Positions 1-64,000 of a stretch of DNA of 64,000 nucleotides are shown piece by piece. Location of the stretch: the IMG/VR virus record IMGVR_UViG_3300023202_000137, positions 1 to 64,000 of that record. The stretch is one strand, 5' to 3'. Below the pieces are notes generated by a model, which saw only the letters and a list, made by a program, of their open reading frames with translations, ran no database searches and was not told the DNA's origin. The first letter of the stretch is position 1; each line of letters starts with the position of its first letter. The translations under genes and the position numbers were made by a program. The stretch is from a virus.

Positions 1-698
1 GACTCAACAGCAGAGCGAAACTCACGGGCCATTCCCATCAGCCCCGCGTCTACCTCGTCAACGATGAGCTGGCGGCGTTTTGTGCGGGCGCGCTCCAGGG
101 CGGCGGGGGAATCCCTCAGCACACTGGCCACCGTACCAACCCCAACACCCAGTGCATTCGCGACCCCACGGTAATCGAGTTGCAGGTCCTCCTCATAGGT
201 CTTCACGATGGCCAGCCGCATTTCACGGGTCAGTGGTGAGTGCGGACTTGTTCCGTCGATTCGCTTAGTTACAAGCCCCACGCTCTCGTGCGGTGTGGTT
301 TCTGCAGGGTGTGGCTCGACTATCTCGGGGTCTTCAAGGTGGTGGCTTTGGGTCGCTTGTGGTGGGGCTGGTGGGTCAGTAGGTGGTGTGCTGGGTGGTG
401 TGGTTCCTATCTCGATGGGTGGTGTGTCTGGTGGTTCTGGTCGCGCGGGTTCTGTGAGTAGGTGTGGGTTGGTTGGGTTCGTCTTCGCTTCTTCGTCGGG
501 TCCTCTTTCACTTTGATGGGTCTTCTCTGGGTGGGGTGTCTGCTCTCTCTTCTGGGTTGGGTGAGACTGGGCTGCTATGAGCGCGTCGGTCTCGTTGGGG
601 GTGTGGCGGGGTTGGTCGGTGGTTACTTTGGGTCGGCGGCCCTTGTTGCGGGAGAAGTGGGCTCGGACTTCAGCGGCGCGTCGTTCCAGTTCGCTCAT
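1..698 (-). CDS. HTH DNA-binding protein with long Pro-rich linker, C-terminus cut by window edge
   Basis: The minus-strand frame opens at an ATG at 698 and stays open to position 1, at least 232 residues. It starts with MSELERRAAEVRAHF, then a basic stretch (RNKGRRPK), then about 100 residues rich in Pro, Thr, Glu and His that look disordered. The last 75 residues turn regular and contain a helix-turn-helix (YRGVANALGVGVGTVASVL). The start overlaps the end of the upstream gene by 29 bases. HTH plus basic arm fits a small terminase subunit or a regulator, but neither is proven. The mRNA is strikingly C/A rich in the linker. Confidence 0.72.
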   Translation of the reverse strand, partial: MSELERRAAEVRAHFSRNKGRRPKVTTDQPRHTPNETDALIAAQSHPTQKREQTPHPEKTHQSERGPDEEAKTNPTNPHLLTEPARPEPPDTPPIEIGTTPPSTPPTDPPAPPQATQSHHLEDPEIVEPHPAETTPHESVGLVTKRIDGTSPHSPLTREMRLAIVKTYEEDLQLDYRGVANALGVGVGTVASVLRDSPAALERARTKRRQLIVDEVDAGLMGMAREFRSAVE

Positions 699-1056
699 TG
701 GCTTGGGGGTCGTGTCCAGCTTCGGGCGTTTGGGGTTGCGCTTGGTTGCCGTTTGAGCGCTCGTGGGCGTATCGCCCTGGGGGTTTGGTTGGGATGTGCT
801 CATGGGGTAACCCTACCAGCTCGGCGCGGCGGGCGGTATAGCACCAGAAGCATAGGCGCGGTTTGGGGGTGGCGTTGATGCTCTGCATGAAGGGGATGAG
901 TAGGTGTGCGAGTACGAGCCGGTGGCCGTGGGCTGCTAGGTGGGTGAGGGAGTAGAGCCCGCAGAGCGTGCGACCATCGGCAACGAAGTGGGTCCGCCTC
1001 TCGGGATAGGTGGTCGCTTGGGTGGGGGGCACGAGTGGTGGGCCTAGGGTTCTCAT
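670..1056 (-). CDS. Small Cys/His-containing hypothetical protein
   Basis: An ORF of 128 residues from an ATG at 1056 (MRTLGPPLV). It contains THFVADGRTLCGLYSL and later CFWCYTARRAEL, the spaced Cys pattern of small phage zinc-binding proteins. The tail is Pro/Gln/Arg rich and probably disordered. A longer upstream reading to 1284 exists, but it would overlap the preceding gene heavily and looks non-coding, so the internal ATG is preferred. Function unknown. Confidence 0.6.
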   Translation of the reverse strand: MRTLGPPLVPPTQATTYPERRTHFVADGRTLCGLYSLTHLAAHGHRLVLAHLLIPFMQSINATPKPRLCFWCYTARRAELVGLPHEHIPTKPPGRYAHERSNGNQAQPQTPEAGHDPQANERTGTTRR

Positions 1057-1117
1057 GGTTTGTAGGGGTCCTTTAATCCTTGAGTGCGTGCGGCTTCTGC
1101 GCCGCCCTCTATTGTAG

Positions 1118-1441
1118 TTAGGTCGGGCCTGGTAGTGTCTCCTGCTGCCCGTGTATCGGGATGCTGCGCTTGCCGGTGCGCCGTTGTCGCTTGTGGTCGC
1201 GTACGCATGCCTCACTGCACCAGGCGCGCTTGGGTGCTTGGACTGGCCCTTGGCAGTGGTGGCACTTCGGTAAACACTCCCCACACGTCGGCTCTCGACG
1301 CGCCACTGCTACCGGGAAGATCACAACCATCCCGCACGCTGTGCTCACCTGACTATTCGGGTCAGGCTGCACTCGCTGAGCTTTCGCTCTGCACCACCCT
1401 TCCCCGCCGTCCGGGCTGCGGTACTTCACACACCACACCAT
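1118..1441 (-). CDS. Zinc-finger hypothetical protein
   Basis: A protein of 107 residues starting at ATG 1441 (MVWCVKYRSPDGGEGWC), one base after the stop of the small gene upstream, so translation is probably coupled. A TTG six codons earlier is an alternative. The C-terminal half has CGECLPKCHHCQ and CSEACVRDHKRQR, a treble-clef-like Cys4 cluster followed by a basic tail. Such proteins are common in early regions of large phages; the role is not known. Confidence 0.7.
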   Translation of the reverse strand: MVWCVKYRSPDGGEGWCRAKAQRVQPDPNSQVSTACGMVVIFPVAVARREPTCGECLPKCHHCQGPVQAPKRAWCSEACVRDHKRQRRTGKRSIPIHGQQETLPGPT

Positions 1442-1442
1442 G

Positions 1443-1562
1443 CTATGCCTCGCGGCCAATGCGCACGAACAACCCGCGCGGCATCATGGCGCGGTCCCGG
1501 ATTCGGAACCACGCAACATCCCACGACACGTACGCACTTACCCTGCCTCGTCTAAAGTACAC
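1443..1562 (-). CDS. Small hypothetical protein, 39 residues
   Basis: A GTG start at 1562 follows an AGGGAGG ribosome site by six bases. The 39-residue product contains VAWFRIRDRAMMPRGLFV, a hydrophobic/aromatic segment like those of tiny conserved phage proteins. Its stop abuts the start of the zinc-finger gene downstream. No function can be assigned. Confidence 0.55.
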   Translation of the reverse strand: MYFRRGRVSAYVSWDVAWFRIRDRAMMPRGLFVRIGREA

Positions 1563-1592
1563 GCGAACCTCCCTGGTTCTTCTCCGTCATGA

Positions 1593-1979
1593 CTACTCTT
1601 CTCCGGTTGGTGTGTTCATCCCCGTACGCGCTATGCCTGCGCTCGGGATAGGTGTTGGGCTCGCTCTTGCCGCTTGGTCTCTTTGCTCCACATGCTCGCT
1701 TGTGTACCCCTCGCAGTTGCCGCAGTACCCTTCCCGCACATCGTCGGGGTGGTGCGTTGTCAGCCCGCAGCGCGGGCATGTTAGCGACTTCACTACCGGT
1801 CCCATCAGCGCCACCGTTCCCCGTAGCCGTTGCGCAGGTCGTTTGCTCGCATGCGACGGTCTAGCTCCCTTTGCCAGTCCGTTGGATCCCCGCCGTTCGC
1901 CATCGGCGTGTTTGATGCTGAACCCCGCAGCCTCTATCGCTTCGCGGTCCTTCGCTGGGGCTGCAATGTATCCCTTCAT
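1593..1979 (-). CDS. Zinc-ribbon hypothetical protein
   Basis: A protein of 128 residues whose ATG overlaps the upstream stop as ATGA. The start reads MKGYIAAPAKDREAIEAAGF. The second half has CPRCGLTTHHPDD and YCGNCEGYTSEH, a CxxC-x15-CxxC zinc ribbon. The N-terminal part is basic. One of a run of small zinc-binding proteins in this region; specific role unknown. Confidence 0.7.
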   Translation of the reverse strand: MKGYIAAPAKDREAIEAAGFSIKHADGERRGSNGLAKGARPSHASKRPAQRLRGTVALMGPVVKSLTCPRCGLTTHHPDDVREGYCGNCEGYTSEHVEQRDQAARASPTPIPSAGIARTGMNTPTGEE

Positions 1980-2392
1980 CGCCCACCGCTCCGCGTCGGA
2001 AGGTTCTTGAGCGGGTCCGAGAATCCCATACCCTCTACGGCTGAATCTTCGCCGCGCACCTCAACCTTGAGACCTGGGAAGGTTCCCTCCGTCGCTTGCT
2101 TCATGAACTCCCCAGCCATTGCGTAGATCTCTGCAATAGACCCGCACTCGATGAGCCCCGCGAACTTCACGCGCGCATCACGAGGCGCAGCGTACTGGCT
2201 CTGGCAACAGGAGAAGTCAGGGACGCAAATCCCTTCATGATGTTGAGAAAGACCGCCGATCCACTCGGCCAGTTGGTCGCGCGACCAGTTGGGAAGCTCG
2301 ATGCCTACTTGGTCGCGCGACCCATCGCCCGGGGTGGGCTTTGGGTCGTCATTGGGCCACACCGCCATCTCATCACACTCTCGCTCACTCAT
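1976..2392 (-). CDS. Hypothetical protein
   Basis: A protein of 138 residues from ATG 2392 (MSERECDEMAVWPNDD); a TTG one codon earlier is less likely. It has paired SRDQ motifs (GSRDQVGIEL and NWSRDQLAEW), and each lies on a copy of the palindrome GGTCGCGCGACC. The middle reads KFAGLIECGSIAEIYAMAGEFM. No known family recognised. ATGA overlap with the downstream gene. Confidence 0.62.
   Translation of the reverse strand: MSERECDEMAVWPNDDPKPTPGDGSRDQVGIELPNWSRDQLAEWIGGLSQHHEGICVPDFSCCQSQYAAPRDARVKFAGLIECGSIAEIYAMAGEFMKQATEGTFPGLKVEVRGEDSAVEGMGFSDPLKNLPTRSGGR
2275..2286. repeat. Palindromic repeat GGTCGCGCGACC, copy 1
   Basis: An exact 12-bp palindrome inside the gene at 1976-2392. Three other exact copies occur at 2311, 5740 and 15104, plus near matches at 26318, 59504 and 62945. 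Confidence 0.6.
2311..2322. repeat. Palindromic repeat GGTCGCGCGACC, copy 2
   Basis: Second exact copy, 36 bases from copy 1. The left flank CTACTT is shared with the copy at 5740, making an 18-base identity between the two. Confidence 0.6.
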
Positions 2393-2406
2393 CAAGATCT
2401 CTCTTT

Positions 2407-2676
2407 CTACTTGCGCTGGTTCCGTCGCCGCATCGCAGCGTCAGTGAGTTTTGCTGCATAGTCCGCACCTTCATCGGGGGGCATTCCACGGCTCGCTACT
2501 CCTTGGAGGGCGTGCCCAAAGAACACGTCCCATTCGGTCATGCCTCCCCAGCCGTACTCCCATGATACGGTTCTCCCGTTGTTTGGATCGTCAACGATAG
2601 GTTGGGGATACGCTGGCCCGTCCATCCTTCTGCTGGCTGGGTCGTGGACTGTTCCTTTCTCAAGTTCCGTGCTCAT
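2407..2676 (-). CDS. Hypothetical protein
   Basis: A protein of 89 residues starting MSTELEKGTVHDPASRR at ATG 2676, coupled by ATGA to the small gene upstream. It contains TVSWEYGWGGMTEWDVFFGHAL, which looks like a folded core. The basic C-terminal tail ends in RRRNQRK. Family not recognised. Confidence 0.6.
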   Translation of the reverse strand: MSTELEKGTVHDPASRRMDGPAYPQPIVDDPNNGRTVSWEYGWGGMTEWDVFFGHALQGVASRGMPPDEGADYAAKLTDAAMRRRNQRK

Positions 2677-2852
2677 CGTTGACGGTGATAGCTAGAGCGC
2701 TTGGCAGACACCATGCGCGCTGTCCCTGACGTACCCCTGTAGAAGTTGGATCGCAAACTTGATGCCTCTTCTCTTGTGGTCTCCGCTTTCCTTCCTTCGC
2801 ACTGCATGCACACCCTTGGGCTTCGGCAGTGGTGCGGGCAGTTGTCAGTCAT
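2673..2852 (-). CDS. Small zinc-knuckle-like protein, 59 residues
   Basis: A short frame from ATG 2852 that overlaps the stop of the gene upstream and ends in an ATGA overlap with the gene downstream, so it fills the gap exactly. It starts MTDNCPHHCRSPRVCMQC, giving CxxxC and CxxC pairs, and has a basic C-terminus. The tight fit and Cys pairs argue that it is real. Function unknown. Confidence 0.55.
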   Translation of the reverse strand: MTDNCPHHCRSPRVCMQCEGRKAETTREEASSLRSNFYRGTSGTARMVSAKRSSYHRQR

Positions 2853-3144
2853 AGGATGCCTCTACCTTTGTTGCGCCGCCTTCCTTCAGCAGCTCGGTTG
2901 CGCGTTCTGTCAATCGCCGCTTGTACCCTCTGGTACGCGCCCACCATTCGAGCCGGAAGCTCACTCCAACCTCCGACCCATTGCGGTACAGCTCGATCCA
3001 ACGCACCCCCAAAAACTCCCCAGGGATGTGCCGCACAATAGGCAAAAACAGCCGATGCCGATCTGAATACTCGAAGGGCTTGCACCATTTCGCAGCCTCG
3101 TTCCCTCTTTCATCTAGCCTCGCCTGCTGGATTTCCTGTACCAC
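2845..3144 (-). CDS. Hypothetical protein
   Basis: Start is uncertain. The frame is open from a TTG at 3246, but its first part is a shadow of the 38-residue gene at 3110-3226; the GTG at 3144 (VVQEIQQARLDERG) gives a sensible 99-residue protein. The core IPGEFLGVRWIELYRNGSEV and the basic end TRGYKRRLTERATELL look folded. No family recognised. Confidence 0.55.
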   Translation of the reverse strand: MVQEIQQARLDERGNEAAKWCKPFEYSDRHRLFLPIVRHIPGEFLGVRWIELYRNGSEVGVSFRLEWWARTRGYKRRLTERATELLKEGGATKVEASYD

Positions 3145-3226
3145 CTTGCTCGCAGTCTCCGTGCGTGTTGAGCCATTCGTCTTCGCGCTTCTGCGCCTCG
3201 GGGGTAAGTTGCCCTTGGCCTTCCAT
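3110..3226 (-). CDS. Small hypothetical protein, 38 residues
   Basis: An ATG at 3226 is preceded by AGGAGAGAGAC, a clear ribosome site. The product is acidic and hydrophilic (MEGQGQLTPEAQKREDEW, then LNTHGDCEQGG). It overlaps the start of the downstream gene by about 35 bases. Function unknown. Confidence 0.5.
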   Translation of the reverse strand: MEGQGQLTPEAQKREDEWLNTHGDCEQGGTGNPAGEAR

Positions 3227-3242
3227 GTCTCTCTCCTGTAGC

Positions 3243-3617
3243 TCAATCATCGAGCCTGATGCGGACCCGTTGCGTGCTACCGTCCCCGCATGGGACAAAG
3301 AACGCGGGGGTCACACCGTAGGCCAGACCAAACCACGCACGCGACCAATCTGCCCCGCCGTGGTCCTGTAGTTCACTCTCTGTTTCTGTGCCCTCTACCA
3401 GCTTGGGTCCGGCCTGTAGCTGTTCTGGATGTGGCTTCATTTGTAAGCGTCCCCACAAATTCGTTACAGATCTCTCCCATCCACGGACCCAAAAAAAACT
3501 GATTCCCATTGGGGTATTGGGGTCCCATCGTTCGAGCGCCCTTGCATAACGCTCGTTGCATCGGTGCAGCTTATCCACCGACCGTCCCCGCCGATGCTGT
3601 CGAATGCTCATAGACAT
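3243..3617 (-). CDS. Hypothetical protein
   Basis: A protein of 124 residues from the ATG at 3617 (3611 is equally possible). It starts within the end of the upstream gene. It has an Arg-rich N-terminus (SIRQHRRGRSVDKLHRC), a middle segment GISFFWVRGWERSVTNLWG, and AWFGLAYGVTPAFFVPCGDG near the end. No family recognised. Confidence 0.55.
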   Translation of the reverse strand: MSMSIRQHRRGRSVDKLHRCNERYARALERWDPNTPMGISFFWVRGWERSVTNLWGRLQMKPHPEQLQAGPKLVEGTETESELQDHGGADWSRAWFGLAYGVTPAFFVPCGDGSTQRVRIRLDD

Positions 3618-4167
3618 TGATGCAGTCAGAGCAATCAACTTCCTTGATGTCAGACTTTGCAGTCACCGACACCCATGCAATCCCCTCGGGCCACTCAACT
3701 GGACTCTTGCCAGGGTACGCGCCGCACATCGCGACACCCGCTCGCAAGATGTGGACTTGCGGCTCCGGTTCCTCACCGTACGCTATCCGACGAGCGAGAT
3801 CATCATACGCCCCGTCGTAGCGATAGTTCTCACTCCAGATGTGATCGACGTAGTGCGCGAATGTGTCCGGGTTCATGTCGAGAAAGAACTTGGCCGCAAC
3901 CTCGATTGCGAGGTCTGGGTCTAGCCGGGTCTCTGGGCAGTCACGCCACGCATCCTGCAGAGCATCCCAAACGCGGGTATGGATCTTGTGCTCGTGCATC
4001 AGTCGCTTGTAGCACGACTCGGAGGTCTCTCCGTTCTCTGGTGCGAACTCCCAGATACGCTCCCCCTCCGCTTGCACGTAGTACCACTGCACCCCCTCGC
4101 GTACCTCACCCTCTGCCATAGTGAACCGCTCACGGTTACCAACCCCATGCAATCTGTTGACCTTCAT
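3571..4167 (-). CDS. Hypothetical protein
   Basis: A protein of 198 residues from ATG 4167, which overlaps the upstream stop as ATGA (MKVNRLHGVGN); an internal ATG at 4119 is the alternative. It is acidic and helical, with WEFAPENGETSESCYKRLMH, then LAIEVAAKFFLDMNPDTFAHY. No motif I can name. The last 15 residues overlap the next gene. Confidence 0.62.
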   Translation of the reverse strand: MKVNRLHGVGNRERFTMAEGEVREGVQWYYVQAEGERIWEFAPENGETSESCYKRLMHEHKIHTRVWDALQDAWRDCPETRLDPDLAIEVAAKFFLDMNPDTFAHYVDHIWSENYRYDGAYDDLARRIAYGEEPEPQVHILRAGVAMCGAYPGKSPVEWPEGIAWVSVTAKSDIKEVDCSDCINVYEHSTASAGTVGG

Positions 4168-4394
4168 TTGACCACTACCTGTACCTCTCCCGTTGCGAGT
4201 CCACACTCGCGCAGTTTATCTTTGCTGATCTCAATTACGGTTAGACATTCATCGGGGACACTCACCACACTGGCTGGGATGTTCGCAGTACCCCGACGCA
4301 ATCGACCAGGGGAGATACTGTCGAGCAACTGCGACACCGCTTCTTGCTGCTCCAGACGCGCGCTCCGCGCAATCTCTAATCGCGTCGTGTTCAT
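4164..4394 (-). CDS. Hypothetical protein
   Basis: A protein of 76 residues, start ATG 4394 overlapping the upstream stop (ATGA). Sequence begins MNTTRLEIARSARLEQQEAV and ends GLATGEVQVVVK. The end looks like a compact beta element. Function unknown. Confidence 0.58.
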   Translation of the reverse strand: MNTTRLEIARSARLEQQEAVSQLLDSISPGRLRRGTANIPASVVSVPDECLTVIEISKDKLRECGLATGEVQVVVK

Positions 4395-4666
4395 CGTAGC
4401 TTCTTTGTTAGCTCCGGTGGGAGCAACGGTAGTTCTTGCTGTACGCTCTGCCTCGGGTGCACAAAGCAGTAATGTGTATTCGGCCCCAGCTCGTGCGCGC
4501 ACCCTCTGCAGAGGGCGGCATCGCAGGTCTTGTTTTTAGACTTTGGGAAGTCACAAAGAAACCCTGAGTCCTCCCCGCAGAACTTGCACCCATCCGCGAC
4601 TCGCCGCTTCCCCCTATGGCAGACAAACCCAATACCCCCAGCAATCCTGACGCGCTCGCATGTCAC
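4391..4666 (-). CDS. Cys/His-rich zinc-binding conserved phage protein
   Basis: A protein of 91 residues with a dense Cys/His set: C3 in MTCERVRI, then FVCHRGKRR, CKFCGEDSGFLCDFP, KTCDAALCRGCAHEL and HYCFVHP. This array is typical of a conserved small phage/prophage family thought to bind two zinc ions. No enzymatic motif is visible. It overlaps the metalloprotease gene by four bases (ATGA). Confidence 0.7.
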   Translation of the reverse strand: MTCERVRIAGGIGFVCHRGKRRVADGCKFCGEDSGFLCDFPKSKNKTCDAALCRGCAHELGPNTHYCFVHPRQSVQQELPLLPPELTKKLR

Positions 4667-5250
4667 GCCGCCGACTCCACCCCGTACTGCTCCTGCAGAT
4701 ACACGCGGTCGGGCAACGTCACGCCGTACGCACCTTCAACTGCTGTTTCATACATCACTGAATCTTTGCCCTTGTCGTGGGCGAGTCCCGCGACGTGCCC
4801 AAGCTCATGTGCCAAGGCACGCTCGATGATTGCGCCGGACAACGTCGCAGCCATTCCCAGGTCGATGTAGACCGCAGCATCTACCATGCGCCCTTTGTCC
4901 ATCGTGATCCGTGTGTACGCCAAAGCGTGACACTTTCGGATCGACCCCCACCCATCCAGCCTCGATGCAGGCAGCACGGGAATGATCTTGCCAGTGCGCT
5001 CAACCTCTTCGGTGAACAACCCGGGAGTTGCTCGTTCCCAAAACTGCACCGCGTTGTGGATGTGCGGTCGAAGGTTGCCCGCTTCCTCATCGAGCATCAC
5101 AAGAAAAGGAATCGCCTTGGTTCCCCAAACTGTGATCTTGGTCAACGATGTCTTTTCGTCCTCTGGCCTCTTCACCACCACAACCGCAATAACCGTCGCA
5201 AGGATTCCCAACGACGCAACAATGACCGCAGTCCATTCAATGGCATTCAT
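4663..5250 (-). CDS. Membrane-anchored metzincin/matrixin-like metalloprotease
   Basis: A protein of 195 residues. Residues 7-27 form one N-terminal membrane segment (TAVIVASLGILATVIAVVVV). The rest carries the zinc-protease signature HELGHVAGLAHD at 148-159, matching HExxHxxGxxH/D, and a Met-turn candidate at SVMYE (M166). Established knowledge: this pair of motifs defines metzincins such as matrixins. The order suggests a small protease tethered to the membrane; orientation and substrate are unknown. Possible roles are superinfection exclusion, envelope remodelling or host protein turnover. It overlaps the upstream gene by 14 bases. Confidence 0.8.
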   Translation of the reverse strand: MNAIEWTAVIVASLGILATVIAVVVVKRPEDEKTSLTKITVWGTKAIPFLVMLDEEAGNLRPHIHNAVQFWERATPGLFTEEVERTGKIIPVLPASRLDGWGSIRKCHALAYTRITMDKGRMVDAAVYIDLGMAATLSGAIIERALAHELGHVAGLAHDKGKDSVMYETAVEGAYGVTLPDRVYLQEQYGVESAA

Positions 5251-5557
5251 CGATCTTTCCCTCTTGCATGTACTGGTCGAAACGGTCCTGCGTTACGCCA
5301 CCGTTCTCGGCTACGCACCTACAGATGATTGGAACTCGAAGGGGCTCGGACTCTTCAGTGGGTACGACGCGATTGCCCAGCTTCCCCGTGCCGTGGCACC
5401 GCTTGCATTTAGGATCTGCCTTGCTGAGATCTACCTGGCTTGCGAGGCGCACACGCTGAGGGGCAACGTCCACTGCAAACTCTTGGTTCTCGCCGCGCTC
5501 TTTCGCTTCCTGCGCTTGCCGGAACAACTCCAGGGCTACCTTGGAATTACGATCCAT
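5237..5557 (-). CDS. DnaJ-type zinc-finger hypothetical protein
   Basis: A protein of 106 residues starting MDRNSKVALELFRQAQEAKE. Residues near 51-80 have CKRCHGTGKLG and IICRCV, a CxxCxGxG repeat as in DnaJ cysteine-rich domains. The N-terminal half is helical. It precedes the protease gene with overlap, suggesting co-translation. Role unknown. Confidence 0.68.
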   Translation of the reverse strand: MDRNSKVALELFRQAQEAKERGENQEFAVDVAPQRVRLASQVDLSKADPKCKRCHGTGKLGNRVVPTEESEPLRVPIICRCVAENGGVTQDRFDQYMQEGKIDECH

Positions 5558-5714
5558 CTTTATGCCCCCTGCATCGCTGGCGCTTCACTGTCCCCGACCA
5601 TCGCCCCAGCCGACATTCAAGACACTCCCTCGCATCGCTGCCTGGTGGGCAGGCAAACTTTTTCCCGCACGTGCACTCTCGAATCTCGGCAGCGTCCATA
5701 TTCCCTCCGGCCAT
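5547..5714 (-). CDS. Small zinc-finger protein
   Basis: About 50-55 residues. Two starts are supported: ATG 5714 after GGTGGGG, or ATG 5699 after GGAGGG. The product has ECTCGKKFACPPGSDARECLEC, cut here as CTC...C...CLEC, a Cys4 set, and the basic end VKRQRCRGHKDGS. It overlaps the downstream start. Function unknown. Confidence 0.58.
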   Translation of the reverse strand: MAGGNMDAAEIRECTCGKKFACPPGSDARECLECRLGRWSGTVKRQRCRGHKDGS

Positions 5715-5733
5715 ATGCACCCCACCGCGCAGT

Positions 5734-5808
5734 CTACTTGGTCGCGCGACCACGCAAGGGGAGCCAACCCAACCGCCTCGTTGCGAGGCGACCGGCCAGC
5801 TTTACCAT
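5734..5808 (-). CDS. Possible micro-ORF, 24 residues
   Basis: ATG 5808 lies behind GGAGGGTAGGGC, a strong ribosome site. The basic 24-residue product starts MVKLAGRLATRRLGW. The coding stretch contains a perfect hairpin (5774-5790) and the palindrome at 5740-5751, so this could instead be a structured intergenic region. Confidence 0.3.
   Translation of the reverse strand: MVKLAGRLATRRLGWLPLRGRATK
5740..5751. repeat. Palindromic repeat GGTCGCGCGACC, copy 3
   Basis: This exact copy lies between the firmly called genes at 5547-5714 and 5812-6090, so it is not explained by a conserved protein sequence. Confidence 0.6.
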
Positions 5809-5811
5809 GCC

Positions 5812-6090
5812 CTACCCTCCCCGTCTACCCTGCGTTATGTTGCATACGTGGGAGTCAACAACACCCACGACGCCCCCTTCTGCAACTTTGATGATCTCGG
5901 TACCGCACCCAGGGCATTTCACGGAAGTTGTGTTGCGAGCATCTAAACTCTTTGCCCACTCATTGAGCTTGTCCGTGCAGTCAACTGCGTCGTCGGCAGG
6001 GTCGGTGCTGACGATCTCTAAGATCGTTCGGTTGCGCGGCTCAACTTTCGATGGCTTGGCTATACCGTACGCCTCACGCAGATGACCCAT
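5812..6090 (-). CDS. Zinc-binding hypothetical protein
   Basis: A protein of 92 residues from ATG 6090, preceded by GGGAGATAACA. A longer frame to 6213 is a shadow of the upstream gene. Reads MGHLREAYGIAKPSKVEPRN, later VKCPGCGTEIIKVAEGG and SHVCNITQ. The CxxC pair and later His-x-Cys resemble half a zinc ribbon. Function unknown. Confidence 0.6.
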   Translation of the reverse strand: MGHLREAYGIAKPSKVEPRNRTILEIVSTDPADDAVDCTDKLNEWAKSLDARNTTSVKCPGCGTEIIKVAEGGVVGVVDSHVCNITQGRRGG

Positions 6091-6532
6091 TGTTATCTCC
6101 CGCTGCATCCATCCAAACCTGAAACAGAAACACACAGAACTTATCGCGCACTTCGTCATCGACTTGCGTACGACGCCCAACACGCTGGAACGCTTCGGCC
6201 AGGTGCGACGCAATCACGTTGCGCACAGCGTTCTGCACTGGCTCGCTCACCCCTCTTCCGTCGAACTTGCGTAGCTTCTTTGAGAGCGCATCGAGATCAA
6301 CGGGCACGTCCAGCTCAATCGACGGTGGCACGTACGGTTTCCCCTTCGGGCACACGTGGTTCTCTGCGGACAACGGCATTTCGTGGTTTCGATCCATAAC
6401 TCCAATCACCTCGTTGCATGCGGGGCATTTGATCTGTCGCTCCCGACGCGCCTTTTCAATCTGATTTCGCTCATACTCTTCACGACGGCCCCTTGTTCTG
6501 TCTGCTGATGGTACCTTCCAACGCGGACTCAT
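6074..6532 (-). CDS. Zinc-binding hypothetical protein
   Basis: A protein of 152 residues from ATG 6532, ATGA-coupled to the upstream gene. It begins MSPRWKVPSADRTRGRREEY and contains IKCPACNEVIGVMDRNHEMP and NHVCPKG. The same CPxC...HxC layout occurs in the next gene downstream, so the two may be related. The C-terminal half (LSKKLRKFDGRGVSEP, VASHLAEAF) is helical. Confidence 0.62.
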   Translation of the reverse strand: MSPRWKVPSADRTRGRREEYERNQIEKARRERQIKCPACNEVIGVMDRNHEMPLSAENHVCPKGKPYVPPSIELDVPVDLDALSKKLRKFDGRGVSEPVQNAVRNVIASHLAEAFQRVGRRTQVDDEVRDKFCVFLFQVWMDAAGDNNGSSA

Positions 6533-6759
6533 AGCTGCACCGCGCTGCGCTCGAAGCAAACTCGCGTCCCATCCTCCAAGGTTTCCCACGAGTGATCACC
6601 CTGGCATTCGCTGGGTATGTTCTCGGGGTCCATGGTAAATATCTCTCCCGCAGGAATGATGCCCGGCATCAGGTCGCGCACTTCCCTTACCTCGGCTCGT
6701 TCCTCTGTACTCAGCGGTCGCAGCTCCAGTCCAGGCACCATCGGAATTACTTTACCCAT
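6529..6759 (-). CDS. Hypothetical protein
   Basis: A protein of 76 residues: MGKVIPMVPGLELRPLSTEE, then acidic VREVRDLMPGIIPAGEIFTM. It has two Cys near the C-terminus (SECQGDHSWETLEDGTRVCF). No family recognised. Confidence 0.6.
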   Translation of the reverse strand: MGKVIPMVPGLELRPLSTEERAEVREVRDLMPGIIPAGEIFTMDPENIPSECQGDHSWETLEDGTRVCFERSAVQL

Positions 6760-6970
6760 TGCTCTCCCCTCTCACGTCACGCAAGCATGCGTTCTCGTAT
6801 CGGTGGCACACGTACTTGACCCGCTCCTCGTCGCCGTTCTCTATCGCTTCTTTGATCAAGTCGTTGAACTTGCGGAATCGCTCGGAGTCAAACTTCGTAC
6901 CGGCAACCCAGAACGCGTTGATGCGCTCCAGGCTCGCGCGGATGATCTTGTCCATGGCTCGCGTGCTCAT
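6752..6970 (-). CDS. Hypothetical helical protein
   Basis: A protein of 72 residues, all-helical in appearance: MSTRAMDKIIRASLERINAF, then FRKFNDLIKEAIENGDEER. Overlaps its neighbours at both ends (8 bases and ATGA). Function unknown. Confidence 0.6.
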   Translation of the reverse strand: MSTRAMDKIIRASLERINAFWVAGTKFDSERFRKFNDLIKEAIENGDEERVKYVCHRYENACLRDVRGESNG

Positions 6971-7317
6971 GCCGTTATCTTCTTGCGCTTACCGATACTC
7001 ATAGTTCCGGGAACGAAGTAGACACCCCCGCCCGTAATATCGTACCCCTCTCCCTTCTTCTCCACCAACAACACTGCGTTGCCGCAACGACCGCATGTCG
7101 TCTGGATTCTATCCTTCACCAATGGCTGCCCACCCCGCGTACGCAGCTTCCCCTCTGGATCTCGGTACCGGTACTTGTCCCCGATGTCTGGATCGACCTC
7201 CAGAACCTTGAACGTGTTGAGAAACTGCGTGGCGTCCGCTTTCTTTCCTACCTCAAACTCCACCGTGCCAATTACCTTGCGCTCACCTGCACAGTACACT
7301 CCGAACGTTTCTCTCAT
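6967..7317 (-). CDS. Hypothetical protein with one CxxC pair
   Basis: A protein of 116 residues from ATG 7317, after GAGGGTACAG; an upstream GTG at 7335 is less likely. Beta-rich: MRETFGVYCAGERKVIGTVE; the C-terminal half has TTCGRCGNAVLLVEKKGEGY. It follows a terminator-like hairpin at 7336-7386. Role unknown. Confidence 0.62.
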   Translation of the reverse strand: MRETFGVYCAGERKVIGTVEFEVGKKADATQFLNTFKVLEVDPDIGDKYRYRDPEGKLRTRGGQPLVKDRIQTTCGRCGNAVLLVEKKGEGYDITGGGVYFVPGTMSIGKRKKITA

Positions 7318-7335
7318 CTGTACCCTCACGACCAC

Positions 7336-7386
7336 CGAGAAAATTGAGGGGGCGGGACTGTTGGTGGTCTTCGTTCCCGCCCCCTC
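7336..7386 (-). terminator. Terminator-like hairpin after the RusA-like gene
   Basis: A perfect 12-bp stem (7346-7357 with 7375-7386, GAGGGGGCGGGA/TCCCGCCCCCTC) with a 17-base loop. On the minus strand it is followed by AATTTTCTC. The T run is short, so termination may be partial. Confidence 0.6.
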
Positions 7387-7389
7387 GAC

Positions 7390-7779
7390 TCACCACCCTT
7401 CGGGGATGGTTTTACTCAAGGGCTTTCGCCCATCCACTATCACAACCTCGACTCGCGGATTGCTTTTGTCGTACACCGGAGGGCAAAAGGCACCACCCGT
7501 GTACTTGTCTCCACCAGGCTGCCCGTAGAACAGCGCGTCAGCAATGGCCTTGCGGACGTTCTCGGGATCTGGGTGCCTCCCATCCGCAAAAAAAGCCCTG
7601 GTGTAAATACTGACCGGCCTTTCCCGAGTCACTGGCCCGTGCCGGTATCCTGCAACCATCGCTGCAGCTCGCACTCCATCACAATAGAGGGAGTACCTGC
7701 GCTTCGTTGACCACTTGCTTTTGTCGTATTGCGCAAGGAACGCAACCGGTGGTCCCGGTATCGTGAACTGTATTCTCAC
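7390..7779 (-). CDS. rusA: RusA-family Holliday junction resolvase
   Basis: A protein of 129 residues, close to the family's usual 120. Starts MRIQFTIPGPPVAF, the typical RusA N-terminal strand. The acidic active-site region is HPDPENVRKAIADALFYG (D71, E73, N74, K77, D81) with a further Asp at D91. Established: RusA enzymes use conserved Asp residues to cleave four-way junctions. Expected role is resolving replication/recombination intermediates before packaging. Overlaps the ASCH gene by four bases. Confidence 0.85.
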   Translation of the reverse strand: MRIQFTIPGPPVAFLAQYDKSKWSTKRRYSLYCDGVRAAAMVAGYRHGPVTRERPVSIYTRAFFADGRHPDPENVRKAIADALFYGQPGGDKYTGGAFCPPVYDKSNPRVEVVIVDGRKPLSKTIPEGW

Positions 7780-8165
7780 TCAACCAACCTAAACCGTACC
7801 GCAAAGCACTCACGCTGCAACGGTAGCTCTCCGTAGATATCCATCAGCCCACGCCAAAGTTCATCGTGCGTACTCATTCCCTCGGCCTTCGCATCCTCAT
7901 CTGTGAAGTCGCAAACCTTCTGCGCTCGCACGTCCAATATCTCAATGTCTGCGATCTTCTCAGCCTCCAACTCTCCAACTCCCTTGCACTCGTAACAGCA
8001 CTCGTCGAGCAACACCTGTTCCCCGTGGCAAACCGGGCACTGGCCTTTGATTGTAACCGCTTCCTCGATCATGCCCGCTGCAACCTTGGGCACGTCCCAG
8101 AAGCGCCGAGTCTCTGTCTTTCGTCCCTGCAGAATCATTCGCTTGTGCCTTGGTAGAAACTTCAC
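7776..8165 (-). CDS. ASCH-domain protein with zinc insertion
   Basis: A protein of 129 residues from a GTG at 8165 (VKFLPRHKRMILQGRKTETRR) overlapping the upstream TGA. The ILQGRKTETRR motif and the C-terminal FAVRFRLVE are typical of ASCH domains, a PUA-like fold proposed to bind RNA. Inserted is CPVCHGEQVLLDECCYECKG, a DnaJ-like zinc module. Substrate unknown. Confidence 0.72.
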   Translation of the reverse strand: MKFLPRHKRMILQGRKTETRRFWDVPKVAAGMIEEAVTIKGQCPVCHGEQVLLDECCYECKGVGELEAEKIADIEILDVRAQKVCDFTDEDAKAEGMSTHDELWRGLMDIYGELPLQRECFAVRFRLVE

Positions 8166-8545
8166 CGTTGCTCCACGATCCGAAGATATCGGATGAGTGT
8201 GTTCACCATGTGGTGTTTCCAATCGAACTCTGGGAGCTTCCCGGTCTGGCGTAGGTCATGGCAGCGGCGGCACAAAGGGATTGTTCGATAGTCATCCGTT
8301 TTCTGCGACAGTCCACGCGGACCGATGTGATCAGGATCTACGCGGGGCTCGGCTCCGCACCGGCAACAATTTTGTTGGCGTACGAACTCCAAATAGTGCG
8401 GCGCTTTCGCTGCCCCCTCGGGTTTGGACCAGAACAATCGTGGACGTTCCCGGTGCGACTTCGCGAGCCAGTAACCGATCATCGCCTCCATTGCATCGGT
8501 CCCATACTCTCCGCTTAGATCTTCCAGCAATTCTTGTGGTGTCAT
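8162..8545 (-). CDS. HNH-type nuclease-like protein
   Basis: A protein of 127 residues. Residues 58-100 contain CCRCGAEP, then DPDHIGPRG (D72 H73) and LCRRCHDLRQTG (C92, C95, H96), the order seen in HNH/DUF968 or Ref-like phage nucleases. The N-terminal 50 residues are helical. Likely a DNA endonuclease in recombination or repair, between the ASCH gene and the collar gene. Start shares one base with the upstream stop. Confidence 0.72.
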   Translation of the reverse strand: MTPQELLEDLSGEYGTDAMEAMIGYWLAKSHRERPRLFWSKPEGAAKAPHYLEFVRQQNCCRCGAEPRVDPDHIGPRGLSQKTDDYRTIPLCRRCHDLRQTGKLPEFDWKHHMVNTLIRYLRIVEQR

Positions 8546-9357
8546 TAGGCAACTCGGATGATTGGGATCACTTCGTAAAACAGAGGGTCGTTACTCTGGG
8601 TGTTAGTGCCCGGTGAGCTTCCTCCGGTGTTCGCAGAGCTTGGTCCCCCCGTCGTGTTGTTGCTCGGGCTTCCAGTATTCGCCGTGCTCGGGCCGTTCGT
8701 TGCTGGCGGGGTAGTGACCTGGGTAAGAGCAGCCCGCGCTGGTGCGCTCACCTCTGCAGCCTTCGCCTGCGTCGAACGCCTCGCAGTGAAAACTACCGAC
8801 CCGTAGAGGGGGAGATCGGACGCATTGCCTATCCAATATTCCGATCCATCATCAAAACCGATTGGCATATTGTGAGCATGGGCACTTTGACCGTGTACGT
8901 GGTTTTGCATCGAATGAAAGTGGTTCTGCATTGAGTGGGTGTGGCTCTGCATCGAATGGGTGTGCGAGTTTACCGTGTGGCTGTGGTTCGCTGCACCGCC
9001 CGTCCCTCCTGCCGTCGCTGCAGCCTTGAAGTAGCGCCCGATTAGATTGGGTGTGCCGTTGCTTCCGTCTGCGATCTGCCACCCATCCGGTATTGCTGCC
9101 AGAGTGTTGACGAAACGGATCGTCCCGATAGGCGATAGCGTGTCGTAGAAGAAATCAGCAACCGCATTGATGCCCGTGTTTATTGCGCTGTCCTCGGGGT
9201 CGTACGCGATTCCTGTCTCTAGGTCGTCCTGCCTTGGTATCGGCACAACACTCCCCGGAGTACCAAAGCCAATGCGCACACCATCCTGCGAGCTGGCATC
9301 AGCCAGCAACTGCAGGATGGTTCGCAGCGCATCGCGTACCGCTTGCGGGGCCGCCAT
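8545..9357 (-). CDS. Tail-collar-like fibre protein with His-x-His repeats
   Basis: A protein of 270 residues from ATG 9357 (MAAPQAVRDALRTIL), overlapping the upstream stop. The middle has IGTIRFVNTLAAIPDGWQIA, the start of a phage tail-collar domain, then PNLIGRYFKAA. Residues about 130-165 hold six or more His-x-His pairs in seven-residue repeats (SHTHSMQ, NHFHSMQ, NHVHGQS). Established: such HxH rods in receptor-binding fibres coordinate metal ions. The C-terminus is a low-complexity Ser/Thr/Gly/Asn stretch. It lies 20 kb away from the other fibre genes. Confidence 0.8.
   Translation of the reverse strand: MAAPQAVRDALRTILQLLADASSQDGVRIGFGTPGSVVPIPRQDDLETGIAYDPEDSAINTGINAVADFFYDTLSPIGTIRFVNTLAAIPDGWQIADGSNGTPNLIGRYFKAAATAGGTGGAANHSHTVNSHTHSMQSHTHSMQNHFHSMQNHVHGQSAHAHNMPIGFDDGSEYWIGNASDLPLYGSVVFTARRSTQAKAAEVSAPARAALTQVTTPPATNGPSTANTGSPSNNTTGGPSSANTGGSSPGTNTQSNDPLFYEVIPIIRVA
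8897..8970. repeat. 21-bp tandem repeats encoding His-x-His heptads
   Basis: Units such as TGCATCGAATGGGTGTG and TGCATTGAGTGGGTGTGGCTC recur with small changes, giving the heptads SHTHSMQ/NHFHSMQ. Unit length matches seven codons, so slippage could add or remove metal sites in frame. Confidence 0.6.
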
Positions 9358-9611
9358 CAGTCTAGCTCTTTCCACATGATTGGGACCCGCTCACCATCTC
9401 CAACATCAGCGAATACCACCATGGCACTGCCATCCTCTACCTCGTTCGTGCTCCTGTCTTCCAACTGGAACGAAACTTTGAACGCCCCCAAGGACACCGG
9501 CTGGATATCTCGAACCTGCCCTATTGGGTACGGCTCGTTGTCCACCACCATGTTGATCGTAGGATCGATACAAAGCGCCTCAACCACTGCGTCACGTAGT
9601 TCCTGCTTCAT
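9357..9611 (-). CDS. Hypothetical protein beside collar gene
   Basis: A protein of 84 residues: MKQELRDAVVEALCIDPTIN, then a beta-rich part (LGAFKVSFQLEDRSTNEVED, ERVPIMWKELD). No family recognised. Overlaps both neighbours. Confidence 0.62.
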   Translation of the reverse strand: MKQELRDAVVEALCIDPTINMVVDNEPYPIGQVRDIQPVSLGAFKVSFQLEDRSTNEVEDGSAMVVFADVGDGERVPIMWKELD

Positions 9612-9859
9612 AGGTCCACCCTAACCTTGTACTGGTCCGCGAGGTTTCGTAGCCAATCTAATTGGCGTTCCGTACACACTGCGTTGTCTCCCTCAACCGC
9701 AATGCGTCCCGCCATCTGCTCGATGAACTCTGCCGACTTCTTGTTCCCGTAGTGCATCGCTTGCACCTTGGGGGCTAGCGCCGACAGCAGCTTGCGAGCT
9801 TCGGCCAAGGTCTCGTTGTGCCTCACGGCTTCCATCAGTGGGTTGATCTTTCTACTCAT
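9608..9859 (-). CDS. Hypothetical helical protein
   Basis: A protein of 83 residues, helical: MSRKINPLMEAVRHNETLAE and VCTERQLDWLRNLADQYKVR. The latter resembles short helical phage proteins found near replication genes. Function unknown. Confidence 0.6.
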   Translation of the reverse strand: MSRKINPLMEAVRHNETLAEARKLLSALAPKVQAMHYGNKKSAEFIEQMAGRIAVEGDNAVCTERQLDWLRNLADQYKVRVDL

Positions 9860-10157
9860 CTGCTGGTCTCAATCCTCCGGTGCCACGCCGTACGGGCTCG
9901 GCCCTGGCAGCGAATGTTTGCAATCCGCGCGCACGCAACGACCGTGCTGCGTTCTCGGCTCGCTTCCGTGTCTGTATCTGTCGTCGCTGTTCGAGGGCTT
10001 CCTCTTCCAGCATTTCCTCCAGCTCGCTCCCGTCTTCGGCCTGGAATATCTCGTGCTTTGCGATCTGCAAAGCGTGCTCATATCCCGACGCCAACTCTGC
10101 ACGTCCGGCTGCTCGTGCCCTTGCTGCCAACTGTTGGAGTCGTTCAAAGAGCCTCAT
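9852..10157 (-). CDS. Hypothetical coiled-coil protein
   Basis: A protein of 101 residues, strongly helical and charged (MRLFERLQQLAARARAAGRA; LEEMLEEEALEQRRQIQTRK), probably a coiled coil, with a Gly/Arg/Pro tail. Role unknown. Confidence 0.6.
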   Translation of the reverse strand: MRLFERLQQLAARARAAGRAELASGYEHALQIAKHEIFQAEDGSELEEMLEEEALEQRRQIQTRKRAENAARSLRARGLQTFAARAEPVRRGTGGLRPADE

Positions 10158-10453
10158 CGCTTCCCTCTCTTACCTTTGCTTCTACTGCGTTGAACTTTGC
10201 GACCCTGCCCTATCGGTCCGTCGTGCCGTACGGGTTTGCCGCGCTTCTTTTCTTCCGGTGTCGTTTTCTCCGTCACGTACGAGATCAACCCCCCCGTGCT
10301 CTTAGGGCCCAACGCTCGCACGCGGTACTTCTTTTCCAACTCCTCCCTCGCCAGCTTCTTCGCTTCGGAAACCGTTCGGCCAGTAACCTCGAACGTCGCA
10401 ACCGCATGCGGGTTCGCTCTGCCTTTGATCACTTCGTAGACTTCAACCTTCAC
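10154..10453 (-). CDS. Hypothetical basic protein
   Basis: A protein of 99 residues from GTG 10453, overlapping the upstream TGA as GTGA; the longer frame to 10615 shadows the upstream gene. A beta/helix part (KVEVYEVIKGRANPHAVATF, SEAKKLAREELEKKYRV) is followed by a very basic tail (RSRSKGKRGKR). Possibly nucleic-acid binding. Confidence 0.6.
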   Translation of the reverse strand: MKVEVYEVIKGRANPHAVATFEVTGRTVSEAKKLAREELEKKYRVRALGPKSTGGLISYVTEKTTPEEKKRGKPVRHDGPIGQGRKVQRSRSKGKRGKR

Positions 10454-10830
10454 GACTTCTTTCCTCGCCGCAGGGACACAACGTCCAGCCCCTTGCCAAG
10501 TTTGTTCACACTCATCGCACGGTACCCTCCGCATCCTCGGGGGTCTTCGTTGTCCCGGTAGAATGGACAGGGGAGTGTAACCCCAGGCGCTTCCTTCTTG
10601 GACAGCCAAGAGCACATGCCGTGCTTGTCGATATGGTCACATGGGGTTGCAACCTGAGCCTCCCAAAGCTCCCGCAGTTTCGCCCGCAAGGCGTTAGGTG
10701 GAACGATGCCCTGCTCGTGATAGCTTTTTGCCTTGAGTACCCAGCCCAGCTCACTTTCGCCTCCATGTCCTGATTCGACAATTTCCCGGAGCTTTGGTTC
10801 AAGCTCTTCGATCAAATCTTCGTAGTTCAT
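10450..10830 (-). CDS. Hypothetical protein with Cys4 cluster
   Basis: A protein of 126 residues from ATG 10830 (ATGA overlap with the amidase stop). Helical N-terminus MNYEDLIEELEPKLREIVES. The C-terminal half has TPCDHIDKHGMCSWL, LPCPFYRD and PRGCGGYRAM, a four-Cys cluster that could bind zinc or an Fe-S centre. Lies directly downstream of the amidase gene. Confidence 0.62.
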   Translation of the reverse strand: MNYEDLIEELEPKLREIVESGHGGESELGWVLKAKSYHEQGIVPPNALRAKLRELWEAQVATPCDHIDKHGMCSWLSKKEAPGVTLPCPFYRDNEDPRGCGGYRAMSVNKLGKGLDVVSLRRGKKS

Positions 10831-11588
10831 GTCCGCTCGTACCCTGCGTTCTCGAACGCTGGCCATAGCGTCAACCCTGGGTCCACCTTTGTGCTGCTTA
10901 CCTGGTAGTGCCCCACCACCCCTGACTCGATCTCATCGAGCTTCTGACTTGGCAACGGTATCCGTTTCGGAATCTCGAACGCTTTGCAGATTGCATCTGC
11001 CAGCTCAACGCAACGACTCTTCTGGGCTGCGGTGAAGTCCTGATGATTCCAAACCTGCCGACCATTGGGTTTTGCTTGCTCCTTCACCATTGGCCGACCA
11101 TCCTGTGGGTTCCACCACTTTTCGAGAACGGGATTGTTTACTTCAACCCCGATGCTTCGCCAGTTGATAGGCGGCGCATGTTGGGCAATCCATTTTGCTG
11201 GGTCACAAAGCTGATAGAGCGTTGCTGCAGCATCGCCGTCGATCATGAAATGGATACCCAACCCTCGCTGTAGCAAAACCTCGTGGCACTGGTGCGAGCT
11301 TTTGCAAACATCCCAATGGAACACGAACACATCTGGGCGACGCGAGCGCGGCTTTAGATGCGCAGACGGCAAACCAAGTCCACCGTCCTGATCCCAACGT
11401 ACCACCGGAAACTCTACTGGCACCTCTCGACCTGCAATGATCAATGCGTTTGTGCTCATCTCCCCTTTGCCTTTCGTTCGCAGGTAGATCGTTCCACCCA
11501 TCGTTACAATGTGCGCGTCTTGATCTCGCGCTGGCTTTGCGTACAGCCACGCGAAGAACCGACGCAGTGCCTCTATCAGTTTTTTCAT
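10827..11588 (-). CDS. N-acetylmuramoyl-L-alanine amidase (amidase_2-type endolysin)
   Basis: A protein of 253 residues from ATG 11588 (MKKLIEALRRFFAWLYAKPA), ATGA-coupled. Zinc-amidase features: VFVFHWDVCKSSHQCHE (H91), GLGIHFMIDGDAATLYQLCD with its variant reading, RSIGVEVNN, and VVGHYQVSSTKVDPG near the C-terminus (zinc His and catalytic region). Established: amidase_2 enzymes cleave the sugar-peptide bond of peptidoglycan. No signal peptide; the N-terminal 20 residues are amphipathic and basic. Likely the phage endolysin, but it lies far from the holin-like genes at 26-30 kb. Confidence 0.82.
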   Translation of the reverse strand: MKKLIEALRRFFAWLYAKPARDQDAHIVTMGGTIYLRTKGKGEMSTNALIIAGREVPVEFPVVRWDQDGGLGLPSAHLKPRSRRPDVFVFHWDVCKSSHQCHEVLLQRGLGIHFMIDGDAAATLYQLCDPAKWIAQHAPPINWRSIGVEVNNPVLEKWWNPQDGRPMVKEQAKPNGRQVWNHQDFTAAQKSRCVELADAICKAFEIPKRIPLPSQKLDEIESGVVGHYQVSSTKVDPGLTLWPAFENAGYERT

Positions 11589-12001
11589 GGCGTTGTCTGC
11601 GGGTATCCGTTCGACGCCAAGAACTCCGCTGCAACGTACTCCAACATAACCCCTTTCCAAGCTCGCTTGCCTGGGATCTGCGTTGATAGCTCTTTCGCTC
11701 GCTCCATCGCAGCCATGATTATGTCCCGTTGCTCTAGGGTGATTCGGAACCGCAGTGTGGTCCAACCGTCTTCGAGTTTTGGATCTTTGTTCGGTCGTAC
11801 GCGCCGCTTGCGCGTGAGCTTCTCATCCTTGGTATCGGATAGAAACTTGTTCGTGGCGCCCGACACGTCGCGCTCTACCACTTCCGTGTCCGGGTCAAGC
11901 CCTCCCGATGCAATGTGGGTCTCAGCTTCCTGCTTGAGATCCTCCATCACATTGCGAGCTTTTATCAGTTTCTTTTTTGTTTCCGCTGTTAAGTCTGGCA
12001 T
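11585..12001 (-). CDS. Hypothetical protein
   Basis: A protein of 138 residues starting MPDLTAETKKKLIKARNVM after GAGGGAAACCAA. A charged linker (RKRRVRPNKDPK) leads to a C-terminal unit LRFRITLEQRDIIMAAMERA, reminiscent of a ribbon-helix-helix strand plus helix. DNA binding is possible but unproven. Confidence 0.6.
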   Translation of the reverse strand: MPDLTAETKKKLIKARNVMEDLKQEAETHIASGGLDPDTEVVERDVSGATNKFLSDTKDEKLTRKRRVRPNKDPKLEDGWTTLRFRITLEQRDIIMAAMERAKELSTQIPGKRAWKGVMLEYVAAEFLASNGYPQTTP

Positions 12002-12185
12002 TTGGTTTCCCTCGTGCGAAGTCCTCGCACAGTCTGATTAGATTGCTCCAAAGATAATTGGCGTTCGCGTCCTCCGGTTCGCACAAGCCCTTCGCTTTTG
12101 TCGCCTGCTCCAGTGCATCAGCAACCTGCCGTGTAGAGGTCGCGATTATTTTTCTCGCTGCCTGCGGTGTCGTTATGGAACTCAT
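11922..12185 (-). CDS. Hypothetical protein
   Basis: A protein of 87 residues (MSSITTPQAARKIIATSTRQ, ANANYLWSNLIRLCEDFARG). Its last 27 residues overlap the downstream gene in another frame and look low-complexity. ATGA overlap with the primase-helicase stop. No family recognised. Confidence 0.55.
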   Translation of the reverse strand: MSSITTPQAARKIIATSTRQVADALEQATKAKGLCEPEDANANYLWSNLIRLCEDFARGKPNARLNSGNKKETDKSSQCDGGSQAGS

Positions 12186-14242
12186 GAGCCCTCCCCTGCT
12201 GGCTGCCTATCGCTTGGGCTTCCGGTGTAGAGCTTAAAGGCTTGCTGGCTTGGTTCCGGTTCCGGCTCGGGCTCGCTTGCTGCAGCAGCCTGCGCCGCTT
12301 GCTGGATTGCATCAGCCACTGCCTGCGGGCCAGCTTGCAGGGTGGTTGGGTTTTGGGTTGGGGTCCCTTCCGTGTACTCATACCGCAAAGAGTTTCGGTC
12401 GAACTCCAACTGCACTGACCCTTCCTTGGCAAAATCAGACCTCGCCTTGAGCGTCGTAATCTCGGAGTAGGGCACGTGGTTGTTGCTGCGGTCTAGGTCC
12501 CGTGGCACCCAGACCCGCAACACGTTGTCAGCAACTTTCTTGATCTCCGACGACCCCTTTAGATCGTTCAGCTCAACTTTTAGGGGCACCCCTTCGATAT
12601 CAGTTCGCAGCTTTGATGGGTGCACGACGAGTACGATGTGAACTTGCAGCTTCAACGCCCAAGACTTTATTGCTCGCATAGTCTTGTCGATCATGTAGCG
12701 TTCTTTCTCGGGCGATCCTTCAAGCATGAAGTGCAAGTGATCTACCACGACGTACCAAAGCCCGTACCGTCGCACCCCGTACTCGATAGCGTCTCGCAAA
12801 TCATCGAGTGGTATTTCACCGTAGTGGTCCACAAAGAAAATGTTTCGACTTCGCAGGTTGGACATTGCGTTGTGAAGATCTACGTTGTCCATGTCAACGA
12901 ACGACTTGCCCGCCTCCATGCTTACGAGTTTTCGCGCAGTGTCTCGGCTCGGCATCTCGAATGATGCAATCAATGTCCCAACCCCGTCCCGACTGTCGCC
13001 AGGATCTCCCTTCGACTGGTCCCACGCACACGCAGTTGTCCAAGTAGTTTTGCCCGACCCCGTGTCACCGGTAACCACAGTCACCTCGCCAGCTCGCCAC
13101 CCCGCAATGAGGTTGTTGACCCCGTGCCACATGCTCTGACGACCAAGAACTTTTTCGCTGTCCCCTTTCTTCAGCTCCCAAAGCTCTGCCTCGAAGTCCC
13201 CAATGTGTTTGACCGATGAGTGTTGATAGGCTTGCGCACCTTCGATGTATGTTTTGATTTCCTCGACGCTGCGACCATTTCTCAGACAGTCGTTCACGTC
13301 CTTGTCTGGAAACTTCACTCGCCCGCACCGGTACCTGCCCAACTGCCCCGCAAGTTTCTCCGCGCCATCCTCCCCAGCCCGGTCACTGTCGTACGCGATC
13401 AATACCTCGTCAAATCTCGCGAGTCGTTCGCGTGCGTCGTCATCGAGGTTACGTCCCGCTGTTCCCGTGCCGATAGCCACCTCGTATCCTAACTGCCAGA
13501 GGGTCATCACATCCAACTCTGCCTCGCAAATCATCACGGACTCGTAGTGGTTCTCTAGCGAATCCAAGTTGAACAGTAGATTGGGTGCGCCCTTCCATTT
13601 CTCGAACCGCTTCTGTCCTTCGTAGGATCGAAACTTGTAGTTGACCAACTGCTTGCCAACAAACACTGGGATCGCAATTGCTTCGTACACGTTCGACACG
13701 TAGCCCTTGCACACGTGGCAGGCTTCCTTCGATACGAGCACCTGCCCCTCGCATGCCTTGCAGTACCCTCGACGCGCCAACCCTAGGCGGAAGTGTTTGA
13801 TCGTTTTTTCTTCTAGGCAGCGCTCCTCTCGCAAGTACCCCATCGCATCGCCAACCGCTTCGAGTCGCTTCTCAAAGAACTGCACAGACTCAGAGGGCGG
13901 CAACGAGTGCCCCTCCCACGACGACCCACGCGACTGCTTGAGTCGTTGAGTCAGTCGATCCACCATCGGATCCCCTTTACCGAACGGTCGCTCTAGCTCG
14001 ATGAGTCCCAGGTGTTTCTTGAGCGTGATCAAGTTTCCTTTTTCCATACAGCAGTAGGTACAGTATTGGCCGGTCGTTGCGTTGATGTAGAAGTTTCTGT
14101 CCGTACGCTTCTTGCTCGACTTCCCACAGAGCGGGCAGCCTTGCAGAACAATCTCTCCACCTTCGTGCTTTTGAATCTTCCAACCTTGGCGAGCGATGAA
14201 ATCATCAACGCTCTCTTCCAGCTTGCTCTCTTCATCAATCAC
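12182..14242 (-). CDS. Bifunctional primase-helicase (T7 gp4-like)
   Basis: About 686 residues. Start GTG 14242 follows GGTGAGGG; GTGs at 14257/14260 are alternatives (residues below count from 14260). Order: primase zinc site C42xxC45...C67xxC70; a second Cys4 (C167, C170, C181, C184); TOPRIM with MICEAELD (E246) and AYDSDRAG (289-296); then a RecA/DnaB-type helicase with Walker A GDTGSGKTT (398-406) and VVVDHLHFM as Walker B. The C-terminus is a Gln/Ala/Pro/Glu tail. Established: T7 gp4-type enzymes unwind DNA and make primers at the fork. Next to the initiator, SSB and Sak4 genes. Confidence 0.9.
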   Translation of the reverse strand: MIDEESKLEESVDDFIARQGWKIQKHEGGEIVLQGCPLCGKSSKKRTDRNFYINATTGQYCTYCCMEKGNLITLKKHLGLIELERPFGKGDPMVDRLTQRLKQSRGSSWEGHSLPPSESVQFFEKRLEAVGDAMGYLREERCLEEKTIKHFRLGLARRGYCKACEGQVLVSKEACHVCKGYVSNVYEAIAIPVFVGKQLVNYKFRSYEGQKRFEKWKGAPNLLFNLDSLENHYESVMICEAELDVMTLWQLGYEVAIGTGTAGRNLDDDARERLARFDEVLIAYDSDRAGEDGAEKLAGQLGRYRCGRVKFPDKDVNDCLRNGRSVEEIKTYIEGAQAYQHSSVKHIGDFEAELWELKKGDSEKVLGRQSMWHGVNNLIAGWRAGEVTVVTGDTGSGKTTWTTACAWDQSKGDPGDSRDGVGTLIASFEMPSRDTARKLVSMEAGKSFVDMDNVDLHNAMSNLRSRNIFFVDHYGEIPLDDLRDAIEYGVRRYGLWYVVVDHLHFMLEGSPEKERYMIDKTMRAIKSWALKLQVHIVLVVHPSKLRTDIEGVPLKVELNDLKGSSEIKKVADNVLRVWVPRDLDRSNNHVPYSEITTLKARSDFAKEGSVQLEFDRNSLRYEYTEGTPTQNPTTLQAGPQAVADAIQQAAQAAAASEPEPEPEPSQQAFKLYTGSPSDRQPAGEGS

Positions 14243-15329
14243 GACGGATACCCTCACCACGCTTCAGCGCTTGGTAGTGTGCTTCGTTCTCTTCTTGTGT
14301 GCGCGGTACGAATGAGGGGTGACCAGGCCCAACCCCTCTCGGGGTTTCTGCATGGCCTTGTTTAGTAGCTGCACGCACTTGCACCTGTCGTTTGTTGAGA
14401 AACATATTCACTCGGTTTTCGCTTTGGCAGATGTAGTCCAGCTCGTGTTTGCTGTGCTGCCTGTGCCATTGATCGTTCGCGTTCCCCTCAATAGCTTGCT
14501 TCAATTCATCCGCAGTGAATCCCTCTTTCAGTCTAGCTATAACTTTCTTGTAGGCACCGTTTCTCGATGCGTTGACCCCAGTCTTGACCCTCCGGTTTGG
14601 AAACTTCTGCAGGAAGTGGTCAACGACTGCTCGTGCATCTGCAGCGTAGTCAGATCCCCCTGGTCGCTCTGGTCGCTCGGCTTCGTCGTCCTCATCCGGG
14701 GGATCCTCTCCAGTGCGAGCCGCGCTCGCACTAAAGAGAGTTGGGTTGGGTTGGGAAGGGTTGGGTTGGGTAGGGTCAGGAAAGGAAGGGGAGGGTAGGG
14801 AAGGGGGTTCAAATCCGTTGGGCTTCCGTTCAGATCCGTTACCGCCCCGTTGAGCATCCGTCAACGCTTCGTTAACGGACCGTTCAGTGGTCTGTTTCTC
14901 CTGGTTTTTCCCTGGTTTACGCTTGGACCTTTTCTTCTTTTTGCGCGCTTTTACGCTCGCCTCCCCCCCCGTGCGGGCTGCTTGGCTTCGTTTTTCATAG
15001 CCAGCGAGCCAAGATTGGTGCTCCTCCCAATCGTGTATTTCGCGCTCGTTTTCGTCGCCGTCGAGGAACCCGCAGTTGACCAGAGCACGAACGAACACCC
15101 CTTGGTCGCGCGACCACTTTGATTGCAGCTCGATTTGACGGTCGGTCATTCCGTGAAGATTCCCGTCTCGTCGGTTGGGTTGTTTGCCGCAAAATTCCCA
15201 GAGTCGCTGGAAGCACACCACGGCATGGTCCCCCAGAACCATGTCACCGTCCCCACACTGGTCGCGCAGATCGTCGGTCTTGTAGTGGTCCAAGAAACCA
15301 AACCGCACGCGGAAGTCGTCGTTGCTCAT
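14235..15329 (-). CDS. Replication initiator / helicase-loader-like protein
   Basis: A protein of 364 residues. The N-terminal 115 (VRFGFLDHYKTDDLRDQCGD, FQRLWEFCGKQPNRRDGNLH) resemble a winged-helix phage replication organiser. A basic linker (KARKKKKRSKRKPGK) and a Pro-rich spacer (TQPNPSQPNPT) follow, encoded by a G/C-run tract. The C-terminal region (VKTGVNASRNGAYKKVIARL, then QHSKHELDYICQSENRVNMF) resembles the phage replication C-terminal domain that binds helicase. Position right upstream of the primase-helicase supports the role. Confidence 0.7.
   Translation of the reverse strand: MSNDDFRVRFGFLDHYKTDDLRDQCGDGDMVLGDHAVVCFQRLWEFCGKQPNRRDGNLHGMTDRQIELQSKWSRDQGVFVRALVNCGFLDGDENEREIHDWEEHQSWLAGYEKRSQAARTGGEASVKARKKKKRSKRKPGKNQEKQTTERSVNEALTDAQRGGNGSERKPNGFEPPSLPSPSFPDPTQPNPSQPNPTLFSASAARTGEDPPDEDDEAERPERPGGSDYAADARAVVDHFLQKFPNRRVKTGVNASRNGAYKKVIARLKEGFTADELKQAIEGNANDQWHRQHSKHELDYICQSENRVNMFLNKRQVQVRAATKQGHAETPRGVGPGHPSFVPRTQEENEAHYQALKRGEGIRRD
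14743..14817 (+). repeat. G-run tract with TTGGG repeats
   Basis: More than ten GGG runs separated by 2-4 bases on the plus strand, including TTGGGTTGGGTTGGGAAGGG. It codes for the Pro/Asn/Ser/Thr spacer of the initiator on the other strand. The arrangement could form G-quadruplexes. Confidence 0.6.
15104..15115. repeat. Palindromic repeat GGTCGCGCGACC, copy 4
   Basis: Exact copy inside the initiator gene, encoding part of KWSRDQG, the same WSRD codons as copy 1. Confidence 0.55.
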
Positions 15330-15342
15330 TCTATACCCCGAG

Positions 15343-15376
15343 AAGGGGAGCGGCTCGCGTTTGCGCCGCTCCCCTT
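15343..15376 (-). terminator. Intergenic hairpin between SSB and initiator genes
   Basis: A perfect 11-bp stem (AAGGGGAGCGG/CCGCTCCCCTT) with a 12-base loop. No T run follows on the minus strand; CTCGGGG, the ribosome site of the next gene, does. It may act as an attenuator or mRNA-processing structure rather than a terminator. Confidence 0.5.
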
Positions 15377-15389
15377 GTTCACACGATGC

Positions 15390-15923
15390 TTAGAACGGTA
15401 CGTCGTCCATCGGCGGTGGCGGTGTTCCGCCACTTGCTTGTGCTCCAGTTGGAGCGTCCGGCAGTGCGCTCCTACTGCCACCACCACTCATTGCCTTGCT
15501 GAACGCTTGGCGCTCCTCCGGGGTCATCCGCATCCACTGCTGTACTTTTGTGCGCTTCTCGCCTTCGTACTCTTCCATCTTGGTTTGGACTTTTGCGATC
15601 TTGCCAACGAGTGCTCGTTTCACCTCCGACTCGTTGTCGATGTCGATCTCAGAAGTCACACCGCACGACACTGCAAGTTGCGCAATCTTCCACACGGCAT
15701 TGTCGCTGGTAGAGAGCACGTCCCAAAACTTCGCATTCTGAAAGTCAGCTTTGGTTTTTATCCCTGAGAGAACTCGGATTGTTCCGTTGTAGTACGGAAT
15801 CCCAGAAGACTGACTGTCTCTCTTTTCCATGTCTTCGATCTTCACGAAGTACACGTCAGGTGGAGGGGTTTTGAACCCTTCCATATCCCCAGCATCAGCT
15901 TCTGGATTGATAGTACGTCCCAT
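15390..15923 (-). CDS. Single-stranded DNA-binding protein
   Basis: A protein of 177 residues. The body (DVYFVKIEDMEKRDSQ, YYNGTIRVLSGIKT) looks like an OB-type strand set. The tail is Gly/Pro rich and ends PPPPMDDVPF, which matches the DDxPF tip by which bacterial SSBs recruit partner proteins. It sits between the recombinase and replication genes. Family of the core is not certain. Confidence 0.8.
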   Translation of the reverse strand: MGRTINPEADAGDMEGFKTPPPDVYFVKIEDMEKRDSQSSGIPYYNGTIRVLSGIKTKADFQNAKFWDVLSTSDNAVWKIAQLAVSCGVTSEIDIDNESEVKRALVGKIAKVQTKMEEYEGEKRTKVQQWMRMTPEERQAFSKAMSGGGSRSALPDAPTGAQASGGTPPPPMDDVPF

Positions 15924-15949
15924 TGGTTTCTCCTGCTTTGTAGTTGGTG

Positions 15950-16873
15950 TCAGCTAGCAGCGGCGGCGGCGGCTGCTGCTGCTGCTGCCCCTTCCTCTGC
16001 TGCGCTGTTTTGTTTGTTGCCCTTGCCCTTTTTGCTCTCCGATTTCTTTGCGGGCTCTTGTCCCGGTTCAGCGTTGAGCTTTTCGTCAGGCGCTTCCACT
16101 TCCTCCTCCGGTTTGTGCCGATGTCCGGTCTCGGTAGCCCCTATCGCTTTGAGCTTCTTTAACTCTTCATCGCTGCATGCGCCGAGAGTACCGGCTCCAT
16201 ACATCTTGCGAAGCCAAAGCGGCACGTTGGGAACTTCAACCCGCTCTAGGTCTGCATCACCTTTAGTCAAGAAACCATCGACACCCTCGAATAGAGTCAA
16301 GTGTACGATCTCTCCGTCAGGGTTCTGTTTCTTGAACTGGTACCCAACGATATTGAAGAAGCCAGCAATGTCGTTGGGTAACTTTTTGCCTTGGAGTGAG
16401 GGACGCACGAACCGCTCGTCATTGGAGAATGACTCCTCGCTTCGGCACAAAACGAGCACGTGCATCGGAAGGTCTCGAAAGCTCCGAGTGATGTTCGCGG
16501 TACGGTCGATGACCACGCCCCATTCTCCCATCGTAAGACTTTCCCGTTTTGCTTGGTCGAGAATGTCTTTCTTTAGGATCTGCTGCATTTCGGTCAACGA
16601 ATCGAGCACGACCCCATCGTACGGGCAGTCTCCGCGCTGGTGCTGCATCTTGAGCATTGACAATGCGCCACGTAGATCGTCGGTGCTCTCAATGAATTCG
16701 ATCTCTGCATCCGGGTTGCGTCTGCGGATTGTCCGCACCGCTTGCCGTTCGCAGAGAAGTATCAGCGGGCGATAGAACGTAGCGCCCAGCTCGCTCTTTC
16801 CCGCCCCACTGTTCCCATGCGTCAGTATTTTCGCATGGTCAGCGGTATCCAAGTCACTGGCCTTTGTCGCCAT
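15950..16873 (-). CDS. Sak4-type RecA-fold ATPase (ssDNA annealing/recombination)
   Basis: A protein of 307 residues. Walker A HGNSGAGKSELG (20-27 core) and Walker B DGVVLDSLTE (86-95) in a single RecA-fold domain, length and order as in phage Sak4/AAA_24 proteins. Established: Sak4 works with a phage SSB in single-strand annealing, and here the SSB gene is immediately downstream. The C-terminal 60 residues are acidic then Lys rich and end in a poly-Ala run. Confidence 0.8.
   Translation of the reverse strand: MATKASDLDTADHAKILTHGNSGAGKSELGATFYRPLILLCERQAVRTIRRRNPDAEIEFIESTDDLRGALSMLKMQHQRGDCPYDGVVLDSLTEMQQILKKDILDQAKRESLTMGEWGVVIDRTANITRSFRDLPMHVLVLCRSEESFSNDERFVRPSLQGKKLPNDIAGFFNIVGYQFKKQNPDGEIVHLTLFEGVDGFLTKGDADLERVEVPNVPLWLRKMYGAGTLGACSDEELKKLKAIGATETGHRHKPEEEVEAPDEKLNAEPGQEPAKKSESKKGKGNKQNSAAEEGAAAAAAAAAAAS
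15957..15993. repeat. GCN microsatellite encoding poly-Ala
   Basis: Tandem GCGGCGGCGGCGGCTGCTGCTGCTGC-type triplets at the 3' end of the recombinase gene give 11-12 alanines before the final Ser. Triplet slippage would stay in frame. Confidence 0.6.
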
Positions 16874-16919
16874 AGGTTTACCTCATAGGGGGTTGCCCCG
16901 GTTAAAACTCAGCCCTGAA

Positions 16920-18074
16920 TTAGGCTGCGTCGATTTCTTCGGCTTTCAGCTCTGGGTGTTCGGTGTCGCGTACGATGAAGTTGCGACGCGCGATTGGATC
17001 GTCTTCGAGACAGATTCGGCGGTACGGGCACTTTCGCCCATTGACAGAGCAGGCACTCACGTTGCGGTAGAAGGCCTCACACGTGTCGATGTCGCGAGTG
17101 ATTTGGTATGTCTCGCGTTCCCAATCCTCGATGTCCTGCAGCGATACAGGATGCCAGAACCGCCAGAAGAATCGGTCTCCTCTAGAGGTCAGCATCGAGA
17201 TCACATCTTCATAGTCCTTGTCGTTGATGTCTAGATGCGGGTAGCTGCGAATTGCTGCGACGTACTTCTCAACTGTCGTGTCGGTGCTTTGCTTCGTGGA
17301 GATCCCCACCACACCAGTTGCGTTGCAGGTCGGGCAACTCGTGTGGCCTTCCTTCTGTGCTTTCTTTGTGGGCTGGCCACTCCCTTTGCATGACTTGCAC
17401 TTGAGCGGGTGTGGGTCGGCGGGGAGTTTCTTGCGTAGTACGTTGTAGATGATTCCTCGCAACGGTGGCCAACCCATTTCCTGGATCAACTTCTCTGCCC
17501 CCCACACGTAACCGATGGGTTGGGTGTCGAGCATCAGTGTGGTTTCGTATTTGTCCTTGTCCGTCTCCTGGGTCGTCTTGTTCTCTAAGATCCAGGACCC
17601 GTCTTGGTCCGCAAAGAGTAGATCGATCTTCCCCCCGAAGTCCCATGTTGCAGAACTGCGCCCGCGCGTACCGCTCTTGAATGTGGAGATCGGATAGCGA
17701 AACGGTTTCTCGCATGCGAGGATGCGCCAGGTGTTCAGATCGTTGGCGTACCGTTGCACGTACCCCTGCATCATCCCGGTTGCGAGTTTGCGCAGGTCTG
17801 CGATCTTGTCGTGGTCAACGTCTGCGTATTCGTTGCTCCCTGCAGCCGCATCCACTTCTGCGTGGTGCTTTATCTCCCACGCATTCATGACGTGATCGAA
17901 AAGCACGTTTTTGTTTATGTGGAAGTCTTCAAGGCAGTCGTGCACGAGCTGCCCGAAACTCAGGGGAGGGGCTGTCACTATGGGGGACAGTCTCTCGGGA
18001 TAGACAAAGAAATATTTACGCCTGCACTGCGTAAAGGTTCGCCGCATTGAATTGGTCAGGAGCCGTCTGGTCAC
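16920..18074 (-). CDS. PD-(D/E)XK exonuclease of the Cas4/RecB type with Fe-S cysteines
   Basis: A protein of 384 residues from GTG 18074 (GTGA overlap). Nuclease core: H45 in SFGQLVHDCLED, D151 in GGKIDLLF, E164-x-K166 in WILENKTTQ, and Q185 in DTQPIGY. Four cysteines fit an Fe-S cluster: C17 (FTQCRRKYFF) with C342, C349 and C355 (CSVNGRKCPYRRIC), the AddB/Cas4 arrangement. An extra zinc module, CKSCKGSG and CPTCNATG (226-250), is inserted between. Likely 5'-3' end resection partner for the Sak4/SSB pair. Confidence 0.85.
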   Translation of the reverse strand: MTRRLLTNSMRRTFTQCRRKYFFVYPERLSPIVTAPPLSFGQLVHDCLEDFHINKNVLFDHVMNAWEIKHHAEVDAAAGSNEYADVDHDKIADLRKLATGMMQGYVQRYANDLNTWRILACEKPFRYPISTFKSGTRGRSSATWDFGGKIDLLFADQDGSWILENKTTQETDKDKYETTLMLDTQPIGYVWGAEKLIQEMGWPPLRGIIYNVLRKKLPADPHPLKCKSCKGSGQPTKKAQKEGHTSCPTCNATGVVGISTKQSTDTTVEKYVAAIRSYPHLDINDKDYEDVISMLTSRGDRFFWRFWHPVSLQDIEDWERETYQITRDIDTCEAFYRNVSACSVNGRKCPYRRICLEDDPIARRNFIVRDTEHPELKAEEIDAA

Positions 18075-18343
18075 GTCGTCACCTCTTCTGGTAGTTTAGT
18101 GATATCGGGCAGTGCGTCCCTCAATTCACCGTCGAGCAACCATGCGGTTGTCACCCCAAGGGCTTCCGCCATTGGATCCAACGTCCTCACCGAACATGCG
18201 TACGGGTCCTCCAGGATTTGCCAGAGGCGTTGCCGTGTAATGCCCATGCTCGCTGCTAGCGATGATCGGCTACTGTTCAGCACCGCCAAGCGAACGCGAA
18301 CGCGCTCGCAAAAGGATGCTACTCGTTGCTCGTTGAGATCCAT
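18071..18343 (-). CDS. Cro/CI-type HTH regulator
   Basis: A protein of 90 residues. HTH: SSRSSLAASMGITRQRLWQIL (28-48 region), followed by SVRTLDPMAEALGVTTAWLL, the usual XRE helix 4/5 pattern. It is the first gene after a strong terminator, with its own promoter-like sequence, so it probably regulates the replication/recombination operon that follows. Confidence 0.82.
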   Translation of the reverse strand: MDLNEQRVASFCERVRVRLAVLNSSRSSLAASMGITRQRLWQILEDPYACSVRTLDPMAEALGVTTAWLLDGELRDALPDITKLPEEVTT

Positions 18344-18377
18344 GTGAGTCCTTCACTGCCACCAACAATGGGCGCTT

Positions 18378-18406
18378 GTTTAATCTGGATCGTTTGCCAT
18401 CGTCAA
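18378..18406 (-). promoter_or_regulatory. Candidate sigma70 promoter for the HTH/replication operon
   Basis: On the minus strand TTGACG (18401-18406) and TTAAAC (18378-18383) are 17 bases apart, 35 bases before the HTH start and just after the terminator at 18426-18456. Confidence 0.45.
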
Positions 18407-18425
18407 TGCAAAACTTTACGGCAGG

Positions 18426-18456
18426 CAAAAAAAAGGGAGCCGCTTGGGCTCCCTTG
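18426..18456 (-). terminator. Rho-independent terminator after DUF7694 gene
   Basis: Stem AAGGGAGCC/GGCTCCCTT (9 bp), 5-base loop, then eight T's on the minus strand. It separates the amidoligase/MoxR operon from the replication operon. Confidence 0.88.
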
Positions 18457-18478
18457 TGGATAGAGTTGTGGATACCTG

Positions 18479-19105
18479 CTAACTCGCGAGTAGGTTCCAT
18501 TCGCTACCGCAGTTGCAATGGGCGTCTCCCGTGCGCAAGTCTATCTCTCCCTTCTCACCACACTGTGAACAGACTCCCCCACCTGTGGATAGCGCCTCGA
18601 CGAGTCCAGGGGGCATGGCGCCCTCGGGTTCCTCTTCGAACGGTCGCTGCCTAGATCCACTTGGGTTGCTGCCGTCCGGGTTCACCGGGCCCGAGATAAT
18701 GCGCCCATCAACGTACCCCAAGGGGAACGCTGAATCTGGGGGCAGGCACCAAAGGTGGTACTGGTTTGCCGTGTCCACCATGCGCCACTCTGCAGGATAC
18801 AGCTCGACTGCCTCTACCTCGGGCCCCATGATCTCACTCTTCAGCCGCTGCAGGTCGCGCCAGTCTTTGATCTCGCGCTTGTCGTGTCGCTTGATAGAGA
18901 GCTGGACGATCTCCAACGGCATACCTGGCCAGTAGTTCCCCGGGTACCTGAAGAGCGTCACCTGATAGCGACTGTTCACATACACCGCGACGGCCTGATT
19001 CATTGGGTCGGGTTCCCATCCAATCCTCGCAACGCGCTCGTGGTGTCCATCAACAGGCACCTGCTCGAACGGTGTCCACTTCGGTTCTACTTTCCTACGT
19101 CCCAT
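18479..19105 (-). CDS. DUF7694-like phage protein with C-terminal zinc ribbon
   Basis: A protein of 208 residues from ATG 19105 (GGAG upstream). The core LSIKRHDKREIKDWRDLQRL, GPEVEAVELYPAEWRMVDTA and NQYHLWCLP matches a widespread phage family I know as DUF7694, function unknown. It ends with VCSQCGEKGEIDL and HCNCGSEW, a zinc ribbon. Last gene before the terminator. Confidence 0.75.
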   Translation of the reverse strand: MGRRKVEPKWTPFEQVPVDGHHERVARIGWEPDPMNQAVAVYVNSRYQVTLFRYPGNYWPGMPLEIVQLSIKRHDKREIKDWRDLQRLKSEIMGPEVEAVELYPAEWRMVDTANQYHLWCLPPDSAFPLGYVDGRIISGPVNPDGSNPSGSRQRPFEEEPEGAMPPGLVEALSTGGGVCSQCGEKGEIDLRTGDAHCNCGSEWNLLAS

Positions 19106-19164
19106 CACCAACTCCGATGAATGAAGCGAGCGCCACCTGGCATCTCGCAAAGTGTCAAACTGAC

Positions 19165-19380
19165 TCACGCGGCTACTTCCTCGGGCCCGTGGTCGTGGCA
19201 GATCCAAACCATCGCGTGCTCTGGGTTTTTCCCCAGGTGCTCATCGCGCTCCCGGTTGTGGGCCATGTGTGTTCTGCAGGTACCGCAGAACCAGTGGCCG
19301 TCATCCTCTGCGCACTTCGACTTCACCCCATACGGGCTGCCGTCGATGGTTACACTGTCTCCCTGTTTCAAAGTCTTCAT
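19165..19380 (-). CDS. Small zinc-binding hypothetical protein
   Basis: A protein of 71 residues from ATG 19380, preceded by AAAGGACCAGAGCA. It has SKCAEDDGHWFCGTCRTHMAH and MVWICHDHG, a Cys/His zinc site. A similar AAAGGACCA leader occurs before the GGCT and amidoligase genes, so they may share translation control. Confidence 0.62.
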   Translation of the reverse strand: MKTLKQGDSVTIDGSPYGVKSKCAEDDGHWFCGTCRTHMAHNRERDEHLGKNPEHAMVWICHDHGPEEVAA

Positions 19381-19393
19381 TGCTCTGGTCCTT

Positions 19394-20929
19394 TCAAATC
19401 TCAAAGACAACATCGGTTGCAGAGTTGGGGCCGCTCACGTCATCGATCTGCATTACCTTGTCGCAGAAATTATCGAGCGCAGTCTCCCCACCCCAGCCAC
19501 CGATCTCGATGCCGTAGGTTCTAACTTCCTTCTGTGCGCACCGCCTGCGGAAGTCTTCCGCAAAGGATGTGCCTGCAGCACCGTCCGTGATCAGCACGAT
19601 GTCTGCTTTTGTGAACTGGTCCTCCTCCACAATCGTCAGTGCCTCTTTCAGCACTGGTTCAAAGTTGGTGCCTCCCCCACTGAAATATTCCATCAGCTCG
19701 CATACATGCTCCCAACTGGGTGGGTTGGGTCCACGCTCCCATACGAGTTTGCATCCTACCTCGGTGCAGAAGTGAAGGACGGCAAAGCTACGGTTTTCCT
19801 TGCGTGCGATGTCCAGCATCGCCAGGGCCACCGCTTTGCTCCACACTTCCCGGTCACCAGCCATTGAGCCGCTGTTGTCGATGCACACGACGATGGGCCC
19901 GCGGCCTTGGGGGGCTTGTCCCTTTAGCTCGTAATTGAGCAGCGACCGCTCCATGAGCCCCTGAAAGAACAGAGCCTCGAAGTCTGGATCGGATAGCTTC
20001 AGAGTTTCCACGGGGAGCAACCGTGCGAGGTCATCACCGTGGGTAATGTCTGAGATCTCATCACGCCGGTAGTCTGCTTTGCTTCGTTGCTGCGCTGCAG
20101 CTACTCGGCGCATTCGTCCCGCCAGCTCTGCAAGGGCCTTGAGCTTTTCTGACCTACCAACCCTCTCCATCAACTTTCGCTTCTGCTCAAGGTCCCCGCC
20201 ACGGCCAGCCGACCCAGACTCGTTGCCCCATCCGAAAGCGTCGAGCGTAGCCTGGGCCTGGTCGATGTCCGTGTTCGCCTTCTGAATCCCCTGGCGCATG
20301 GCGTGACGCATGGCCGAGGGGTCCATCTGTTGCTGGAAGTTCTGTGCAGTCTGTTGCATCTGTTGCATGCGCTTCCTGGCTTCTGCTTGCTCTGCCTCGC
20401 ACGGGACTCCAGCGGCCTGTAGTTGTTCATAGCCCTGCAGCAACCGCTCGACGCTTTGGCTGTCCCGGATCTGCTCCGACGGTTCCGGCAATGCCTGCAG
20501 AACTGACTCAGCAAGCGCAGTGCTGGACACACCGGACCATAGGCGGTCACCACGGCAACGGTCCTGCAGTCGCTTGAATTCGGGCAGCTCCTCGACTACC
20601 TCATGGGCTTGCTCTGCCCACCCGCTGGTGGGTCGAACATCCTCCGCTGGGAGTCGCTGCGCGTTCTCGGCATAGAGCCTGGTGAACACTTCTCGCATGT
20701 ACGCAGGCCAGCGCTCCATGCCCTTAGAGCCTTGGTCAGCCATCAGCGCAGCTTCTTCGCTGCCCTGCGCAAACTCAGAGTATTGGTACCGGTGCCACTT
20801 GTTCGTCTGGTACACGAGGTCAGAATCGACGCGCCGTTGCGAAGCGGTGGAGGGGCTGACTGCAGCAATAAGCCCATGCCCCGCCTGCTCTTTGGCGGCC
20901 TTGGTCGGGTCCCATAGTTTCCGTGCCAT
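19394..20929 (-). CDS. VWA-domain protein (ViaA/CoxE-like partner of the MoxR ATPase)
   Basis: A protein of 511 residues. The N-terminal 330 are helical and charged, with a Gln-rich stretch (RMQQMQQTAQNFQQQM). The C-terminal third is a von Willebrand A domain with an intact MIDAS: DNSGS (351-355), T421 in GGGTNFEP and D449 in LITDG. Established: MoxR/RavA ATPases act with MIDAS VWA partners as metal- or complex-loading chaperones. The ATPase gene ends one base before this gene starts. Target unknown. Confidence 0.85.
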   Translation of the reverse strand: MARKLWDPTKAAKEQAGHGLIAAVSPSTASQRRVDSDLVYQTNKWHRYQYSEFAQGSEEAALMADQGSKGMERWPAYMREVFTRLYAENAQRLPAEDVRPTSGWAEQAHEVVEELPEFKRLQDRCRGDRLWSGVSSTALAESVLQALPEPSEQIRDSQSVERLLQGYEQLQAAGVPCEAEQAEARKRMQQMQQTAQNFQQQMDPSAMRHAMRQGIQKANTDIDQAQATLDAFGWGNESGSAGRGGDLEQKRKLMERVGRSEKLKALAELAGRMRRVAAAQQRSKADYRRDEISDITHGDDLARLLPVETLKLSDPDFEALFFQGLMERSLLNYELKGQAPQGRGPIVVCIDNSGSMAGDREVWSKAVALAMLDIARKENRSFAVLHFCTEVGCKLVWERGPNPPSWEHVCELMEYFSGGGTNFEPVLKEALTIVEEDQFTKADIVLITDGAAGTSFAEDFRRRCAQKEVRTYGIEIGGWGGETALDNFCDKVMQIDDVSGPNSATDVVFEI

Positions 20930-20930
20930 G

Positions 20931-22109
20931 TTAGATCCTCACCCCTGCCAGCTTGGCTGCCTGGCGCTGTACCTCTTGGTGCATCTTGGCAACCTCGTCT
21001 GCAGCTTCCTTGAGTTTCCGCGCCTTGTTTGGATTGGACTGGATCGAATTCTGCAGCTCTGATTCCATGCGCTCGAATTCAGCGTTGGTCTCTGCCATCG
21101 CTGCAAGGCACTCAGCCTTGGGACGTGCGTCTGGGCCATCAGTCTGGGGCAGTTCCCGGAACAGCTCTTTTGCTGCGTCGAGAACCTCGCTTGCCTTGGC
21201 TGCCATTGGGTTAGCGACCTTCCCAACTTCCTGCACCAGCGTTGCCCGCTCTTTGGGTTCGCGCCAGAGAACGTCGGGCAAGATATCGAAATGATCCTCG
21301 CCCACTTCAGTGTCCCCGCATACGTAGGCAAACGCCTTGAGAACCTTGACTACCTTTTTCCAGCGACGGTCCGAGGCACGCACACCAGCTCGCTCCGTTG
21401 CAACCTTCACATCCAAGAGAACGTCCATTGCCCCCGGCTCCAGCTTCACTTGCTTGGCTTCTTTCTGCATGGCTTCGAGATCTGCGAGGGCTATGCTCGT
21501 TGCGATGGTGGGGTCTTTGCTCGTGAGCATCGCTTTCAAGTTGTCTCGATCTGAAATGGAATCGACCCAGTAGCGAAAGACGAAGCGATCAAAGAGGGCC
21601 TCCAGCTCCTCTGACTCGGGCAGCTCGTTGGAGGCGCCGAACATCGAGAGCAAGGGAACGTTGATCACTTGGTCGTTGTCGAATACGCGCTCATTCGCTA
21701 CGCGCAAAAGAGAGTTGAGTACCATCGTGTTGGCCTTCCAGATCTCATCGAGAAAAGCGATGTGCGCTTCGGGCAACTTGCGGTCGATCTTCCGCTCGAA
21801 GCAATCGTTCTTGAGCGCCGACACCTTGAAGGGCCCGAACAATTCTTCGGGTACGGACCCCTTGCCGAGCAAGCGCTCAAAGTAATTGGCTCCCTGGATC
21901 GCATTGCAGAGAACGCGAGCCAGGGAAGACTTGGCTGTGCCCGGGGGGCCCAGCAACAGGATGTGCTCGCCCGCGATGAGCGCAGCCAAGGCACCGTCAA
22001 TGATGTGGTTGCGCTCGTAGAACACTTGGCGCAGCTCGTTGCGCAAAGTGCCGAGGGTTTGCTGGTGGGTGGAGGGTACTGCTTGGATGTTGGTTTGTGC
22101 TTGTGACAT
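20931..22109 (-). CDS. MoxR/RavA-type AAA+ ATPase
   Basis: A protein of 392 residues. Walker A GPPGTAKSS (54-62), MoxR-type insert ERLLGKGSVPEELFGPFKVS, Walker B HIAFLDEIWKAN (116-127), sensor region FGASNELPESEELEALFDRF, and a C-terminal helical tail. Typical RavA/MoxR length for the AAA+ part. Together with the VWA gene it forms a two-gene chaperone unit; its position beside amidoligase and GGCT genes suggests the target may be the modified product. Confidence 0.87.
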   Translation of the reverse strand: MSQAQTNIQAVPSTHQQTLGTLRNELRQVFYERNHIIDGALAALIAGEHILLLGPPGTAKSSLARVLCNAIQGANYFERLLGKGSVPEELFGPFKVSALKNDCFERKIDRKLPEAHIAFLDEIWKANTMVLNSLLRVANERVFDNDQVINVPLLSMFGASNELPESEELEALFDRFVFRYWVDSISDRDNLKAMLTSKDPTIATSIALADLEAMQKEAKQVKLEPGAMDVLLDVKVATERAGVRASDRRWKKVVKVLKAFAYVCGDTEVGEDHFDILPDVLWREPKERATLVQEVGKVANPMAAKASEVLDAAKELFRELPQTDGPDARPKAECLAAMAETNAEFERMESELQNSIQSNPNKARKLKEAADEVAKMHQEVQRQAAKLAGVRI

Positions 22110-22121
22110 TTGTCTGGTCTC

Positions 22122-23015
22122 CTACTTTTTGTTTTTGGCTTTGGCTTCCTTCGCTTTGGTCTTGACGCCGAGCATCTTGCTGACCTTGCGCTGTAGCCGT
22201 TGGATGGTTTTGTCGAGGTCGTCGTGTGCAACCTCTAGCATTCCTTCATAGAGCGCAGCACGGCTGCGCAGGGACTCGAAGGTTTCGAGCCGACGTTCGA
22301 GGGTGTCAATCCTGCTGGTCTCGTCGAAGTCTTCGATCTCCCTCTTGAGGGCTGCAAGCTCGTCAGCCATCGTAGATCGGAATGCACCGGTCAACGTGTC
22401 GCGAGTATCTGCGGTGTCGTGGACTGGGAGCAGCCAGACTTCAGATCCCCCCAACCTGTTCACGAGGTCGCGCATCGAGCGGAGCAACTGCGCGTGGTTC
22501 CCAGGCACGAACCACTCGGTACCGATGGGGATCCCCTCGTTGTCCTTGCAGATGCGCTTCATGGTGGAGCGGATTTGATCCGTGGTCACCGACCCTCGAA
22601 GCTCCAGAAACTTGGAATCCACCCGCTTGCAGACGGGGTGAGCCCGGTTCTCATAGAGCCGCTTGCCTGTTTTTCGATGCAGGGTCATGCGCGAGGTCGT
22701 CGCGTATTCTAGATCGTTGTTGGTAGTGTCGGCAGTCTCCGCGACCACGGCCCAGGTTATGTGCTCTGCATCCTTGGCGACGGGTCGAATCAAGTAGCCT
22801 TCCTCATGCACGAGTCGCATGGCGCGAGTCCAGGCGGCATCGTCGTCCATGCCCTTGGGTACGAGATCTTCCGGGAACCCAACCTCCCCCGCGATATGCA
22901 GCACGCGCTCGCGGGGGCTGGTGGCTTCCCAGAGCCGGTAGAAAACTAGGTCTCCCAGGTGAACCCCTGCAGTCTGCAGGCTGTCCACAATCTGGGCTGC
23001 TGAGTGTCTGGTCAT
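22122..23015 (-). CDS. DUF6744-like protein with C-terminal coiled coil
   Basis: A protein of 297 residues. N-terminal globular part (LGDLVFYRLWEATSPRERVL, KRVDSKFLELRGSVTTDQIR) and a C-terminal coiled coil (ALKREIEDFDETSRIDTLER) ending in a Lys/Ala tail. I recall a family (DUF6744) with this layout near phage MoxR/VWA pairs, but this is from memory. First gene of the MoxR unit and its likely adaptor. Confidence 0.62.
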   Translation of the reverse strand: MTRHSAAQIVDSLQTAGVHLGDLVFYRLWEATSPRERVLHIAGEVGFPEDLVPKGMDDDAAWTRAMRLVHEEGYLIRPVAKDAEHITWAVVAETADTTNNDLEYATTSRMTLHRKTGKRLYENRAHPVCKRVDSKFLELRGSVTTDQIRSTMKRICKDNEGIPIGTEWFVPGNHAQLLRSMRDLVNRLGGSEVWLLPVHDTADTRDTLTGAFRSTMADELAALKREIEDFDETSRIDTLERRLETFESLRSRAALYEGMLEVAHDDLDKTIQRLQRKVSKMLGVKTKAKEAKAKNKK

Positions 23016-23060
23016 GTTTCAATCCGTTTCTGTTTTCAAAGAGTTGATAAAGAACTGTCC

Positions 23061-23094
23061 TGACTCTTGTCTCATGATTCCTTTACGAGAGTCA
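23061..23094. promoter_or_regulatory. Inverted repeat and promoter-like site before the MoxR unit
   Basis: TGACTCT (23061-23067) and AGAGTCA (23088-23094) form an inverted repeat with a 20-base spacer. TTGACT on the minus strand (23090-23095) could be a -35 box, though no good -10 follows at 16-18 bases. Could be an operator. Confidence 0.35.
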
Positions 23095-23106
23095 AGCGCA
23101 TTGTTG

Positions 23107-23649
23107 CTAATCGTCTAGGTGGTCCATTGCCCATGCGCAGTCGTCCCAGGATGGGTGGTAGAGTGGCGGAAACTCGCGCTTGGTCACTCGGGTACCCGGG
23201 GGCTCTGGCAGCGGCTTACCGAGGCGCTCAGCGCGTCTCCATAGGGGGTTTGATGTGTATCGAGCACGCCAAACTTGCAGATGCTCGAAGCGCCAGACCC
23301 CATCCGTCACGCGCTCCAGTCCATCGAAACCGCGCGACCACTGATAGCCCCAGGCCACTGCGCCAGATCTCAAGGTGATCAGCTCCCGACAGTAGACTTG
23401 GGGGTGACCCTCCCGACGGTCGAGAGCTACCAGGCCCTCCAGGTCCACATAGAGAAGCTCGCCAGCAACGAGCCCCTTTCCCTGGAAGTCCACGGCGGCC
23501 TGTCCTGTCTCCCGAAGATAGAGCGAGCCACGGGCCCAGTGCCGTCTCCGTCCTTCCTTCAGTGAGCCGTAGGCAAACACTCGGAACCGGCCCCGGTAGG
23601 CAGCACGGCGTAGGTTGGCTTTTGTCTGGGGCAATAGTTGTTTGGGCAT
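23107..23649 (-). CDS. Gamma-glutamylcyclotransferase-like protein (GGCT/AIG2 fold)
   Basis: A protein of 180 residues; ATG 23649 after GAAAGGACCACGAC. VFAYGSLKEG (24-33) is the GGCT substrate-loop motif, E80 in DRREGHPQVY fits the catalytic Glu, and AVAWGYQWSRGF matches the C-terminal strand. Established: GGCT-fold enzymes cyclise gamma-glutamyl amines to 5-oxoproline, and AIG2-like members pair with amidoligases. It lies directly downstream of an amidoligase gene. About 40 extra C-terminal residues have no assigned role. Confidence 0.78.
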   Translation of the reverse strand: MPKQLLPQTKANLRRAAYRGRFRVFAYGSLKEGRRRHWARGSLYLRETGQAAVDFQGKGLVAGELLYVDLEGLVALDRREGHPQVYCRELITLRSGAVAWGYQWSRGFDGLERVTDGVWRFEHLQVWRARYTSNPLWRRAERLGKPLPEPPGTRVTKREFPPLYHPSWDDCAWAMDHLDD

Positions 23650-23669
23650 GTCGTGGTCCTTTCAACGCA

Positions 23670-23741
23670 CCGTGCCCACCTGGTTAGTGGGCACGGGTCA
23701 AGATCGAATGCGGGGGATGGGGAGACCAATCCCCACCCCCC
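23670..23741 (-). other. Two strong hairpins between amidoligase and GGCT genes
   Basis: Hairpin 1: CCGTGCCCAC (23670-23679) with GTGGGCACGG (23687-23696), perfect 10 bp. Hairpin 2: 23712-23723 with 23730-23741, one mismatch. Neither is followed by a T run on the minus strand. They may set relative expression by mRNA stability. Confidence 0.55.
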
Positions 23742-23754
23742 TAGATGGACCGCC

Positions 23755-24684
23755 TTACGCGGCGCTTTGCTTGTCGAATTTGGTGCAGAGGCGACGAAGC
23801 TCTTTGCGGTACTCTGCGACTTGCTCAAGATCGATAATCCCGAAGGCATCGCACTCAGGCTTGCCGGAATCCTTGCGGCCTAGCTTCCAACCCATGAGGC
23901 AGAAGAAGCGATTGATTGCCTTGCGAGCCTCGCCAGTGGTCTTGGTTTCGTATGCTTTGGTATCGGTGCGGTCCCAGGTAGCCTTGCGACCGAGAGCCCG
24001 CTCGCACATCGCGAGGCACATCGAAACCCAAGCAACCATCTTGAGGCCTTCGGTGGTACCGGAGAAGGCGCGGAACTCAACCGTATTGAGGCGGGTTCCG
24101 TTCACGTTCTGGAGATTCAGAAGGTGATAGCGCCCGCCATTGTTGATTGTTCCACCGCGAACGTGGCTGGCTTGCCCCTTGCGCACGCGCTCAGCCGCTT
24201 GCTTGTTCTGCTCGTTTCGGATGCTCTGGCACCACCGACCGTTCACTCGCTGAGCGGAACCAGCGGCGCCCCGGATGGCTTGCTCGAACTGAGCGACCAC
24301 GTTGGTCAGGTTGCCCACCCACTTTTGCTGGGCATTGGGCATCCGACCGGCTACAGACTCAACCCCGACGTGGACGTGGGTCCCGCAAGATCGGTTGGTC
24401 TTGAATCCGTTGGCGTTCATCCACTCAGCTACCTGCAACACCTGACGAAGGCCCTCAGCTCCCTTGAGGATAGGGGAGACAATTTCCATGGGCTGGTACC
24501 CGCTCAGGCTGGTGGAGAGCGAGCAATCAGTGTGTGCGTTCCACCCTTGGGGGAGGCCAGGAATCTGAGCGCCCGAGCGGTACCCGCCAATTCGAATCAG
24601 GCCACGGGGCATGAGGGTCTCAATCTCAATTCCGAAGGTGAAGTTGTGAGCTTGCTTGCTTGCGATTTGAACTTGCTTTGCCAT
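23755..24684 (-). CDS. Amidoligase (COOH-NH2 ligase of the glutamine-synthetase fold)
   Basis: A protein of 309 residues from ATG 24684, after AAAAGGACCAAGACC; the frame is open far upstream but that part crosses the promoter region. Family features: NFTFGIEIETLMP (E20, E22), HTDCSLS (D53), MEIVSPILKG (E67) and CGTHVHVGVE (100-109). Established: amidoligases join carboxyl and amino groups using ATP and are often coded beside GGCT proteins in phages and bacteria. Substrate unknown; candidates are a host protein, a cell-wall peptide or a virion protein. Confidence 0.85.
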   Translation of the reverse strand: MAKQVQIASKQAHNFTFGIEIETLMPRGLIRIGGYRSGAQIPGLPQGWNAHTDCSLSTSLSGYQPMEIVSPILKGAEGLRQVLQVAEWMNANGFKTNRSCGTHVHVGVESVAGRMPNAQQKWVGNLTNVVAQFEQAIRGAAGSAQRVNGRWCQSIRNEQNKQAAERVRKGQASHVRGGTINNGGRYHLLNLQNVNGTRLNTVEFRAFSGTTEGLKMVAWVSMCLAMCERALGRKATWDRTDTKAYETKTTGEARKAINRFFCLMGWKLGRKDSGKPECDAFGIIDLEQVAEYRKELRRLCTKFDKQSAA

Positions 24685-24734
24685 GGTCTTGGTCCTTTTC
24701 TTTGGGGGCTTTGTTGCCCCGTCCATCTGTAAAT

Positions 24735-24763
24735 AGAGTACGCGAATACCCGCATAGGGTCTA
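24735..24763 (-). promoter_or_regulatory. Weak promoter candidate for the amidoligase operon
   Basis: TAGACC (24758-24763) and TACTCT (24735-24740) on the minus strand are 17 bases apart. Match to sigma70 consensus is poor; a promoter in this 275-bp divergent region is expected from the layout. Confidence 0.25.
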
Positions 24764-24782
24764 CGACTTTTTTCGCTTTCGT

Positions 24783-24836
24783 GCACTTTTTTGTAAGTGC
24801 CTGTTTTTGCTAGGGAAATAGTGGCGAAATCCACTA
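24783..24836. promoter_or_regulatory. Two inverted repeats in the divergent promoter region
   Basis: GCACTT-N6-AAGTGC (24783-24800) and TAGTGG-N6-CCACTA (24819-24836). Both have 6-bp arms and 6-base spacers, with 36 bases between starts. They lie between the amidoligase operon and the plus-strand island and could be operators for the regulators coded next door. The gap 24685-24959 holds no gene I can support. Confidence 0.45.
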
Positions 24837-24861
24837 ATTTTAGGCGATCCAACCCCTCCCC

Positions 24862-24890
24862 TTGTCTATGTGGCTTCCCGCATATATATA
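24862..24890 (+). promoter_or_regulatory. Sigma70-like promoter of the plus-strand island
   Basis: TTGTCT (24862-24867), 17-base spacer, TATATA (24885-24890). It points into the GGCT, receiver and Fis-HTH genes. Confidence 0.6.
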
Positions 24891-24898
24891 GGAAGCAT

Positions 24899-24928
24899 GG
24901 CCCCAGGGGCCGGGGGGTGGTCCCCCGG
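24899..24928 (+). other. GC-rich leader hairpins
   Basis: GGCCC/GGGCC (24899-24911) and CCGGGGG/CCCCCGG (24910-24928) share two bases, so the stems compete. They occupy the 5' leader of the plus-strand transcript, about 30 bases before the first start. Confidence 0.45.
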
Positions 24929-24959
24929 AGATAGCCAGGGGCTTGGAAGGGACCAGACA

Positions 24960-25400
24960 ATGCGTTGCGTAGATTGTGGCGAGAGCTTGAGGGCAAAACG
25001 GGGGGTGGACCCCCACGACCATGGGTGGGGGCAGCGGTCCGACGATTGCTGGCAGTGCCCTGAGTGTTTCCATTCAGTGGACGGGCAACACCTGGTTTTC
25101 GTCTATGGTATTTTGAAGACAGCCGAGGTTGCCAACGATCCCCCACACTCTGCCGAGGGGCGGATGTACTGCAGTGGGATCGCGCTCGTTCGTTTTGACG
25201 AGCCCGGTTTGGTTCGTGGGCAGGTCCGCGCAGTGGACTCGGACACCCTCGCGAAATGGGATGGCATCGAAGGGATCTCCCACGGCCTCTACCAGCGCGT
25301 GCGCATTACGACGCGCGAGGGCGTGGACTGTTGGGCCTACCAGTTCAACCGGTCGGTCCAAGGCTGCCAAGTGATCAAGTCAGGCGTGTGGACGCGCTAG
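24960..25400 (+). CDS. Zinc ribbon fused to a second GGCT-like domain
   Basis: A protein of 146 residues, ATG 24960. The N-terminal 40 hold C3xxC6 and C30xxC33xxC36 (MRCVDCGES; CWQCPECFHS), a zinc ribbon. A GGCT core follows: HLVFVYGILKTAE (44-56), WDGIEGISHGLYQRV with E104 as candidate catalytic Glu, and VDCWAYQFNRSV. The substrate loop reads YGIL rather than the usual YGSL. Divergent from the amidoligase operon and from the first GGCT, so two GGCTs of separate type flank one amidoligase. Confidence 0.75.
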   Translation: MRCVDCGESLRAKRGVDPHDHGWGQRSDDCWQCPECFHSVDGQHLVFVYGILKTAEVANDPPHSAEGRMYCSGIALVRFDEPGLVRGQVRAVDSDTLAKWDGIEGISHGLYQRVRITTREGVDCWAYQFNRSVQGCQVIKSGVWTR

Positions 25401-25401
25401 C

Positions 25402-25415
25402 GTTTCACGTGAAAC
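25402..25415. promoter_or_regulatory. parS-like ParB-binding site
   Basis: GTTTCACGTGAAAC is a perfect 14-bp palindrome equal to the core of the bacterial chromosomal parS consensus TGTTTCACGTGAAACA (outer bases here are C and C). It starts one base after the GGCT stop and ends 20 bases before the receiver start. Chance of this exact 14-mer in 64 kb is below one in a thousand. No parA or parB gene is seen in the window, so a host ParB would be the reader. Confidence 0.8.
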
Positions 25416-25435
25416 CTATGCTAAGGAGTGCAGAT

Positions 25436-25792
25436 ATGAGCGCAAAAACTCGCGTTCTCTTTGTAGATGACGACTCGATGATGCTCCGCGCAGTCGTTCG
25501 GATATTCAGAAACCAGGAGCGATGGGAACTCATCACAGCTCAAGACGCTGAAAGCGCGCGACCACATCTCGCCTCGGTGGATGTGGTAGTAACTGATTGG
25601 GATCCTTCGGGCGCGGCGATGGTCGCCCTCTGCAGGAAGCACGGTCTACCGGTGGGGGTGGTGTCTGGCCGCGCGGTCGGGCAAGATGACTCGGAAGCCG
25701 GGGAACGTGAGCGCCGTCAGCTCGACGGTGCTCCGTTCATCAGCAAGCCTTTCCAGCGTTCTGAAATGGTCGAGTTTCTGGAGTCGTTATGA
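25436..25792 (+). CDS. CheY-like response-regulator receiver protein
   Basis: A protein of 118 residues, ATG 25436 with AAGGAG seven bases upstream; the longer open frame is read-through of the GGCT gene. All receiver residues are present: D11/D12 in VLFVDDDS, phospho-acceptor D54 in VVTDWDPSG, S77 in GVVSGRA and K104 in FISKPFQ. No output domain. Its stop overlaps the Fis-HTH start (ATGA). Established: receivers are phosphorylated by histidine kinases; no kinase is seen here, so a host kinase or acetyl phosphate would be the donor. Confidence 0.87.
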   Translation: MSAKTRVLFVDDDSMMLRAVVRIFRNQERWELITAQDAESARPHLASVDVVVTDWDPSGAAMVALCRKHGLPVGVVSGRAVGQDDSEAGERERRQLDGAPFISKPFQRSEMVEFLESL

Positions 25793-26169
25793 CGCTACAG
25801 GAACAGGTCGAGGCTTTCGAGAAAAGCCTGATCGAACGGACGTTGACCATGACGGACGGCAACGTTCGCGCATCAGCAAAGGCCCTGGGCACGGCAGAAC
25901 GAACACTGTGGGACAAGCTCGGGAAGCACGAGATCGACCCCAAGGTCTTCCGGCCCGGGGCCAACCCCGATGCCGCAGGTATCAAACGGGTTGCCCTCTA
26001 CGTGAGCACCATGATCGAGCACTTCAAGGAACTCAACCTCGACTCGGCCATGTGCGACCTAGACGATCTGAGTGACCGCCTCTACTACGGTGGGTGGAAA
26101 ACCGAGGACCCACGGACAGCCGCCGCCGTCTCGCGAGCCCTCATCACTGGGTCACTTGAGCATCTCTAA
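25789..26169 (+). CDS. Fis-type HTH protein, output half of a split response regulator
   Basis: A protein of 126 residues, ATGA-coupled to the receiver gene. Residues 10-48 (EKSLIERTLTMTDGNVRASA, then KALGTAERTLWDKLG) match the C-terminal Fis-like HTH of NtrC and RegA/ActR regulators. The remaining 75 residues (RVALYVSTMIEHFKELNLDS) are helical and unassigned. Receiver plus Fis HTH without AAA+ is the RegA/ActR layout, here as two proteins. Its stop overlaps that of the convergent gene by four bases. Confidence 0.78.
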   Translation: MTLQEQVEAFEKSLIERTLTMTDGNVRASAKALGTAERTLWDKLGKHEIDPKVFRPGANPDAAGIKRVALYVSTMIEHFKELNLDSAMCDLDDLSDRLYYGGWKTEDPRTAAAVSRALITGSLEHL

Positions 26170-26561
26170 CCGGGAGAAGCCACGGCATACATAATGCCAA
26201 CGGTGACCCCAACTCCTGCACCAAAGGCTAGCCCGTACTTCAGCACCAGCCCTGGGGTCGAATCCCAGAAGCCTGGGGTTTTGATTTCCTCAACCTCCCG
26301 TTGCTCGCAGGCTCCTAGGTCGCGCGAGCACGACTCCAGGTCTTTGCCCATGACCGAGATCTTCTCGAAGTCCTCGCGGTGTAGAAGGTACGCCTTGGGG
26401 TAGAGCTTCAGCTCACCTCCACGTTTCCCCTTCACATCGCGCAGCACGGTAGGGGCAAAATACTCGGGCCACTCTTGGGCGGGTTCCTCTGCAGCCGCGC
26501 TAGTCGCGACGACCAAACACCCCAGCAACGTCGTCCAGAAGCTCCTCGTCGTCCATCGCAT
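26166..26561 (-). CDS. Secreted/membrane protein, possible spanin partner
   Basis: A protein of 131 residues. N-terminal export signal (RSFWTTLLGCLVVATSAAAEE) with LLGC as a possible lipobox or an SAAA-E cleavage site. A charged middle with CSRDLGACEQREVEEI, then a C-terminal membrane segment (LVLKYGLAFGAGVGVTVGIM). It overlaps the 26500-26745 gene, as Rz1 genes overlap Rz, but the C-terminal membrane segment is not typical of Rz1. Lysis role is inference. Confidence 0.55.
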   Translation of the reverse strand: MRWTTRSFWTTLLGCLVVATSAAAEEPAQEWPEYFAPTVLRDVKGKRGGELKLYPKAYLLHREDFEKISVMGKDLESCSRDLGACEQREVEEIKTPGFWDSTPGLVLKYGLAFGAGVGVTVGIMYAVASPG

Positions 26562-26745
26562 CAGCGTCGTCCTTTGCCTTGTAGTGTTCCAGCTCGCGCT
26601 GCAGTTCCAGGCGAGACTTTCGTTCGAGCGCGTGTTGCTCTGCCACCTTGCGCAACTTCCAGTGGAGGATAGCTATCCACAAACCGCCACCCCCACCCAA
26701 GAGCAGCACGAGTATCACGACCCCTTTTACTGAGTCACCGTCCAT
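26500..26745 (-). CDS. Small membrane protein with coiled coil, Rz/i-spanin-like
   Basis: A protein of 81 residues from ATG 26745 (MDGDSVKGVVILVLLLGGGG). Membrane segment at about 8-28, then a coiled coil (RKSRLELQRELEHYKAKDDA) and acidic end. This N-in, single-pass, coiled-coil layout is that of inner-membrane spanins. Lies between terminase and the gene above. Confidence 0.58.
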   Translation of the reverse strand: MDGDSVKGVVILVLLLGGGGGLWIAILHWKLRKVAEQHALERKSRLELQRELEHYKAKDDADAMDDEELLDDVAGVFGRRD

Positions 26746-26746
26746 C

Positions 26747-28423
26747 TCACATCCCAATCACACGCATTCGCATGCTTAGTTCTGGTCCGTCTTCCTCGTC
26801 CTCGTCTTGCTGAAACTGAGCCAGTGCATTGATGGCTCGCAGGCAAGCGTTTACGAACGCGTCCACCATATCGTCATGTCTCGCCAAGGGGAACTTGGTC
26901 AGCTCCCCGATTAGGTTTCCTTTTTCCTTCACGAACCCAAGTCGCTCGGGGTCCATGTTCGGGTGAAAGAGAATATCTCCGCGCTCGATGTATGGTGTGA
27001 TTCGCTTGAGTCGCGACATTTTATCGACTCTCGGTCGCATTCGAACGATAGGCAGTTGAGGTACGCGACGAACCTTGCGCATTTCAAGCGTCGTAGACCC
27101 ATCGCTGGAAACAGACTTCTCCCATCCAAGATCTCTGAACGAGCGGTTTGCGATGGTGTCCAGGTATTGAGGCAGTGAGTCCTGATAAGCGATGGCCTCA
27201 ATTGCGACTTCTTCTGACGTGTGGAGCATGAAGTCTTCAACAACGTGGCGAGCTTGATTATCGAACGTCGTTTTTGTGTGGTACGCATCTGTCACGTAGA
27301 TCTTCCCAAGTTCAAAATCCACGTACACGGTAGCCGAGGCAAAAAAGTCTGCTTGTTTCTTTTGGGAGATCGCCAGGTCGTAGCCGGAATATGGAACGAC
27401 GTGCTCTGCAAGTTTCTTTGGGTCGAAGTATTCGATCCAGTCCTCGTCAACGACAATAATCTCCCCGGACAAAGCCTGGTTTCGAAACGCTCGATTGAAC
27501 TCTACGCTCCCAATTTCTTGTTCGCGCTCTTTCAGTGCAGCGGTGTGCCAGTGCTCCTCCCATAAACCCTCGGTCCACTTTTTGGGTTTGCGGTTTTTTC
27601 CAGGCACGCGGTACTCAACGTCGAAGCCGTCCACGTCGTCGTTGACTGCGTACATCAGGCAAGCGTACGCAGGGTTCTCCATCAGCACGTGGCTGTTGTC
27701 GTCAGTGTGCCAAAGGGTGCAGATGTAAACGATACGACCATCCGGCTCTAGCAGGTTGGTCCAGTCTGACTTCCATGCGTGCTTGATTGTCTCGCGGATT
27801 TGGGGGTACTGGATTGCGTTTCGTCGGTCTACGATGTCGTCTGCAATGAGTAGGTCTGCACGACCACCGGTTGCAGTCGAGAGAATCCCTAGCGCCTCAA
27901 TGCTCGCATCTTTCGAGAACAGATCACGCTCAACGACTACCTTGTGCTTTGTCCAGTCGCCGCGCTGTGCTGGCTTCAGATGCGGGAACACTTTTTGGAC
28001 GCGCTCGTTGCGCTCCATGTGGTCAGTGATTTCAAATAGCCGCTCCATCGCTTTGGAGTCTGACTGGCAGGCAATCTTGATACGAAGGTTTGGGTTATTT
28101 CCAAGTTCCCACAGCACGCGACCCACGGGAATCTGCGTAGTCTTGCCGTGGTCACGAGGGGCGATGATCATTGCACGCTGGTATCCGTTTGGATTCCAAG
28201 TAGGGTGCTTGACCTGACGCTGCCAGTTCCGGTGGAACTGTTGCTGCTTTAGGTTCTTTCCGCTCTTGTCTGCAAAGACGTACTCAATAAATGCGTTGGG
28301 ATCTTCGCGTGCGGCCTCAATCTGCAGCTCCTCGTTGAGCGCACGGATCTTGAGAACGAGGTCGTGTAGCTGCTCTAAGTCATCTTCAGACTGTGCGGCT
28401 CGAATTGCTTTTTCGAGCCGCAC
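26747..28423 (-). CDS. terL: Terminase large subunit
   Basis: A protein of 558 residues from GTG 28423; a CTG-initiated extension is possible. ATPase: MIIAPRDHGKTTQIP (Walker A variant), ADLLIADDIVD (Walker B) and YICTLWHTDD (motif III region). RNase H-type nuclease: GYDLAISQKKQADFFA and HDDMVDAFVNA near the C-terminus supply the acidic metal ligands. Established: this motor packs DNA into the prohead and cuts it. No certain small terminase gene is seen; the genes at 29576-29923 or 1-698 are candidates. Confidence 0.9.
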   Translation of the reverse strand: MRLEKAIRAAQSEDDLEQLHDLVLKIRALNEELQIEAAREDPNAFIEYVFADKSGKNLKQQQFHRNWQRQVKHPTWNPNGYQRAMIIAPRDHGKTTQIPVGRVLWELGNNPNLRIKIACQSDSKAMERLFEITDHMERNERVQKVFPHLKPAQRGDWTKHKVVVERDLFSKDASIEALGILSTATGGRADLLIADDIVDRRNAIQYPQIRETIKHAWKSDWTNLLEPDGRIVYICTLWHTDDNSHVLMENPAYACLMYAVNDDVDGFDVEYRVPGKNRKPKKWTEGLWEEHWHTAALKEREQEIGSVEFNRAFRNQALSGEIIVVDEDWIEYFDPKKLAEHVVPYSGYDLAISQKKQADFFASATVYVDFELGKIYVTDAYHTKTTFDNQARHVVEDFMLHTSEEVAIEAIAYQDSLPQYLDTIANRSFRDLGWEKSVSSDGSTTLEMRKVRRVPQLPIVRMRPRVDKMSRLKRITPYIERGDILFHPNMDPERLGFVKEKGNLIGELTKFPLARHDDMVDAFVNACLRAINALAQFQQDEDEEDGPELSMRMRVIGM

Positions 28424-28448
28424 AACCTGGGCGCGTAGCTTTTTCTTG

Positions 28449-28967
28449 CTAGCCAGATGCCGCTTCCTTTTTCTTTGCCTCTTCCTTTTTCTCGCGCTTG
28501 TTCATTAGGAGGTTAGCTATCGACTCGTGCTGCGCAATCGCAGTTGGCCCGGTAAAGACTCCCACCATGATAGCTTCGACGGGAGAAGCTCCACCTAGGA
28601 TGGATGCGAGGACCCCAGCAACTCCGCCTAGTACGATAGGTATCGCGGTGCGCCAGCGTTTAGGAATCTTCTTTGTCACACCCCCCAACATGGGCAAGCG
28701 AAACAAGTTTCCGAGCAGCATGATGAGAGTGCCAGCAATGCCAATCCAAGATCCGGTGCGCACTGCATTCACGAGATCACCAGCACTCTGCAGGGTTTCT
28801 GGAAGCGTGGACTCCCCTTCCATGTCTGCAGGTGCTGGCGCTGCAGGTTCCGCCGCTGCAGAGGCGGTAGCTTCTTGCGCGTACGCAACCGGCACCACCT
28901 CTGCAGGATGAGGGTTTACGCTGAACGCGCCCAATGCGAGGGCGAGGGACAAGAACAATCGCTTCAT
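28449..28967 (-). CDS. Exported multi-pass membrane protein, holin-like
   Basis: A protein of 172 residues. Signal peptide (MKRLFLSLALALGAFSVNP...), Ala/Pro/Glu spacer, then SWIGIAGTLIMLLGNLF and AIPIVLGGVAGVLASILGG as membrane segments, and a Lys/Glu-rich cytoplasmic-type tail (NKREKKEEAKKKEAASG). Position upstream of terminase with other membrane genes suggests lysis; not a textbook holin. Confidence 0.55.
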   Translation of the reverse strand: MKRLFLSLALALGAFSVNPHPAEVVPVAYAQEATASAAAEPAAPAPADMEGESTLPETLQSAGDLVNAVRTGSWIGIAGTLIMLLGNLFRLPMLGGVTKKIPKRWRTAIPIVLGGVAGVLASILGGASPVEAIMVGVFTGPTAIAQHESIANLLMNKREKKEEAKKKEAASG

Positions 28968-28969
28968 GC

Positions 28970-29311
28970 TTAGCCTCCGTTTTTCACTGCTGCTTGAGTG
29001 AGCAGATTTAGCTCATCGAGCCCCTTGGTCAAGCCGTTGGACTTGGCCACGGTACGCTCGACCATTCGCTTCAGCTCTTTGTGCCCTAGCTCACCTCGCA
29101 ACGCCTTTTGCTTGGCAAGTGCCAAGTTTAGTTGGTCGCTCGATATCTTGCCAAGGTCTAAAAGGGCCTCGCCCATTTTCTTTTCTTGGAGTAGCTGAAG
29201 CGCACTGTCCACATCGACCTGCTTGCAGAGGCCCATTTCAATCAGCACGTTTCCGATGCTCGTTGGGTCTTCCTCGGGTGTCTGTCGATGGCGACGTTTG
29301 CTTTTCAGCAT
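28970..29311 (-). CDS. Small protein with GspE/MshE N-terminal-like repeat domain
   Basis: A protein of 113 residues. Residues 19-73 (GNVLIEMGLCKQVDVDSALQ, then MGEALLDLGKISSDQLNLAL) have the paired (L/I)GExLxxxGxIxxxxLxxAL pattern of the N-terminal domain of type II secretion and pilus ATPases, in which MshE binds c-di-GMP. The C-terminal 35 residues are helical. A stand-alone phage version is unusual; function unknown. Confidence 0.6.
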   Translation of the reverse strand: MLKSKRRHRQTPEEDPTSIGNVLIEMGLCKQVDVDSALQLLQEKKMGEALLDLGKISSDQLNLALAKQKALRGELGHKELKRMVERTVAKSNGLTKGLDELNLLTQAAVKNGG

Positions 29312-29314
29312 GCC

Positions 29315-29542
29315 TCATCCTCCTGGTGGTTTGATGAACGTGATCACGAAGTCTTTGAGGTTCGTAATTGTGGATTCTAGCTTAGTGAACGACGCGCTGT
29401 TGGCTTCAACCAGTTTGACGATCTGCATTGCAAGGTCGCGGTTGTCCCGGTCCTTCCGCCAGTAGGCCCAGCCGAGAAAAACAACGAGGCCCCAGGGTCC
29501 GGCCTCCCTCAAAAATTCTGCTGCTAAAGCGAGGGCATCCAT
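29315..29542 (-). CDS. UviB/BhlA-like small holin candidate
   Basis: A protein of 75 residues from ATG 29542. Short N-terminal helix, one membrane segment (EAGPWGLVVFLGWAYW), a charged turn (RKDRDNRD) and a long amphipathic helix (LAMQIVKLVEANSASFTKLE). This matches UviB/BhlA-type holin-like proteins of 70-75 residues. Confidence 0.62.
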   Translation of the reverse strand: MDALALAAEFLREAGPWGLVVFLGWAYWRKDRDNRDLAMQIVKLVEANSASFTKLESTITNLKDFVITFIKPPGG

Positions 29543-29575
29543 CTGCGACAACGTACCATCGTCAGATCTGTCTAG

Positions 29576-29923
29576 CTAGTGGGATACCGGTTCGGCCTTC
29601 TCTGGCGTCTCGACGAGGGTTTCACTCGGGGGGTCGACTCGAACATAGTCGTCGTACCATTTAATCAGGGTGTCGCGCGACATTTGCAGGGCCCCTTTTT
29701 TGCCGATGCATGAGTCCTGTAGCGAGGCGAGCATCTGCTTTGCGCGTTCCATGCTGATCATGTCACTGGCCAGAGCTTTCGCTAGAGTGCGAGCGTCATC
29801 CAGGAATGCGTTGAAGCGTGCGTCGGCTGTTGGGTTTTCTTCGTTCGACTTGAGCAGCTCGTCGATGATCTGCGCGGTGCTCTTGTCTTGCTCCTGCGCT
29901 TCTAGTGGTTGTCCTTTTTCCAT
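29576..29923 (-). CDS. Hypothetical helical protein
   Basis: A protein of 115 residues: acidic and helical (STAQIIDELLKSNEENPTAD, LAKALASDMISMERAKQMLA), with RDTLIKWYDDYVRVD near the end. Position before the lysis/terminase block allows a small-terminase role, but no HTH is visible. Confidence 0.5.
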   Translation of the reverse strand: MEKGQPLEAQEQDKSTAQIIDELLKSNEENPTADARFNAFLDDARTLAKALASDMISMERAKQMLASLQDSCIGKKGALQMSRDTLIKWYDDYVRVDPPSETLVETPEKAEPVSH

Positions 29924-29945
29924 GTCTGTACCTGTACCTGTTGGG

Positions 29946-32459
29946 TTACTTCTTCTTTTTGGCGGGCTTCGTTGTCGCGTCCTTCTCTACCTCTAGCGTC
30001 TCCTCTTCGATGAAAGTTTTGCCGGTCAGTTCTTCGAGTGCCCTGATAGCTCGCTCCATCCTGAACACCTTACGAAATCCTCGCACCTTGTTCTCGGTGT
30101 GGAGATAGTATTCGCCGGTCTTGGGATCGTGTGGAGAGATTTGGGTGACGGTACCACCCTGGTCTCGAACGAAGACTTCTGCGAGCCCGCCAACATCTTT
30201 GGCATAGACTTGGGCTTTGTTGACTAGGCCGGTTGGATCTCCAACTCGCTCCCCCAAGTAGATTGCGTGGTTGTCGCCGCCGATGTTTCCGACGTAAAAC
30301 CCATCGGTGTTGCTCCCTCCACCGTGCACCATCCTGAACCGTGTGTTGGAATCGAAACGAAATGTTAGCTCATCACCACTGGTTATCGATCCAATCGCCA
30401 CCTGGAGGGATGCTGCGAGGTCGGAGTTAAAGCGCAGAGCCCCTGTTCCCCCAAAAGACCCATCGAGTTGTAGTCTATTTGCAACACCACCCGCACGAAC
30501 GGCGAGTATGCCTTGGCTGGATCCAACATCAAGGCTCATGTACTCCGTGTTGCCGATCAACCAGTCCCAACTGTCTGCGCTTCGGTCGTACCGGATAAAG
30601 TCTCCAGAGTCGCCACGAAACTCTCCGTCAACTCCGTTCCAAAACAGACCAAAGTTCTGGATACCAACCTCTAGGCCATCTACGCTCGTAGGCCCAAACC
30701 CCACTGCGCCAACGACGAGACCCTCTCGAATATTCACGCCGCCATTCTGCAGAACGAAGTCGTTGGTGCTACCGCGCTCGAATCGAAACGAGTCGAAGGT
30801 TCGACTGTAGATAAGCGCGTCACCACTATCGAAGCGCAAAATCCGGTCGTCACCGCTAAGACTCAAGTTGAAGTTGGCGTCATCTACAACGAACGAGGTA
30901 TCGACAAAAACTGACTGGTACGGGTTGGCAAGGCTACCGATGTTCGAGTTGGATTGCAGAGGAATGATAGAGCCACGTTGACGGAACTCACTGACGAGTG
31001 GCTCGATTTCCAGAACTCGAATCGGAACCCCGCCTGAATACACATCGGCCTGCAGCTCACCTGTGTCATCTGCGCCAGCCCGAACCGCCGCAAGGGAGGC
31101 AATGACGTTGGTGACCACAGCGTCGTCTTCGATTGCGAAAGCAACCAAGGGGCCAAACCCGTCTGCCATGTTTCCACTGGAGAGGGCGCGGAAGTCCAGA
31201 GCTTGCTGTGTGCCCGTGGTGGAGGCAGTGTCGATCCGTATCGCGTCCGGGCTAGTGCTTCCCCTTCGTATCCGTTTGCTCATCTCGGTTACGAGAAAAT
31301 CGAGAGTGTTGGCCACGGTATCTGCAGGTGCCGTGAACACTGGCGGTACGAATGAGGGCGCCCCAGCTTGGCCGTCGTATCCGACTTGCGCAGACCCCAG
31401 GCCACCCGTTGTGGACTGCAGATCGTCGATCAATTCCTCGATAGCTGCTTGGACATTTCCCGAGCTAACGTAGTCGTGTGGGGTGAACGAAACACTCGCT
31501 GCTGTGAAGGGAGTCGTGCGAATGGTTTCTAGGTAGTCGAGCAGGGTTTCGATCTGTGCGTTGACAGTACCCTCGGCCAGGGTCAGTGGTGACCCAAGGG
31601 CAACGCCGCTACCACTCTTTGCGTTCGCCCCTACTTTCGTCGCGCCGTTGCTTGCACCGCCCGCAGTGGCTAGGTCTGTGATCACATCGTTGATGGCTGC
31701 ACGAAGGGTTGCGCTTGCATACCCAAGGGCAGTACCCCCGGTTGGGGTAAGCGTAAATCCTTCGATCCCGATGAGGGTGGCACCCTCACCAGCCGCCTGA
31801 CTTGCTAGCTCCCCTACGTAGGCGTTGTAGTCGGACAAGATGTCGTCGAGAACTTCCTTGGTCCTACCACGCACAACGTCGAGCCTCGTGTTACCCGTAC
31901 TGCGAAAGAAATCCTGACGGCGAGAAACATCCAGGTTGCCGTTCGTAATGGTGGATTGCCCAAATGCGCGAGTGATGTCTACGAGCAAGATCGCATCTGG
32001 TCGAAGTGGTGGCGCTGTGGGGGCAACGTCTTCTGCGCTTTGAACCACGAAGAGACTGAACGATGCATTGCGACGAAAGAAAACCGTCACGCTGTTACCG
32101 TCCGTCTCAGGCTGCTGCAGATCTTCTGCGAACTCTGCAAAAACCGAGATTATTCGGCTGTTTCCGGGCGTGAGGACTTCGGTAGATGCCCCGAGGTTGT
32201 CTTGGCTAACGTCAACGATCTGCGGGTCTGGCCAGGAAACCTGCTTGCCTTCGGGGGTAAATAGAAGCGCATCGCCACTCACGTCAACAGTGAGAGCTGG
32301 TGGCCCCGACTCTGTAACCTCGCCATTTTTGACGATTCCGCTGAAACCTTTCTGCTCGTCACCAATTGCAGACTCGATACGATCCTGCACCTGGTCGAAC
32401 GCCAGATCCATATCGCCTTCGGTCACTAGCTGGCGGAAGAAAAAGTCCAGTCTATCCAT
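29946..32459 (-). CDS. Large tail-fibre-like protein
   Basis: A protein of 837 residues. N-terminal attachment-like part (MDRLDFFFRQLVTEGDMDLA), a middle of beta-rich segments (TDGNSVTVFFRRNASFSLFV) and two helical stretches, then repeated strands, and a C-terminus with GEYYLHTENKVRGFRKVFRM and a charged helix. Layout and place right after the gpI-like gene fit a tail fibre. No chaperone gene is obvious. Confidence 0.65.
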   Translation of the reverse strand: MDRLDFFFRQLVTEGDMDLAFDQVQDRIESAIGDEQKGFSGIVKNGEVTESGPPALTVDVSGDALLFTPEGKQVSWPDPQIVDVSQDNLGASTEVLTPGNSRIISVFAEFAEDLQQPETDGNSVTVFFRRNASFSLFVVQSAEDVAPTAPPLRPDAILLVDITRAFGQSTITNGNLDVSRRQDFFRSTGNTRLDVVRGRTKEVLDDILSDYNAYVGELASQAAGEGATLIGIEGFTLTPTGGTALGYASATLRAAINDVITDLATAGGASNGATKVGANAKSGSGVALGSPLTLAEGTVNAQIETLLDYLETIRTTPFTAASVSFTPHDYVSSGNVQAAIEELIDDLQSTTGGLGSAQVGYDGQAGAPSFVPPVFTAPADTVANTLDFLVTEMSKRIRRGSTSPDAIRIDTASTTGTQQALDFRALSSGNMADGFGPLVAFAIEDDAVVTNVIASLAAVRAGADDTGELQADVYSGGVPIRVLEIEPLVSEFRQRGSIIPLQSNSNIGSLANPYQSVFVDTSFVVDDANFNLSLSGDDRILRFDSGDALIYSRTFDSFRFERGSTNDFVLQNGGVNIREGLVVGAVGFGPTSVDGLEVGIQNFGLFWNGVDGEFRGDSGDFIRYDRSADSWDWLIGNTEYMSLDVGSSQGILAVRAGGVANRLQLDGSFGGTGALRFNSDLAASLQVAIGSITSGDELTFRFDSNTRFRMVHGGGSNTDGFYVGNIGGDNHAIYLGERVGDPTGLVNKAQVYAKDVGGLAEVFVRDQGGTVTQISPHDPKTGEYYLHTENKVRGFRKVFRMERAIRALEELTGKTFIEEETLEVEKDATTKPAKKKK

Positions 32460-32461
32460 GG

Positions 32462-34690
32462 TTACGGCTCCACCGTATTGATGTGGTGCGTATGGGGCGG
32501 TTTCATGAAATCCACAATCTCTCGCAGTTGTCGTCGTTCCTCGTCACTGAGTGTCCTATCAACTTCAACGTCAAAACTGTAGAGGGAAGCCGAGTCGTCC
32601 AACCCCAAGAAGGTACCCTCTCCAAGCTCATCCTCCCCCAAAACCCAGCCGTCTAGGTCGTTGAACTCTACAATAAGGCATTGCGCGATACCTAGAAAGA
32701 ACTCCACGGCAGCACAGATCCCAGGGGCCGTACCCTTCAGCTTGTAGATATCCACGAGGATTCTTGCCAGCTTGCGCTTGTCGTTCTCGCTGAGATCGAA
32801 GGCGAAGGGGTTACCGAGCGATTCCAGAATCACGTCGAGGAACTGCTCGTCTGCTGTGTCGATGTCGAGAATATCAACCCATTCATCGATCTTGCAGAGA
32901 ATTAGATCGACCACGTCCTGCAGGACGTTCGAGAACCGCAGTAGATCGAGCGACTCATCTTCGCGACGGTTCAGCTCAGCAAACATTTTGTAGATGCAGA
33001 AGTTTCTCCGGTCCGGTGCTTGCGGTTGGAATGCGTCGAACACTGCCTGTGCTGGGCCTGCAGCATTCCCGAATAAGTCCTCAACATTGTTGATGATCAC
33101 ACGGTACTGCAGCTCATTTCCTTCACATGAAAGGTGCCGGCTCATCTCAACATCTAGGGTTACGTCGTACTCCGTGTCAGAAATCTTCTCGACCGACACT
33201 GCGTTGAGCGACACTGCTGGCGTGATGCTGTCGTGGATTGCCTCGAAAGTGTAGTTCGATGGCGTAAGCGCATCTGCTGCTGTGCCGTCTCCGGTCGCGC
33301 GTACCGCCTCGTCAAAAATGACTCGCACAGTTTTCTTGTCCAGTGCGATTGCTGAGGCTGCCTCTGGCGGTGTGAGGTCTTCGATGGTGAACGAGTACGA
33401 CTCTGCGAAGGGTGATCCCCCACCAACGAGGTCGCTAGTCACATCGACTTGGATAACATCGAGGCTCAGGAACACCGCAGGAGGAACGAGTAAGAAGCTC
33501 AACCCGTCCGGGCCTCCTGCACCTGGGGAGGTCAAATCAGTCACAACAACACCCCACCCGTTCTGTGGTGAGGCTCCGTCCCAAGCAAGTACGCCGTCAA
33601 CTGTTATGGTCGTTGCTGTTTGATCTGGCTGGCTTGCTCCGGTGTTCCAGATCTCCAAGTACACGTTGGAACTGATGGGTACTTGGGTTTCGTTGGGCTC
33701 CGGGTTCTGGCTGAGGATGACGATGCCCGTGTCCTCGTCACAGAAAACGTTGTCCAGGTAGATCGCAGGCAGCTCAACGTCGATGGCTGGGTTGATGCTG
33801 CTGACCACCGCAGAGGCAGTGCCGCCGCTTTGCCCAGGCACGATACCGCTCACAACGTTCTGAGCTGTTGGCTGCGCGCTGCTACCGCTCGTTGCTGCAG
33901 AAAGTCCCGAGGTCTCCCGCGTCACTTCCGGCACTGCGTTCGAGCCGGATTGAGCCTCCACAGTACCGCCGCTTTCAATGTCTCCCGTTGCTTCAGCTCG
34001 AAGAGTGATCAGGTGACTGATCCAATCGTCGAACGGAACCGTGTCCCCACCAAAGGTCAGACTTTCACTGACGCTTTGAGTGACGGTAAGGATTAGATCA
34101 TGGACAGTGATCTTGCCTTCGATTGTCCCGAAGCCGACTGGACCGTCTACGCGCTGGGTGAACGTCGCTGGGGTGTGGGTTTGGCCGCCGTCGTTTGAAC
34201 CGATAAAAGCTATCGCAACTTCATCAGCTTGCGATGTCACACCGGTTGCTCCGGTGGTTATTGGATCTCCGTCCCCTTCGTTGGTTACGAGTTGATCCTG
34301 TGCGGGTACCAGGATGTTGACGTATTCTAATGCAGCGATGTTGAAGTTGTATGCGCTGCTTTTTGGCGCGAGCACTTCAACGAAGCGGCTCGCATTGTTG
34401 TCTGGAACAATTCCCAGCCAAACCTCGTGCCGAATGAAAACATCGCCAGCACTTTGTGCGTTTGCAATTCGCGCGTAGCTGAATCCGGTCTTGGTCCCAC
34501 TCTCTGTGCTTTGGATGACACTGGTGATTGCTTCTGGATCGCCGTCGTTTGGATCTAGCGCCGTGGCCCCAACGACAATGATGGACCCAGGCAACGGGTC
34601 CTGTGGCAGCTCGAAGACGGGGGGGTTTAGAAATGCCCCCGCACCCCCAGCACGTATTACGTGCGATTGTCTGAAGACAGCGCCAGCCAT
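32462..34690 (-). CDS. Baseplate gpI-like protein with long beta-domain N-terminus
   Basis: A protein of 742 residues. The first 540 are beta-rich Ig/Fn3-like modules. The last 190 contain DEQFLDVILESLGNPFAFDL, LARILVDIYKLKGTAPGICA and VEFFLGI, the pattern of P2 gpI-type baseplate proteins, ending LREIVDFMKPPHTHHINTVE. Established: gpI links the J ring to fibres. The fusion of an adhesive-like region to gpI suggests it helps hold or extend the fibre network. Confidence 0.72.
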   Translation of the reverse strand: MAGAVFRQSHVIRAGGAGAFLNPPVFELPQDPLPGSIIVVGATALDPNDGDPEAITSVIQSTESGTKTGFSYARIANAQSAGDVFIRHEVWLGIVPDNNASRFVEVLAPKSSAYNFNIAALEYVNILVPAQDQLVTNEGDGDPITTGATGVTSQADEVAIAFIGSNDGGQTHTPATFTQRVDGPVGFGTIEGKITVHDLILTVTQSVSESLTFGGDTVPFDDWISHLITLRAEATGDIESGGTVEAQSGSNAVPEVTRETSGLSAATSGSSAQPTAQNVVSGIVPGQSGGTASAVVSSINPAIDVELPAIYLDNVFCDEDTGIVILSQNPEPNETQVPISSNVYLEIWNTGASQPDQTATTITVDGVLAWDGASPQNGWGVVVTDLTSPGAGGPDGLSFLLVPPAVFLSLDVIQVDVTSDLVGGGSPFAESYSFTIEDLTPPEAASAIALDKKTVRVIFDEAVRATGDGTAADALTPSNYTFEAIHDSITPAVSLNAVSVEKISDTEYDVTLDVEMSRHLSCEGNELQYRVIINNVEDLFGNAAGPAQAVFDAFQPQAPDRRNFCIYKMFAELNRREDESLDLLRFSNVLQDVVDLILCKIDEWVDILDIDTADEQFLDVILESLGNPFAFDLSENDKRKLARILVDIYKLKGTAPGICAAVEFFLGIAQCLIVEFNDLDGWVLGEDELGEGTFLGLDDSASLYSFDVEVDRTLSDEERRQLREIVDFMKPPHTHHINTVEP

Positions 34691-34700
34691 GGGTTAGGCC

Positions 34701-35111
34701 CTAGTCTAGCGTGACTTCTAGGTTTCCTGCAGGAAACTCCAACGTGTCCCCGTTGTCGATTGCTTTGGCTGGGTTCAGCGCACCATAGGCCAGAAGATTC
34801 CCTCCACCACCAGCGTCGAAGATACCAAAATGAGTCAGCACGCCCCAGCTACCGCTTGCTTGTGGAAAGCTAATTAGTGCCGCGTTTGGTTTGCTGGAAG
34901 GGTCTCCCGTTACCGCAGGGTCCCACCCAGCACCAGTGTTAGGCACAGACACGCGAGCGTAGCCGTTGCCGACTGGCTCGGTGAAGTTTGTTCCATCGTC
35001 CGCAGGGGTCGTGGTTGAAAGCCCAATATGAACCGGGTCAGGGAAGAGTGAAGAGGTAGCCCCGAGCAACGCATCGAGCACAGCATCTTCGGTTTGGTTT
35101 GTGAAACTCAT
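34701..35111 (-). CDS. Virion protein, decoration/tail-fibre-like family, paralog of 51929-52330
   Basis: A protein of 136 residues. Shares with the protein at 51929-52330 the order IGLST-TPADDGTNFTEPVGNGYARV, FPQASGSWGVLTHFGIFD, GGNLLAYGAL and a final VTLD. This small beta protein family is common in phage virions as decoration or fibre-tip subunits. ATGA overlap with the gene upstream. Confidence 0.7.
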   Translation of the reverse strand: MSFTNQTEDAVLDALLGATSSLFPDPVHIGLSTTTPADDGTNFTEPVGNGYARVSVPNTGAGWDPAVTGDPSSKPNAALISFPQASGSWGVLTHFGIFDAGGGGNLLAYGALNPAKAIDNGDTLEFPAGNLEVTLD

Positions 35112-35503
35112 GGTGCCTCCAGTTTTAATTGAACCCCAACGTTATGAAAGCCGGATAGCTTACTGACGTTGATCCCAAAGTTTGTCATGTTCCTGGTGCG
35201 ACCGATAGGAAGGTCAGTCGATGCGGCCTCGATAAAATCCACGAGCCACTTGCATCGCCAGATCGCTCCGGGGATTGCAGCGACCGGGCCACGTAGGCTG
35301 AAAGTCGCTCGAAGAAACGTCATGCCCGTCAAGTTCATATCCTGATAGACGTGTACGAAGTCATTGATCGCAAGTCGTTCCATGACTCCCTCGATGTCAC
35401 TTCCAAGAACAAAGCTCGCCAGTCCAGGTTGGTTGAACCCTTCGGGCTGTACCACCCGCAGTTGCCGGTCGCCTCGGCCTCTGTCCCATGCACTGAAACT
35501 CAT
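35108..35503 (-). CDS. Hypothetical virion protein
   Basis: A protein of 131 residues, beta-rich (GMTFLRATFSLRGPVAAIPG, GAIWRCKWLVDFIEAASTDL). Lies within the fibre cluster and overlaps both neighbours. Family not recognised. Confidence 0.6.
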   Translation of the reverse strand: MSFSAWDRGRGDRQLRVVQPEGFNQPGLASFVLGSDIEGVMERLAINDFVHVYQDMNLTGMTFLRATFSLRGPVAAIPGAIWRCKWLVDFIEAASTDLPIGRTRNMTNFGINVSKLSGFHNVGVQLKLEAP

Positions 35504-36210
35504 TAGATCTGTTTGAGGGCCTCGATGTGATCAAAGAATGCTCGACGGGAAGCATCGGAGAACTGCCCGCCAAACCCCATGCGGCCGTTCACGAAAGGCT
35601 GGGACCCGCTGTTGATCCCTAGGGCATCGTCTACGAAATCCGTGATCCCAGGAATCGCTTCCCACACCGGAGCCGTGACAGGGTTTGCATCGAGGTCGTT
35701 TTGGAACCCCTTGAGAACTACGTCGCCGTTGCTGTTGACCACCATGTCTAGCCGAAGGTGAAACCAGTCGTCGCTCGCCAACAAGAATGAATCTGTACCC
35801 CGTCGCAGACTGTTGGCAGCAGTGGCCGAGGGGATGCCGCTCACCATCGTACCCTTGCGAAGAACAAGTCGGAACGGCTCCTCGTTTTCGAGCCCCAACA
35901 TGTAGGCATTGTCGTTGATGCTTTGACCCTGGGCACCGATGAAAAGAAACGGAGACCACCCAGTGTTACCAGGGGACGCGCCTTTTTTGATAGCGCCTCG
36001 GATCGACCCCCCGAGAAGCAGCGGGTCAAAGTCGGTCGATGCCTGCGGTGTTGCACGCAGCCCAACCCCACCCGCTGCAGCCGTGAGGCTGTTCATGCCA
36101 AAGATGAATGACCCCCCTCCATTGGGAGGGGTGACACCAGAGGTAACCCCACGGTCTACGACCCCAGCCCCGAGGATGTCGTTCATAAAACTCCAATCCA
36201 ACTCAGACAC
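35503..36210 (-). CDS. Lectin-like beta-sandwich virion protein
   Basis: A protein of 235 residues from GTG 36210 (VSELDWSFMNDILGAGVV); TTG 36222 is an alternative. Phrases such as FHLRLDMVVNSNGDVVLKGF, PVWEAIPGITDF and GRMGFGGQFSDASRRAFFDH are typical of concanavalin-like jelly-roll domains, where a helper strand and surface area term recur. Likely glycan-binding or structural tail protein. Confidence 0.6.
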   Translation of the reverse strand: MSELDWSFMNDILGAGVVDRGVTSGVTPPNGGGSFIFGMNSLTAAAGGVGLRATPQASTDFDPLLLGGSIRGAIKKGASPGNTGWSPFLFIGAQGQSINDNAYMLGLENEEPFRLVLRKGTMVSGIPSATAANSLRRGTDSFLLASDDWFHLRLDMVVNSNGDVVLKGFQNDLDANPVTAPVWEAIPGITDFVDDALGINSGSQPFVNGRMGFGGQFSDASRRAFFDHIEALKQI

Positions 36211-36237
36211 GTTTACACCCAAACCCTTTCTCGCACA

Positions 36238-37266
36238 CTAGATCGTTTCCATGACCACCGTTGGCCATCCGTCTTCATAGTTCTCGAACTGTTCCGTAGG
36301 CCCGAGGTCGTCGTCGAATTCCGCGAAGGTAAGATCTGTGCCTGGGCCAACGAACCCAAACAAATAGTTTTCGTTGCCGCCCCATTCTTCCTCGAAGTCT
36401 TCGACTTGCTCTGTTGCAGTATCAAAGTCTGCGAAGTCTAGCGAGCCCGAGGTCAGGTCTGTCTCTATGACGCCCGCACCCCCTCCAGGAGCTAGCAGCT
36501 CATCCACCAGAACCATCGAATTGCTGGGGTCCTGCAAGATGGTGAGCGTAGCGCCGCTTGGGCTGCCAGTTGCCCTGGCCGCACTTGCGGTAACCGCTGC
36601 AGCTAGCCCTGCAGCAATTGCCGTTTCGTTGTCCCCGTCGGCAACGAACGATGCCGTAATCGGCGACACCACCGAGTTTTCGTCGATGACTCCGAAGGTG
36701 ATTCGCCACTCTCCATCTGCAGCAATGTCGATGCGGACACGTACTGGTGTGAAGGACACGAGAAACGGATCGTTGTCCCACTCTTCCTCGAAGTCCTCGA
36801 AGGCTTCCGGGATAGCAGAGTCAAAGACAGCCGCCGCCGTACTGACCAGCTCGTCGCTGAAGTTCTGATTGTCTAACCAGCCTTCCTCGAAGTCTTCAAA
36901 GGATTCCAGCACTCCAATGCTTTGGTCGAACTGTGCATTCGAAAGGTCTGCAAGCTCAAAGGCTGTTTTGAAGTCGTCGTTGCCCCATCCAAGCTCGAAC
37001 CCGTCGAACGCGACAGTTGGCGGGGAACTCTGGTTGAATGCTGCGTACTCTTCTTTGCTGGCTTTGGTCAGAACGTTCCAGAAAATTGCATCGCCAGGGT
37101 TTGGTCCGCCAACCTCAAAATCAAGGTTTGCTACGTTGCAGTCAATTAGCGTCCCTGTGAGAGCAGACACGGCATCGAGAGAAGCAGCGAGCCCAACAAG
37201 GACCCCCATGTTCCCGCCCATTGCTGATTGCCCAGCGAGGGTCCCCTCCATTTCGATGATGGCCAT
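36238..37266 (-). CDS. Acidic virion protein with five FE-D-FEEEW repeats
   Basis: A protein of 342 residues. Five copies of a short motif end in Trp: FDGFELGW (87-94), ESFEDFEEGW (121-130), EAFEDFEEEW (154-163), EQVEDFEEEW (286-295) and EQFENYEDGW (325-334), each preceded by F-D a few residues earlier. A beta domain (180-260) interrupts the series. Starts one base into the stop of the baseplate J gene, so it is likely a tail component. Confidence 0.65.
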   Translation of the reverse strand: MAIIEMEGTLAGQSAMGGNMGVLVGLAASLDAVSALTGTLIDCNVANLDFEVGGPNPGDAIFWNVLTKASKEEYAAFNQSSPPTVAFDGFELGWGNDDFKTAFELADLSNAQFDQSIGVLESFEDFEEGWLDNQNFSDELVSTAAAVFDSAIPEAFEDFEEEWDNDPFLVSFTPVRVRIDIAADGEWRITFGVIDENSVVSPITASFVADGDNETAIAAGLAAAVTASAARATGSPSGATLTILQDPSNSMVLVDELLAPGGGAGVIETDLTSGSLDFADFDTATEQVEDFEEEWGGNENYLFGFVGPGTDLTFAEFDDDLGPTEQFENYEDGWPTVVMETI

Positions 37267-38798
37267 TAGAGATCTAGTCCGGTGTCTCCGTTGATGATTG
37301 TGACGTTACCAATGATCGGGAACTCGTCGTTCTCAAGCGGTACGTCTCGATCACTCAGGTTCAGCAAAAAGTCCTCGAAGGAATCACCGATCTTTCGTAC
37401 CCCGCTCGTGTCGCGCACGGCGTTGTAAACATCGGAGAAAGCAACCTCGCCCGCAGGATTTCCGCTCGCATCTTTGAAGTTGAATCCAAAGTCTACGTTG
37501 GGGTTTGGGATTTCATCACCGCTTGCATCGGTTGTGACCAAGTCGAAGAATGCTTGAAGGCTCGCAAGTATCGCAGCTCGCACCGTGGCAGAGTTTGCCC
37601 CTTGCTGCAGAAACACGGTGGCCGAAATGTCGATAGCCAAAAATGAGGGGTCTACCACGAACAGCTTGAATGTCACCGTGTTTGGAAATGTCTCGGTCAC
37701 CTGTACCAGCACTGCGTCCTTTAGGGCGGTTGATGGAACGCCCCCCCCGGTGGGAATGATGGTGAGCTGCCCTTGGTTCTCTGGGATCCCTGGGTCCTGG
37801 TCGGAGGTCAGCATCAAAGCACGAGCTACGCCGGGAACTTTGAGTGCGTTGATCTCGTAGTCTTCCCTTGCAACCGTTCGATTCAGAACACGGAGAGATA
37901 GCGGTGCCTGCAAGCGCGCAGTTGCAACACTCATCCGAGGCCCACCACCGCTGGCTTTCAGAAGGTTCTCTACCCCAACACGAACAGGATTCCCGAAGCT
38001 ATCCTGAAAGGTGCCTTCCACTACCTGAATGTCGCCAACCTCAACGTTTCCATCCGATCCACCGCCAATCTTAAAGTCGAACGTGATGGTTCCGGTGGGG
38101 ATCAACCCCTGTATGCCGTCTCCAAAACGAACGCGTGCGCGGTCGTTTTGATCAACAGACACCGTGAAGTGACGGTCGGTTGCTTCGCTTTCCAGAAAGT
38201 TGTCTACCTCGGTAAAGGTTCCCTGGGGAGTGCTGATGACCATCGATCCGTCGAGGTACGGAGTACGCAGAAGCAAAAACTCTTGGTCTCGAAGGCCGGT
38301 CGAAGCTCGCGTGTCCTGAACTGTCTCGCTGTTCTCAACGCTGACCCCTGTGATTTCTGCAGGGTCCGCACCTGCAGGGATGACGGCCTCTGCTAGAAGT
38401 TGGAAGCGCACCGGATCGGTGATCTCCAGAGTGCGAACGATGGTTCCAACAGGAAAGGTAACCGACCCAGGCGTTGGCCCGTCCGGCAGAAACAGGCGAG
38501 TGTCTACGCTTGCTGCGGTTTGCGTTGGAAGCTCGAAGCCTATGAGCTTTGCGAGTGCGATGATCGAACGTCGCTGGGTTGCTGTAACGATGAATGCTTC
38601 GTTTGCCTGGTTGTCCTGGTACAAGCCAAGAACGTCGCCGACGAACGCCATCAGCTCCATCAAAAGATTCCCGAAGCTCAGCACGTTGAAGTCGGTCCAG
38701 TCCGGGAAGATAGATCGAATCAACCGGATGAGTCGTTCACGAAGTGCGTCGAAATCCTTGTCGGTGTAGTCAACGCTGCGTGGGAGAATGGAAGTCAC
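37266..38798 (-). CDS. Baseplate J-like protein
   Basis: A protein of 510 residues from GTG 38798. N-terminal YTDKDFDALRERLIRLIRSI, FGNLLMELMAFVGDVLGLYQ and RRSIIALAKLIGFELPTQTA match the J-family opening; TVAREDYEINALKVPGVARA matches the central J signature. Established: J proteins form the wedge ring of contractile baseplates. Coupled by GTGA to the gp25-like gene. Confidence 0.88.
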   Translation of the reverse strand: MTSILPRSVDYTDKDFDALRERLIRLIRSIFPDWTDFNVLSFGNLLMELMAFVGDVLGLYQDNQANEAFIVTATQRRSIIALAKLIGFELPTQTAASVDTRLFLPDGPTPGSVTFPVGTIVRTLEITDPVRFQLLAEAVIPAGADPAEITGVSVENSETVQDTRASTGLRDQEFLLLRTPYLDGSMVISTPQGTFTEVDNFLESEATDRHFTVSVDQNDRARVRFGDGIQGLIPTGTITFDFKIGGGSDGNVEVGDIQVVEGTFQDSFGNPVRVGVENLLKASGGGPRMSVATARLQAPLSLRVLNRTVAREDYEINALKVPGVARALMLTSDQDPGIPENQGQLTIIPTGGGVPSTALKDAVLVQVTETFPNTVTFKLFVVDPSFLAIDISATVFLQQGANSATVRAAILASLQAFFDLVTTDASGDEIPNPNVDFGFNFKDASGNPAGEVAFSDVYNAVRDTSGVRKIGDSFEDFLLNLSDRDVPLENDEFPIIGNVTIINGDTGLDL

Positions 38799-39226
38799 AC
38801 CAGCACCTCAACTGTGTCTGGGCCCAGCAACACTTGGTTGCCTGGCACGTTCTGATCGATGAAAGCCCAGACCACCTTGAGCACCATCTGGTTTTGCTCG
38901 TCGATTCGCTCGGGCTCTATCAGCTCGATGTCGAGCACGCGAACCCTGGTATCCTGACGTGCGAGAGCTTCCTGCGCAAAGATGCGGGCCTTCTCTCTGT
39001 TCGCCGGACTATTGTTTGCGTGACGCAACGTGTAAAGGAGCGACCCGGCTTCGGTGCGCCACGGAAGCTCCCCTTGGGCCACCGCAGATGCAGCCCGGGT
39101 TCCAAGCACCTGACCGATGGTCGCGCGAATTAGCGACGACGCTTCGGCGTGCGCAAAGTCTCCCTTGCCGTCCCGTTGGAACGGTCGTATCAGGCCCGAC
39201 CCTAGAAACGACTTGAAGCTGCTCAT
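38795..39226 (-). CDS. gp25/gpW-like baseplate wedge protein
   Basis: A protein of 143 residues. SSLIRATIGQVLGTRAASAV, GELPWRTEAGSLLYTLRH and a final VEVLV-type strand (RVRVLDIELIEPERID) match the gp25/W family of sheath initiators. Typical length 110-150. Placed directly before the J gene as in other myophages. Confidence 0.82.
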   Translation of the reverse strand: MSSFKSFLGSGLIRPFQRDGKGDFAHAEASSLIRATIGQVLGTRAASAVAQGELPWRTEAGSLLYTLRHANNSPANREKARIFAQEALARQDTRVRVLDIELIEPERIDEQNQMVLKVVWAFIDQNVPGNQVLLGPDTVEVLV

Positions 39227-39230
39227 GCCC

Positions 39231-39944
39231 TCACACCGGAATCGCGTTGCGTACGTTCGAGATTATATCTACCACGCTATTGAGTAGTTGCACGAGGTCT
39301 TCCAGTGACTCGGGGTCTCCAGCCCCGCTGATGTCTATGGGGCTCTGCCCGATAAGGGGCAGAATGATGTTGACCGAATCGAGCAACGCTCCGAGAGATC
39401 CAAGTGAGTTGGCAACGTTCGTTGCCGACGTGTCTACGTCTGTCTGTGCGCACTCAAGGAACTGATCGAGGTTGGGGTCGTTCAAGGCTTCTGCCTGCTC
39501 AACTAGCAAGGCAATGCGTTCGGTGTCTTCTAGAAGTTTCTCTAGAGTACCAACTGCTCCCTCCAAAAACGCAATGACGGCATCGAGTGTTCCCACGATG
39601 AAAAGCGGCGCAGAGATCTGAGGAACGAGCGCGAGCAGTTGGGAGATCTTCTCTTGAAGGTCCGGGATGCAGTCCAAGATCGGACTCGGGTTGAGCTGGG
39701 AGATTGCTTTGGGCACTGCGAGTACGCAATCAAACAGTGTTTGAATCGTGCCGATGATATCGAACAACGGTTTCATCGGAGCAAGTGCGGTACCGGCTTG
39801 TGCCATGATGTTGGCCGCAGGTACTTCAGGAAGCTCGATCTCTGCCACACTCTGCTGAATGCTTTGTAGAGTCGCCCCACCCGGGAAGGTGATGGTCAGT
39901 GCCGGTGGTGGGTCTGGGAGCTGGACGCAATCTGCGATAGCCAT
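39231..39944 (-). CDS. Hypothetical baseplate-region protein
   Basis: A protein of 237 residues, very low in charge and rich in Leu, Ile, Ala and Pro. Long helices (SPILDCIPDLQEKISQLLAL, LFIVGTLDAVIAFLEGAVGT) could be membrane-active or coiled. Lies between spike and gp25-like genes, so it may be part of the spike or needle. No family recognised. Confidence 0.58.
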   Translation of the reverse strand: MAIADCVQLPDPPPALTITFPGGATLQSIQQSVAEIELPEVPAANIMAQAGTALAPMKPLFDIIGTIQTLFDCVLAVPKAISQLNPSPILDCIPDLQEKISQLLALVPQISAPLFIVGTLDAVIAFLEGAVGTLEKLLEDTERIALLVEQAEALNDPNLDQFLECAQTDVDTSATNVANSLGSLGALLDSVNIILPLIGQSPIDISGAGDPESLEDLVQLLNSVVDIISNVRNAIPV

Positions 39945-39953
39945 GTGTACCTC

Positions 39954-40526
39954 TCAAATTGGTTTGTTGCTCGGCGTCACTTTGCGTCCTTTGATTTGAA
40001 CGTTTGGCGCGTCGATGTTCACGATACCAATGGACTGAATGTCCACCGATGTTGTTCCTTGAATCGTGATGCTGTTTTCCTCCGCGTTCATCTCTATCAG
40101 GTCGCCAGTCTTGCGGTTGATGATCTGCAGCACGCGCCCATCCTGCGTGTCGTCCAGAAGGATACCCCAATTCTCGCTGCTCCAGATCTGAGCATCTAGT
40201 TTTCCCGCAACCTCTGCAGGAATTTCGTCGCGACCTTGGGATGCTGCCTGATAGTATGGGTGGTCTGGGTCACCACGGTTAAACCAAATCGCAACGGCTG
40301 CTCCGAGGCGAGGTACGCCATCGAACCCAACACCCTTGGATCCACCTGCAGCCGGGCCACCAAGGGGAAATGCCCATGCACTCGACGGCTCAATGAGCCC
40401 TGGGATCTTCACCTTGACTCGACGAAGCTCCGGGTCTCGGTCAACAACTTCTCCAATATACATCCCGAAAAATCGTTGCTCTTCGTCGTCATATTGCCCG
40501 TCGTCGAATCCACTGAAGCCACCCAT
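39954..40526 (-). CDS. Baseplate spike protein, gpV/gp5 OB-fold type
   Basis: A protein of 190 residues, ATG 40526. GMYIGEVVDRDPELRRVKVK, IPGLIEPSSAWAFPLGG and AAVAIWFNRGDPDHPYYQAA match the OB-fold of phage spikes; repeated strands near the C-terminus (NSITIQGTTSVDIQSIGIVN) suggest a short beta-helix. Forms the membrane-piercing tip under the hub. Confidence 0.82.
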   Translation of the reverse strand: MGGFSGFDDGQYDDEEQRFFGMYIGEVVDRDPELRRVKVKIPGLIEPSSAWAFPLGGPAAGGSKGVGFDGVPRLGAAVAIWFNRGDPDHPYYQAASQGRDEIPAEVAGKLDAQIWSSENWGILLDDTQDGRVLQIINRKTGDLIEMNAEENSITIQGTTSVDIQSIGIVNIDAPNVQIKGRKVTPSNKPI

Positions 40527-41731
40527 CACGTACCTCGCTTTATTGGGTTGGGATGGAATGTGGTTTCGCCGCTCATCTCATTAACACGTTCAAACAGCTC
40601 GTTTCCTTCTTTCACTTGCTTGGTGTTCTTGTCCGCATCCGTGTCGCTTCCCCCGAGTGCTACTCGCAAGGCGCTTCCGCGTCGCAGATTGATTGCCTGA
40701 TCGTAGCCGTTGCCCGTGATCGTGTGTTTGGAAACAGCCACGTAGTATTTCCCAGACAGGTAGTCCCCCATCCCCCCAACCTCGATCACGCGCTTGGCTG
40801 TCAGGGTAGGGTCTCCCACGATATTCAACTTCATCTTGATTCGCTCACGCGAGGCTTTGCGAAATCGTGCGTCAGCCTCTCGCTTTGCCTGCCGCTCATT
40901 CTTTGCCGACGAGTAGTGTCGCGTACCTGTCGCGTTCCGATCCTGGATGCTGGTTTCTCCGGTGCGTGGGTCGACTACCTCTATCTGATTACCTAGCTCC
41001 GTCCTCGACGTTTTCGAGTCTGACCCTTCCCCCTCAAACTCTTTTTTCGTTTCCGGGTCTCGACCTTTGACTCTGATGTTTGCTGGTTGGTGTGCGAGAT
41101 TGGCGTCCAACTCAAAGCTGATGATGTCCCCCCGACCAGGGTCGGTGAAATATTGAAGACGATGGGTTGGTTGCGTGTCGAACTCTTCCTCATGCCAATG
41201 CAATCCCGTGTGATCCACGTAGAAGGTGAATCCTTCCTTGTTTGCAAGTCGCTTGAGTAGCCGGGCGTCGGTCTCTGCAGCCTGCACGATGGTCTCGAAC
41301 TCTTCGTCGGTATTCTCGACGAAGAGAAAGTTCCTGTCGAACCCGTTCTCTATAGCGATCTGTCGCACCACATCTGATCGACGTACGTTGTTGAAGGTGC
41401 GAGTCTTTTGCTCGCGGTCCATAAGTACGCTTGTCGCTAGTGCCTCTACTGTGAGATCGATACCCCCTCGAACCTTTTTGACCACCACCTGTCGTGGCGG
41501 GTGCATGTTGCCAATGTACCCCCAGGCCACTTCGAGCAATTGACCACGAGCCCAGGTTTCGTCGTCAATCATTTCCAAGTCCCAGTTATCGAGCTTGATA
41601 ATGCATCGGTCAGCCATTCGTGCGTTGTCTTCGAACTCGAAGGACATAAGACGATCTTGCAGGTCCACACGCCGGTCTGAGTCATCCCCCCCGACAATAC
41701 GAATGGAAACTACAGGACCGTCACGGCTCAC
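40526..41731 (-). CDS. Tail hub protein, gpD/gp27-like
   Basis: A protein of 401 residues from GTG 41731. MSFEFEDNARMADRCIIKLD, MDREQKTRTFNNVRRSDVVR and FYVDHTGLHWHEE match late-control D/tail hub proteins, including the R-S-D-V-V-R-Q-I-A helix. The C-terminus has GGMGDYLSGKYYVAVSKHTI, a conserved hub strand. Works with the spike protein coded next. Confidence 0.82.
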   Translation of the reverse strand: MSRDGPVVSIRIVGGDDSDRRVDLQDRLMSFEFEDNARMADRCIIKLDNWDLEMIDDETWARGQLLEVAWGYIGNMHPPRQVVVKKVRGGIDLTVEALATSVLMDREQKTRTFNNVRRSDVVRQIAIENGFDRNFLFVENTDEEFETIVQAAETDARLLKRLANKEGFTFYVDHTGLHWHEEEFDTQPTHRLQYFTDPGRGDIISFELDANLAHQPANIRVKGRDPETKKEFEGEGSDSKTSRTELGNQIEVVDPRTGETSIQDRNATGTRHYSSAKNERQAKREADARFRKASRERIKMKLNIVGDPTLTAKRVIEVGGMGDYLSGKYYVAVSKHTITGNGYDQAINLRRGSALRVALGGSDTDADKNTKQVKEGNELFERVNEMSGETTFHPNPIKRGT

Positions 41732-42070
41732 CTAGAAAAGCTCTCGTCGTTTGGGGTTGAATATTTCCTCGCGCACAGTTCTCTCTGATGGGACAAAAAG
41801 AACCGTACCTTCCTCCAGCTCTAGCGTTGGATCGTGAATTGGGTTTGGCTGAAAATCAGCAATGATCCACCAAAGGCCTGATGGGCGCTCGGTCACTCCT
41901 TTGAAGTACCTGCCCGCAATCGTGAACAGACTTTCCCCCGCAGAAACCAAGTGCTGCACGTTATCGTTCAAGTCCTGAAAGCGAAACGGAACGCGCCGTG
42001 TCAGGACGCGAACGCCGTTTGCTTCGATGGCGCTTGTGAACTCGTGTCGGCTGTTGAGTCGTGGAGGCAT
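41732..42070 (-). CDS. LysM-like tail protein (gpX/gp53 type)
   Basis: A protein of 112 residues. LVSAGESLFTIAGRYFKGVT, LWWIIADFQPNPIHDP and LEEGTVLFVPSERTVREEIF form a LysM-type module as in small baseplate proteins. Sits between hub and tube-initiator-like genes, as in other contractile tails. Confidence 0.75.
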   Translation of the reverse strand: MPPRLNSRHEFTSAIEANGVRVLTRRVPFRFQDLNDNVQHLVSAGESLFTIAGRYFKGVTERPSGLWWIIADFQPNPIHDPTLELEEGTVLFVPSERTVREEIFNPKRRELF

Positions 42071-42642
42071 TACAGGTTTGCCCTTCTGCTCCCTTGAAAG
42101 AATACGTCCTCAGACACCATGCGAACGTCACGGATCTCTGCGAAGTTCACTGTCGCAATGTAGATCAAAGGGCTTCCGTCGGTGGCAAACTGCAAGTAGC
42201 GGATTCGTAAATCATTCAGTGTGCACACGAGTGAAATCACCTTGGGCCAAATAAACAGAACGCGTGGAGGAGCCCCGCCCGCTACAGTTCTGGCGTTCGC
42301 ACGAGGCACGGTCAGACTCTGCAGAAATCGCTTGAACAGCAGTATGTCTCTCGGGGGGGAGGGTGGGCCCGTCAGGTTTCGGTTGAGCTGCTCTTGCTGG
42401 CTCGCTTGGGCAAAGGCTGACACGTAGAATTGGACACCGGGGATTGTGTGCGGCCCAGTCCCAACGTACTGCCTGGTCGGGTGACTTTGGCCAACGATCT
42501 GCTTTTCGGCCCATCGCACATTGATGGATTCTTCCAACTCGGTCGGGTTGAAGGGGAATTCGAACTCGCGTTGGTCCACACCTTCGAGGGGATCGACCAG
42601 AGTCAGAGTGCCACGGGCTGGGAATGCGGTACCTGGGAACAT
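42070..42642 (-). CDS. Tail-tube-initiator-like protein (contractile-injection-system tube cap family)
   Basis: A protein of 190 residues. EFEFPFNPTELEESINVRWA, FIWPKVISLVCTLNDLRIRY and LIYIATVNFAEIRDV are typical of the small tube-initiator/LysM-associated proteins downstream of tape measures. Function in tail initiation is inferred from family and position. Confidence 0.68.
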   Translation of the reverse strand: MFPGTAFPARGTLTLVDPLEGVDQREFEFPFNPTELEESINVRWAEKQIVGQSHPTRQYVGTGPHTIPGVQFYVSAFAQASQQEQLNRNLTGPPSPPRDILLFKRFLQSLTVPRANARTVAGGAPPRVLFIWPKVISLVCTLNDLRIRYLQFATDGSPLIYIATVNFAEIRDVRMVSEDVFFQGSRRANL

Positions 42643-42644
42643 AG

Positions 42645-45083
42645 CTACACCGTAGGCACCGGAGCGTGACTACGTCCAGCAGCAGATCGCTGCCCGTTGT
42701 TGGCTGCGCGAGCAATTTCTTCCCCATCCACCTGCACGCTTACCGTCTGTGGTCGCTCGACAAATTGTTCGAGCTTTTGAAGAAGCGTACGCATCATGTC
42801 CCCAGACCCCTCCTCCTGGCGTCGTGGATCCTGCTTGGATGCCACCACCTGGGCGACCGATGGAGCACTCACCGGGCTGACTGTCGGAGCTGTGGGTGGC
42901 TTCTTTTCGCCTGGGCCAGAGGTCGGCGCGTCGCTGTTGAAGCCTAGATCGATGTCGAATCCAAAGAGGGAAGCAATGCCTTCGTTCACTCGCGCAGCGA
43001 CGCTCAGGAACTTCAGTAGTTTGCTCGTGATGGCGTTCATGGCAGAGGTCCCAAGGTCTTTGACGAGCTGCCAGGATTTGGCGAAGTTCCCAGAGATTAG
43101 GTTTGCGATGATAGCAATGGTCGATGCAATGAGATTTGCGATGGGGGAGAACACCTCACCAAGAACCTTCCAGACAAAACTCACCACGCGAACTGCTGCA
43201 GCGATCTGTTTCAATATCGGAACAATGAGCGTAACGCTGATCCCTGCTACGACTGCGAGCACTCGCCCAAGCGCTTCCCCTGCAGCCCTGAAGGCTTCAA
43301 ATGCTGTTGCGTTTTCCTTGGGGTTTCCAGGTCCAGAAAACACGAACCCGAACGCCTCCCCGACTTCGCGAAGGGCTCCGACGAAAATATCGAACAGAGG
43401 TTCAACAAACGTAAAGCCAGCCTTGAGCCCTTCGATCAGTCCGTCGAAGAATCCCTTGATTCGATTCACGAGCACGAACACGCGAATAGCGAATCCTTTG
43501 ACGCCTTGGTTTTCAGCCTTCGATAGCTCCTCTTGAACTGCACCAGAGAATCCACCCTGTGAAAACAGTTGCGCCATGGCTTGGAAAAATAGCTTCACAC
43601 GCTCAAAGATTCCGCGAACTAGATCTCCGAACCCACCAAGATTTGCGTCAAACGCTGCTTTTACGAGCTTGAAGGCGACAACGAGACCACCAACAGCAAG
43701 CGCAAACGGAGCAACCGCAGCCAACGCGCCACCCAACAAAGCAACGAACCCGCTCAAGATCACACCCAAAAGAGCCAGACCACCTTGCACTAAAAGAAGC
43801 GTACCTGCTGCGGCGAGAAAGGCACTTCCAAAGACAAAGACACCAGCGACAATCTTCTGCATGTCCGGCCCAAGAGCTTGAAACCCTTTGATGACAGCAT
43901 TGAGCGCGTTCGTTATGCCTTCGACAAAGGGGCGGAATATTTCAGCGAATGGCCGACCGAACACAATCGCCAAAGTCTGCAAAGTACCACCCAGCAAGGT
44001 TTTCTGACCTTCAAACTTATCGAGAAGTTGATCCTTGAACTCTTTGGCTGTTCCCTCTGCATTGGCCATCTTTCGTCGAAGTTCCTCGATTGCTTCGGCC
44101 CCCCGCAGTGTTACCTGCTCACCATCTCTCACTACCTGGGTTGTTGCGCGCTGGATGGCATTGAACGCGAGCATCCCTCGTGCTCCGAACGCAGTAGCTA
44201 GTCGTTGCTGCCTCTGCTTGTCGGTCATGTTCTCGGTGGCACTTGCAAAGTCTAGTGAGATATCGATCAAAGATCGCATCTGCCCTGTTTGTTCGTCGAA
44301 TACCTTCACCCCTTTTTCAGTGAGTTGTCGTTGTGCATTTTGGTCAGCACCAAGTCGTCGTACAGCTTCACGAAAGGCAGTAGCGGAACTCGACGCATCA
44401 ATGTTGGCGTTTCGCAACTGACCGACCGTGATCAATGTATCATCCAGGGTTTGGCCGAATTGAGATCCCGCCGCCGCTGCTTTCGCAAGCCCAACACTGA
44501 AGTCGCGAGTTTGGAAATTGGTAAGCTGAGTCACACGCAGCAACTTGTCCGTCACACCCCCAGCTTCCTCGGCTGCTATTCCATACGAGTTTAGGGTACC
44601 GACCACAGCTTCAGCAGCTCCAGCAACACCCAATTGCCCGAGAGATCCTGCAGCAAGATCGAGCACCGGTAACAAGGTCTCGGTCGCCTGGGCTGCATTC
44701 TGCCCAGCGGTTGCTAGTGATGTCAGTCCAGAGACAGCTTGGTCGGGAGAGAACTGCGTTTCTATGCCTGCCTGGACCGCCGCCTCTTCAAGGGATTTCA
44801 TCTCTGCCGTAGTGGCTTTGGTAACAGCCCCAACAGCAGCAACCGACTGCTCGAACTTACCTGCGGCACCTGCGAGAGCAAAGCTGGTTGCCAGACCCGC
44901 AGCTCCAACACCCGCAAGAATGAAACCAGCTTTTACCTGGCCCATCCCTTTGCCGATTCGAGCTGCTGCAGCATCAGAAGTTGCAGCAGTTTGTTGTAGG
45001 TCGCGCTGTACGCTCTTGAATGTTGCAGCACCAAGGTTCTGGGCCGTAAAGACAAAACCGAGACCCAGACTATTCAGCGCCAT
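42645..45083 (-). CDS. Tail tape measure protein
   Basis: A protein of 812 residues. The N-terminal TP901-type core includes [40 protein letters not shown] and [20 protein letters not shown]; several hydrophobic segments lie at about 410-480 and 640-690. Established: tape measure length sets tail length, and roughly 800 residues would imply a tail of about 120 nm. It follows the frameshifted chaperone gene. Confidence 0.9.
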
Positions 45084-45089
45084 CTCAAC

Positions 45090-46042
45090 CTACTTTGTTT
45101 TGCTTGCCTCTTTGATCGCTTTGGCTTCTGCCTTCCGCTGATCAGTAATCCTTTCGGCAAGCCAGTTCCTATGAGTCACCGTTAGCTCCAGGTAGTCAGA
45201 CCGAGAAATCCCGTACCCGCTACCTCCGTGCTGACTCCAGAGTACACCAAACTCTAGCTCCTGACACTGCTCTGCATCTGGGATGATTCCGAGATATCCT
45301 CCTGCACCTGGGATCTCTTCTTGCTGCGAGAAAAAAAATTTTGGCTACCCACCGGCAACTCAGTGTCGAACTGAAAATCGCAGTGGGGACACTCAACATC
45401 AATAGTGGTCTCTATCCCACACCCTGCCCGGTCGAATTCTTCTCGAAGCTCCTGAGCCTGATCTGAGTCGAGGTTCTCGATCCAGGATCGCAATTGCTTC
45501 TTCTCTACCCCTTCCACTTCGATAATCTGCAGCAGCATCGACTCGGTTGCGAGCTGATCCCGCTTCTCTGCTCGGATTCTCGTGTGAGCCTTCTGCACGT
45601 CAGCAGTGAGTAGCTTGAAATGCACCCTTGTTCCGTTGAGGGTGGTCTCGAATCGGTTTCCATCTTTGTAGATTCGTTCCGATTCCTCGGACAGCTTCTT
45701 TAGTTCGAGCTTATCGAGAGGTACCTCCCACTCAAACTGCTGTTTGCAGAGAGGGTTTACACACTGCTGACGAAAGGCAAAGTCCTTGCCGTAGGTGGCG
45801 ATCCGCATCTGCATAACCGCGTAGAAATGATCTCCAACGAGAACGCGCGACCAATTTGGTCGACCACCGTCAGGAATGGGGTAGGGTCCAACTGCGGTGG
45901 TTTCCTCCCAGATTGAAGCCAGAACCTTGTTGAGGCCCGATCCGTTACGCGCCTGGCGCGTGTCGGAAAGGATGTTCTCTTCTTTGACTTTGAGTTTGCG
46001 GATGACCCCAGACAACCCGCTGGGGCAAGTGATTTCAGGCAT
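45090..46042 (-). CDS. Tail chaperone, predicted -1 frameshift product
   Basis: If ribosomes slip by -1 at A AAT TTT (45341-45335, within AAAATTTTTTTT), the zero-frame 236 residues continue for 81 codons to a TAG at 45092, giving about 317 residues. The extension ([40 protein letters not shown]) looks like a real folded and helical tail, and no other start explains this coding-quality stretch. Established: lambda G/GT and P2 E/E' make such pairs just before the tape measure. The extension ends six bases before the tape-measure start. Confidence 0.75.
45254..46042 (-). CDS. Tail chaperone / T4 gp26-like protein, zero-frame product
   Basis: A protein of 262 residues. [40 protein letters not shown] and [15 protein letters not shown] with CPHCDFQF resemble the T4 baseplate-hub assembly family (gp26 type), with two CxxC-like pairs. 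It occupies the slot of a tail-assembly chaperone between tube and tape measure. At 45332-45343 the frame reads CAA AAT TTT TTT T, a slippery run; see the fused product. Confidence 0.75.
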   Translation of the reverse strand: MPEITCPSGLSGVIRKLKVKEENILSDTRQARNGSGLNKVLASIWEETTAVGPYPIPDGGRPNWSRVLVGDHFYAVMQMRIATYGKDFAFRQQCVNPLCKQQFEWEVPLDKLELKKLSEESERIYKDGNRFETTLNGTRVHFKLLTADVQKAHTRIRAEKRDQLATESMLLQIIEVEGVEKKQLRSWIENLDSDQAQELREEFDRAGCGIETTIDVECPHCDFQFDTELPVGSQNFFSRSKKRSQVQEDISESSQMQSSVRS

Positions 46043-46060
46043 TGGAGCCTCCGTATCTTC

Positions 46061-46078
46061 GCGACCCTTATTGGTCGC
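46061..46078. other. Intergenic hairpin of GCGACC/GGTCGC half-sites
   Basis: GCGACC-N6-GGTCGC between tube and chaperone genes. The arms are the half-sites of the GGTCGCGCGACC palindrome in reverse order. May be a weak terminator or processing site. Confidence 0.4.
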
Positions 46079-46098
46079 GCTGTACCTGTTCTTCGACT

Positions 46099-46566
46099 CT
46101 AGCCGTCGCTAGGATCGAAGTAGTCATACGTCACGGTAACCGAGTTGATGGTGACTTCATCGGCGTTGTTATCCCAATCCCCTGCAACGAAGTTGGTGGG
46201 CCATGCTTTGTTGAGCTGCCACCGTCGAAGCTCGGAACCGTCACGATCTTGCTGCACAACATCTGCGTCGCGCTTGTACTCTTCATCGACCAAACCGGTA
46301 CCGGTCGCAGCGTCCGCCACTTCCTTGAACCAATTGTACAGGTCGAGATCTTCAGTGGCCCCACGCCCCAGGGTCACGTCGGAGAACGTCACACGCCCAG
46401 GACTCTTGTTGGGGATGATTGCGCCACCCTCGTAGTATTCGACCTTCGCCGCCTCTGCGGACAGCTCGCTCGCCGTTTGGAACCCGGCTCGGTCGAATCC
46501 GTCAACATCCACAATGAACTTGAACTTCTTGTGGAAGCTACGGGGATTTCCTTGCAGTGAAGGCAT
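46099..46566 (-). CDS. Tail tube protein, T4 gp19 type
   Basis: A protein of 155 residues. [60 protein letters not shown] and [20 protein letters not shown] match the gp19 tube family, including the conserved W-x-L-x-x-A-W-P. Forms the inner tube within the sheath coded next to it. Confidence 0.9.
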
Positions 46567-46583
46567 GGATCAACTCCTTGTGG

Positions 46584-48182
46584 CTACGCTGCCAGTTCCT
46601 CTTCCAGCGCACGCGTGTCTTGCGTCACCTTCAGGATGATGAACTCGGCAGGTTTGTTGGTTGCCAGCCCAATCCGCACGATGAGCTGCCCAGCAAACAC
46701 TACCGAGGGTGGGTTGAGTGCGTCCGACGCGTCGATGAAGAACGCGGTTGCTGGATTCTGAGATCTGAATGCTTCGTTCCTCATCTGGGTAATGAGAAAC
46801 GCGTTGATGGTACGTCGCACCCGCGCTCGCAATTGGGGGGTATTGTTCGAATGCTTCGCGAACAGAAGCCCAATCTTCAACGAGGTCTCGATGAAGATCA
46901 CCCCACGCCGCTCTGCTACGAACGGGAAGTTGCCATCCCCCTTGAGGGTACGGCTCCCGTCGATGTGACGAGGGGTTCCAGTGAACGCAGTCAGAGGGTT
47001 GATGCGCTTGGGAAACACGATGTCCCGCTTGCGCTCGTCGAGAACTTGGTGTTGGGGCAACCCGTCCGGGTCGTCCTCGAATCCGACGCAGCCAAAGATG
47101 ACTCCACGCTCGACACCCGCAGGGGACTGGTAGATTCCACCGGGTCGGCTGCTGTCGATTCGAGCATACACCCCGACAATGAAGCCGGAAGGCGGTACCG
47201 TGATGGTATCACCGCTACCGAAGACTGCAGCGCTCGGATTGACGATCTTGATTCGAGGCCAGTAGATGGCCGCGAACTCACTTAGCCCAAGCAACGCAGC
47301 GGTGCTCTCGACGTAGGTTACGATAGCTGCAGCGTTGTTCGACGAGGGCGGGTCGAGTACCGCAAAGCAAGTTCCGTCGCGAGTCACTTCGCAATAGGTC
47401 ACCATCGCGTTGTGGATGCCGGAGGTCGCTTGCCCGGGGACGATCAGCAGGGTGATGTTCTGGATGATATCCAGAGCACGTAGCCCAGTTGGACCTGCGT
47501 CGCTTCCGATGAAGTCGGTATCAGCGAGGGAAGTCAGGCCGTCGTCGCCACTGGTCAGGGAAAAGGTACCGTTGACCGGTCGGTCTTGCAGCGGGGTTCC
47601 CCCTGCGTCTTGATCGGTCACACTGATCAGGTTCGATCCTGCGCTGCCATTGACGACAGTCTCGGCAAAGTTTGGAGACGTGTCATCCATGGTGAGGTTC
47701 GGGAAAACCTCTACGACAATACCGCCGTCGATCACGAACAGGTCGAACTCGGCAGCTTCACCGCTGGTTGCATCTGCGACTTCAACGTCGAGATCGTTAG
47801 CGTATGCCCCTGGTGTTTTGCCATCCACCTGCAGGGTGTTGTTCGGTCCGGTTGCGTCCTGGAGTGTGACTGTACCTACAACTGCGGTTGCGGTTCCGGG
47901 GTCTGTGATGTCCGTGTAGTGAACCGTACGAACGATCCACATCTGCTCGCCGCCATTGAGAAAAAACCCAAAGGCTGCCGTGGCTACGTCAGACGCTGTC
48001 GTGAAGCCACCAAAGACACGAACGTACTCATCGAAGCTGGTCACGAGTGTTGGAACACCAACCGGACCTCGCTCCGTGATACCAACGACACCGACCACCG
48101 CAGTTGGCAGTGCAGGGATCGAACGGATCCGAGGTTCTTCTTCGATAATTACGATCTTGGAAGCGAGCAGTGCTTGGGACAT
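46584..48182 (-). CDS. Tail sheath protein
   Basis: A protein of 532 residues. The start IIEEEPRIRSIPALPTAVVG and GFFLNGGEQMWIVRTVHYTD, and the end RRTINAFLITQMRNEAFRSQ and LIVRIGLATNKPAEFIILKV, match phage sheath proteins, with the C-terminal strand that links subunits. Middle domain is variable beta. Length typical. Confidence 0.92.
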   Translation of the reverse strand: MSQALLASKIVIIEEEPRIRSIPALPTAVVGVVGITERGPVGVPTLVTSFDEYVRVFGGFTTASDVATAAFGFFLNGGEQMWIVRTVHYTDITDPGTATAVVGTVTLQDATGPNNTLQVDGKTPGAYANDLDVEVADATSGEAAEFDLFVIDGGIVVEVFPNLTMDDTSPNFAETVVNGSAGSNLISVTDQDAGGTPLQDRPVNGTFSLTSGDDGLTSLADTDFIGSDAGPTGLRALDIIQNITLLIVPGQATSGIHNAMVTYCEVTRDGTCFAVLDPPSSNNAAAIVTYVESTAALLGLSEFAAIYWPRIKIVNPSAAVFGSGDTITVPPSGFIVGVYARIDSSRPGGIYQSPAGVERGVIFGCVGFEDDPDGLPQHQVLDERKRDIVFPKRINPLTAFTGTPRHIDGSRTLKGDGNFPFVAERRGVIFIETSLKIGLLFAKHSNNTPQLRARVRRTINAFLITQMRNEAFRSQNPATAFFIDASDALNPPSVVFAGQLIVRIGLATNKPAEFIILKVTQDTRALEEELAA

Positions 48183-48205
48183 TTTCGATTGGCCTCCGGT
48201 TCAGG

Positions 48206-48556
48206 TTAGCTCGACGCCTTGTCTGATTCCGCTTCGGCCCTGTCACGCCGCTTCGGTTGCGCTGCTGGTTTCGGCTTCGCCTTCTTTTTCCGCAGAGCTT
48301 TCATGTCGAGTTGCTTTTTGACTTCCGGGGCCTCCATTGCGGCCTCGGGAACGGAGACTTCTGCCCCTGGGGGGAACCAAATCGCGCTTCCGTAATAACG
48401 ATCAACGCGCCTGGTCTTCCGCTCGCCCGTACCTGTGTCATGGTGTAGCAGAGTTTGCTTGCCCTTGACTACTGGCAACTTCGCCTTCTCGCAGAGATCC
48501 GCTGGTATATTGCAGACGATCATATGGTTGGTCGTGTTTTCCAGCGTCTCACTCAT
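48206..48556 (-). CDS. Hypothetical protein in tail operon
   Basis: A protein of 116 residues. A beta part (HMIVCNIPADLCEKAKLPVV, SAIWFPPGAEVSVPE) is followed by a Lys/Pro-rich, then acidic tail (LRKKKAKPKPAAQPKRRDRA). May be a tail completion protein; not recognised. Confidence 0.58.
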   Translation of the reverse strand: MSETLENTTNHMIVCNIPADLCEKAKLPVVKGKQTLLHHDTGTGERKTRRVDRYYGSAIWFPPGAEVSVPEAAMEAPEVKKQLDMKALRKKKAKPKPAAQPKRRDRAEAESDKASS

Positions 48557-48563
48557 TGCTACC

Positions 48564-51464
48564 TCACAAGGGCTCGATTTCTAGCGTCACGCATCCGTCG
48601 TCCGCGTCCAGCTCGAACGACTCTTGCTCCACTGGTAGTTCTATATCAAACCCACGGATTACGAAAGAACCCTCAAAATGCCGCACGTTTGACCGGTTGG
48701 CCCTTGTGCGCACTGAGAAATCTGCCGTCACGTCCATCTCAAACCTGCAGACCCCGGCCCCAGGGTCATCTGGGTCGCGGTCCATCTCAAAAAACTTGTT
48801 CAGCTCAAAGAATCGCTCGATTTCCCCCAGCATGTCCAGCATTACAGCCGTTTTGTCTGCAGCCCCAACGAGGGTGAAAGTGAGGTCTACAGTACGGGGC
48901 ACCTGGGGTGCCGAGAATTTTCTGCCGTCCTGTAGGTATTGTCGCTCGTTTACAGAGTAGAAGCGGTTGTTGGTCAGGTCTGGCCCTTGGACGATTACCG
49001 AGGGCAGCTCGGAGAGTTTGATCTGATCTAGCATGTCGTCCACGGTGTCGTCGTAGTCGATGTCCACGGTCATGCTGACGTTGGGATGAAACTGACGCTT
49101 GATGGTTCGCAGTAGCTCACGCACCCCTCGCTTCAGATTGGTAGAGGCTCCAAACTTTGGGCGTCGGTACTGGAAAACTTCAGGCAAAACGAGCACGTCA
49201 CCAACTCCGCTCAACTCCCCCCCTGTCTCGGGGTCAAGTGCGACGATTCTGATATCCGATGGAGGGATTGGACTCACATCAGCATTGCCTCGGTAGGGCG
49301 GGACAACTGCGGTCATCAGTTCTTCAGTGAGCACACGTACGTCGGGGGAGGGCTCACCATTGAACTCTACTCGCATTGTTCGAGGGTAGGTGCCGCCAAC
49401 AAAACCAGGGGGCGGATCTGGTGGAAGACGAAACCCAGACCCAGTAAATACAGCAAGGTACCCACCGCTTGCAGGTGAGCCAACCTCACCCGTTGGGTTG
49501 TTTGGAACATCTACGCCCCCAGGAGGAACCGTGATGATCGGCAAAACCGAAGGCGCGACGAATATCGACGTGCCTTGGATGATCTGACCAGAAAGCGCGA
49601 GCGGTAGACGATTCAGAGTCGTGGCGACAAAGGCTGACACTGCATCAATCTGCCCCTGAACAGAGGGCAGCAAGCGAAGACTTCCAGACAGTGCGCTTTG
49701 TCCGTCGATGTTTCCGCCGTCAATGGCCTCGGTCTCAACCATTGTACCTTGGAAAGTCGACACACCGTCGAGGGAGGCCTGCATTTGAACGATCTCCGCA
49801 AGCAGTCCCTCAAACCCCCCAGTGCTCCCAAGGGCTCCCTGCACCGCGAGTATCAGTCCAACCATGGCGTCGAGCGATGAGTTGCCGTCAACCTGTCCCT
49901 GAATAGCTCGTGCAACTGCGATGTCTGCCTGCAGCTCGCTCGTTGCTTCGATGGATCCAGGGGCGAGACTCAACTGGGGAAACGAAAGCGTACCGCTCAA
50001 ATCCCCAGAGCCAACAATCGGGAAGGGGATCAGAACCATCGGGGTAAGGTTCATGTTTGCTTGAAGAGAAGAGACCCCCTCGATATCGGCAGTGATATCG
50101 TTTTCGCTTAGCAGCATGTTCCCTGCGATGTCCGATTGACCATCGACTGATCCATCGACATTCAGCAGTGCTTCGAGTCGTGCTGCCTCTAGCGTTGAGG
50201 TCCCATCCATCTGCGCATTGATGTTGTCGAACGTGCGCAGGTTTGCGTCGAGGCTCCCAGATCCAGACACTAGCGCGCTCATGGCGAGGGGCGTTCTCTG
50301 CAGGGATGGGGCCCGTATGTCGCTGAACCCTACAACCTCACTTTCCATAACCGGGCCAGGGACGTAGGTCACATCGAGTCGGGGTTCTGCAAAGCTCAGG
50401 TTGTCCCAGGCTGCGAGCTGACGGTTACCAGAGGAACCACCCTGGACAATCAAAAACATTGGGTCGTTCGCAACGTAGTCGATGCTAGATGCGGACTTTT
50501 GGATCAGAGCACTGATGTCCGGGGAGACGAGTTGAGTCCCAGGTACAGTGACTCCTATGTCCCAAGGGACCAGGGGTCCGTTGTTGATAGCTGGGCTCCA
50601 AACCTCGACCGCGAGATCAGCGCCTGCTGGGTAGTTCTGGAAGTCAACACCTTCCCCGGTACCGAAGTGCCACATCTCACCCTCGTCTTCGGGTGTAATG
50701 ATGAATCCACTTCCTATTTCTGCTTGGATAAAATCAGTCGCGTTTGCCCTGAACGTTCCCCGGAGGACGATCACAATGCTCTGATTCTGAAGAAGCTCGA
50801 TTCGATTGACTCCAGAGAAATCGAATCGAATGGCTGTCGAGCCCGTTGGAACAGTGTTTGCGGGCAGTGCCAGGCTGGTGGCCAATGGAGCACCAGTCGG
50901 AGATCCTTCAAGCGGTCCTGGTGTGAGGTCTGCAGCATAGATCTCTAGGAACAAATCTCCAGATGGGTTTCCTATTCGGCGAAGGTCCATGTCTACAGAC
51001 CCAAGCTGAAAGGACTGCTCCAAAGTAATCCGCTGCCCAAGCTGTTGGTGTCGTGCAGGAGAGGAGTCGCGTCGAAGCTCCCAGAACTGGCTAGAAGCGT
51101 CTCGTGTGTCTTGCTGACTAACATCGCTCACGTCGTTTACGTTGAGCTTCATGTCGCCAAAGATCTGTCGGCTCCAACCAGTCCTGTTCAGCGGATCCCA
51201 TTTCCCATCCGGCAGAGCGAGTGCAATGTTTGCGTTTTGAGTGCCTAACCTGTTTGCAGTGGCAACCATGGTGAGTGTTGCGCTTTGGATGTGTGCGGCT
51301 CGTGGGATATTTAGACCGCGAAATACCATCGCTGCGTTGGAGGTGATTCCAAAGAAAACGTTTCCAACTGCTAGGTTAACGGCAGCACTGTTTTGCCTGT
51401 TCTGGAACCCGATAGACGATGTGTCGTCCGTAGAGCGGGAGATCGTACTGAATACGCTGGTCAT
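48564..51464 (-). CDS. Large beta-repeat virion protein
   Basis: A protein of 966 residues with three parts. Residues 1-370 include DNRLRE-like strands (HIQSATLTMVATANRLGTQN, PDISALIQKSASSIDYVAND). Residues about 395-635 hold some twelve copies of a 10-residue motif such as DGTSTLEAAR, EGVSSLQANM, DGNSSLDAMV and DGVSTFQGTM, spaced about 20 residues apart. Residues 650-966 start with an IPT-like strand set and end with a charged domain (RELLRTIKRQFHPNVSMTVD). Sits between the sheath and neck genes. Probably a virion surface or collar/whisker protein. Confidence 0.68.
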   Translation of the reverse strand: MTSVFSTISRSTDDTSSIGFQNRQNSAAVNLAVGNVFFGITSNAAMVFRGLNIPRAAHIQSATLTMVATANRLGTQNANIALALPDGKWDPLNRTGWSRQIFGDMKLNVNDVSDVSQQDTRDASSQFWELRRDSSPARHQQLGQRITLEQSFQLGSVDMDLRRIGNPSGDLFLEIYAADLTPGPLEGSPTGAPLATSLALPANTVPTGSTAIRFDFSGVNRIELLQNQSIVIVLRGTFRANATDFIQAEIGSGFIITPEDEGEMWHFGTGEGVDFQNYPAGADLAVEVWSPAINNGPLVPWDIGVTVPGTQLVSPDISALIQKSASSIDYVANDPMFLIVQGGSSGNRQLAAWDNLSFAEPRLDVTYVPGPVMESEVVGFSDIRAPSLQRTPLAMSALVSGSGSLDANLRTFDNINAQMDGTSTLEAARLEALLNVDGSVDGQSDIAGNMLLSENDITADIEGVSSLQANMNLTPMVLIPFPIVGSGDLSGTLSFPQLSLAPGSIEATSELQADIAVARAIQGQVDGNSSLDAMVGLILAVQGALGSTGGFEGLLAEIVQMQASLDGVSTFQGTMVETEAIDGGNIDGQSALSGSLRLLPSVQGQIDAVSAFVATTLNRLPLALSGQIIQGTSIFVAPSVLPIITVPPGGVDVPNNPTGEVGSPASGGYLAVFTGSGFRLPPDPPPGFVGGTYPRTMRVEFNGEPSPDVRVLTEELMTAVVPPYRGNADVSPIPPSDIRIVALDPETGGELSGVGDVLVLPEVFQYRRPKFGASTNLKRGVRELLRTIKRQFHPNVSMTVDIDYDDTVDDMLDQIKLSELPSVIVQGPDLTNNRFYSVNERQYLQDGRKFSAPQVPRTVDLTFTLVGAADKTAVMLDMLGEIERFFELNKFFEMDRDPDDPGAGVCRFEMDVTADFSVRTRANRSNVRHFEGSFVIRGFDIELPVEQESFELDADDGCVTLEIEPL

Positions 51465-51901
51465 CTAAGGTGAATCCTCACCGTTTGGATTTCAGATTCA
51501 GGATCTACAGACTTCGCCTCAAACCCTTCTGCGGCAATCTCCATCTCCGCTTCGACTTCCGGGGACAGCGGAAACGAGGGGACAAGATCTCCCAGCAACT
51601 CTGCAACTCCGTCCTCCAGGCTTTGAAACTCTACGTTGTGGAACAACCCACCGCCGTAGATGTATCGAGTGACCGGATGAGCGATGGCGAAGAGGATTGC
51701 GTAGTCCTCATAAGGGGTTTCCGTCAGGTCCGGGTGTAGCTTCATCCATTTCTGGATGATTGCTCCATAGCACTTTGCGATGTCCGACTGCTGATTGGTC
51801 GGCTCATAGGGCATCGTACGTATGTCGATCAACAAGACTGGCGTGGGCGTGTCCGTGAGCCCAAGCGTCTCTTCCAGAACTGGGAGCGACGTAAAAGACA
51901 T
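51461..51901 (-). CDS. Hypothetical protein
   Basis: A protein of 146 residues, helical and acidic (SDIAKCYGAIIQKWMKLHPD, YAILFAIAHPVTRYIYGGGL). ATGA overlap with the large beta-repeat gene. Place suggests neck or tail completion. Not recognised. Confidence 0.58.
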   Translation of the reverse strand: MSFTSLPVLEETLGLTDTPTPVLLIDIRTMPYEPTNQQSDIAKCYGAIIQKWMKLHPDLTETPYEDYAILFAIAHPVTRYIYGGGLFHNVEFQSLEDGVAELLGDLVPSFPLSPEVEAEMEIAAEGFEAKSVDPESEIQTVRIHLR

Positions 51902-51928
51902 GCCCCCATACTACCGGGGTGGTGGTGG

Positions 51929-52330
51929 TTAATCGAGACTGATGGTGATTTCACCAGCCGCAAATCGAGGCTGGTCGCCATCCCCGACAGTGCGAGCCAC
52001 CGTCAGGGCGCCAGATCCCAAAAGGTTTCCCCCAGCAAGTTGGTCGAAAATGCCAAAGTGGGTGATATTCCCCCAGCTACCAGAAGCCAAAGGGAAGGTG
52101 ATGTCGTTCGCGTTGTTCTTGCTTCCCCCTGCAGCAGCAGGCCACTGGGTCAGGTTGTTGGTCACCTGCACGCGGGCGTAGCCGTTACCTACTGGTTCTG
52201 CTAGGCCTGCTCCGTCGTCCCCTGGGTCTGCGGTGGACAACCCGATGTAGAGATCTCCAGGAGCGGAGTAGGCTGAGTTGCCAAACACATGGTCCAGCAG
52301 CTCGTTTTCTAGGAAGTCGGAAAAACTCAT
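51929..52330 (-). CDS. Virion protein, decoration/tail-fibre-like family, paralog of 34701-35111
   Basis: A protein of 133 residues. LYIGLSTADPGDDGAGLAEP, VGNGYARVQVTNNLTQWPAA, FPLASGSWGNITHFGIFDQL and a final ITISLD align throughout with the protein at 34701-35111, so the two arose by duplication or joint recruitment. Here it lies among neck genes rather than fibres. Confidence 0.7.
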   Translation of the reverse strand: MSFSDFLENELLDHVFGNSAYSAPGDLYIGLSTADPGDDGAGLAEPVGNGYARVQVTNNLTQWPAAAGGSKNNANDITFPLASGSWGNITHFGIFDQLAGGNLLGSGALTVARTVGDGDQPRFAAGEITISLD

Positions 52331-52905
52331 GGTTTCAGCACCTTGTTGATCGTTTTTTCTACCCTGCCCTTCGCGCCTTTACGAAGCATTTCTGCCACCG
52401 GCTGAAAGGACGGTCGTGCTGGTACTCTTACCACCAACGTCGAGCGTACGGAAGATGGCGGGAGTAGCCCAGACTGACGAAACATCAGGCCGAGAAATCG
52501 ACTCATCCCAGGGTTGAGCCGTATCACGCTCGTTGCCCCAAACTCCTGCACCGCGGCGACATTCACCAGGTCGTCACCATCCCGGTTTCGAGCAGAGCGC
52601 AGGACACCAACAAAGATCCCATCCGGTCGCTCGACCACTTTCAAAGAGCGCACGAGATCTCCACCAGCGTTGAGTGGCTTCGTGCCCCTGAACCCACGGA
52701 AGCGACGAGTTGCAATGGTGAAGGGGGACAGCGGCTTGAATCTCTTTCCCCCGGGAGCGCCGCTTCGGATCCCTTTGACCAGCTCTGTACGGAACAGTTG
52801 GGCCTCGCGGCGTAGTGCAACCTTCAAAGCCAGGTCAGTAGTTGCTGGTCCGGTACGTAGGAAAAAGTCTGCTGCTTTCCATTGCCCGACGCGTACAATG
52901 CTCAA
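52327..52905 (-). CDS. Tail completion protein, gpS/HK97 gp10-like
   Basis: A protein of 192 residues from TTG 52905 (TTGA overlap). KRFKPLSPFTIATRRFRGFR, TKPLNAGGDLVRSLKVVERP and VRVPARPSFQPVAEMLRKGA match P2 gpS-type virion morphogenesis proteins that cap the tail. Basic overall. Confidence 0.72.
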   Translation of the reverse strand: MSIVRVGQWKAADFFLRTGPATTDLALKVALRREAQLFRTELVKGIRSGAPGGKRFKPLSPFTIATRRFRGFRGTKPLNAGGDLVRSLKVVERPDGIFVGVLRSARNRDGDDLVNVAAVQEFGATSVIRLNPGMSRFLGLMFRQSGLLPPSSVRSTLVVRVPARPSFQPVAEMLRKGAKGRVEKTINKVLKP

Positions 52906-53438
52906 GTTTGGACTCCCTGCTTACGCTCTCCCAGAGTACATAGTAGCAGGTTTCTAGTGGGGTGTGTGAGGTCGAGCCCAAAACCGATGGGTCTGGCTTC
53001 CGCGATGTAGAGCCCTGGAGGATTCTCGACCGCCTGCACGAGCTTTCCTTGTCGAGTGTAGATGGCGTTGAGTCTATCTCCCACCCCTATAAGCGAGTCG
53101 CCCGTGGTCGCGTCGACGAGACCGTACTTCTCCAAGTCTTTGTAATGGAACACCAGGCCCATGTTGGTGTCGGGGGCGTTGCCCGAGAGAAACTGGTTGA
53201 GCGCCTCGAACACGTCAGATTCGATCTGACACGGGATGCGGACCAGGGCTTTCTCGGCTCGTGTGGATGGTCCGACCTGTTGGTCCAGGTTCTCGATGAT
53301 CGTGAGCGGTTCTCGGAAGTCTGCATCGTAGCCGCTTTCGAGCGGACCAGCGCCGTCGGGGTCTTCGGCTGTTGCTTCAGTGTCGAGCTGCGCAATCTCA
53401 GCCAAAAACTTGAAGATGAGGTCACCACGAAACGGCAC
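52902..53438 (-). CDS. Neck/connector-region hypothetical protein
   Basis: A protein of 178 residues from GTG 53438. LIFKFLAEIAQLDTEATAED, FREPLTIIENLDQQVGPSTR and MGLVFHYKDLEKYGLVDATT. Position between connector and tail-completion genes suggests a head-closure (stopper) protein; no clear family match. Confidence 0.6.
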   Translation of the reverse strand: MPFRGDLIFKFLAEIAQLDTEATAEDPDGAGPLESGYDADFREPLTIIENLDQQVGPSTRAEKALVRIPCQIESDVFEALNQFLSGNAPDTNMGLVFHYKDLEKYGLVDATTGDSLIGVGDRLNAIYTRQGKLVQAVENPPGLYIAEARPIGFGLDLTHPTRNLLLCTLGERKQGVQT

Positions 53439-54544
53439 TACGCAGCCCCCAGCTTTGGCCCCCTGGCGAACATCAGCAGGATGTTATCGATCTCTGGATC
53501 TCCGGTGAATGGTCCCGGGGCTGCGCCGCCAAGGTTGTTCGTGTTCACCGCGAACTCAACCTCTTGATCGCGAGTTTTCAATCGCTTGATGGGCCCGCCT
53601 GGGACCGGATCGTCTCCTGCGGTAAATGCTTTTCCAATCAGTCGCTTCCCAACCAGCAATGTTGCGGCTCTACGGATCAAACGAGGCACATCTCCCATTG
53701 GTGACCCATCGGGCTCGGTGTACCCAAACGCGCCAGCAATTCGAATGTTCTGTTGCCCAAAGGGGAAAATGAAATTGGGAAACAGTGGTCGTTTGTCTTG
53801 GTTGGTGTTGCCGAGATAGTCCGTTAACCGAAAGAAACTGATCATCGGATTCTCGCGGTCGTCTGGATCTGAAAGGTTCTGGGTCAGATGACGGTTGTAG
53901 ATGCTGATATCCTCTAGGTCTGTTGCGGTGGACACCAACTCGGAGCCAAACAGGTTCGATAGAATCTCCAGAGAACTCAAGCCAACGATAGGCTCGTCGA
54001 GAAGAAGGTCTGGGCTGTCTCTGCCGTCTACTGCAATCAGTTTTTGCGTCACCCCGAAGACTCGATTGGTGAAGTTTTCGATCATCTGGGAGGCAACAGC
54101 AATGGATTGCAGTACGCGTGCGTCGTCGGCCTGCGTCTCGGGTAAGTCCTCTGCACGAATCTCACTGATGAGCGCGTAGCATCGTTGGCCGAAAGGCTTG
54201 ACCGTACCTTGCTCAATAACGTCGAACTCTTGCTCGAAGACTTGCTCAGGGTCTCCGTTGTTGACCACCAGAAACCACTTGATGCTGTGGAGTCCTTTTG
54301 GCTCCGCGCCGTCAACGGTGTAGTTCGCGATGAAAGCACCCTCGCCGATCTTGTGGTTCACGAGATCTACGGGCTCGCGGTTTGGTGCAGGAGTCGGGAA
54401 CACCTGGACCGGTGCCCCGCCCGTACGGTTGAAGATTTGAAACTCTAAGGAGAATGGATCTTGGAGTATTCCAGCAGACTGGATGAAAGCACTCAGCACC
54501 GGGTTGGTAGTTGAGTTGGCTTCATTCTGTGCAAGGAATCTCAC
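53438..54544 (-). CDS. Head-tail connector-like protein with N-terminal beta domain
   Basis: A protein of 368 residues from GTG 54544. The first 120 residues look like an Ig-type module (FIANYTVDGAEPKGLHSIKW). The rest has SIAVASQMIENFTNRVFGVT, VGLSSLEILSNLFGSELVST and DVPRLIRRAATLLVGKRLIG, the pattern of gp6-type connector adaptors. Joins portal to neck. Confidence 0.7.
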   Translation of the reverse strand: MRFLAQNEANSTTNPVLSAFIQSAGILQDPFSLEFQIFNRTGGAPVQVFPTPAPNREPVDLVNHKIGEGAFIANYTVDGAEPKGLHSIKWFLVVNNGDPEQVFEQEFDVIEQGTVKPFGQRCYALISEIRAEDLPETQADDARVLQSIAVASQMIENFTNRVFGVTQKLIAVDGRDSPDLLLDEPIVGLSSLEILSNLFGSELVSTATDLEDISIYNRHLTQNLSDPDDRENPMISFFRLTDYLGNTNQDKRPLFPNFIFPFGQQNIRIAGAFGYTEPDGSPMGDVPRLIRRAATLLVGKRLIGKAFTAGDDPVPGGPIKRLKTRDQEVEFAVNTNNLGGAAPGPFTGDPEIDNILLMFARGPKLGAA

Positions 54545-54801
54545 CGTCGTTTGCCGTTCCCGTTTTTCCGATGCTCGCCCGCGAGCTTTTTGAGTGCTCG
54601 CATTTCGTCATCGTATCGCCTGCACTCGCTGTTTGTGAACTCTACAGCATACGTGTCCCATTGGCGATTAGGATCCTCAAACGTAAACTCCCAGTCGTGC
54701 CGCCCCTTGCGAAGTGCTCGAACGATTCGCAGACCGCGTAGCTTGAGGTACGCCGCCAGTGCGAGGTCGCGAGTGATACGCAGGGCCTGGTCGCCCTGCA
54801 T
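54541..54801 (-). CDS. DUF5659-like small protein
   Basis: A protein of 86 residues. RALRKGRHDWEFTFEDPNRQ, YAVEFTNSECRRYDDEMRAL and KKLAGEHRK match, from memory, a small domain family (DUF5659) common near phage head genes. Function unknown. Confidence 0.62.
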   Translation of the reverse strand: MQGDQALRITRDLALAAYLKLRGLRIVRALRKGRHDWEFTFEDPNRQWDTYAVEFTNSECRRYDDEMRALKKLAGEHRKNGNGKRR

Positions 54802-54804
54802 GGG

Positions 54805-55512
54805 TTATCCCTTGGCCAGTTTCTTGGCGTGCTTCTGGATGTCTTTCACCTTGGAGCCGACCAGCTCTTGCAGGGCCGCGCTGTCTGCCTCGGCAACAGC
54901 TTGGTAGCTGGTGAACCCTGCCTCGTAGAGCTTCTGCTCGGTAGCCTGGCCAACGCCGTCGATCTTTTGCAGGTCTTCGGGCGTCGGGGAGTCTCCCGGA
55001 GGGGGGGGGAGATCATCCGTGGGGGCCCCTGGAGGGGCTGGGGGGAGGTCGTCGCTAGCTCCGGGGTCTTCTGGGGGAGGGGGATCCCCTTGGCCGCCCT
55101 GGGGCAGCTCGTTGGTGGTGAGGGCTCCTGGGTCGCTCGGATCGAGTACCCCCACCTGCTCTGCAGGGCTGCGCATGCTGGCTGCCTCTGCAGCTCGGGC
55201 ACGAGCATCCTCAGTCATGTCCGCAGCGGCATCGAGGGGGTCAGCAGGGATCCCGCGCTTGAGCTTCGCTCGCTTCTCTGCCTCCACGACGCGTCGAGCC
55301 TCTGCCTCGCTGCAAACGTCGAAGACCATCGGAGAATCCGGGTCGTTGTTGTTCTGGTGAACGGTCTTGAGGTAGGCGGCTGCTGCTGCGTCTACCCGAT
55401 ACCAGCCGTTCTGGACCTGGAACTTGATTCCAAACACCGTGTAGCGTTTGACCTTGTAGCCGCGCTTTGGATTGAAAGGCTTGATTCGAGCCAAGTAAGT
55501 TTGCTGCGCCAT
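54805..55512 (-). CDS. Structural-region protein with Pro-rich linker and C-terminal helix-hairpin-helix
   Basis: A protein of 235 residues. N-terminal beta domain (FGIKFQVQNGWYRVDAAAAA), helical middle, a Pro/Gly/Asp linker (GDPPPPEDPGASDDLPPAPP), then LQKIDGVGQATEQKLYEAGF and YQAVAEADSAALQELVG, a helix-hairpin-helix as in DUF4332/RNA polymerase alpha-C-like domains. A DNA-binding end on a head-region protein could contact packaged DNA. Confidence 0.65.
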   Translation of the reverse strand: MAQQTYLARIKPFNPKRGYKVKRYTVFGIKFQVQNGWYRVDAAAAAYLKTVHQNNNDPDSPMVFDVCSEAEARRVVEAEKRAKLKRGIPADPLDAAADMTEDARARAAEAASMRSPAEQVGVLDPSDPGALTTNELPQGGQGDPPPPEDPGASDDLPPAPPGAPTDDLPPPPGDSPTPEDLQKIDGVGQATEQKLYEAGFTSYQAVAEADSAALQELVGSKVKDIQKHAKKLAKG

Positions 55513-55539
55513 GTTGGGAGTCTCCTTTTACCGTACCTG

Positions 55540-56121
55540 TTAGACCGCAGGGACAGTCAACGGCGTGAAGGTGAGTGAGTCTGCAGCCTTCAACGCTGCG
55601 ATGTCCAATGCGATTGCTTGCAGGGACTGTACGATCCAATCGTACGTCCCATCAGGTCCGATTCCTGGGCTCGGTACGCCGCCGTCATCTTCTGCGGGGC
55701 GAACGTTTCCGAATGCTGGATTGCGGTGCATGTGTTTTCCGCCCGACATAAAGTCGACGGGCACCTTTGCAGCAGTGTGGGTTTGCGAAAACCCTGAACC
55801 AGCAACGTTGATGTCTGCCAGATCTGCTGCCACGTCGAGCATGAGCTGGCGCATCCCATCAGGGCCGCCAGCCTGGAGGGCTCCACCACCCTGTCCGTAG
55901 TCCGTGTCACGGGTGGGAACCTTGTTGAGTCGTGCTGCCGTGAGTCGAAGAGTGACGCCGAATGCTCCCTCGACGTTCGCTGCATTGAGGTCGGTGGCTA
56001 TGTCTAGGATGGTCTGTTTGATGCCAGCCTCATCACCGATCTGGGCAACAGCGGTTTTGATGCGAGCCCCACCCGTGCCCATGCCGCGAGCGTTGCGTAC
56101 GAGAGATCCAATGTCGGTCAT
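55540..56121 (-). CDS. Hypothetical virion protein
   Basis: A protein of 193 residues with a repeated pattern: GIKQTILDIATDLNAANVEG and GMRQLMLDVAADLADINVAG, and SLQAIALDIAALKAADS near the end. The three similar helices suggest an internal repeat. Lies after the decoration gene and a terminator. Function unknown. Confidence 0.6.
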   Translation of the reverse strand: MTDIGSLVRNARGMGTGGARIKTAVAQIGDEAGIKQTILDIATDLNAANVEGAFGVTLRLTAARLNKVPTRDTDYGQGGGALQAGGPDGMRQLMLDVAADLADINVAGSGFSQTHTAAKVPVDFMSGGKHMHRNPAFGNVRPAEDDGGVPSPGIGPDGTYDWIVQSLQAIALDIAALKAADSLTFTPLTVPAV

Positions 56122-56134
56122 ATTGACTCCGTAA

Positions 56135-56163
56135 CAAAAAACGCCGGGGGGCGCGAGCCCCCC
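56135..56163 (-). terminator. Rho-independent terminator after decoration gene
   Basis: Stem GGGGGGC/GCCCCCC with a 4-base loop, then GGCG and six T's on the minus strand. It would lower transcription from the highly expressed capsid genes into the neck genes. Confidence 0.85.
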
Positions 56164-56175
56164 AACGAGTAGGGC

Positions 56176-56514
56176 CTAGCGGTACTCGACCAACAGGTCG
56201 AAGGTCACGCCGCTGAGGTTGGTTGTGTTCGGCACCTCCTCATCAGCAGCGTTGATACCCGCAGTCCTGGTGACCAACAGTGCGTCGTTGGCGGAATCAT
56301 AGATGGGAGTAAACCCACCACAGAGACCGACACGGCTCACCGAAATGATGTCCACCCCTTCCTTATCCAGCGCAGATGCTATCAGCGCTGCAAATCCGGT
56401 GCTCCCACCGGTAGGGTAAGATCCGTCGCCCGCAAACTGCACGTGCGCCTTGAAGCGAGGTTCGAGCGTCTTCGCGCCCTTCTCACTTACTGAAGTAATT
56501 GCTCCCAAAGCCAT
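56176..56514 (-). CDS. Capsid decoration-like protein
   Basis: A protein of 112 residues. AHVQFAGDGSYPTGGSTGFA, CGGFTPIYDSANDALLVTRT and LSGVTFDLLVEYR form a small beta protein. Directly downstream of the major capsid gene and before a terminator, the usual place of a cement protein. Confidence 0.65.
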   Translation of the reverse strand: MALGAITSVSEKGAKTLEPRFKAHVQFAGDGSYPTGGSTGFAALIASALDKEGVDIISVSRVGLCGGFTPIYDSANDALLVTRTAGINAADEEVPNTTNLSGVTFDLLVEYR

Positions 56515-56590
56515 AATGCTTGCTCCTAGTTAAATCGGTTCGAGGTTAAAAAGCCTGCCCAAAAATCCTAGCTGCTCAGTTCCAGAGGAA

Positions 56591-57532
56591 CTACGCAACC
56601 AGTACGTTCTGAACCTTCACCGCAGCGGTTTCCTCTGCGAGCTTCGTATCGAAGCGTAGAGTTGCCACGATGATCACAACGCCAGCCGACACGTCCTTGT
56701 CGGTCTCCACGCGGATGTTCCGCCAGATACCAACGTTGACGTTCTTCGGATCTGTCAAGATCATCTCGGTGCTGTCGTTGCCGCCGCCCAAGTCTTCCGG
56801 TGCCACGGGCACTGGGACGATTGGAACACCGGAATACATCACCGGGGCATCTTGCTCCAGGAACCGATCGCCAACCACCGTCGCACGCTCAGCGAGCGCG
56901 TCACGGTAATCGATCTCGGAGTCGATGCTGGTCATGAACCGCATCTGACGCTTGTTGCGTAAGAACTCCGAGGGCATGGTCTTCAGCGAGTCACGGAACA
57001 ACGTCTTGTTGGTCCGTGCGCCCGCTGCATCCACCAGGTTACTGGTGGTCAGCGCACGCACGCCGTCGAACTTGGCAAAGAAGGGGTCGGCAGAGCCGGT
57101 GTCCCCGTTCCAGATCATATCGTCCATGTCGAGCGCGACGCGCTCGGCCATCAACTCCATGACCGTTTGGCGGAAGTTGCCCCGCTCGATGCTGTCTTCC
57201 AGCACCTCGTTGGACAACCGTACCTCTGCCTTGAAGAGTTGGGCATCCAACTCAACCAGAGAGAGGTCCGGCTTACTCCGCTCTGCCTGGGTCAGAGCTA
57301 CGGCCTCGTTTCCAGCTCGGAGAATTCGTCCGGCGAACCGGATCTTCTCGATGAGCTGCTTGGGCGACCGCATCGGAACCACGGTGGCCATCTTCATGAG
57401 CACCGCTTCGTCGATGAGAATGCGCATGAAGCGCTGGGCTTGCGCTGGCTGCAGAAGCCCACCGTCGTTGGTGAGATCCGCCAAGGCCATATCGGCCTTT
57501 TCCAGCAGGGTTCGGTTTGCAGTAACAGTCAT
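56591..57532 (-). CDS. Major capsid protein, HK97 fold
   Basis: A protein of 313 residues. N-terminal helix ([20 protein letters not shown]), RIGNEAV-like strand ([20 protein letters not shown]), [20 protein letters not shown] and [20 protein letters not shown] match compact HK97-type capsids, ending with [20 protein letters not shown]. No long delta domain, so a separate scaffold is expected (next gene). Confidence 0.85.
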
Positions 57533-57578
57533 TTCTCAAATACTCCTGCGCCTAGGTGACGCGATTTCGGGTTGAATC

Positions 57579-58778
57579 TCAGTAGTCCCGCTGCTTGGCG
57601 TTCATGTCGTGGGGCCAAACTACATCCCCAGTGTCTTTCTTCGTCACGCTCTCCCCGGTGGGGGTTTGCGACGATGGAAGACCAACGCCATTCTTCAAGG
57701 ACTCGATCTCCTCGCGTTGCTTCTCAATGGTTTTGTTCTGCTTGGAGACCTTCTTCTTGAGGTCGCGCATCTCATCCAGACTTTCCTGGAGTTGGTCCGC
57801 AACCTTGGTGAGATCGGCCAACCCCGGAATGTCCCGCATGATACGAGCTGCATCCGAAACCGCGCTGTCATCAGGCTGCTCACCTGACCCAACGTTCGGG
57901 CCCTTGGTATTCGGAGCATCTTGGGGGGCTTTCTTTGCTTCGGATACGACTTCTTTCATCGTACCGAAAAGCTCCTTTAGCTCCTGCATCCACTGACCTC
58001 TGGCCTTGCTTGTGCCTTCCCGATTGTCGCTGTTGCCGTCATCGCTTCGCCCTTCAACGAGCGAAGGATCACCGCCACGACTTTCGAGTACGGCGTCGGC
58101 ATGTCGCTCCAGGTGCCGACGCGCTGCAGCCAACTCATCCTCGGGCAAGTCGGATTTCTCCAACGCCTTGAGAGATCGCTTCAACGCCTCAACGTCCAGA
58201 GTTTCATGCTCGTTCGGGTCACCCACATCGGAACTGTGGTGACGGAAGAAACGCGTGGCTGCATCCTCACCCTTCGCAGTCTTCACAACTGCAAAGGCAG
58301 AGTCGGGAAACTTCTTCTGCGCCTTCGCCTTCTTCTTCTTCTTATTCTTCTTGCCTTTGTCTTTGCTGTAGGTGGTGTCATCGTCGTCGTCATCGTCGTC
58401 GTCCTGTTTGACGATGCCTGACTTGGACACCACACGGATGGCATCCCCTATATCCTTGGCTAGTTCCTCGGGAATTGAAGCACTCGTGTCGTCAATCTGT
58501 GCAGACTTCACAATTTCTTGGATGCCCTGCAGGCGACTCAGGGTTTTGCCGACGGCTTCGAGGATGGACTCGCGTGACTCAGTGCTGAGTGCGAGCGCGC
58601 TCTGGGCACTGAAGCTGCCGTCATCGTTCTCAACGATCTCGGGAGCAACGTTGCCGCGCTTTGTGAGAATGAACTTGCGCTTGTTTGCGGCGCGATCTAC
58701 GAGGCTCACCTCTTCGGTTTCGATGTCTTCGAGTCGATGTAGCCCGTCGCCATCGGACCGTGCTTTTCGAATTGTCAC
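57579..58778 (-). CDS. Scaffold-like protein starting with the second half of an XkdF-type domain
   Basis: A protein of 399 residues from GTG 58778, with AAGGAGG four bases upstream. LEDIETEEVSLVDRAANKRK (15-35) is the EVSLVD element that normally ends an XkdF-type head protease domain; the rest of that domain lies at the end of the gene upstream. The remainder is a charged scaffold: poly-Asp run, Lys-rich run (KGKKNKKKKKAK), a helical middle and a coiled coil near the C-terminus (LKKKVSKQNKTIEKQREEIE). Likely internal scaffold for the capsid coded next. Confidence 0.75.
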   Translation of the reverse strand: MTIRKARSDGDGLHRLEDIETEEVSLVDRAANKRKFILTKRGNVAPEIVENDDGSFSAQSALALSTESRESILEAVGKTLSRLQGIQEIVKSAQIDDTSASIPEELAKDIGDAIRVVSKSGIVKQDDDDDDDDDTTYSKDKGKKNKKKKKAKAQKKFPDSAFAVVKTAKGEDAATRFFRHHSSDVGDPNEHETLDVEALKRSLKALEKSDLPEDELAAARRHLERHADAVLESRGGDPSLVEGRSDDGNSDNREGTSKARGQWMQELKELFGTMKEVVSEAKKAPQDAPNTKGPNVGSGEQPDDSAVSDAARIMRDIPGLADLTKVADQLQESLDEMRDLKKKVSKQNKTIEKQREEIESLKNGVGLPSSQTPTGESVTKKDTGDVVWPHDMNAKQRDY

Positions 58779-61700
58779 GCAGCCTCCTTAACAGGTTTTC
58801 GAAGTGCGGACCCTCCGATAGAAAACCCTGTGAGATCACCTCGTTTTATCGCTCGCCAGAGTGCGTCGTCAAGAACGCGAACAGCGAGCAGCCACGTGCC
58901 CTTGCGGACCTTCGTTCCGTTCACGTTCATCTCCACTGGGGCAACGTAGCTTTCCAAGATCTTGACCTTGCTGTTGATCACCCCCTTGTGCATCAGTCCG
59001 ATATTACGGAACTTCTCCATGAATTTGTGGGCGCTCTCTCGAATATCCTCTGCGCTGTAGATGTCCTTCTGGGTGTCGGGATCGAGCGGCGCGCCTTCCG
59101 TACCATCGTTTGGCTCCAGCACCACGCCAAGCACGAAGCGTTCGTCGTCGGTAGACTTCTCGGTCTTCAGCAATGGCAGCTTTTTCTGCAGGACCTCGTC
59201 AAACGCCTTCTGATCCTCTGTCTGTGCATTACCCTTGAACACTGCGCAAAGCTCATTTCCACCGAACGTGTAGCTCGCATCGGCTGCTTTGATGATAGCA
59301 CCGTTCGACTCGGGAGACTCATTTGCCCAGACCAGCGCCTCCTGCAGCTCGATATCCGTACGGACCAATTGCGAGGGGGTCAGGTACACCTGCTCTGACT
59401 TCTGCAACAAATGCTCGACCTTGCGGCGTCGCTCGATATATCGCTTCGCCGTCACATTGCCTGCACTGGGGAGGAACAGTGCGTCATGAATACCTAGGTA
59501 AGTGGTCGCGCGATCACCAGAGGTAATAAATCCGTCGAGCACAAAGTCCCCGCCCAGCTTTCGTACCTCGTTCTCGATGTCGCATCGAAGCTCCTCGCGC
59601 TTCTCGGTCTGTCGCTTCAGGATTCCAATCACACCCTTAACCCCAGCGGTCAGGGTGATGGTTCGGAACGATCCCTCTTTGAACTCTCCGGGCTCTCGCT
59701 GACGGAACCGATAGGAATCCTCGGTTTCATCAACCTTGCCCGAAGTGAACTCATGCTCTTTCAACCAGCGTCGAGCATCGGCTTCGCTCTTGAAACGCTT
59801 TTTGTCCAAGATCAGTGTTTGCAGCGTCGTGCTTTGCTTCATGAAGATGCGCACGCGCTCGGCTCGCTTTTGCACGGAGACTTCCAGCCCATCGAGGCGT
59901 GGTTCCACGAGCATCCCACCTTGCAACGTGGTCGATGTCGCAACCTTCTGCAGAAGCTCCTCGCCGCTTGCGTACTCTGAACCCATCATGGGTTCGTAGA
60001 GTGCGAACGGTCGTAGCTGACGACGGTCCAGAGAGGGATCTGTCGAATTCGCCCAGACCTGGAGCCCCTGACGTACCGGGACTTGCTTGATCACGGAGTA
60101 AGATTCGACGGGCTCCAACTCGGCTTTCGCCAATTCGTACTCTGCGAAGCGTTTGGACAACTCCCCTCTGTTCTGGACTTCGTTGATGTGGCCGGGGGCA
60201 AAGCTCGCAGCACAGTCGTTGCACTCGACAACAGACAAAGAGCGACCGCCGTCCATGTGGCTTTTGCCGGTCTTGCGAACATTGAGGCTACCGCAAGGCG
60301 GGCATTCTACATGGCTGAGGTCTTCCCCGCGACGCAAGAAAACCTGCGCCGACGCTCCGCGACTCGACTTGCTAATCTCCTGGGACTCCTCTGCGACGAG
60401 AACCCAATGCCTTGATCCCGGCTCCTCTGCCTTGAGCGTGTAGATGCCTCGCATCTTTCCACGGAACCGCAGTCGGATCTCATCCTCACTTTTGCTCAAG
60501 AACTCCACAAACCCAGAGTCCACGTTTCGTACCCAGCTCTCCATGCTCTTGGTAGCATTGAGAATCTCGCCACCGATTTGCTCGGCAGGCTTTGCCTGAC
60601 CCTCGAACTTCATGAGCTTTGTGCTCTTGAGCGTGCGGCAATCCCCTGCGATGCGCTCGTGCCCCTGCAAGGGGTCGCGGTCTAGCGCCCAGGCTTGCTT
60701 TCCAATCACAAGATGCCACCGCTCTCGCGTGGGGCTGTCACCCTCTGCCGATTTCCATTGCTGCCAAGCAATTCCGTAGGGCTTCGATGTCTCTTTGTCC
60801 TTCTGTGTTCCTGTGTCGAGGTATATTTTATGTAGGACCCGCTGGAAGTCCCCGTTAACGACTTTCACGTTCGAGTCAGTGAAATGTCCACGCTTCACCA
60901 ACTCGTCGCGCATTGCGCGAGCTTCCTCCCCACGAGCCTCCCAGTATCGCAAGGAACTTGGCACGAGTCGTTCGAGCGAAACAGGAATTCCAGAGTACCC
61001 GTCAGGCGGCATGACTCTGGCCTTTGCTGCACGCTCGGTGAGCACGAGTGGGCGAAGGTCCGTCTGCCATTGGGACCACCACCGGGGTTTCTCGGTTTTT
61101 TGCAGCGAGAACAGCAACCGCCCCTGGAACTCTGGGTCGCCCGTAAAAAAATACTCGTGAGCCGATGGTGTCTGCAGGCCGTACTCGACCTTTAGGTCTG
61201 GATCGGTCACCCGAGATAGTACTGCGGGCTCCTCTGCAGTTGCCCCAACCTCACCTGGCTGGACCTTCTCGTGATCGAGATTTAGCCAGGCCATGGGGCT
61301 CTGCCCCTTCGGGGTAGCAGCAACCCCCTCATTCCAATCACGCTCAAAGTAAGAGCCGCTCTTTTGAAATCGTCGAGCAAATCGCCTGGCCTCCCTTACG
61401 TCTTTGACTGTCGGAACCCGACCGGGCTGGTGGTTGTCAATGGTCCACCCCACCGTCACGTCGTCGAGCTGCAACCGGAGGTCGCCGTGCATCCCCTTGC
61501 CTATAAAATGGTACTGATAGACGGCCTGGCGCTTCCCCCTAGACTTCGGAACCAAGCACAGCGCCTCGGCCTTAGTCACAGTGTCGATGCACTGCTGACC
61601 GTGAACCTCAGCGTCACTGGCCTGGAGGATTCGAAACTCTCCATCCCCGGGCCGTACCTCGTGAGACTTGGGCACCAGCCATAGGTCGTACAGGCCCACC

Positions 61701-64000
61701 CTATTTTCAGGACCCCCGATGTCTCCACCCTCCGCTGCGGCGGTTCGACCAAACATTCCCTCGGGAACAAGGGATTCTATGTGAGGGGAAAGACTGGGCC
61801 CGCTCAATAGAAGGTCGATGTCACCTTTGGTGACTCCCCAGTTCGCGAGACCGCCGACAACTGACACCGCATCACGCTCCAGAAGCACGGGTCGTAGCTG
61901 GGTCGTCACTTGATCTAGCTGAATTTCTCCGCTGTGCTCTCGGGAATTCTTTGAGTGATGCGAGCGGCCAAACTCATCCGACGCCAGTCGCATCACTTCA
62001 GACAATGCACCCAGACCGTTGGTAACTCCCTTGCCAAGCGACTTGATAGCGTCCTGTGGAAGTTTCGACAGATGTCCGTGGAGATCTTTGACCACCTGCA
62101 GAAGATTGTGTTCCCCACACTTCGTCAGCTTTCCGGTGTTAACCGCCGAGAGATCTTTCTTCAAAGCCTCCGCGCGTCTGGGGAACGAATCAAGAAACGA
62201 CACGATTGGTTGCTTGCCCTGCATGCCCGACAGCAAAGAGACGCTGCGCTTGCAGAAGCTCGGCGCGAGTACAGCGAGCTGATGTGCTAGCGACTGTGCA
62301 GACTTCAGCGATTCAACTTCATCGTCGTTCAGCTCTATGGCTTCGGGCTCTGGGTCTTTGAACTTCTCTACTTTTGAAACGCGGTACCCCCAAAGAACTT
62401 TGGATTTCGGCCACCGCTTCTCGCGCTCCTCATCAGTCAACCCATGCTCGGTCACCGTCTCGGCAAACTTCCATGTCGAGATCTTCTCTGCGGCCTCAAC
62501 TTCGATGATTCCGTAGTCGGTGCTTCCGTCGGTAACCAGCACCGGGCCTTCGATGCTGTGCTTCTTTGCTTCGAGAAACATCGACACATCACCGTCGATG
62601 ATCTTACGAGCGTGGTCCGGTGTCGTCTCGAATTCCAGAGCTGCTCGTCGTCGCCTTTCATCGCTTTCACGCAACGAGTGTCTTGCCTCTGCACCAGCGT
62701 CGATGAACAAATCGCTGGTGCCGAACCAATTGATCGGACCGTCCACCACCTGGCACTCGCCAACCGACCCGGTCTCCGCTCGAAGATAGAACCGGCAATT
62801 GCCGCACACCCGCTCCCGGTCGGCAGACTGCCCTAGCTCTGGGACATAATCGGCCTCGTCTTGATTGAATTTCCTACCGTTTTCCTCCACCCGCCTGATC
62901 GTCTCGTCGGCCTCCCAGCCACGGCTATTTTGGGGGGCTTGCTTGGTCGCGCGATCTCGATCTTCCTCGATGGCCTTTCGGATGTGCTCGGTTTCGGGCC
63001 CGACGTACACAAGCAACGGACTCGTGTAGCTCTTGGCTAGCTCAACGACCTCGCGATCCATGGTATCGAACATCTCGTCGTAGCCAAGCATCGCCTTTTG
63101 CATGGGGAGTATCTCCCCCTTCTCTAGCGACTTATTTATATGGCTGTTGAGTTTCTGGAAAAACCGTTTGTAGGTTCGGATCGAAAAACGCAGTCGGTCT
63201 TCCCGCTTCAGGAAGTCAAATCCCTTGGCTTGCGCAGAGTCTCGAATTTCCTTTGGAACTTTGTCTTTCGCGAAACCTGATACACCTGGCCAACCGTTCT
63301 TTCGAGTCGTGAGCACTTCGACGCGACCGTAGGCAGGGCCAAAGGCCCACGAGGTAAAATCAAACGAGTCAACGTGCTTCCAGAACTCTGCGTACCGCCA
63401 ACTTCGGCGACCAACACCCAATAGATGCAAGTAGGTGTGGTTGTGTGTCTTGCAGAGATCTGTACGCTTTCGACATACCTCGATAAGCTGGGTGTTCGTT
63501 GCGCTCCGATAGCTTCCCTTGCCTTTTCCCCCTTCAGAGCTTCCCCCTTTGCCGTCCTTCTTTTCTTCTTTGTCTTTGCGCGACAGCCAAAACGAATTGA
63601 CCATGCCACCCCAGGCAACTTTCTTCCCGGTGCGGTAGTATTGCTTCGCGCGGTCCGTGATCTTTGTTGGGATGTGGTCAACATATATGGGGGCAACACC
63701 CAACTTCACTAGGGCTTCAAAGTTTTCGTCGGTCTTCTTTGGGCTCGACGGAACGTCGATGGGCATGAACTCTTCAACAAGTGACTTGTGAGACTTCACA
63801 AAGTCGGCGTACTCTTCGATTGATACCTTTCCCCCATGCACTGCTGCAGAAAACGCACCCGAGTCCAGCAACACACGCACGCCGTTTAGCTCCTTGGGTA
63901 ACCCTTTCTTGAAGTAGTGGTAGGAAACGAGCATCTCTCGGATGCCCTCTTCCTTGAGTATCTGGATCTGATCTTTGGCTACGGCGACGAAATACGAGTG
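58775..64000 (-). CDS. Giant head polyprotein: TGT/DpdA-like, NTase-like, LigD PE-like, ligase-fold and XkdF-type regions (5' end outside window)
   Basis: The frame is open to the right edge (22 codons before the Met at 63934), so the start is missing. Counting from that Met, 1,719 residues. Regions: 20-200, DSGAF, GGM and LLGVG, then FDFTSW, the pattern of TGT/DpdA-like enzymes; 377-394, CGNC...C; 693-710, VGGLANWGVTKGDIDLLL, nucleotidyltransferase-like; 808-830, HFIGKGMHGDLRLQLDD, like the LigD phosphoesterase; 1211-1241, zinc ribbon; 1340-1560, ATP-ligase fold with VEPRLDG, FVLDGFI and NGAIIK; 1598-1712, XkdF-type (FVLGVVLEPND, ESYVAPVEM, LTGFSIGG). Precedes scaffold and capsid genes. Domain calls other than XkdF and ligase fold are tentative. 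Confidence 0.72.
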   Translation of the reverse strand, partial: HSYFVAVAKDQIQILKEEGIREMLVSYHYFKKGLPKELNGVRVLLDSGAFSAAVHGGKVSIEEYADFVKSHKSLVEEFMPIDVPSSPKKTDENFEALVKLGVAPIYVDHIPTKITDRAKQYYRTGKKVAWGGMVNSFWLSRKDKEEKKDGKGGSSEGGKGKGSYRSATNTQLIEVCRKRTDLCKTHNHTYLHLLGVGRRSWRYAEFWKHVDSFDFTSWAFGPAYGRVEVLTTRKNGWPGVSGFAKDKVPKEIRDSAQAKGFDFLKREDRLRFSIRTYKRFFQKLNSHINKSLEKGEILPMQKAMLGYDEMFDTMDREVVELAKSYTSPLLVYVGPETEHIRKAIEEDRDRATKQAPQNSRGWEADETIRRVEENGRKFNQDEADYVPELGQSADRERVCGNCRFYLRAETGSVGECQVVDGPINWFGTSDLFIDAGAEARHSLRESDERRRRAALEFETTPDHARKIIDGDVSMFLEAKKHSIEGPVLVTDGSTDYGIIEVEAAEKISTWKFAETVTEHGLTDEEREKRWPKSKVLWGYRVSKVEKFKDPEPEAIELNDDEVESLKSAQSLAHQLAVLAPSFCKRSVSLLSGMQGKQPIVSFLDSFPRRAEALKKDLSAVNTGKLTKCGEHNLLQVVKDLHGHLSKLPQDAIKSLGKGVTNGLGALSEVMRLASDEFGRSHHSKNSREHSGEIQLDQVTTQLRPVLLERDAVSVVGGLANWGVTKGDIDLLLSGPSLSPHIESLVPEGMFGRTAAAEGGDIGGPENRVGLYDLWLVPKSHEVRPGDGEFRILQASDAEVHGQQCIDTVTKAEALCLVPKSRGKRQAVYQYHFIGKGMHGDLRLQLDDVTVGWTIDNHQPGRVPTVKDVREARRFARRFQKSGSYFERDWNEGVAATPKGQSPMAWLNLDHEKVQPGEVGATAEEPAVLSRVTDPDLKVEYGLQTPSAHEYFFTGDPEFQGRLLFSLQKTEKPRWWSQWQTDLRPLVLTERAAKARVMPPDGYSGIPVSLERLVPSSLRYWEARGEEARAMRDELVKRGHFTDSNVKVVNGDFQRVLHKIYLDTGTQKDKETSKPYGIAWQQWKSAEGDSPTRERWHLVIGKQAWALDRDPLQGHERIAGDCRTLKSTKLMKFEGQAKPAEQIGGEILNATKSMESWVRNVDSGFVEFLSKSEDEIRLRFRGKMRGIYTLKAEEPGSRHWVLVAEESQEISKSSRGASAQVFLRRGEDLSHVECPPCGSLNVRKTGKSHMDGGRSLSVVECNDCAASFAPGHINEVQNRGELSKRFAEYELAKAELEPVESYSVIKQVPVRQGLQVWANSTDPSLDRRQLRPFALYEPMMGSEYASGEELLQKVATSTTLQGGMLVEPRLDGLEVSVQKRAERVRIFMKQSTTLQTLILDKKRFKSEADARRWLKEHEFTSGKVDETEDSYRFRQREPGEFKEGSFRTITLTAGVKGVIGILKRQTEKREELRCDIENEVRKLGGDFVLDGFITSGDRATTYLGIHDALFLPSAGNVTAKRYIERRRKVEHLLQKSEQVYLTPSQLVRTDIELQEALVWANESPESNGAIIKAADASYTFGGNELCAVFKGNAQTEDQKAFDEVLQKKLPLLKTEKSTDDERFVLGVVLEPNDGTEGAPLDPDTQKDIYSAEDIRESAHKFMEKFRNIGLMHKGVINSKVKILESYVAPVEMNVNGTKVRKGTWLLAVRVLDDALWRAIKRGDLTGFSIGGSALRKPVKEAA

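Follow-up and report, generated by a model that had tools for sequence, protein, structure and literature searches.

An amidoligase/GGCT cassette beside a MoxR-VWA-DUF6744 trio in a viral genome: evidence for two neighbouring modules

Introduction

Do six neighbouring viral genes, encoding an amidoligase, two GGCT-type enzymes, a MoxR ATPase, a VWA protein and a DUF6744 protein, form one pathway, or do they belong to separate systems? The genes lie in the window, that is, the whole 64,000-nucleotide stretch of DNA analysed here, which belongs to a virus record of 90,757 bases (IMGVR_UViG_3300023202_000137). Enzymes of the amidoligase family carry out the ATP-dependent formation of amide or peptide bonds on a carboxylate, and GGCT enzymes cleave gamma-glutamyl amides, releasing 5-oxoproline. 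A sequence-only reading of the locus had joined all six genes into a single write/erase/remodel system, in which the amidoligase would attach a glutamyl or peptide tag, the GGCTs would trim it, and MoxR, VWA and DUF6744 would remodel the tagged complex. We consider it likely, instead, that the stretch consists of two independent, separately travelling phage modules placed side by side.

Gene content and layout of the locus

All six genes named in that reading were found at or near the positions it gave, and their identities were upheld by Pfam matches exceeding the curated cut-offs (Table 1). The VWA, MoxR, DUF6744, GGCT (GGCT1) and amidoligase genes form a head-to-tail series on the minus strand, with GGCT1 downstream of the amidoligase gene, and the second GGCT gene (GGCT2) is divergent. 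Spacing is 1 base between VWA and MoxR, 12 bases between MoxR and DUF6744, 91 bases between DUF6744 and GGCT1, and 105 bases between GGCT1 and the amidoligase gene. The genes had been described as lying around one regulatory region; this is no more than a divergent spacer of 275 bases, in which no sigma-70-like promoter was found. A 463-aa ORF starting with GTG exceeds the true gene length. A megablast search of the region against phages returned no matches.

Table 1. Features of the locus and of its flanks, with window coordinates.
Feature	Position	Strand	Evidence
Sak4-like AAA protein, recurrent neighbour of the DUF6744-MoxR-VWA trio	15950-16873	-	PF13479; clusters with phrog_124 neighbours
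PD-(D/E)XK exonuclease (phrog_1218), recurrent neighbour of the trio	16920-18074	-	phrog_1218
VWA protein (511 aa), helical N-terminal region and C-terminal VWA domain, intact MIDAS, ViaA-like	19394-20929	-	Pfam VWA_2, 36.9 bits
MoxR AAA+ ATPase (392 aa), RavA-like core	20931-22109	-	bpMoxR, 177 bits
DUF6744 protein (297 aa), alpha/beta domain and C-terminal long-helix bundle	22122-23015	-	PF20529, 79 bits
GGCT1, AIG2-type gamma-glutamyl cyclotransferase (180 aa), catalytic Glu present	23107-23649	-	PF06094 (GGACT), 41.8 bits
Amidoligase_2 enzyme (309 aa), ATG start at 24684	23755-24684	-	PF12224, 80 bits (cut-off 22)
Divergent spacer between amidoligase and GGCT2 genes, 275 bases	24685-24959		gene coordinates
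GGCT2 (146 aa), ATG start at 24960, zinc-ribbon-like N-terminus and GGCT domain	24960-25400	+	PF06094 (GGACT), 41.5 bits
Response-regulator receiver-like protein, downstream of GGCT2	25436-25792	+	PF00072, 25.8 bits (below cut-off 30.2)
Fis-type helix-turn-helix protein, downstream of GGCT2	25789-26169	+	PF02954, 30 bits (above cut-off 22)

The amidoligase and GGCT genes

Catalytic motifs were intact in the window genes. The amidoligase contains the motifs GxExE, EIVSP, CGTHVH, RYH..N, and EFR, and all 13 of the conserved residues tested, 11 of which are invariant among 93 homologues. GGCT1 is characterized by the motifs YGSL...EG...YCR and DRREG, and GGCT2 by YGIL...EG...YQR; the catalytic Glu of the GGCT family is retained in 64 of the 67 homologues. 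The N-terminus of GGCT2 is a CxxC...CxxC zinc-ribbon-like stretch (24960-25079) fused to the GGCT domain. The two GGCTs share 37% identity across 105 residues, and the tree did not resolve their relationship; they may or may not be recent duplicates.

A GGCT gene was present at 61 of the 80 viral amidoligase loci, which bears out the established link between the two enzymes cited in the sequence-only reading. Such a phage cassette, comprising an amidoligase, a GGCT and a glutamine amidotransferase, is known from PSA-HP1 and other podoviruses, where it has been interpreted as modifying peptidoglycan peptides, and it has also been observed beside replication genes (PMC5498523); Iyer et al. 2009 (as cited) is a further source for the cassette. 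The amidoligase and GGCT1 of the window are a member of this known cassette, and the divergent, zinc-ribbon GGCT2 is probably part of the same module.

Class II glutamine amidotransferases were identified in the flanks of 12 of the 80 viral amidoligase loci. One of these enzymes adjoins the amidoligase in L094, the locus with the nearest relative of the window amidoligase; the corresponding profile gave zero matches within the 64-kb window. A single-protein scan of viral contigs with the window amidoligase found nothing, as the pattern was too narrow.

With some reserve, we favour the cell wall as the site at which this module works. The amidoligase would form a bond on a carboxylate, likeliest one in a glutamyl metabolite or in a peptide of the host's peptidoglycan; the GGCTs would cleave gamma-glutamyl amides to 5-oxoproline. 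That the enzymes instead act on a protein of the phage or its host, or produce a small metabolite, is a realistic if less probable alternative: it is compatible with the enzyme class and with a window in which no amidotransferase partner was seen, and is opposed by the published interpretation of the phage cassette as peptidoglycan modification (PMC5498523) and by the gene arrangement in L094.

The MoxR, VWA and DUF6744 proteins

The MoxR protein contains a Walker A motif (GPPGTAKS), a Walker B motif (LDE), a sensor (SNE), and the motif SDRRW, and residues 12-295 matched the RavA structure 3nbx (1.5e-55). Its match to the NCBIfam RavA model reached 213 bits, below the cut-off of 681, and stopped at residue 317; the C-terminal domains of RavA are missing. 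Likewise, the VWA protein scored 114 bits against NCBIfam ViaA, below the equivalog cut-off of 500. Its MIDAS site (DNSGS/T/D) is intact, and its AlphaFold2 model (pLDDT 85.9) gave structural matches for the VWA fold with Z scores of 16-18, including the Rea1 MIDAS domain (17.1) and the NorD VWA domain (16.3). Moreover, both proteins were distantly similar to the MoxR and VWA proteins of Acidianus two-tailed virus (ATV).

The DUF6744 protein was modelled by AlphaFold2 with a pLDDT of 93.5, and a Foldseek search of this model against the PDB gave no E-value under 0.001. Resemblance to the helices of CorA and ribosome recycling factor was not read as kinship, as the VIA-align Z scores (7-10.5) fall in a range common for helical bundles.

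All three genes were present at 46 of the 62 viral MoxR loci (approximately 41 of 51 after removal of near-identical contigs). DUF6744 was co-directional in 47 of 48 viral loci, and was located at most 200 bases from MoxR or VWA in 28 out of 49. In the MoxR tree, the rows bearing DUF6744 were clustered, yet did not form one clade. The trio was found in phages of unrelated hosts, including the Moorella phage MTATph1, in which the amidoligase is absent. A SAP nucleic-acid-binding domain was observed on one of the 42 DUF6744 proteins (L042). Scans of viral contigs with the DUF6744 protein or the VWA protein alone, with two- and three-row DUF6744 alignments, and with a two-row VWA alignment found nothing, these patterns being too narrow. 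We found no description of the trio in the literature; MoxR-VWA-DUF6744 is a conserved and apparently undescribed trio.

One pathway or two modules

The co-occurrence of the two gene groups bears directly on the single write/erase/remodel pathway, which we regard as very improbable. Among 50 virus records carrying the phage MoxR, most of which also carry VWA and DUF6744, an amidoligase together with a GGCT was found in only one (L042), the records being searched whole, and DUF6744 was found in none of the 38 amidoligase-bearing records; many of the virus records compared are fragments. Essentially no conserved neighbourhood was thus found for the whole set, although there was one for either half.

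The closest relative found, L032, shares eight genes with the window, and its MoxR is 49-51% identical. There, 89 bases separate MoxR from a terminase gene, and neither an amidoligase, a GGCT nor DUF6744 occupies the position corresponding to that of the window genes; as L032 is only 11 kb long, a DUF6744 gene may lie elsewhere.

In favour of a single pathway are the proximity and orientation of the genes in the window, and the same order in L042 (amidoligase, GGCT, GGCT, one more ORF, DUF6744, MoxR, VWA). However, in the amidoligase tree the window sequence groups with L094 and L095 (support 100/98), and that of L042 is placed in another clade (100/99). One shared history for both modules was rejected on this basis, and the combination of amidoligase and trio arose at least twice. 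As the window genes are close and co-directional, and L042 has the same order, the two modules may be co-expressed and show some functional coupling. Overall, since each half recurs alone, caution is needed before the six-gene stretch is read as a protein-tagging pathway.

Neighbourhood and possible role of the trio

The recurrent neighbours of the trio encode a DNA polymerase, an exonuclease, Sak4, a primase-helicase, a helicase, and SSB. Among its 25 commonest neighbour families, the sole structural or packaging one was the terminase (2 members); terminase and other late genes were near the trio in a few loci. We infer that the DUF6744, MoxR and VWA proteins form a complex, which could be an AAA+ remodelling machine with three dedicated parts: ATP would be hydrolysed by the RavA-like MoxR ring, the VWA protein would capture the target via its MIDAS site, and DUF6744, with its alpha/beta platform and long helical bundle, would be the adaptor or substrate-binding subunit. 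Of the roles considered, action of this module on a complex for phage replication or recombination is the likeliest, with a chance somewhat short of even. Proximity to replication genes does not in itself imply a role in replication, because phage accessory genes often sit there. The broader proposal, of a widespread, undescribed AAA+ remodeller of tailed viruses that acts on such complexes through a DNA- or substrate-bound DUF6744 adaptor, is put forward tentatively.

Three other roles were weighed against this neighbourhood. A part for the trio as chaperone in virion assembly, which has been proposed for the MoxR-vWA pair of jumbo phages (PMC7824862) and reported for the ATV ATPase and VWA proteins, appears unlikely given recurrent neighbours that are DNA metabolism genes; its support comes from that published proposal, from the distant similarity to the ATV proteins, from the terminase gene near the trio in the window and L032, and from L042 and L056, where genes related to those at 29946-34690 of the window are found a few kb upstream of the trio.

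A host complex seems an equally doubtful target, whether through RavA-ViaA mimicry, a membrane or respiratory target, or counter-defence. RavA and ViaA are the closest named families to the window MoxR and VWA, and three papers connect RavA-ViaA with the inner membrane and with respiratory complexes (PMC3893208, PMC10585395, PMC9489729). However, the absence of RavA's C-terminal domains, the scores of both proteins far under the equivalog cut-offs, PADLOC defence-system models without a convincing match, and the spread of the trio over phages of unrelated hosts all argue against it.

Finally, MoxR-VWA might be a chelatase-type motor (CobS/CobT-like) raising cobalamin for nucleotide reduction. 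Viral cobST pairs have been read in this way (PMC8651126), and both MTATph1 and HVTV-1 have ribonucleotide reductase genes close to DUF6744. We nevertheless give this role very little weight, as the window record, which may be incomplete, had no ribonucleotide reductase match, and the AAA/VWA pair of HVTV-1 had no match to RavA-like profiles.

If the replication-linked role is correct, DUF6744, a domain of unknown function, would acquire a role open to testing as well as a regular partner, and phages from many environments would share a replication-linked AAA+ machine that we did not find described as such. The result may also matter for viral pairs of the MoxR/VWA or CobS/CobT type, now read as virion-assembly or cobalamin genes.

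Comparison with known systems

Like the phage amidoligase/GGCT cassette, the window pairs a GGCT with an Amidoligase_2 enzyme whose catalytic residues are intact, and has DNA metabolism genes nearby; it differs in that no glutamine amidotransferase partner was found in the window, and in its second, divergent GGCT with a zinc-ribbon-like N-terminus. The MoxR and VWA genes resemble RavA-ViaA of E. coli in their adjacency, their intact AAA+ and MIDAS motifs, and a MoxR core that is approximately 37% identical, but differ by the lack of RavA's C-terminal domains, by scores far under the RavA/ViaA equivalog cut-offs, and by the presence of DUF6744 as a third partner. With the jumbo-phage (PMC7824862) and ATV proteins, they share a virus-encoded MoxR-VWA pair; however, no N-terminal metallopeptidase domain was found on the window VWA, and the context of the trio seems to be mainly replication rather than virion structure. 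Finally, MoxR-vWA ternary systems have been described with VMAP, iSTAND, FtsH, and beta-propeller proteins (PMC7159879). These systems have in common with the window a MoxR-VWA core and a conserved third protein, but in the window this protein is DUF6744, its only Pfam match, Pfam shows neither a fused effector domain nor a beta-propeller on the VWA protein, and the DUF6744 trio is borne by viruses, among replication genes.

Organization of the six genes

All six genes placed at 19394-25400 by the sequence-only reading were present, in the arrangement it had stated, within a virus record of 90,757 bases. The amidoligase open reading frame of 463 aa results from a GTG start far upstream; homology begins near the ATG at 24684.

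Genes of the six-gene stretch and the two genes following it
Feature	Position	Strand	Remark
Amidoligase	24684-23755	-	first in transcription order
GGCT1 (gamma-glutamyl cyclotransferase)	23649-23107	-	second in transcription order
DUF6744	23015-22122	-	third in transcription order
MoxR (AAA+ ATPase)	22109-20931	-	fourth in transcription order
VWA	20929-19394	-	fifth in transcription order
GGCT2	24960-25400	+	
Receiver-like protein	25436-25792	+	3' of GGCT2
Fis-type helix-turn-helix protein	25789-26169	+	after the receiver-like gene

Catalytic residues, on whose presence that reading depended, were found in the amidoligase, both GGCTs, MoxR and VWA. When 93 amidoligases were aligned, the window's protein kept every one of the 13 residues tested, of which 11 are invariant; both GGCTs retained the YG motif as well as the catalytic glutamate with the tyrosine that follows; MoxR retained Walker A, Walker B, sensor residues and arginines, and VWA its MIDAS residues. 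Judged by these residues, the enzymes of the stretch look active. At the N-terminus of GGCT2 (24960-25079), a zinc-ribbon-like CxxC...CxxC precedes the GGCT domain. No relative of the receiver-like or the Fis-type protein (25436-26169) was seen in the approximately 170 loci collected.

A conserved DUF6744-MoxR-VWA trio

The DUF6744, MoxR and VWA genes form a conserved module. A MoxR scan of viral contigs yielded 62 loci, 46 of which carried all three genes within flanks of about 10 kb (about 41 of 51 once near-identical contigs were removed); because loci with the trio had supplied three of the five seeds, the sample is biased toward such MoxR proteins. DUF6744 was co-oriented in 47 of 48 loci, with a median gap of 117 bases; the commonest orders were DUF6744-MoxR-VWA (27/49) and MoxR-VWA-DUF6744 (18/49). 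Moorella phage MTATph1 and a Desulfobacterales contig with phage-like genes also carry the trio.

In the haloarchaeal tailed virus HVTV-1, gp25 is a DUF6744 protein (L179:9815-10966) encoded near a ribonucleotide reductase gene. An AAA/VWA pair lies 15 kb away and did not match RavA-like profiles; pairs of this kind have been read as CobS/CobT (PMC8651126). Two unannotated gut 'Bacteriophage sp.' records (L004 and L006) carry MoxR-VWA pairs, with no DUF6744 within the available sequence. The L004 MoxR clusters with cellular RavA in the MoxR tree, so this record may be bacterial.

The amidoligase-GGCT cassette

The amidoligase and GGCT1, probably with GGCT2, belong to an already known module. 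GGCT occurred in the flanks of 61 of 80 viral amidoligase loci and a class II glutamine amidotransferase in 12 of 80, a pattern shared by Arthrobacter phage Kovu, Bacillus phage 031MP004, a Ruminococcus phage and phage C75C1. Such genes have been described as a peptidoglycan modification cassette, thought to block superinfection (PMC5498523); we infer the chemistry in the window phage from its families. The annotated GGCT of C75C1 (L030:5573-6469) has a long N-terminal extension starting MCLII, which looks like a putative class II glutamine amidotransferase fused to GGCT.

Relationship between the two modules

The proposal that all six genes form one write/erase/remodel tagging pathway was contradicted by their distribution. 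Across whole records, amidoligase and GGCT occurred in one of 50 MoxR-bearing virus records, and a profile search found DUF6744 in none of 38 amidoligase-bearing records, pooled counts that are stronger than single absences, which are weak in the many fragmentary records. The DUF6744 profile did detect both the Desulfobacterales genome and MTATph1. The one record that combines the modules, L042, strikingly resembles the window in gene order (amidoligase, GGCT, GGCT, one ORF, DUF6744, MoxR, VWA). In the amidoligase tree, L042 fell in a 31-member clade (support 100/99) and the window's protein grouped with those of two other loci, L094 and L095 (100/98); the L094 amidoligase adjoins an amidotransferase. 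In L032, the nearest relative found for this phage, 89 bases separate the terminase end from MoxR, with no amidoligase, GGCT or DUF6744 at that position. The most parsimonious interpretation is a separate acquisition of the amidoligase-GGCT module, with at least two origins of the combined arrangement.

Neighbourhood and possible role of the trio

Besides the trio, families recurring near MoxR included DNA polymerase (10 loci), primase-helicase (five), single-stranded DNA-binding proteins and helicases, as well as a PD-(D/E)XK exonuclease (eight) and Sak4 (six), the last two counts including the window. A PHROG scan of 122 pooled neighbours gave a consistent picture, returning helicases, polymerases, reverse transcriptases, exonucleases, Sak4, primases and ligases, terminase being the sole packaging family among the 25 commonest. 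Moreover, the L042 DUF6744 protein (L042:8821-9975) carries a C-terminal SAP domain (37.9 bits), the sole case in 42 scanned. Virion assembly is the role suggested for the MoxR-vWA pair of a jumbo phage (PMC7824862). For the trio, the neighbour families and the SAP-bearing protein make DNA replication or recombination a likelier role than virion assembly, neighbourhood alone being no proof. We infer the trio's function from its surroundings, together with the mechanism that PMC7159879 outlines for MoxR-VWA.

Predicted structures and comparison with RavA-ViaA

In the DUF6744 model, which was of high confidence (mean pLDDT 93.5), an alpha/beta domain at the N-terminus is followed by three long helices at the C-terminus. 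It had no clear match in the PDB, and its nearest viral models were function-unknown phage proteins and the HVTV-1 protein. No paper naming DUF6744 was found in our literature search. The VWA protein was predicted to be helical in its N-terminal region and to carry a canonical VWA domain resembling many others, including those of Rea1 and NorD.

Among solved proteins, RavA, the E. coli MoxR ATPase, was nearest to the window's MoxR (1.5e-55); the latter scored far below the RavA equivalog cut-off and is without RavA's C-terminal part. Similarly, the window's VWA protein was closest to the RavA partner ViaA, but with a score far below the equivalog cut-off.

Follow-up and report, generated by a model that had tools for sequence, protein, structure and literature searches.

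A putative kinase-less, two-chain response regulator encoded by a phage

Two adjacent, translationally coupled genes in a virus genome encode a single-domain receiver and a Fis-type helix-turn-helix (HTH) protein. Judged from their sequences, the two may act together as a kinase-less two-chain response regulator of local gene clusters, a reading that we hold tentatively and rate a little short of evenly probable. Phage sensing of peptides, of quorum signals and of DNA damage is known, and through a kinase-less response regulator a phage could read whatever host kinases signal. The pair, which is small and has candidate operators nearby, is directly testable.

The analysed window comprises bases 1-64000 of an IMG/VR virus record of 90,757 bases, the remainder of which was also read. 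The record's first bases recur from 90,575 to its end as a 183-base terminal repeat, so the genome is probably complete at about 90.6 kb. It carries myovirus genes (tail sheath, baseplate wedge, portal, major head protein, holin and terminase) as well as replication and recombination genes (primase/helicase and a Sak4-like annealing protein), and no tyrosine integrase domain was found in the record. The minus strand carries almost every predicted gene, and 24960-26169 forms a small plus-strand island that contains the pair (Table 1).

Table 1. Features of the receiver-HTH locus and its surroundings (window coordinates)
Feature	Position	Strand	Basis
VWA protein, ViaA-like	19394-20929	-	ViaA model 7.5e-33, below its cut-off
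MoxR ATPase, RavA-like	20931-22109	-	bpMoxR 2.8e-52; RavA model 9.2e-63, below its cut-off
Second GGCT/AIG2 protein	23107-23649	-	Pfam 1.9e-10
Amidoligase_2, first gene of divergent cluster, candidate regulated gene	23755-24687	-	Pfam 9.1e-23
Inverted repeat GCACTT-N6-AAGTGC, candidate operator	24783-24800	.	Exact, divergent intergenic region
Inverted repeat TAGTGG-N6-CCACTA, candidate operator	24819-24836	.	Exact, divergent intergenic region
GGCT/AIG2 (gamma-glutamyl cyclotransferase-like), first gene of plus-strand cluster	24960-25400	+	Pfam GGACT 2.3e-10
GTTTCACGTGAAAC, perfect 14-bp parS core	25402-25415	.	Between GGCT and receiver genes
Single-domain receiver, 118 aa	25436-25792	+	Pfam, tblastn, residue alignment
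DctD/NtrC-type Fis HTH protein, 126 aa	25789-26169	+	Pfam, alignments to DctD-like regulators

The receiver and its coupled HTH partner

An initial annotation of this DNA had described two open reading frames joined by an ATGA overlap, and reading of the sequence confirmed both frames and their coupling: the receiver stop and the HTH start overlap at 25789-25792, a Shine-Dalgarno sequence (AAGGAG) lies upstream of the receiver gene, and GGAG lies a few bases ahead of the HTH gene ATG. The phosphotransfer residues on which that annotation based an active receiver are likewise all five present by direct count (D11/D12, with a further D13, D54, S77 and K104), and alignment to CheY and four other receivers places them at receiver positions. 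Residues 7-115 match Response_reg (PF00072) with E=3.3e-6 over model positions 1-110 of 111, at a score of 27.7 bits that falls just short of the curated cut-off of 30.2. The only other Pfam match was a weak one to Transglut_core. By tblastn, a response regulator of a Deinococcus plasmid matched over the full length at 33.6% identity (E=8e-6). The nearest relatives found share roughly 26-36% identity and comprise regulators of the OmpR type from Deinococcus and mycobacterial plasmids together with a Microvirga receiver that carries no annotation. In a single-sequence fold of low confidence (pLDDT 64), REC domains rank first with an E-value that is not significant.

Like CheY and DivK, the phage receiver is free-standing with intact phosphotransfer residues; unlike them, it is translationally coupled to a DNA-binding protein and departs from them in spacing. 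By direct count, D54 and S77 are 23 residues apart as compared to 30 in CheY, and S77 and K104 are 27 apart as compared to 22. The beta3-alpha3 segment is thus short and an insertion precedes the lysine, so the alpha3/alpha4 regions are remodelled, and with them part of the usual output face. The protein looks like a divergent receiver of the single-domain type that could be phosphorylated.

The second gene had been assigned a Fis-type HTH, and this holds: HTH_8 (PF02954) matches residues 7-46 with E=4.4e-7 and 30 bits, above the curated cut-off of 22. Residues 2-56 resemble the C-terminus of DctD-like sigma54 activators, and the NCBIfam matches are mostly to sigma54 activators. Identity to a plasmid-borne E. 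coli DctD-like regulator is 29/62 (47%) and extends through the tail that follows the HTH (KHEIDPKVFRP in the phage protein, KHQIQPQVYRP in the regulator), while identity to a plasmid-borne Methylobacterium regulator is about 45-46%. The tail pattern L-Y/W-DKL..H....YR is typical of DctD. Neither phage protein has a Pfam match to the AAA+ domain Sigma54_activat. The C-terminal part of the HTH protein, about 70 residues (57-126), matched nothing and is predicted to be helical at very low confidence; the single-sequence fold of this protein (pLDDT 44) was too poor to use. GC3 is coding-like in both halves of the gene.

The phage pair shares with RegA/ActR/PrrA a receiver and a Fis-type HTH with no AAA+ domain, and the initial annotation had called it RegA-like. 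That part of its interpretation is not supported, in that the HTH and its tail are of the DctD/NtrC type, the regulator is two chains rather than one, and the HTH is followed by some 70 residues, whereas in RegA the HTH ends the protein. The RegA/ActR-type structure 3rqi was the sole match in a PDB search, at a weak E=0.6. As compared to DctD/NtrC regulators, the phage pair lacks the AAA+ domain, carries its receiver on a separate chain and has the additional residues after the HTH. There is also no similarity between the phage receiver and that of the plasmid-borne DctD-like protein that matches the HTH. Derivation of the pair from a DctD protein by loss of its AAA+ domain is therefore unsupported for the receiver half, and the pair seems to have been put together from two sources, not derived by splitting one.

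Other elements of the initial interpretation, namely a receiver that looks phosphorylatable, an HTH partner coupled to it and no kinase of the phage's own, agrees with what was found. The two genes give the sole Response_reg and the sole HTH_8 match in the 90.8-kb record, and no HATPase_c or Hpt match was found in it, so the phage may read host signalling.

Facing gene clusters and candidate operators

The plus-strand GGCT gene ends thirty-five bases upstream of the receiver gene, and its product contains two N-terminal CxxC pairs (CxxC...CxxC by direct reading), possibly a zinc ribbon. Facing it is a divergent cluster of amidoligase, GGCT, DUF6744 and MoxR/VWA genes, and the amidoligase gene is thus flanked by two GGCT/AIG2 genes. 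PHROGs includes both the amidoligase and the GGCT families, and PADLOC identified no defence system in the cluster. MoxR-VWA pairs occur in phages, where a role as virion-assembly chaperones has been proposed (PMC7824862).

The region between the two clusters contains the inverted repeats that the initial annotation had pointed out; both are real and exact, and both share a 6-6-6 geometry. Two repeats with the same geometry arose in 0.0005 of dinucleotide shuffles of this intergenic region, a frequency that rises to 0.04 when any spacer of 4-8 is counted. The likeness of their half-sites to those of the NtrC type is only loose. Since exact repeats unlikely to arise by chance lie between the two clusters, the most economical target of the regulator is next door, and the repeats at 24783-24836 are the best candidate operators. 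A promoter scan of 24500-26800 returned none above threshold.

Under the mechanism we propose, a host histidine kinase or a small phosphodonor would phosphorylate the receiver at D54, and this would alter DNA binding by the co-translated DctD-type HTH protein, which would bind DNA probably as a dimer. As it has no sigma54 AAA+ domain, the HTH protein would occupy or bend DNA, resulting in repression or sigma70-type activation, rather than open sigma54 promoters. The divergent intergenic repeats would be its most likely targets, and the pair would control its own GGCT-receiver-HTH cluster together with the facing amidoligase-GGCT-DUF6744-RavA/ViaA cluster. We infer the phosphorylation, the receiver-HTH interaction, the operator, the targets and the host kinase from sequence. 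A role in lysis, as suggested initially, finds weak positional support: the 3' ends of the HTH gene and of a small convergent gene, whose product has a signal-peptide-like start, overlap by 4 bp, and a holin-like gene (28449-28967) lies 2.3 kb from the pair. The divergent amidoligase/GGCT/RavA-ViaA cluster is, however, a more direct regulatory target than lysis.

Relatives and alternative readings

The pair appears to be rare. Scans of viral contigs with the receiver, the HTH protein, the terminase and MoxR yielded no relatives of the pair, and genome contigs queried with the HTH protein gave none either. When each protein was compared by tblastn with 50,697 phage records, no match reached significance, and a viral-contig search with a DctD-type HTH alignment produced no confirmed viral relative. 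Across these viral, phage, plasmid and genome collections, no homologue of the pair or of either whole protein was found, and no close homologue of the receiver. A search with the sheath protein identified two related phage contigs, both fragments; one of these fragments was searched for the receiver and none was found, and the sheath alignment gave no match in genome contigs, which were searched for a host. Of a sample of 50 phage records, which were selected by parS and hence are not a random set, one has a receiver (record G047, L134:1384-1797, an unrelated phage). This receiver is phage-encoded and single-domain like the receiver described here, to which it is weakly similar (E=0.02), but at 137 aa it lies beside a lysozyme-like gene and has no HTH partner. 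Among the titles and abstracts listed in literature searches on phage-encoded response regulators, none offered a precedent for a split pair.

The G047 receiver would also fit a reading in which the two genes are co-transcribed and their products work apart, the HTH protein as a constitutive local regulator of the divergent clusters and the receiver as a CheY-like adaptor or phosphate sink on a host pathway. The closest relatives of the two proteins do differ, and the extra C-terminal part of the HTH protein could mediate dimerisation or form a ligand site. Separate action is nevertheless rather unlikely in our estimate; no other receiver or Fis-type HTH was found in the 90 kb, and these two adjoin and are translationally coupled, which argues for a joint function. 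Alternatively, a frameshift or an assembly error could have interrupted what was one receiver-HTH gene, as both the gene order and the -1 overlap would be compatible with a fused response regulator and the locus is known from one copy. In the HTH frame, however, a TGA stands nine codons ahead of the ATG, so that a frameshift would have to fall within the eight sense codons between them; the HTH gene starts from a GGAG-ATG of its own; and the receiver ends where its last helix ends, which would leave a fused form almost linkerless. The upstream in-frame stop, the Shine-Dalgarno sequence and the natural domain ends thus favour two real genes, and we regard a broken fusion as improbable.

A reading of both proteins as defunct remnants taken up from a host is similarly doubtful. 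Their sequences are divergent and no relatives were found that would show purifying selection, yet the frames are open, the ribosome sites are good, the catalytic residues are all kept, and the coding composition of the pair (codon-position GC) is typical of the genome. The receiver might instead be a phosphoesterase of the cRec type, as proposed for jumbo phages, rather than a signalling receiver; divergent phage Rec domains with conserved aspartates have been reported in association with NAD/ADP-ribose and RNA repair genes (PMC7824862). No cRec-type Pfam model matched the phage protein, no NAD/ADP-ribose or RNA ligase gene was present among the neighbouring genes tested, and the protein has the serine and lysine that round off the residue set of a signalling receiver. 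With both the family match and the gene linkage not found, this identity was rejected as very improbable, and a kinase-less two-chain regulator is the reading we retain.

A parS core and other sequence features

The 14-mer GTTTCACGTGAAAC is the chromosomal parS core, which has T...A flanks in the 16-bp parS consensus. It sits 20 bp before the receiver start and is expected 2e-4 times per genome of such size. It occurs at least 148 times in viral contigs. Among the occurrences listed, 94/148 carry the T...A flanks and the sites avoid long ORFs, so in viruses the 14-mer is mostly true parS. The copy described here has C...C flanks, seen in 1/148 of the occurrences listed, and is thus a weaker candidate. 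No ParA-type AAA_31 or ParB_N domain was found in the phage record. ParB_N was also without a match in 45 of 50 viral records with the 14-mer, many of them fragments, and within this set a parS site is commonly unaccompanied by ParB. It seems quite unlikely that this modification and chaperone cluster is tied both to host two-component signalling and, via parS, to host ParB.

Elsewhere in the genome, a small protein encoded at 4663-5250 has a matrixin-like match (Peptidase_M10, E=1.6e-6). The palindrome TGGTCGCGCGACCA is repeated at 2274-2287, 5739-5752 and 15103-15116, mostly in the early region, with shorter forms at 2311 and 29671 and, outside the window, at 88890 and 89520 of the record; these palindromes may form a family of operators to which a phage repressor binds.

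Follow-up and report, generated by a model that had tools for sequence, protein, structure and literature searches.

Domain architecture of the giant reading frame

The window analyzed here is a stretch of 64,000 nucleotides, corresponding to bases 1–64000 of a 90,757-base IMG/VR contig. Near its right edge, the reverse strand encodes a major capsid protein, a scaffold-like protein and a giant protein with at least seven domains (Table 1). The original prediction had read the giant as a single multi-domain frame, and the frame is indeed uninterrupted and contains the named motifs. The ORF is real, but the window limit is not the start of the gene: in the sequence to the right of the window, the frame extends to an ATG 51 bases beyond the edge. 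Initiation at an ATG inside the window (63934) would cost the DpdA domain some of its N-terminal residues. The GC content at codon positions 1, 2 and 3 (~0.6, 0.4 and 0.65) is of the coding type and even along the whole giant. This uniform composition, together with the recurrence of the same domain order in about 20 independent contigs, rules out a sequencing error or another artefact joining separate genes, one of the outcomes that the original prediction had named as refuting it.

Table 1 Features of the giant and of the two genes that follow it (residues numbered along the 1,758-aa protein)
Feature	Residues	Position (strand)	Basis
Giant ORF, 1,758 aa		58775..64000 (-), start at contig base 64051	Open frame
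DpdA/TGT-like domain	13-400	62852..64000 (-), first residues beyond window	phrog_887 (E 2e-21), tblastn, motif alignment
Cys cluster CGNC...C, HiPIP-like by weak Pfam match	416-431	62759..62806 (-)	PF01355 E 0.0056 and 0.0012, below cut-off
~100-aa conserved domain	475-575	62327..62629 (-)	Leave-one-out 34 bits, E 6e-10
Pol-beta-type nucleotidyltransferase (NTase) core	710-813	61613..61924 (-)	Leave-one-out 32 bits, invariant residues, ANMV-1 match
LigD-type 3'-phosphoesterase (PE), copy A	831-1090	60782..61561 (-)	Leave-one-out, invariant residues, Foldseek
LigD-type phosphoesterase, copy B, catalytic His/Asp/Arg lost	1089-1220	60392..60784 (-)	Family profile against 3p43, 3p4h
Zinc-ribbon-like CxxC...CxxC knuckle	1250-1280	60212..60304 (-)	Sequence; weak PF23451 E 0.009
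ATP-dependent DNA-ligase fold, probable pseudo-enzyme	1328-1606	59234..60070 (-)	Profile, Foldseek, motif alignment
XkdF-type prohead protease, His and Ser kept	1614-1756	58784..59212 (-)	PF14550 E 2e-25
Scaffold-like ORF beginning EVSLVDRAANKRKF		57579..58778 (-)	phrog_3017 positions 4-34 match; next gene in fused relatives
Major capsid protein		56591..57532 (-)	phrog_1623 E 1e-93

Leave-one-out profiles, built from relatives only with the window protein excluded, scored 356 bits for the PE region (covering both copies), 185 for XkdF, 70 and 39 for the ligase, 34 for the ~100-residue domain and 32 for the NTase. The top score among 500 local shuffles was 4.3, which rules out chance motif matches as the source of the domain calls. 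All domain assignments of the original prediction that were examined hold: TGT/DpdA by sequence, the NTase by profile and invariant aspartates, the PE and ligase by both sequence and fold, and the C-terminal protease by its Pfam family. A search of solved structures with the raw giant sequence returned nothing useful.

The N-terminal domain matches the DpdA family phrog_887 over residues 15–402 (E = 1.8e-21), and tblastn matches include phage DpdA proteins, that of phage 9g among them. The LLDSGAFSA motif is present, and an alignment with the phage 9g DpdA and Me-ZS1 proteins reveals that DSGAFS, His209 and Asp228 are kept. The N-terminus thus carries the DSG(A/G)F motif and downstream Asp/His of the TGT fold, as had been proposed from the sequence; a search of solved structures with the DpdA alignment gave nothing useful. 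The cysteine cluster that follows had also been predicted and is present, but with three cysteines rather than four. The ~100-residue domain has no Pfam match, looks ASCH/PUA-like by eye and recurs in six relatives, which we label by locus number (L008, L017, L023, L029, L037 and L046).

The NTase core bears the motif VGGLANWGVTKGDIDLLL, and Gly733, Asp744, Asp746 and Asp789 are invariant in 17 of 17 aligned members. The predicted nucleotidyltransferase-like site is therefore borne out by the family profile and by the retention of all three aspartates. The adjoining phosphoesterase bears the motif QYHFIGKGMHGDLRLQ; His848, His855, Asp857 and Arg859 of copy A are likewise invariant (17/17), and His965 is also among the copy A residues. 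In an AlphaFold model that includes this region (mean pLDDT 80; about 90 in the PE part), Foldseek matched the PE part to the LigD phosphoesterases 3p43 (E = 6e-6) and 3n9d (E = 3.5e-5), so that the giant has both the fold and the H...HxDxR signature of LigD 3'-phosphoesterases. The site expected here is thus confirmed by sequence and fold, but it is not single: it is the first of a tandem pair. In copy B, the family profile matches 3p43 (E = 5e-7) and 3p4h, and the catalytic motif is replaced by PSRxVWHL.

The predicted zinc ribbon is present as CPPC..CNDC and is modelled as a beta hairpin (pLDDT 85–89). The ligase fold stands by sequence (the two ligase scores above) and by structure (Foldseek of the model to DNA ligases, E = 1.8e-8), but its active site is degenerate: motif I reads EPRLDG, with an arginine where the other ligase-holding members have a lysine, motif III has a phenylalanine in place of the glutamate, and the OB fold is missing. 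Motifs I and III speak against an active enzyme, and the window's ligase is probably a catalytically dead relic. Used alone as a query, the ligase part matched no phage record. The C-terminus is of the predicted XkdF type (Peptidase_S78_2), and its catalytic His and Ser are invariant in 20 of 20 members. It is the sole S78_2 domain found in the window's genome, where searches for another XkdF, S78 or ClpP-type protease returned none.

Relatives, exchangeable modules and genomic context

Searched with a PE-region profile made from the window protein and ANMV-1, IMG/VR gave 14 loci, and a second round recovered 41. Alignment-based scans alone succeeded; IMG/VR scans that started from one protein, either the giant or that of ANMV-1, gave no hits. 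In a genome-collection search, a 12-sequence alignment was too diverse, and a four-sequence alignment found a Myxococcales MAG contig only. About 28 distinct relatives emerged from the 41 IMG/VR contigs, an archaeal virus and the Myxococcales MAG. They are either giants of 1,233–2,226 amino acids ending in the protease or split genes at the same place. All fused relatives are uncultured, and among 50,697 phage records searched for the NTase–PE part only ANMV-1 matches, which makes the family invisible to culture-based work. The domain models used to map the relatives were seeded from the family, which inflates the scores of seed members; the window's domains were rescored without the window protein.

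The family core is NTase–PE–(ligase–OB), with the NTase ahead of the PE in all but a few members. XkdF forms the C-terminus of 20 of the 28 tabulated proteins (the window's included) and of L057, and the ligase is absent from eight fused members (L009, L015, L017, L023, L026, L029, L033 and L043). The variable modules are a D12 methylase, DpdA, another methylase, a PNKP-type phosphatase, a metallo-beta-lactamase fold and SpeD. The D12 adenine methylase is present once in L007, L009, L015, L017, L030 and L042, twice in L021, L036 and L043, and three times in L057 and L058. DpdA also occurs in L030, a protein of 2,226 amino acids (phrog_887, E = 6e-6). Single members carry a class-I methylase (L026; Pfam E = 0.001), an S-adenosylmethionine decarboxylase (L043; E = 2e-26), a PNKP-type phosphatase (L046; E = 1e-6) or a metallo-beta-lactamase fold (L020; E = 3e-15).

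Several loci have unusual arrangements. L042 and L057 have a D12 methylase that separates PE copies A and B instead of preceding both. The L043 giant (1,522 amino acids, bases 7256–11821) starts with the S-adenosylmethionine decarboxylase, followed by the two D12 domains, a Cys-rich segment that looks YkgJ-like by eye, and XkdF. L058 has an extra insert before the NTase (about 8690–9592) with an ADP-ribosyltransferase-like look (YRG, STS-like, GELVV; Pfam DRAT, E = 0.047). L057 and L058 are the two ends of one 105.8-kb contig, JACPVI010000063.1, binned as Myxococcales, each with a portal–MuF–giant module. These head modules are similar but not identical, which could reflect mis-assembly, duplication of the module or the presence of two related viruses; the contig hints at Myxococcota hosts.

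In a PE tree rooted by midpoint, in which ANMV-1 and L020 have long branches, a supported branch (99/95) separates the split forms from the fused ones. Fusion to XkdF therefore looks like one event, as judged from this sequence tree. The D12 label needs about six changes on the same tree, and the two DpdA carriers, the window and L030, do not group. The DpdA profile from L030 to the window is weak (6 bits) and the link between both runs through phrog_887; they may have a single DpdA origin.

Where contigs reach far enough, the gene order in the fused clade is terminase, portal, MuF-like gene, an ORF of about 110 amino acids, the giant, an ORF with the EVSLVDRxANKR motif, and major capsid; in some fused loci, a match to one of the small ORFs was not detected. 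The capsid gene downstream is of the phrog_1623 type in the fused relatives whose flank extends that far, that of L026 and L030 being a more distant relative. Ordinary XkdF genes combine the EVSLVDR motif, protease and scaffold in one gene (phrog_3017). In the window, this match is divided, with positions 4–34 in the scaffold-like ORF and 36–158 in the giant, and we conclude that the protease moved to the enzyme chain while the scaffold stayed. In ANMV-1, the head cluster consists of portal, NTase–ligase–OB–PE and MuF, with the enzymes apart from any protease. Other split arrangements, in which the protease or scaffold ORF was identified by sequence reading, are D12–NTase–ligase–OB, then PE, then protease/scaffold (L018/L019); D12–ligase, then OB–NTase–PE, then a protease/scaffold-type ORF (L041); and portal, PNKP–NTase–ligase–PE, protease-type ORF and capsid (L046).

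Upstream of the window's giant, a molybdopterin-oxidoreductase-fold ORF (contig 64011–64763, L002:6512–7264; PF00174, E = 2e-29) shares its last 41 bases with the giant's start. About 1 kb upstream lies a FolE2/MptA-like GTP cyclohydrolase gene (contig 65048–65962, L002:7549–8463; PF02649, 33.7 bits, above cut-off), which adjoins a TIGR00725/LOG-type gene in the head operon, is probably connected with the giant's DpdA and may feed it. QueC and QueD have no recognisable gene in the window's genome, a linear contig that may be incomplete, and a complete deazaguanine pathway was not found; with these two genes missing, the giant's DpdA would depend on host preQ0. Two scaffold-like genes flank the giant, the one listed in Table 1 and one at contig 66507–67340 (L002:9008–9841). 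At the C-terminus their products carry a common motif, DVVWPHDMN in one and DVRWPSDMN in the other, which may serve as a capsid-binding tail. Two further genes match tail-sheath families (46584–48182, phrog_15814/phrog_23; contig 74262–76349, L002:16763–18850, phrog_15433).

Possible roles of the fused enzymes

A prohead protease must sit inside the procapsid, and proteins fused to it should therefore enter as well. We see an even chance that the giant is a prohead protease with an N-terminal cargo of DNA-acting enzymes carried into the head. Several observations argue for head cargo: the conserved position in the head module, both fused and as separate genes (ANMV-1, L046), with the enzyme genes of L018/L019 and L041 likewise immediately ahead of a protease/scaffold-type ORF; the invariance of the XkdF His/Ser pair in a protein that holds the genome's sole S78_2 domain found; the broken phrog_3017 order, in which the protease joined the enzyme chain; the exchange of modules while PE and protease persist; and the precedents of polyvalent proteins and P1 DarB. 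Base modification combined with end healing in one cargo points to upkeep of the genome, either as it enters the cell or while it is packaged. We hold the fuller statement a little short of even: that in this clade of tailed viruses the prohead protease is permanently joined to a cassette of exchangeable enzymes for DNA modification and end healing, and that each procapsid is loaded with it and cuts free virion-borne genome-care enzymes. Of the two roles that the original prediction had offered, a prohead protein cut into enzymes is the better supported, given the conserved position and the absence of a second protease among those searched for, with the cleavage step itself presumed. DNA-end processing suits the family but suits the window's member less, its ligase probably being inactive. 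A single end-joining role is further weakened by the loss of the ligase from many members; a search for Ku in the window's genome found none.

We infer that the enzymes are packaged in the virion, and the following sequence of events is plausible. The giant would be made late, from the head operon, and its XkdF part would carry the chain into the procapsid, where the protease would cut the scaffold and probably its own linkers. The freed enzyme blocks, of perhaps 30–60 kDa, would be too big to exit the shell, remain with the packaged DNA and be ejected alongside it. Across the family, the cargo would consist of an end-healing core (NTase, 3'-phosphoesterase and usually ligase) and a swappable base-modification module (D12 or DpdA), which would act on the entering genome by protecting it from restriction and tidying its ends. 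The window's member appears specialised, DpdA replacing D12, with PE and NTase active residues kept and the ligase reduced to a fold.

The nature of the modification modules bears on this proposal. Since the products of DpdA are normally placed in DNA ahead of packaging, this enzyme could do its work without head delivery, which counts against head cargo, as does its expected dependence on host preQ0. Both DpdA and the D12 methylases are known to modify DNA inside the cell, and the FolE2-like gene is what would be expected of a deazaguanine pathway feeding DpdA, as in phage 9g. Both points favor a polyprotein with no head role, an explanation that we regard as unlikely though worth serious weight. 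Here, cutting by the protease within the cell would free the enzymes; DpdA or methylase would then modify replicating viral DNA there, and NTase, PE and ligase would repair it; the fusion would set their amount and their late timing. Such a polyprotein leaves unexplained why the cassette stays in the head module even as separate genes, and why the protease, and not a replication gene, is the fusion partner.

The position next to portal and MuF would also fit head-linked processing during packaging, with nick sealing, 3'-end clean-up after terminase cleavage and last-moment base modification, after which the enzymes would be lost. NTase, 3'-phosphoesterase and ligase, with the PNKP-type phosphatase of L046, make up a complete end-healing set. 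Eight fused members, however, have no ligase, that of the window is apparently dead, and we know of no packaging system that requires end-healing or modification activities; we judge this role improbable. Alternatively, the enzyme domains could be mostly idle as catalysts and belong to a large internal scaffold, in which they would bind DNA or fill the core. This would accommodate the degenerate ligase and PE copy B of the window and the loss of the ligase elsewhere, but is very hard to reconcile with the invariance, across deeply diverged members, of the Asp triad in the NTase, of His/His/Asp/Arg in PE-A and of His/Ser in the protease, or with the repeated gain of unrelated catalytic modules.

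In our literature search, which covered mainly open-access journal papers, no enzyme–protease fusion like this one was found to be described. Should head loading be proven, a cassette joined to its protease in this way would count as a virion component of a new type, with a single gene coupling the maturation of the capsid to the freeing of enzymes inside it. The head-cargo reading would further imply a cargo slot whose contents can be swapped (DpdA, between one and three adenine methylases, or a PNKP-type phosphatase), predict virion-borne DNA repair and modification, tie 7-deazaguanine DNA modification to head assembly and offer a model from nature for filling capsids with enzymes.

Comparison with known systems

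ANMV-1 AJP62006 resembles the giant (29% identity, E = 1e-16) in having NTase, ligase, OB and PE between a portal and a MuF-type gene, although the giant lacks the OB. In contrast to the giant, it has 866 amino acids, no attached protease, the ligase before the PE, an intact catalytic lysine and neither DpdA nor methylase. Bacterial and archaeal DNA ligase D of the NHEJ pathway likewise combines a 3'-phosphoesterase with an ATP-dependent ligase of related folds. The giant differs in its Pol-beta-type NTase, its duplicated PE, its fusion to a prohead protease and the arginine in place of the ligase lysine. Family searches found no primase-type polymerase domain in it; with neither this domain in the chain nor Ku found in the genome, it is not classed as a LigD. 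The N-terminus agrees with phage 9g-type DpdA in sequence and catalytic motif residues, but the usual DpdA is a free enzyme of about 300 amino acids beside queuosine-pathway genes, rather than the N-terminus of a 1,758-aa head-operon protein.

P1 DarB is a 250-kDa antirestriction protein that is carried in the head and believed to be ejected with the DNA (PMC9024508). Like the giant, it is very large, and it has a methylase domain, as do the giant's relatives; DarB is head-associated, as is proposed for the giant. DarB consists of an EcoKI-like methylase and an SNF2-type helicase without a protease, whereas the giant includes a protease and its other modules differ. No helicase match was found in the giant, and the methylases of its relatives are of the D12 type, unlike that of DarB.

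The closest described class is that of the polyvalent proteins of phages and conjugative elements, some of which have a C-terminal assemblin-like peptidase (Iyer et al. 2017, PMC5512222). They hold two to fifteen functionally disparate domains per polypeptide and were proposed to be delivered with the DNA (PMC5512222). Pfam found no zincin MPTase, ArdC-N, ParB, LPD or ART domain in the window protein, SNF2 helicase being likewise unseen, and among the relatives the weak ART-like match of L058 is the only polyvalent hallmark. The text of PMC5512222 includes no LigD-type PE, DNA ligase, queuine transferase/DpdA, XkdF or ASCH, its ligases being for RNA repair only. XkdF, to which the giant's C-terminal protease belongs, has been treated as unrelated to the SH-superfamily prohead peptidases (PMC7824862). 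What the giant, flanked by portal, MuF and capsid genes, has in common with the polyvalent proteins is a set of many unrelated catalytic domains, a portal–terminase context, a Pol-beta NTase domain, in its relatives methylase domains and, perhaps, the embedded protease.
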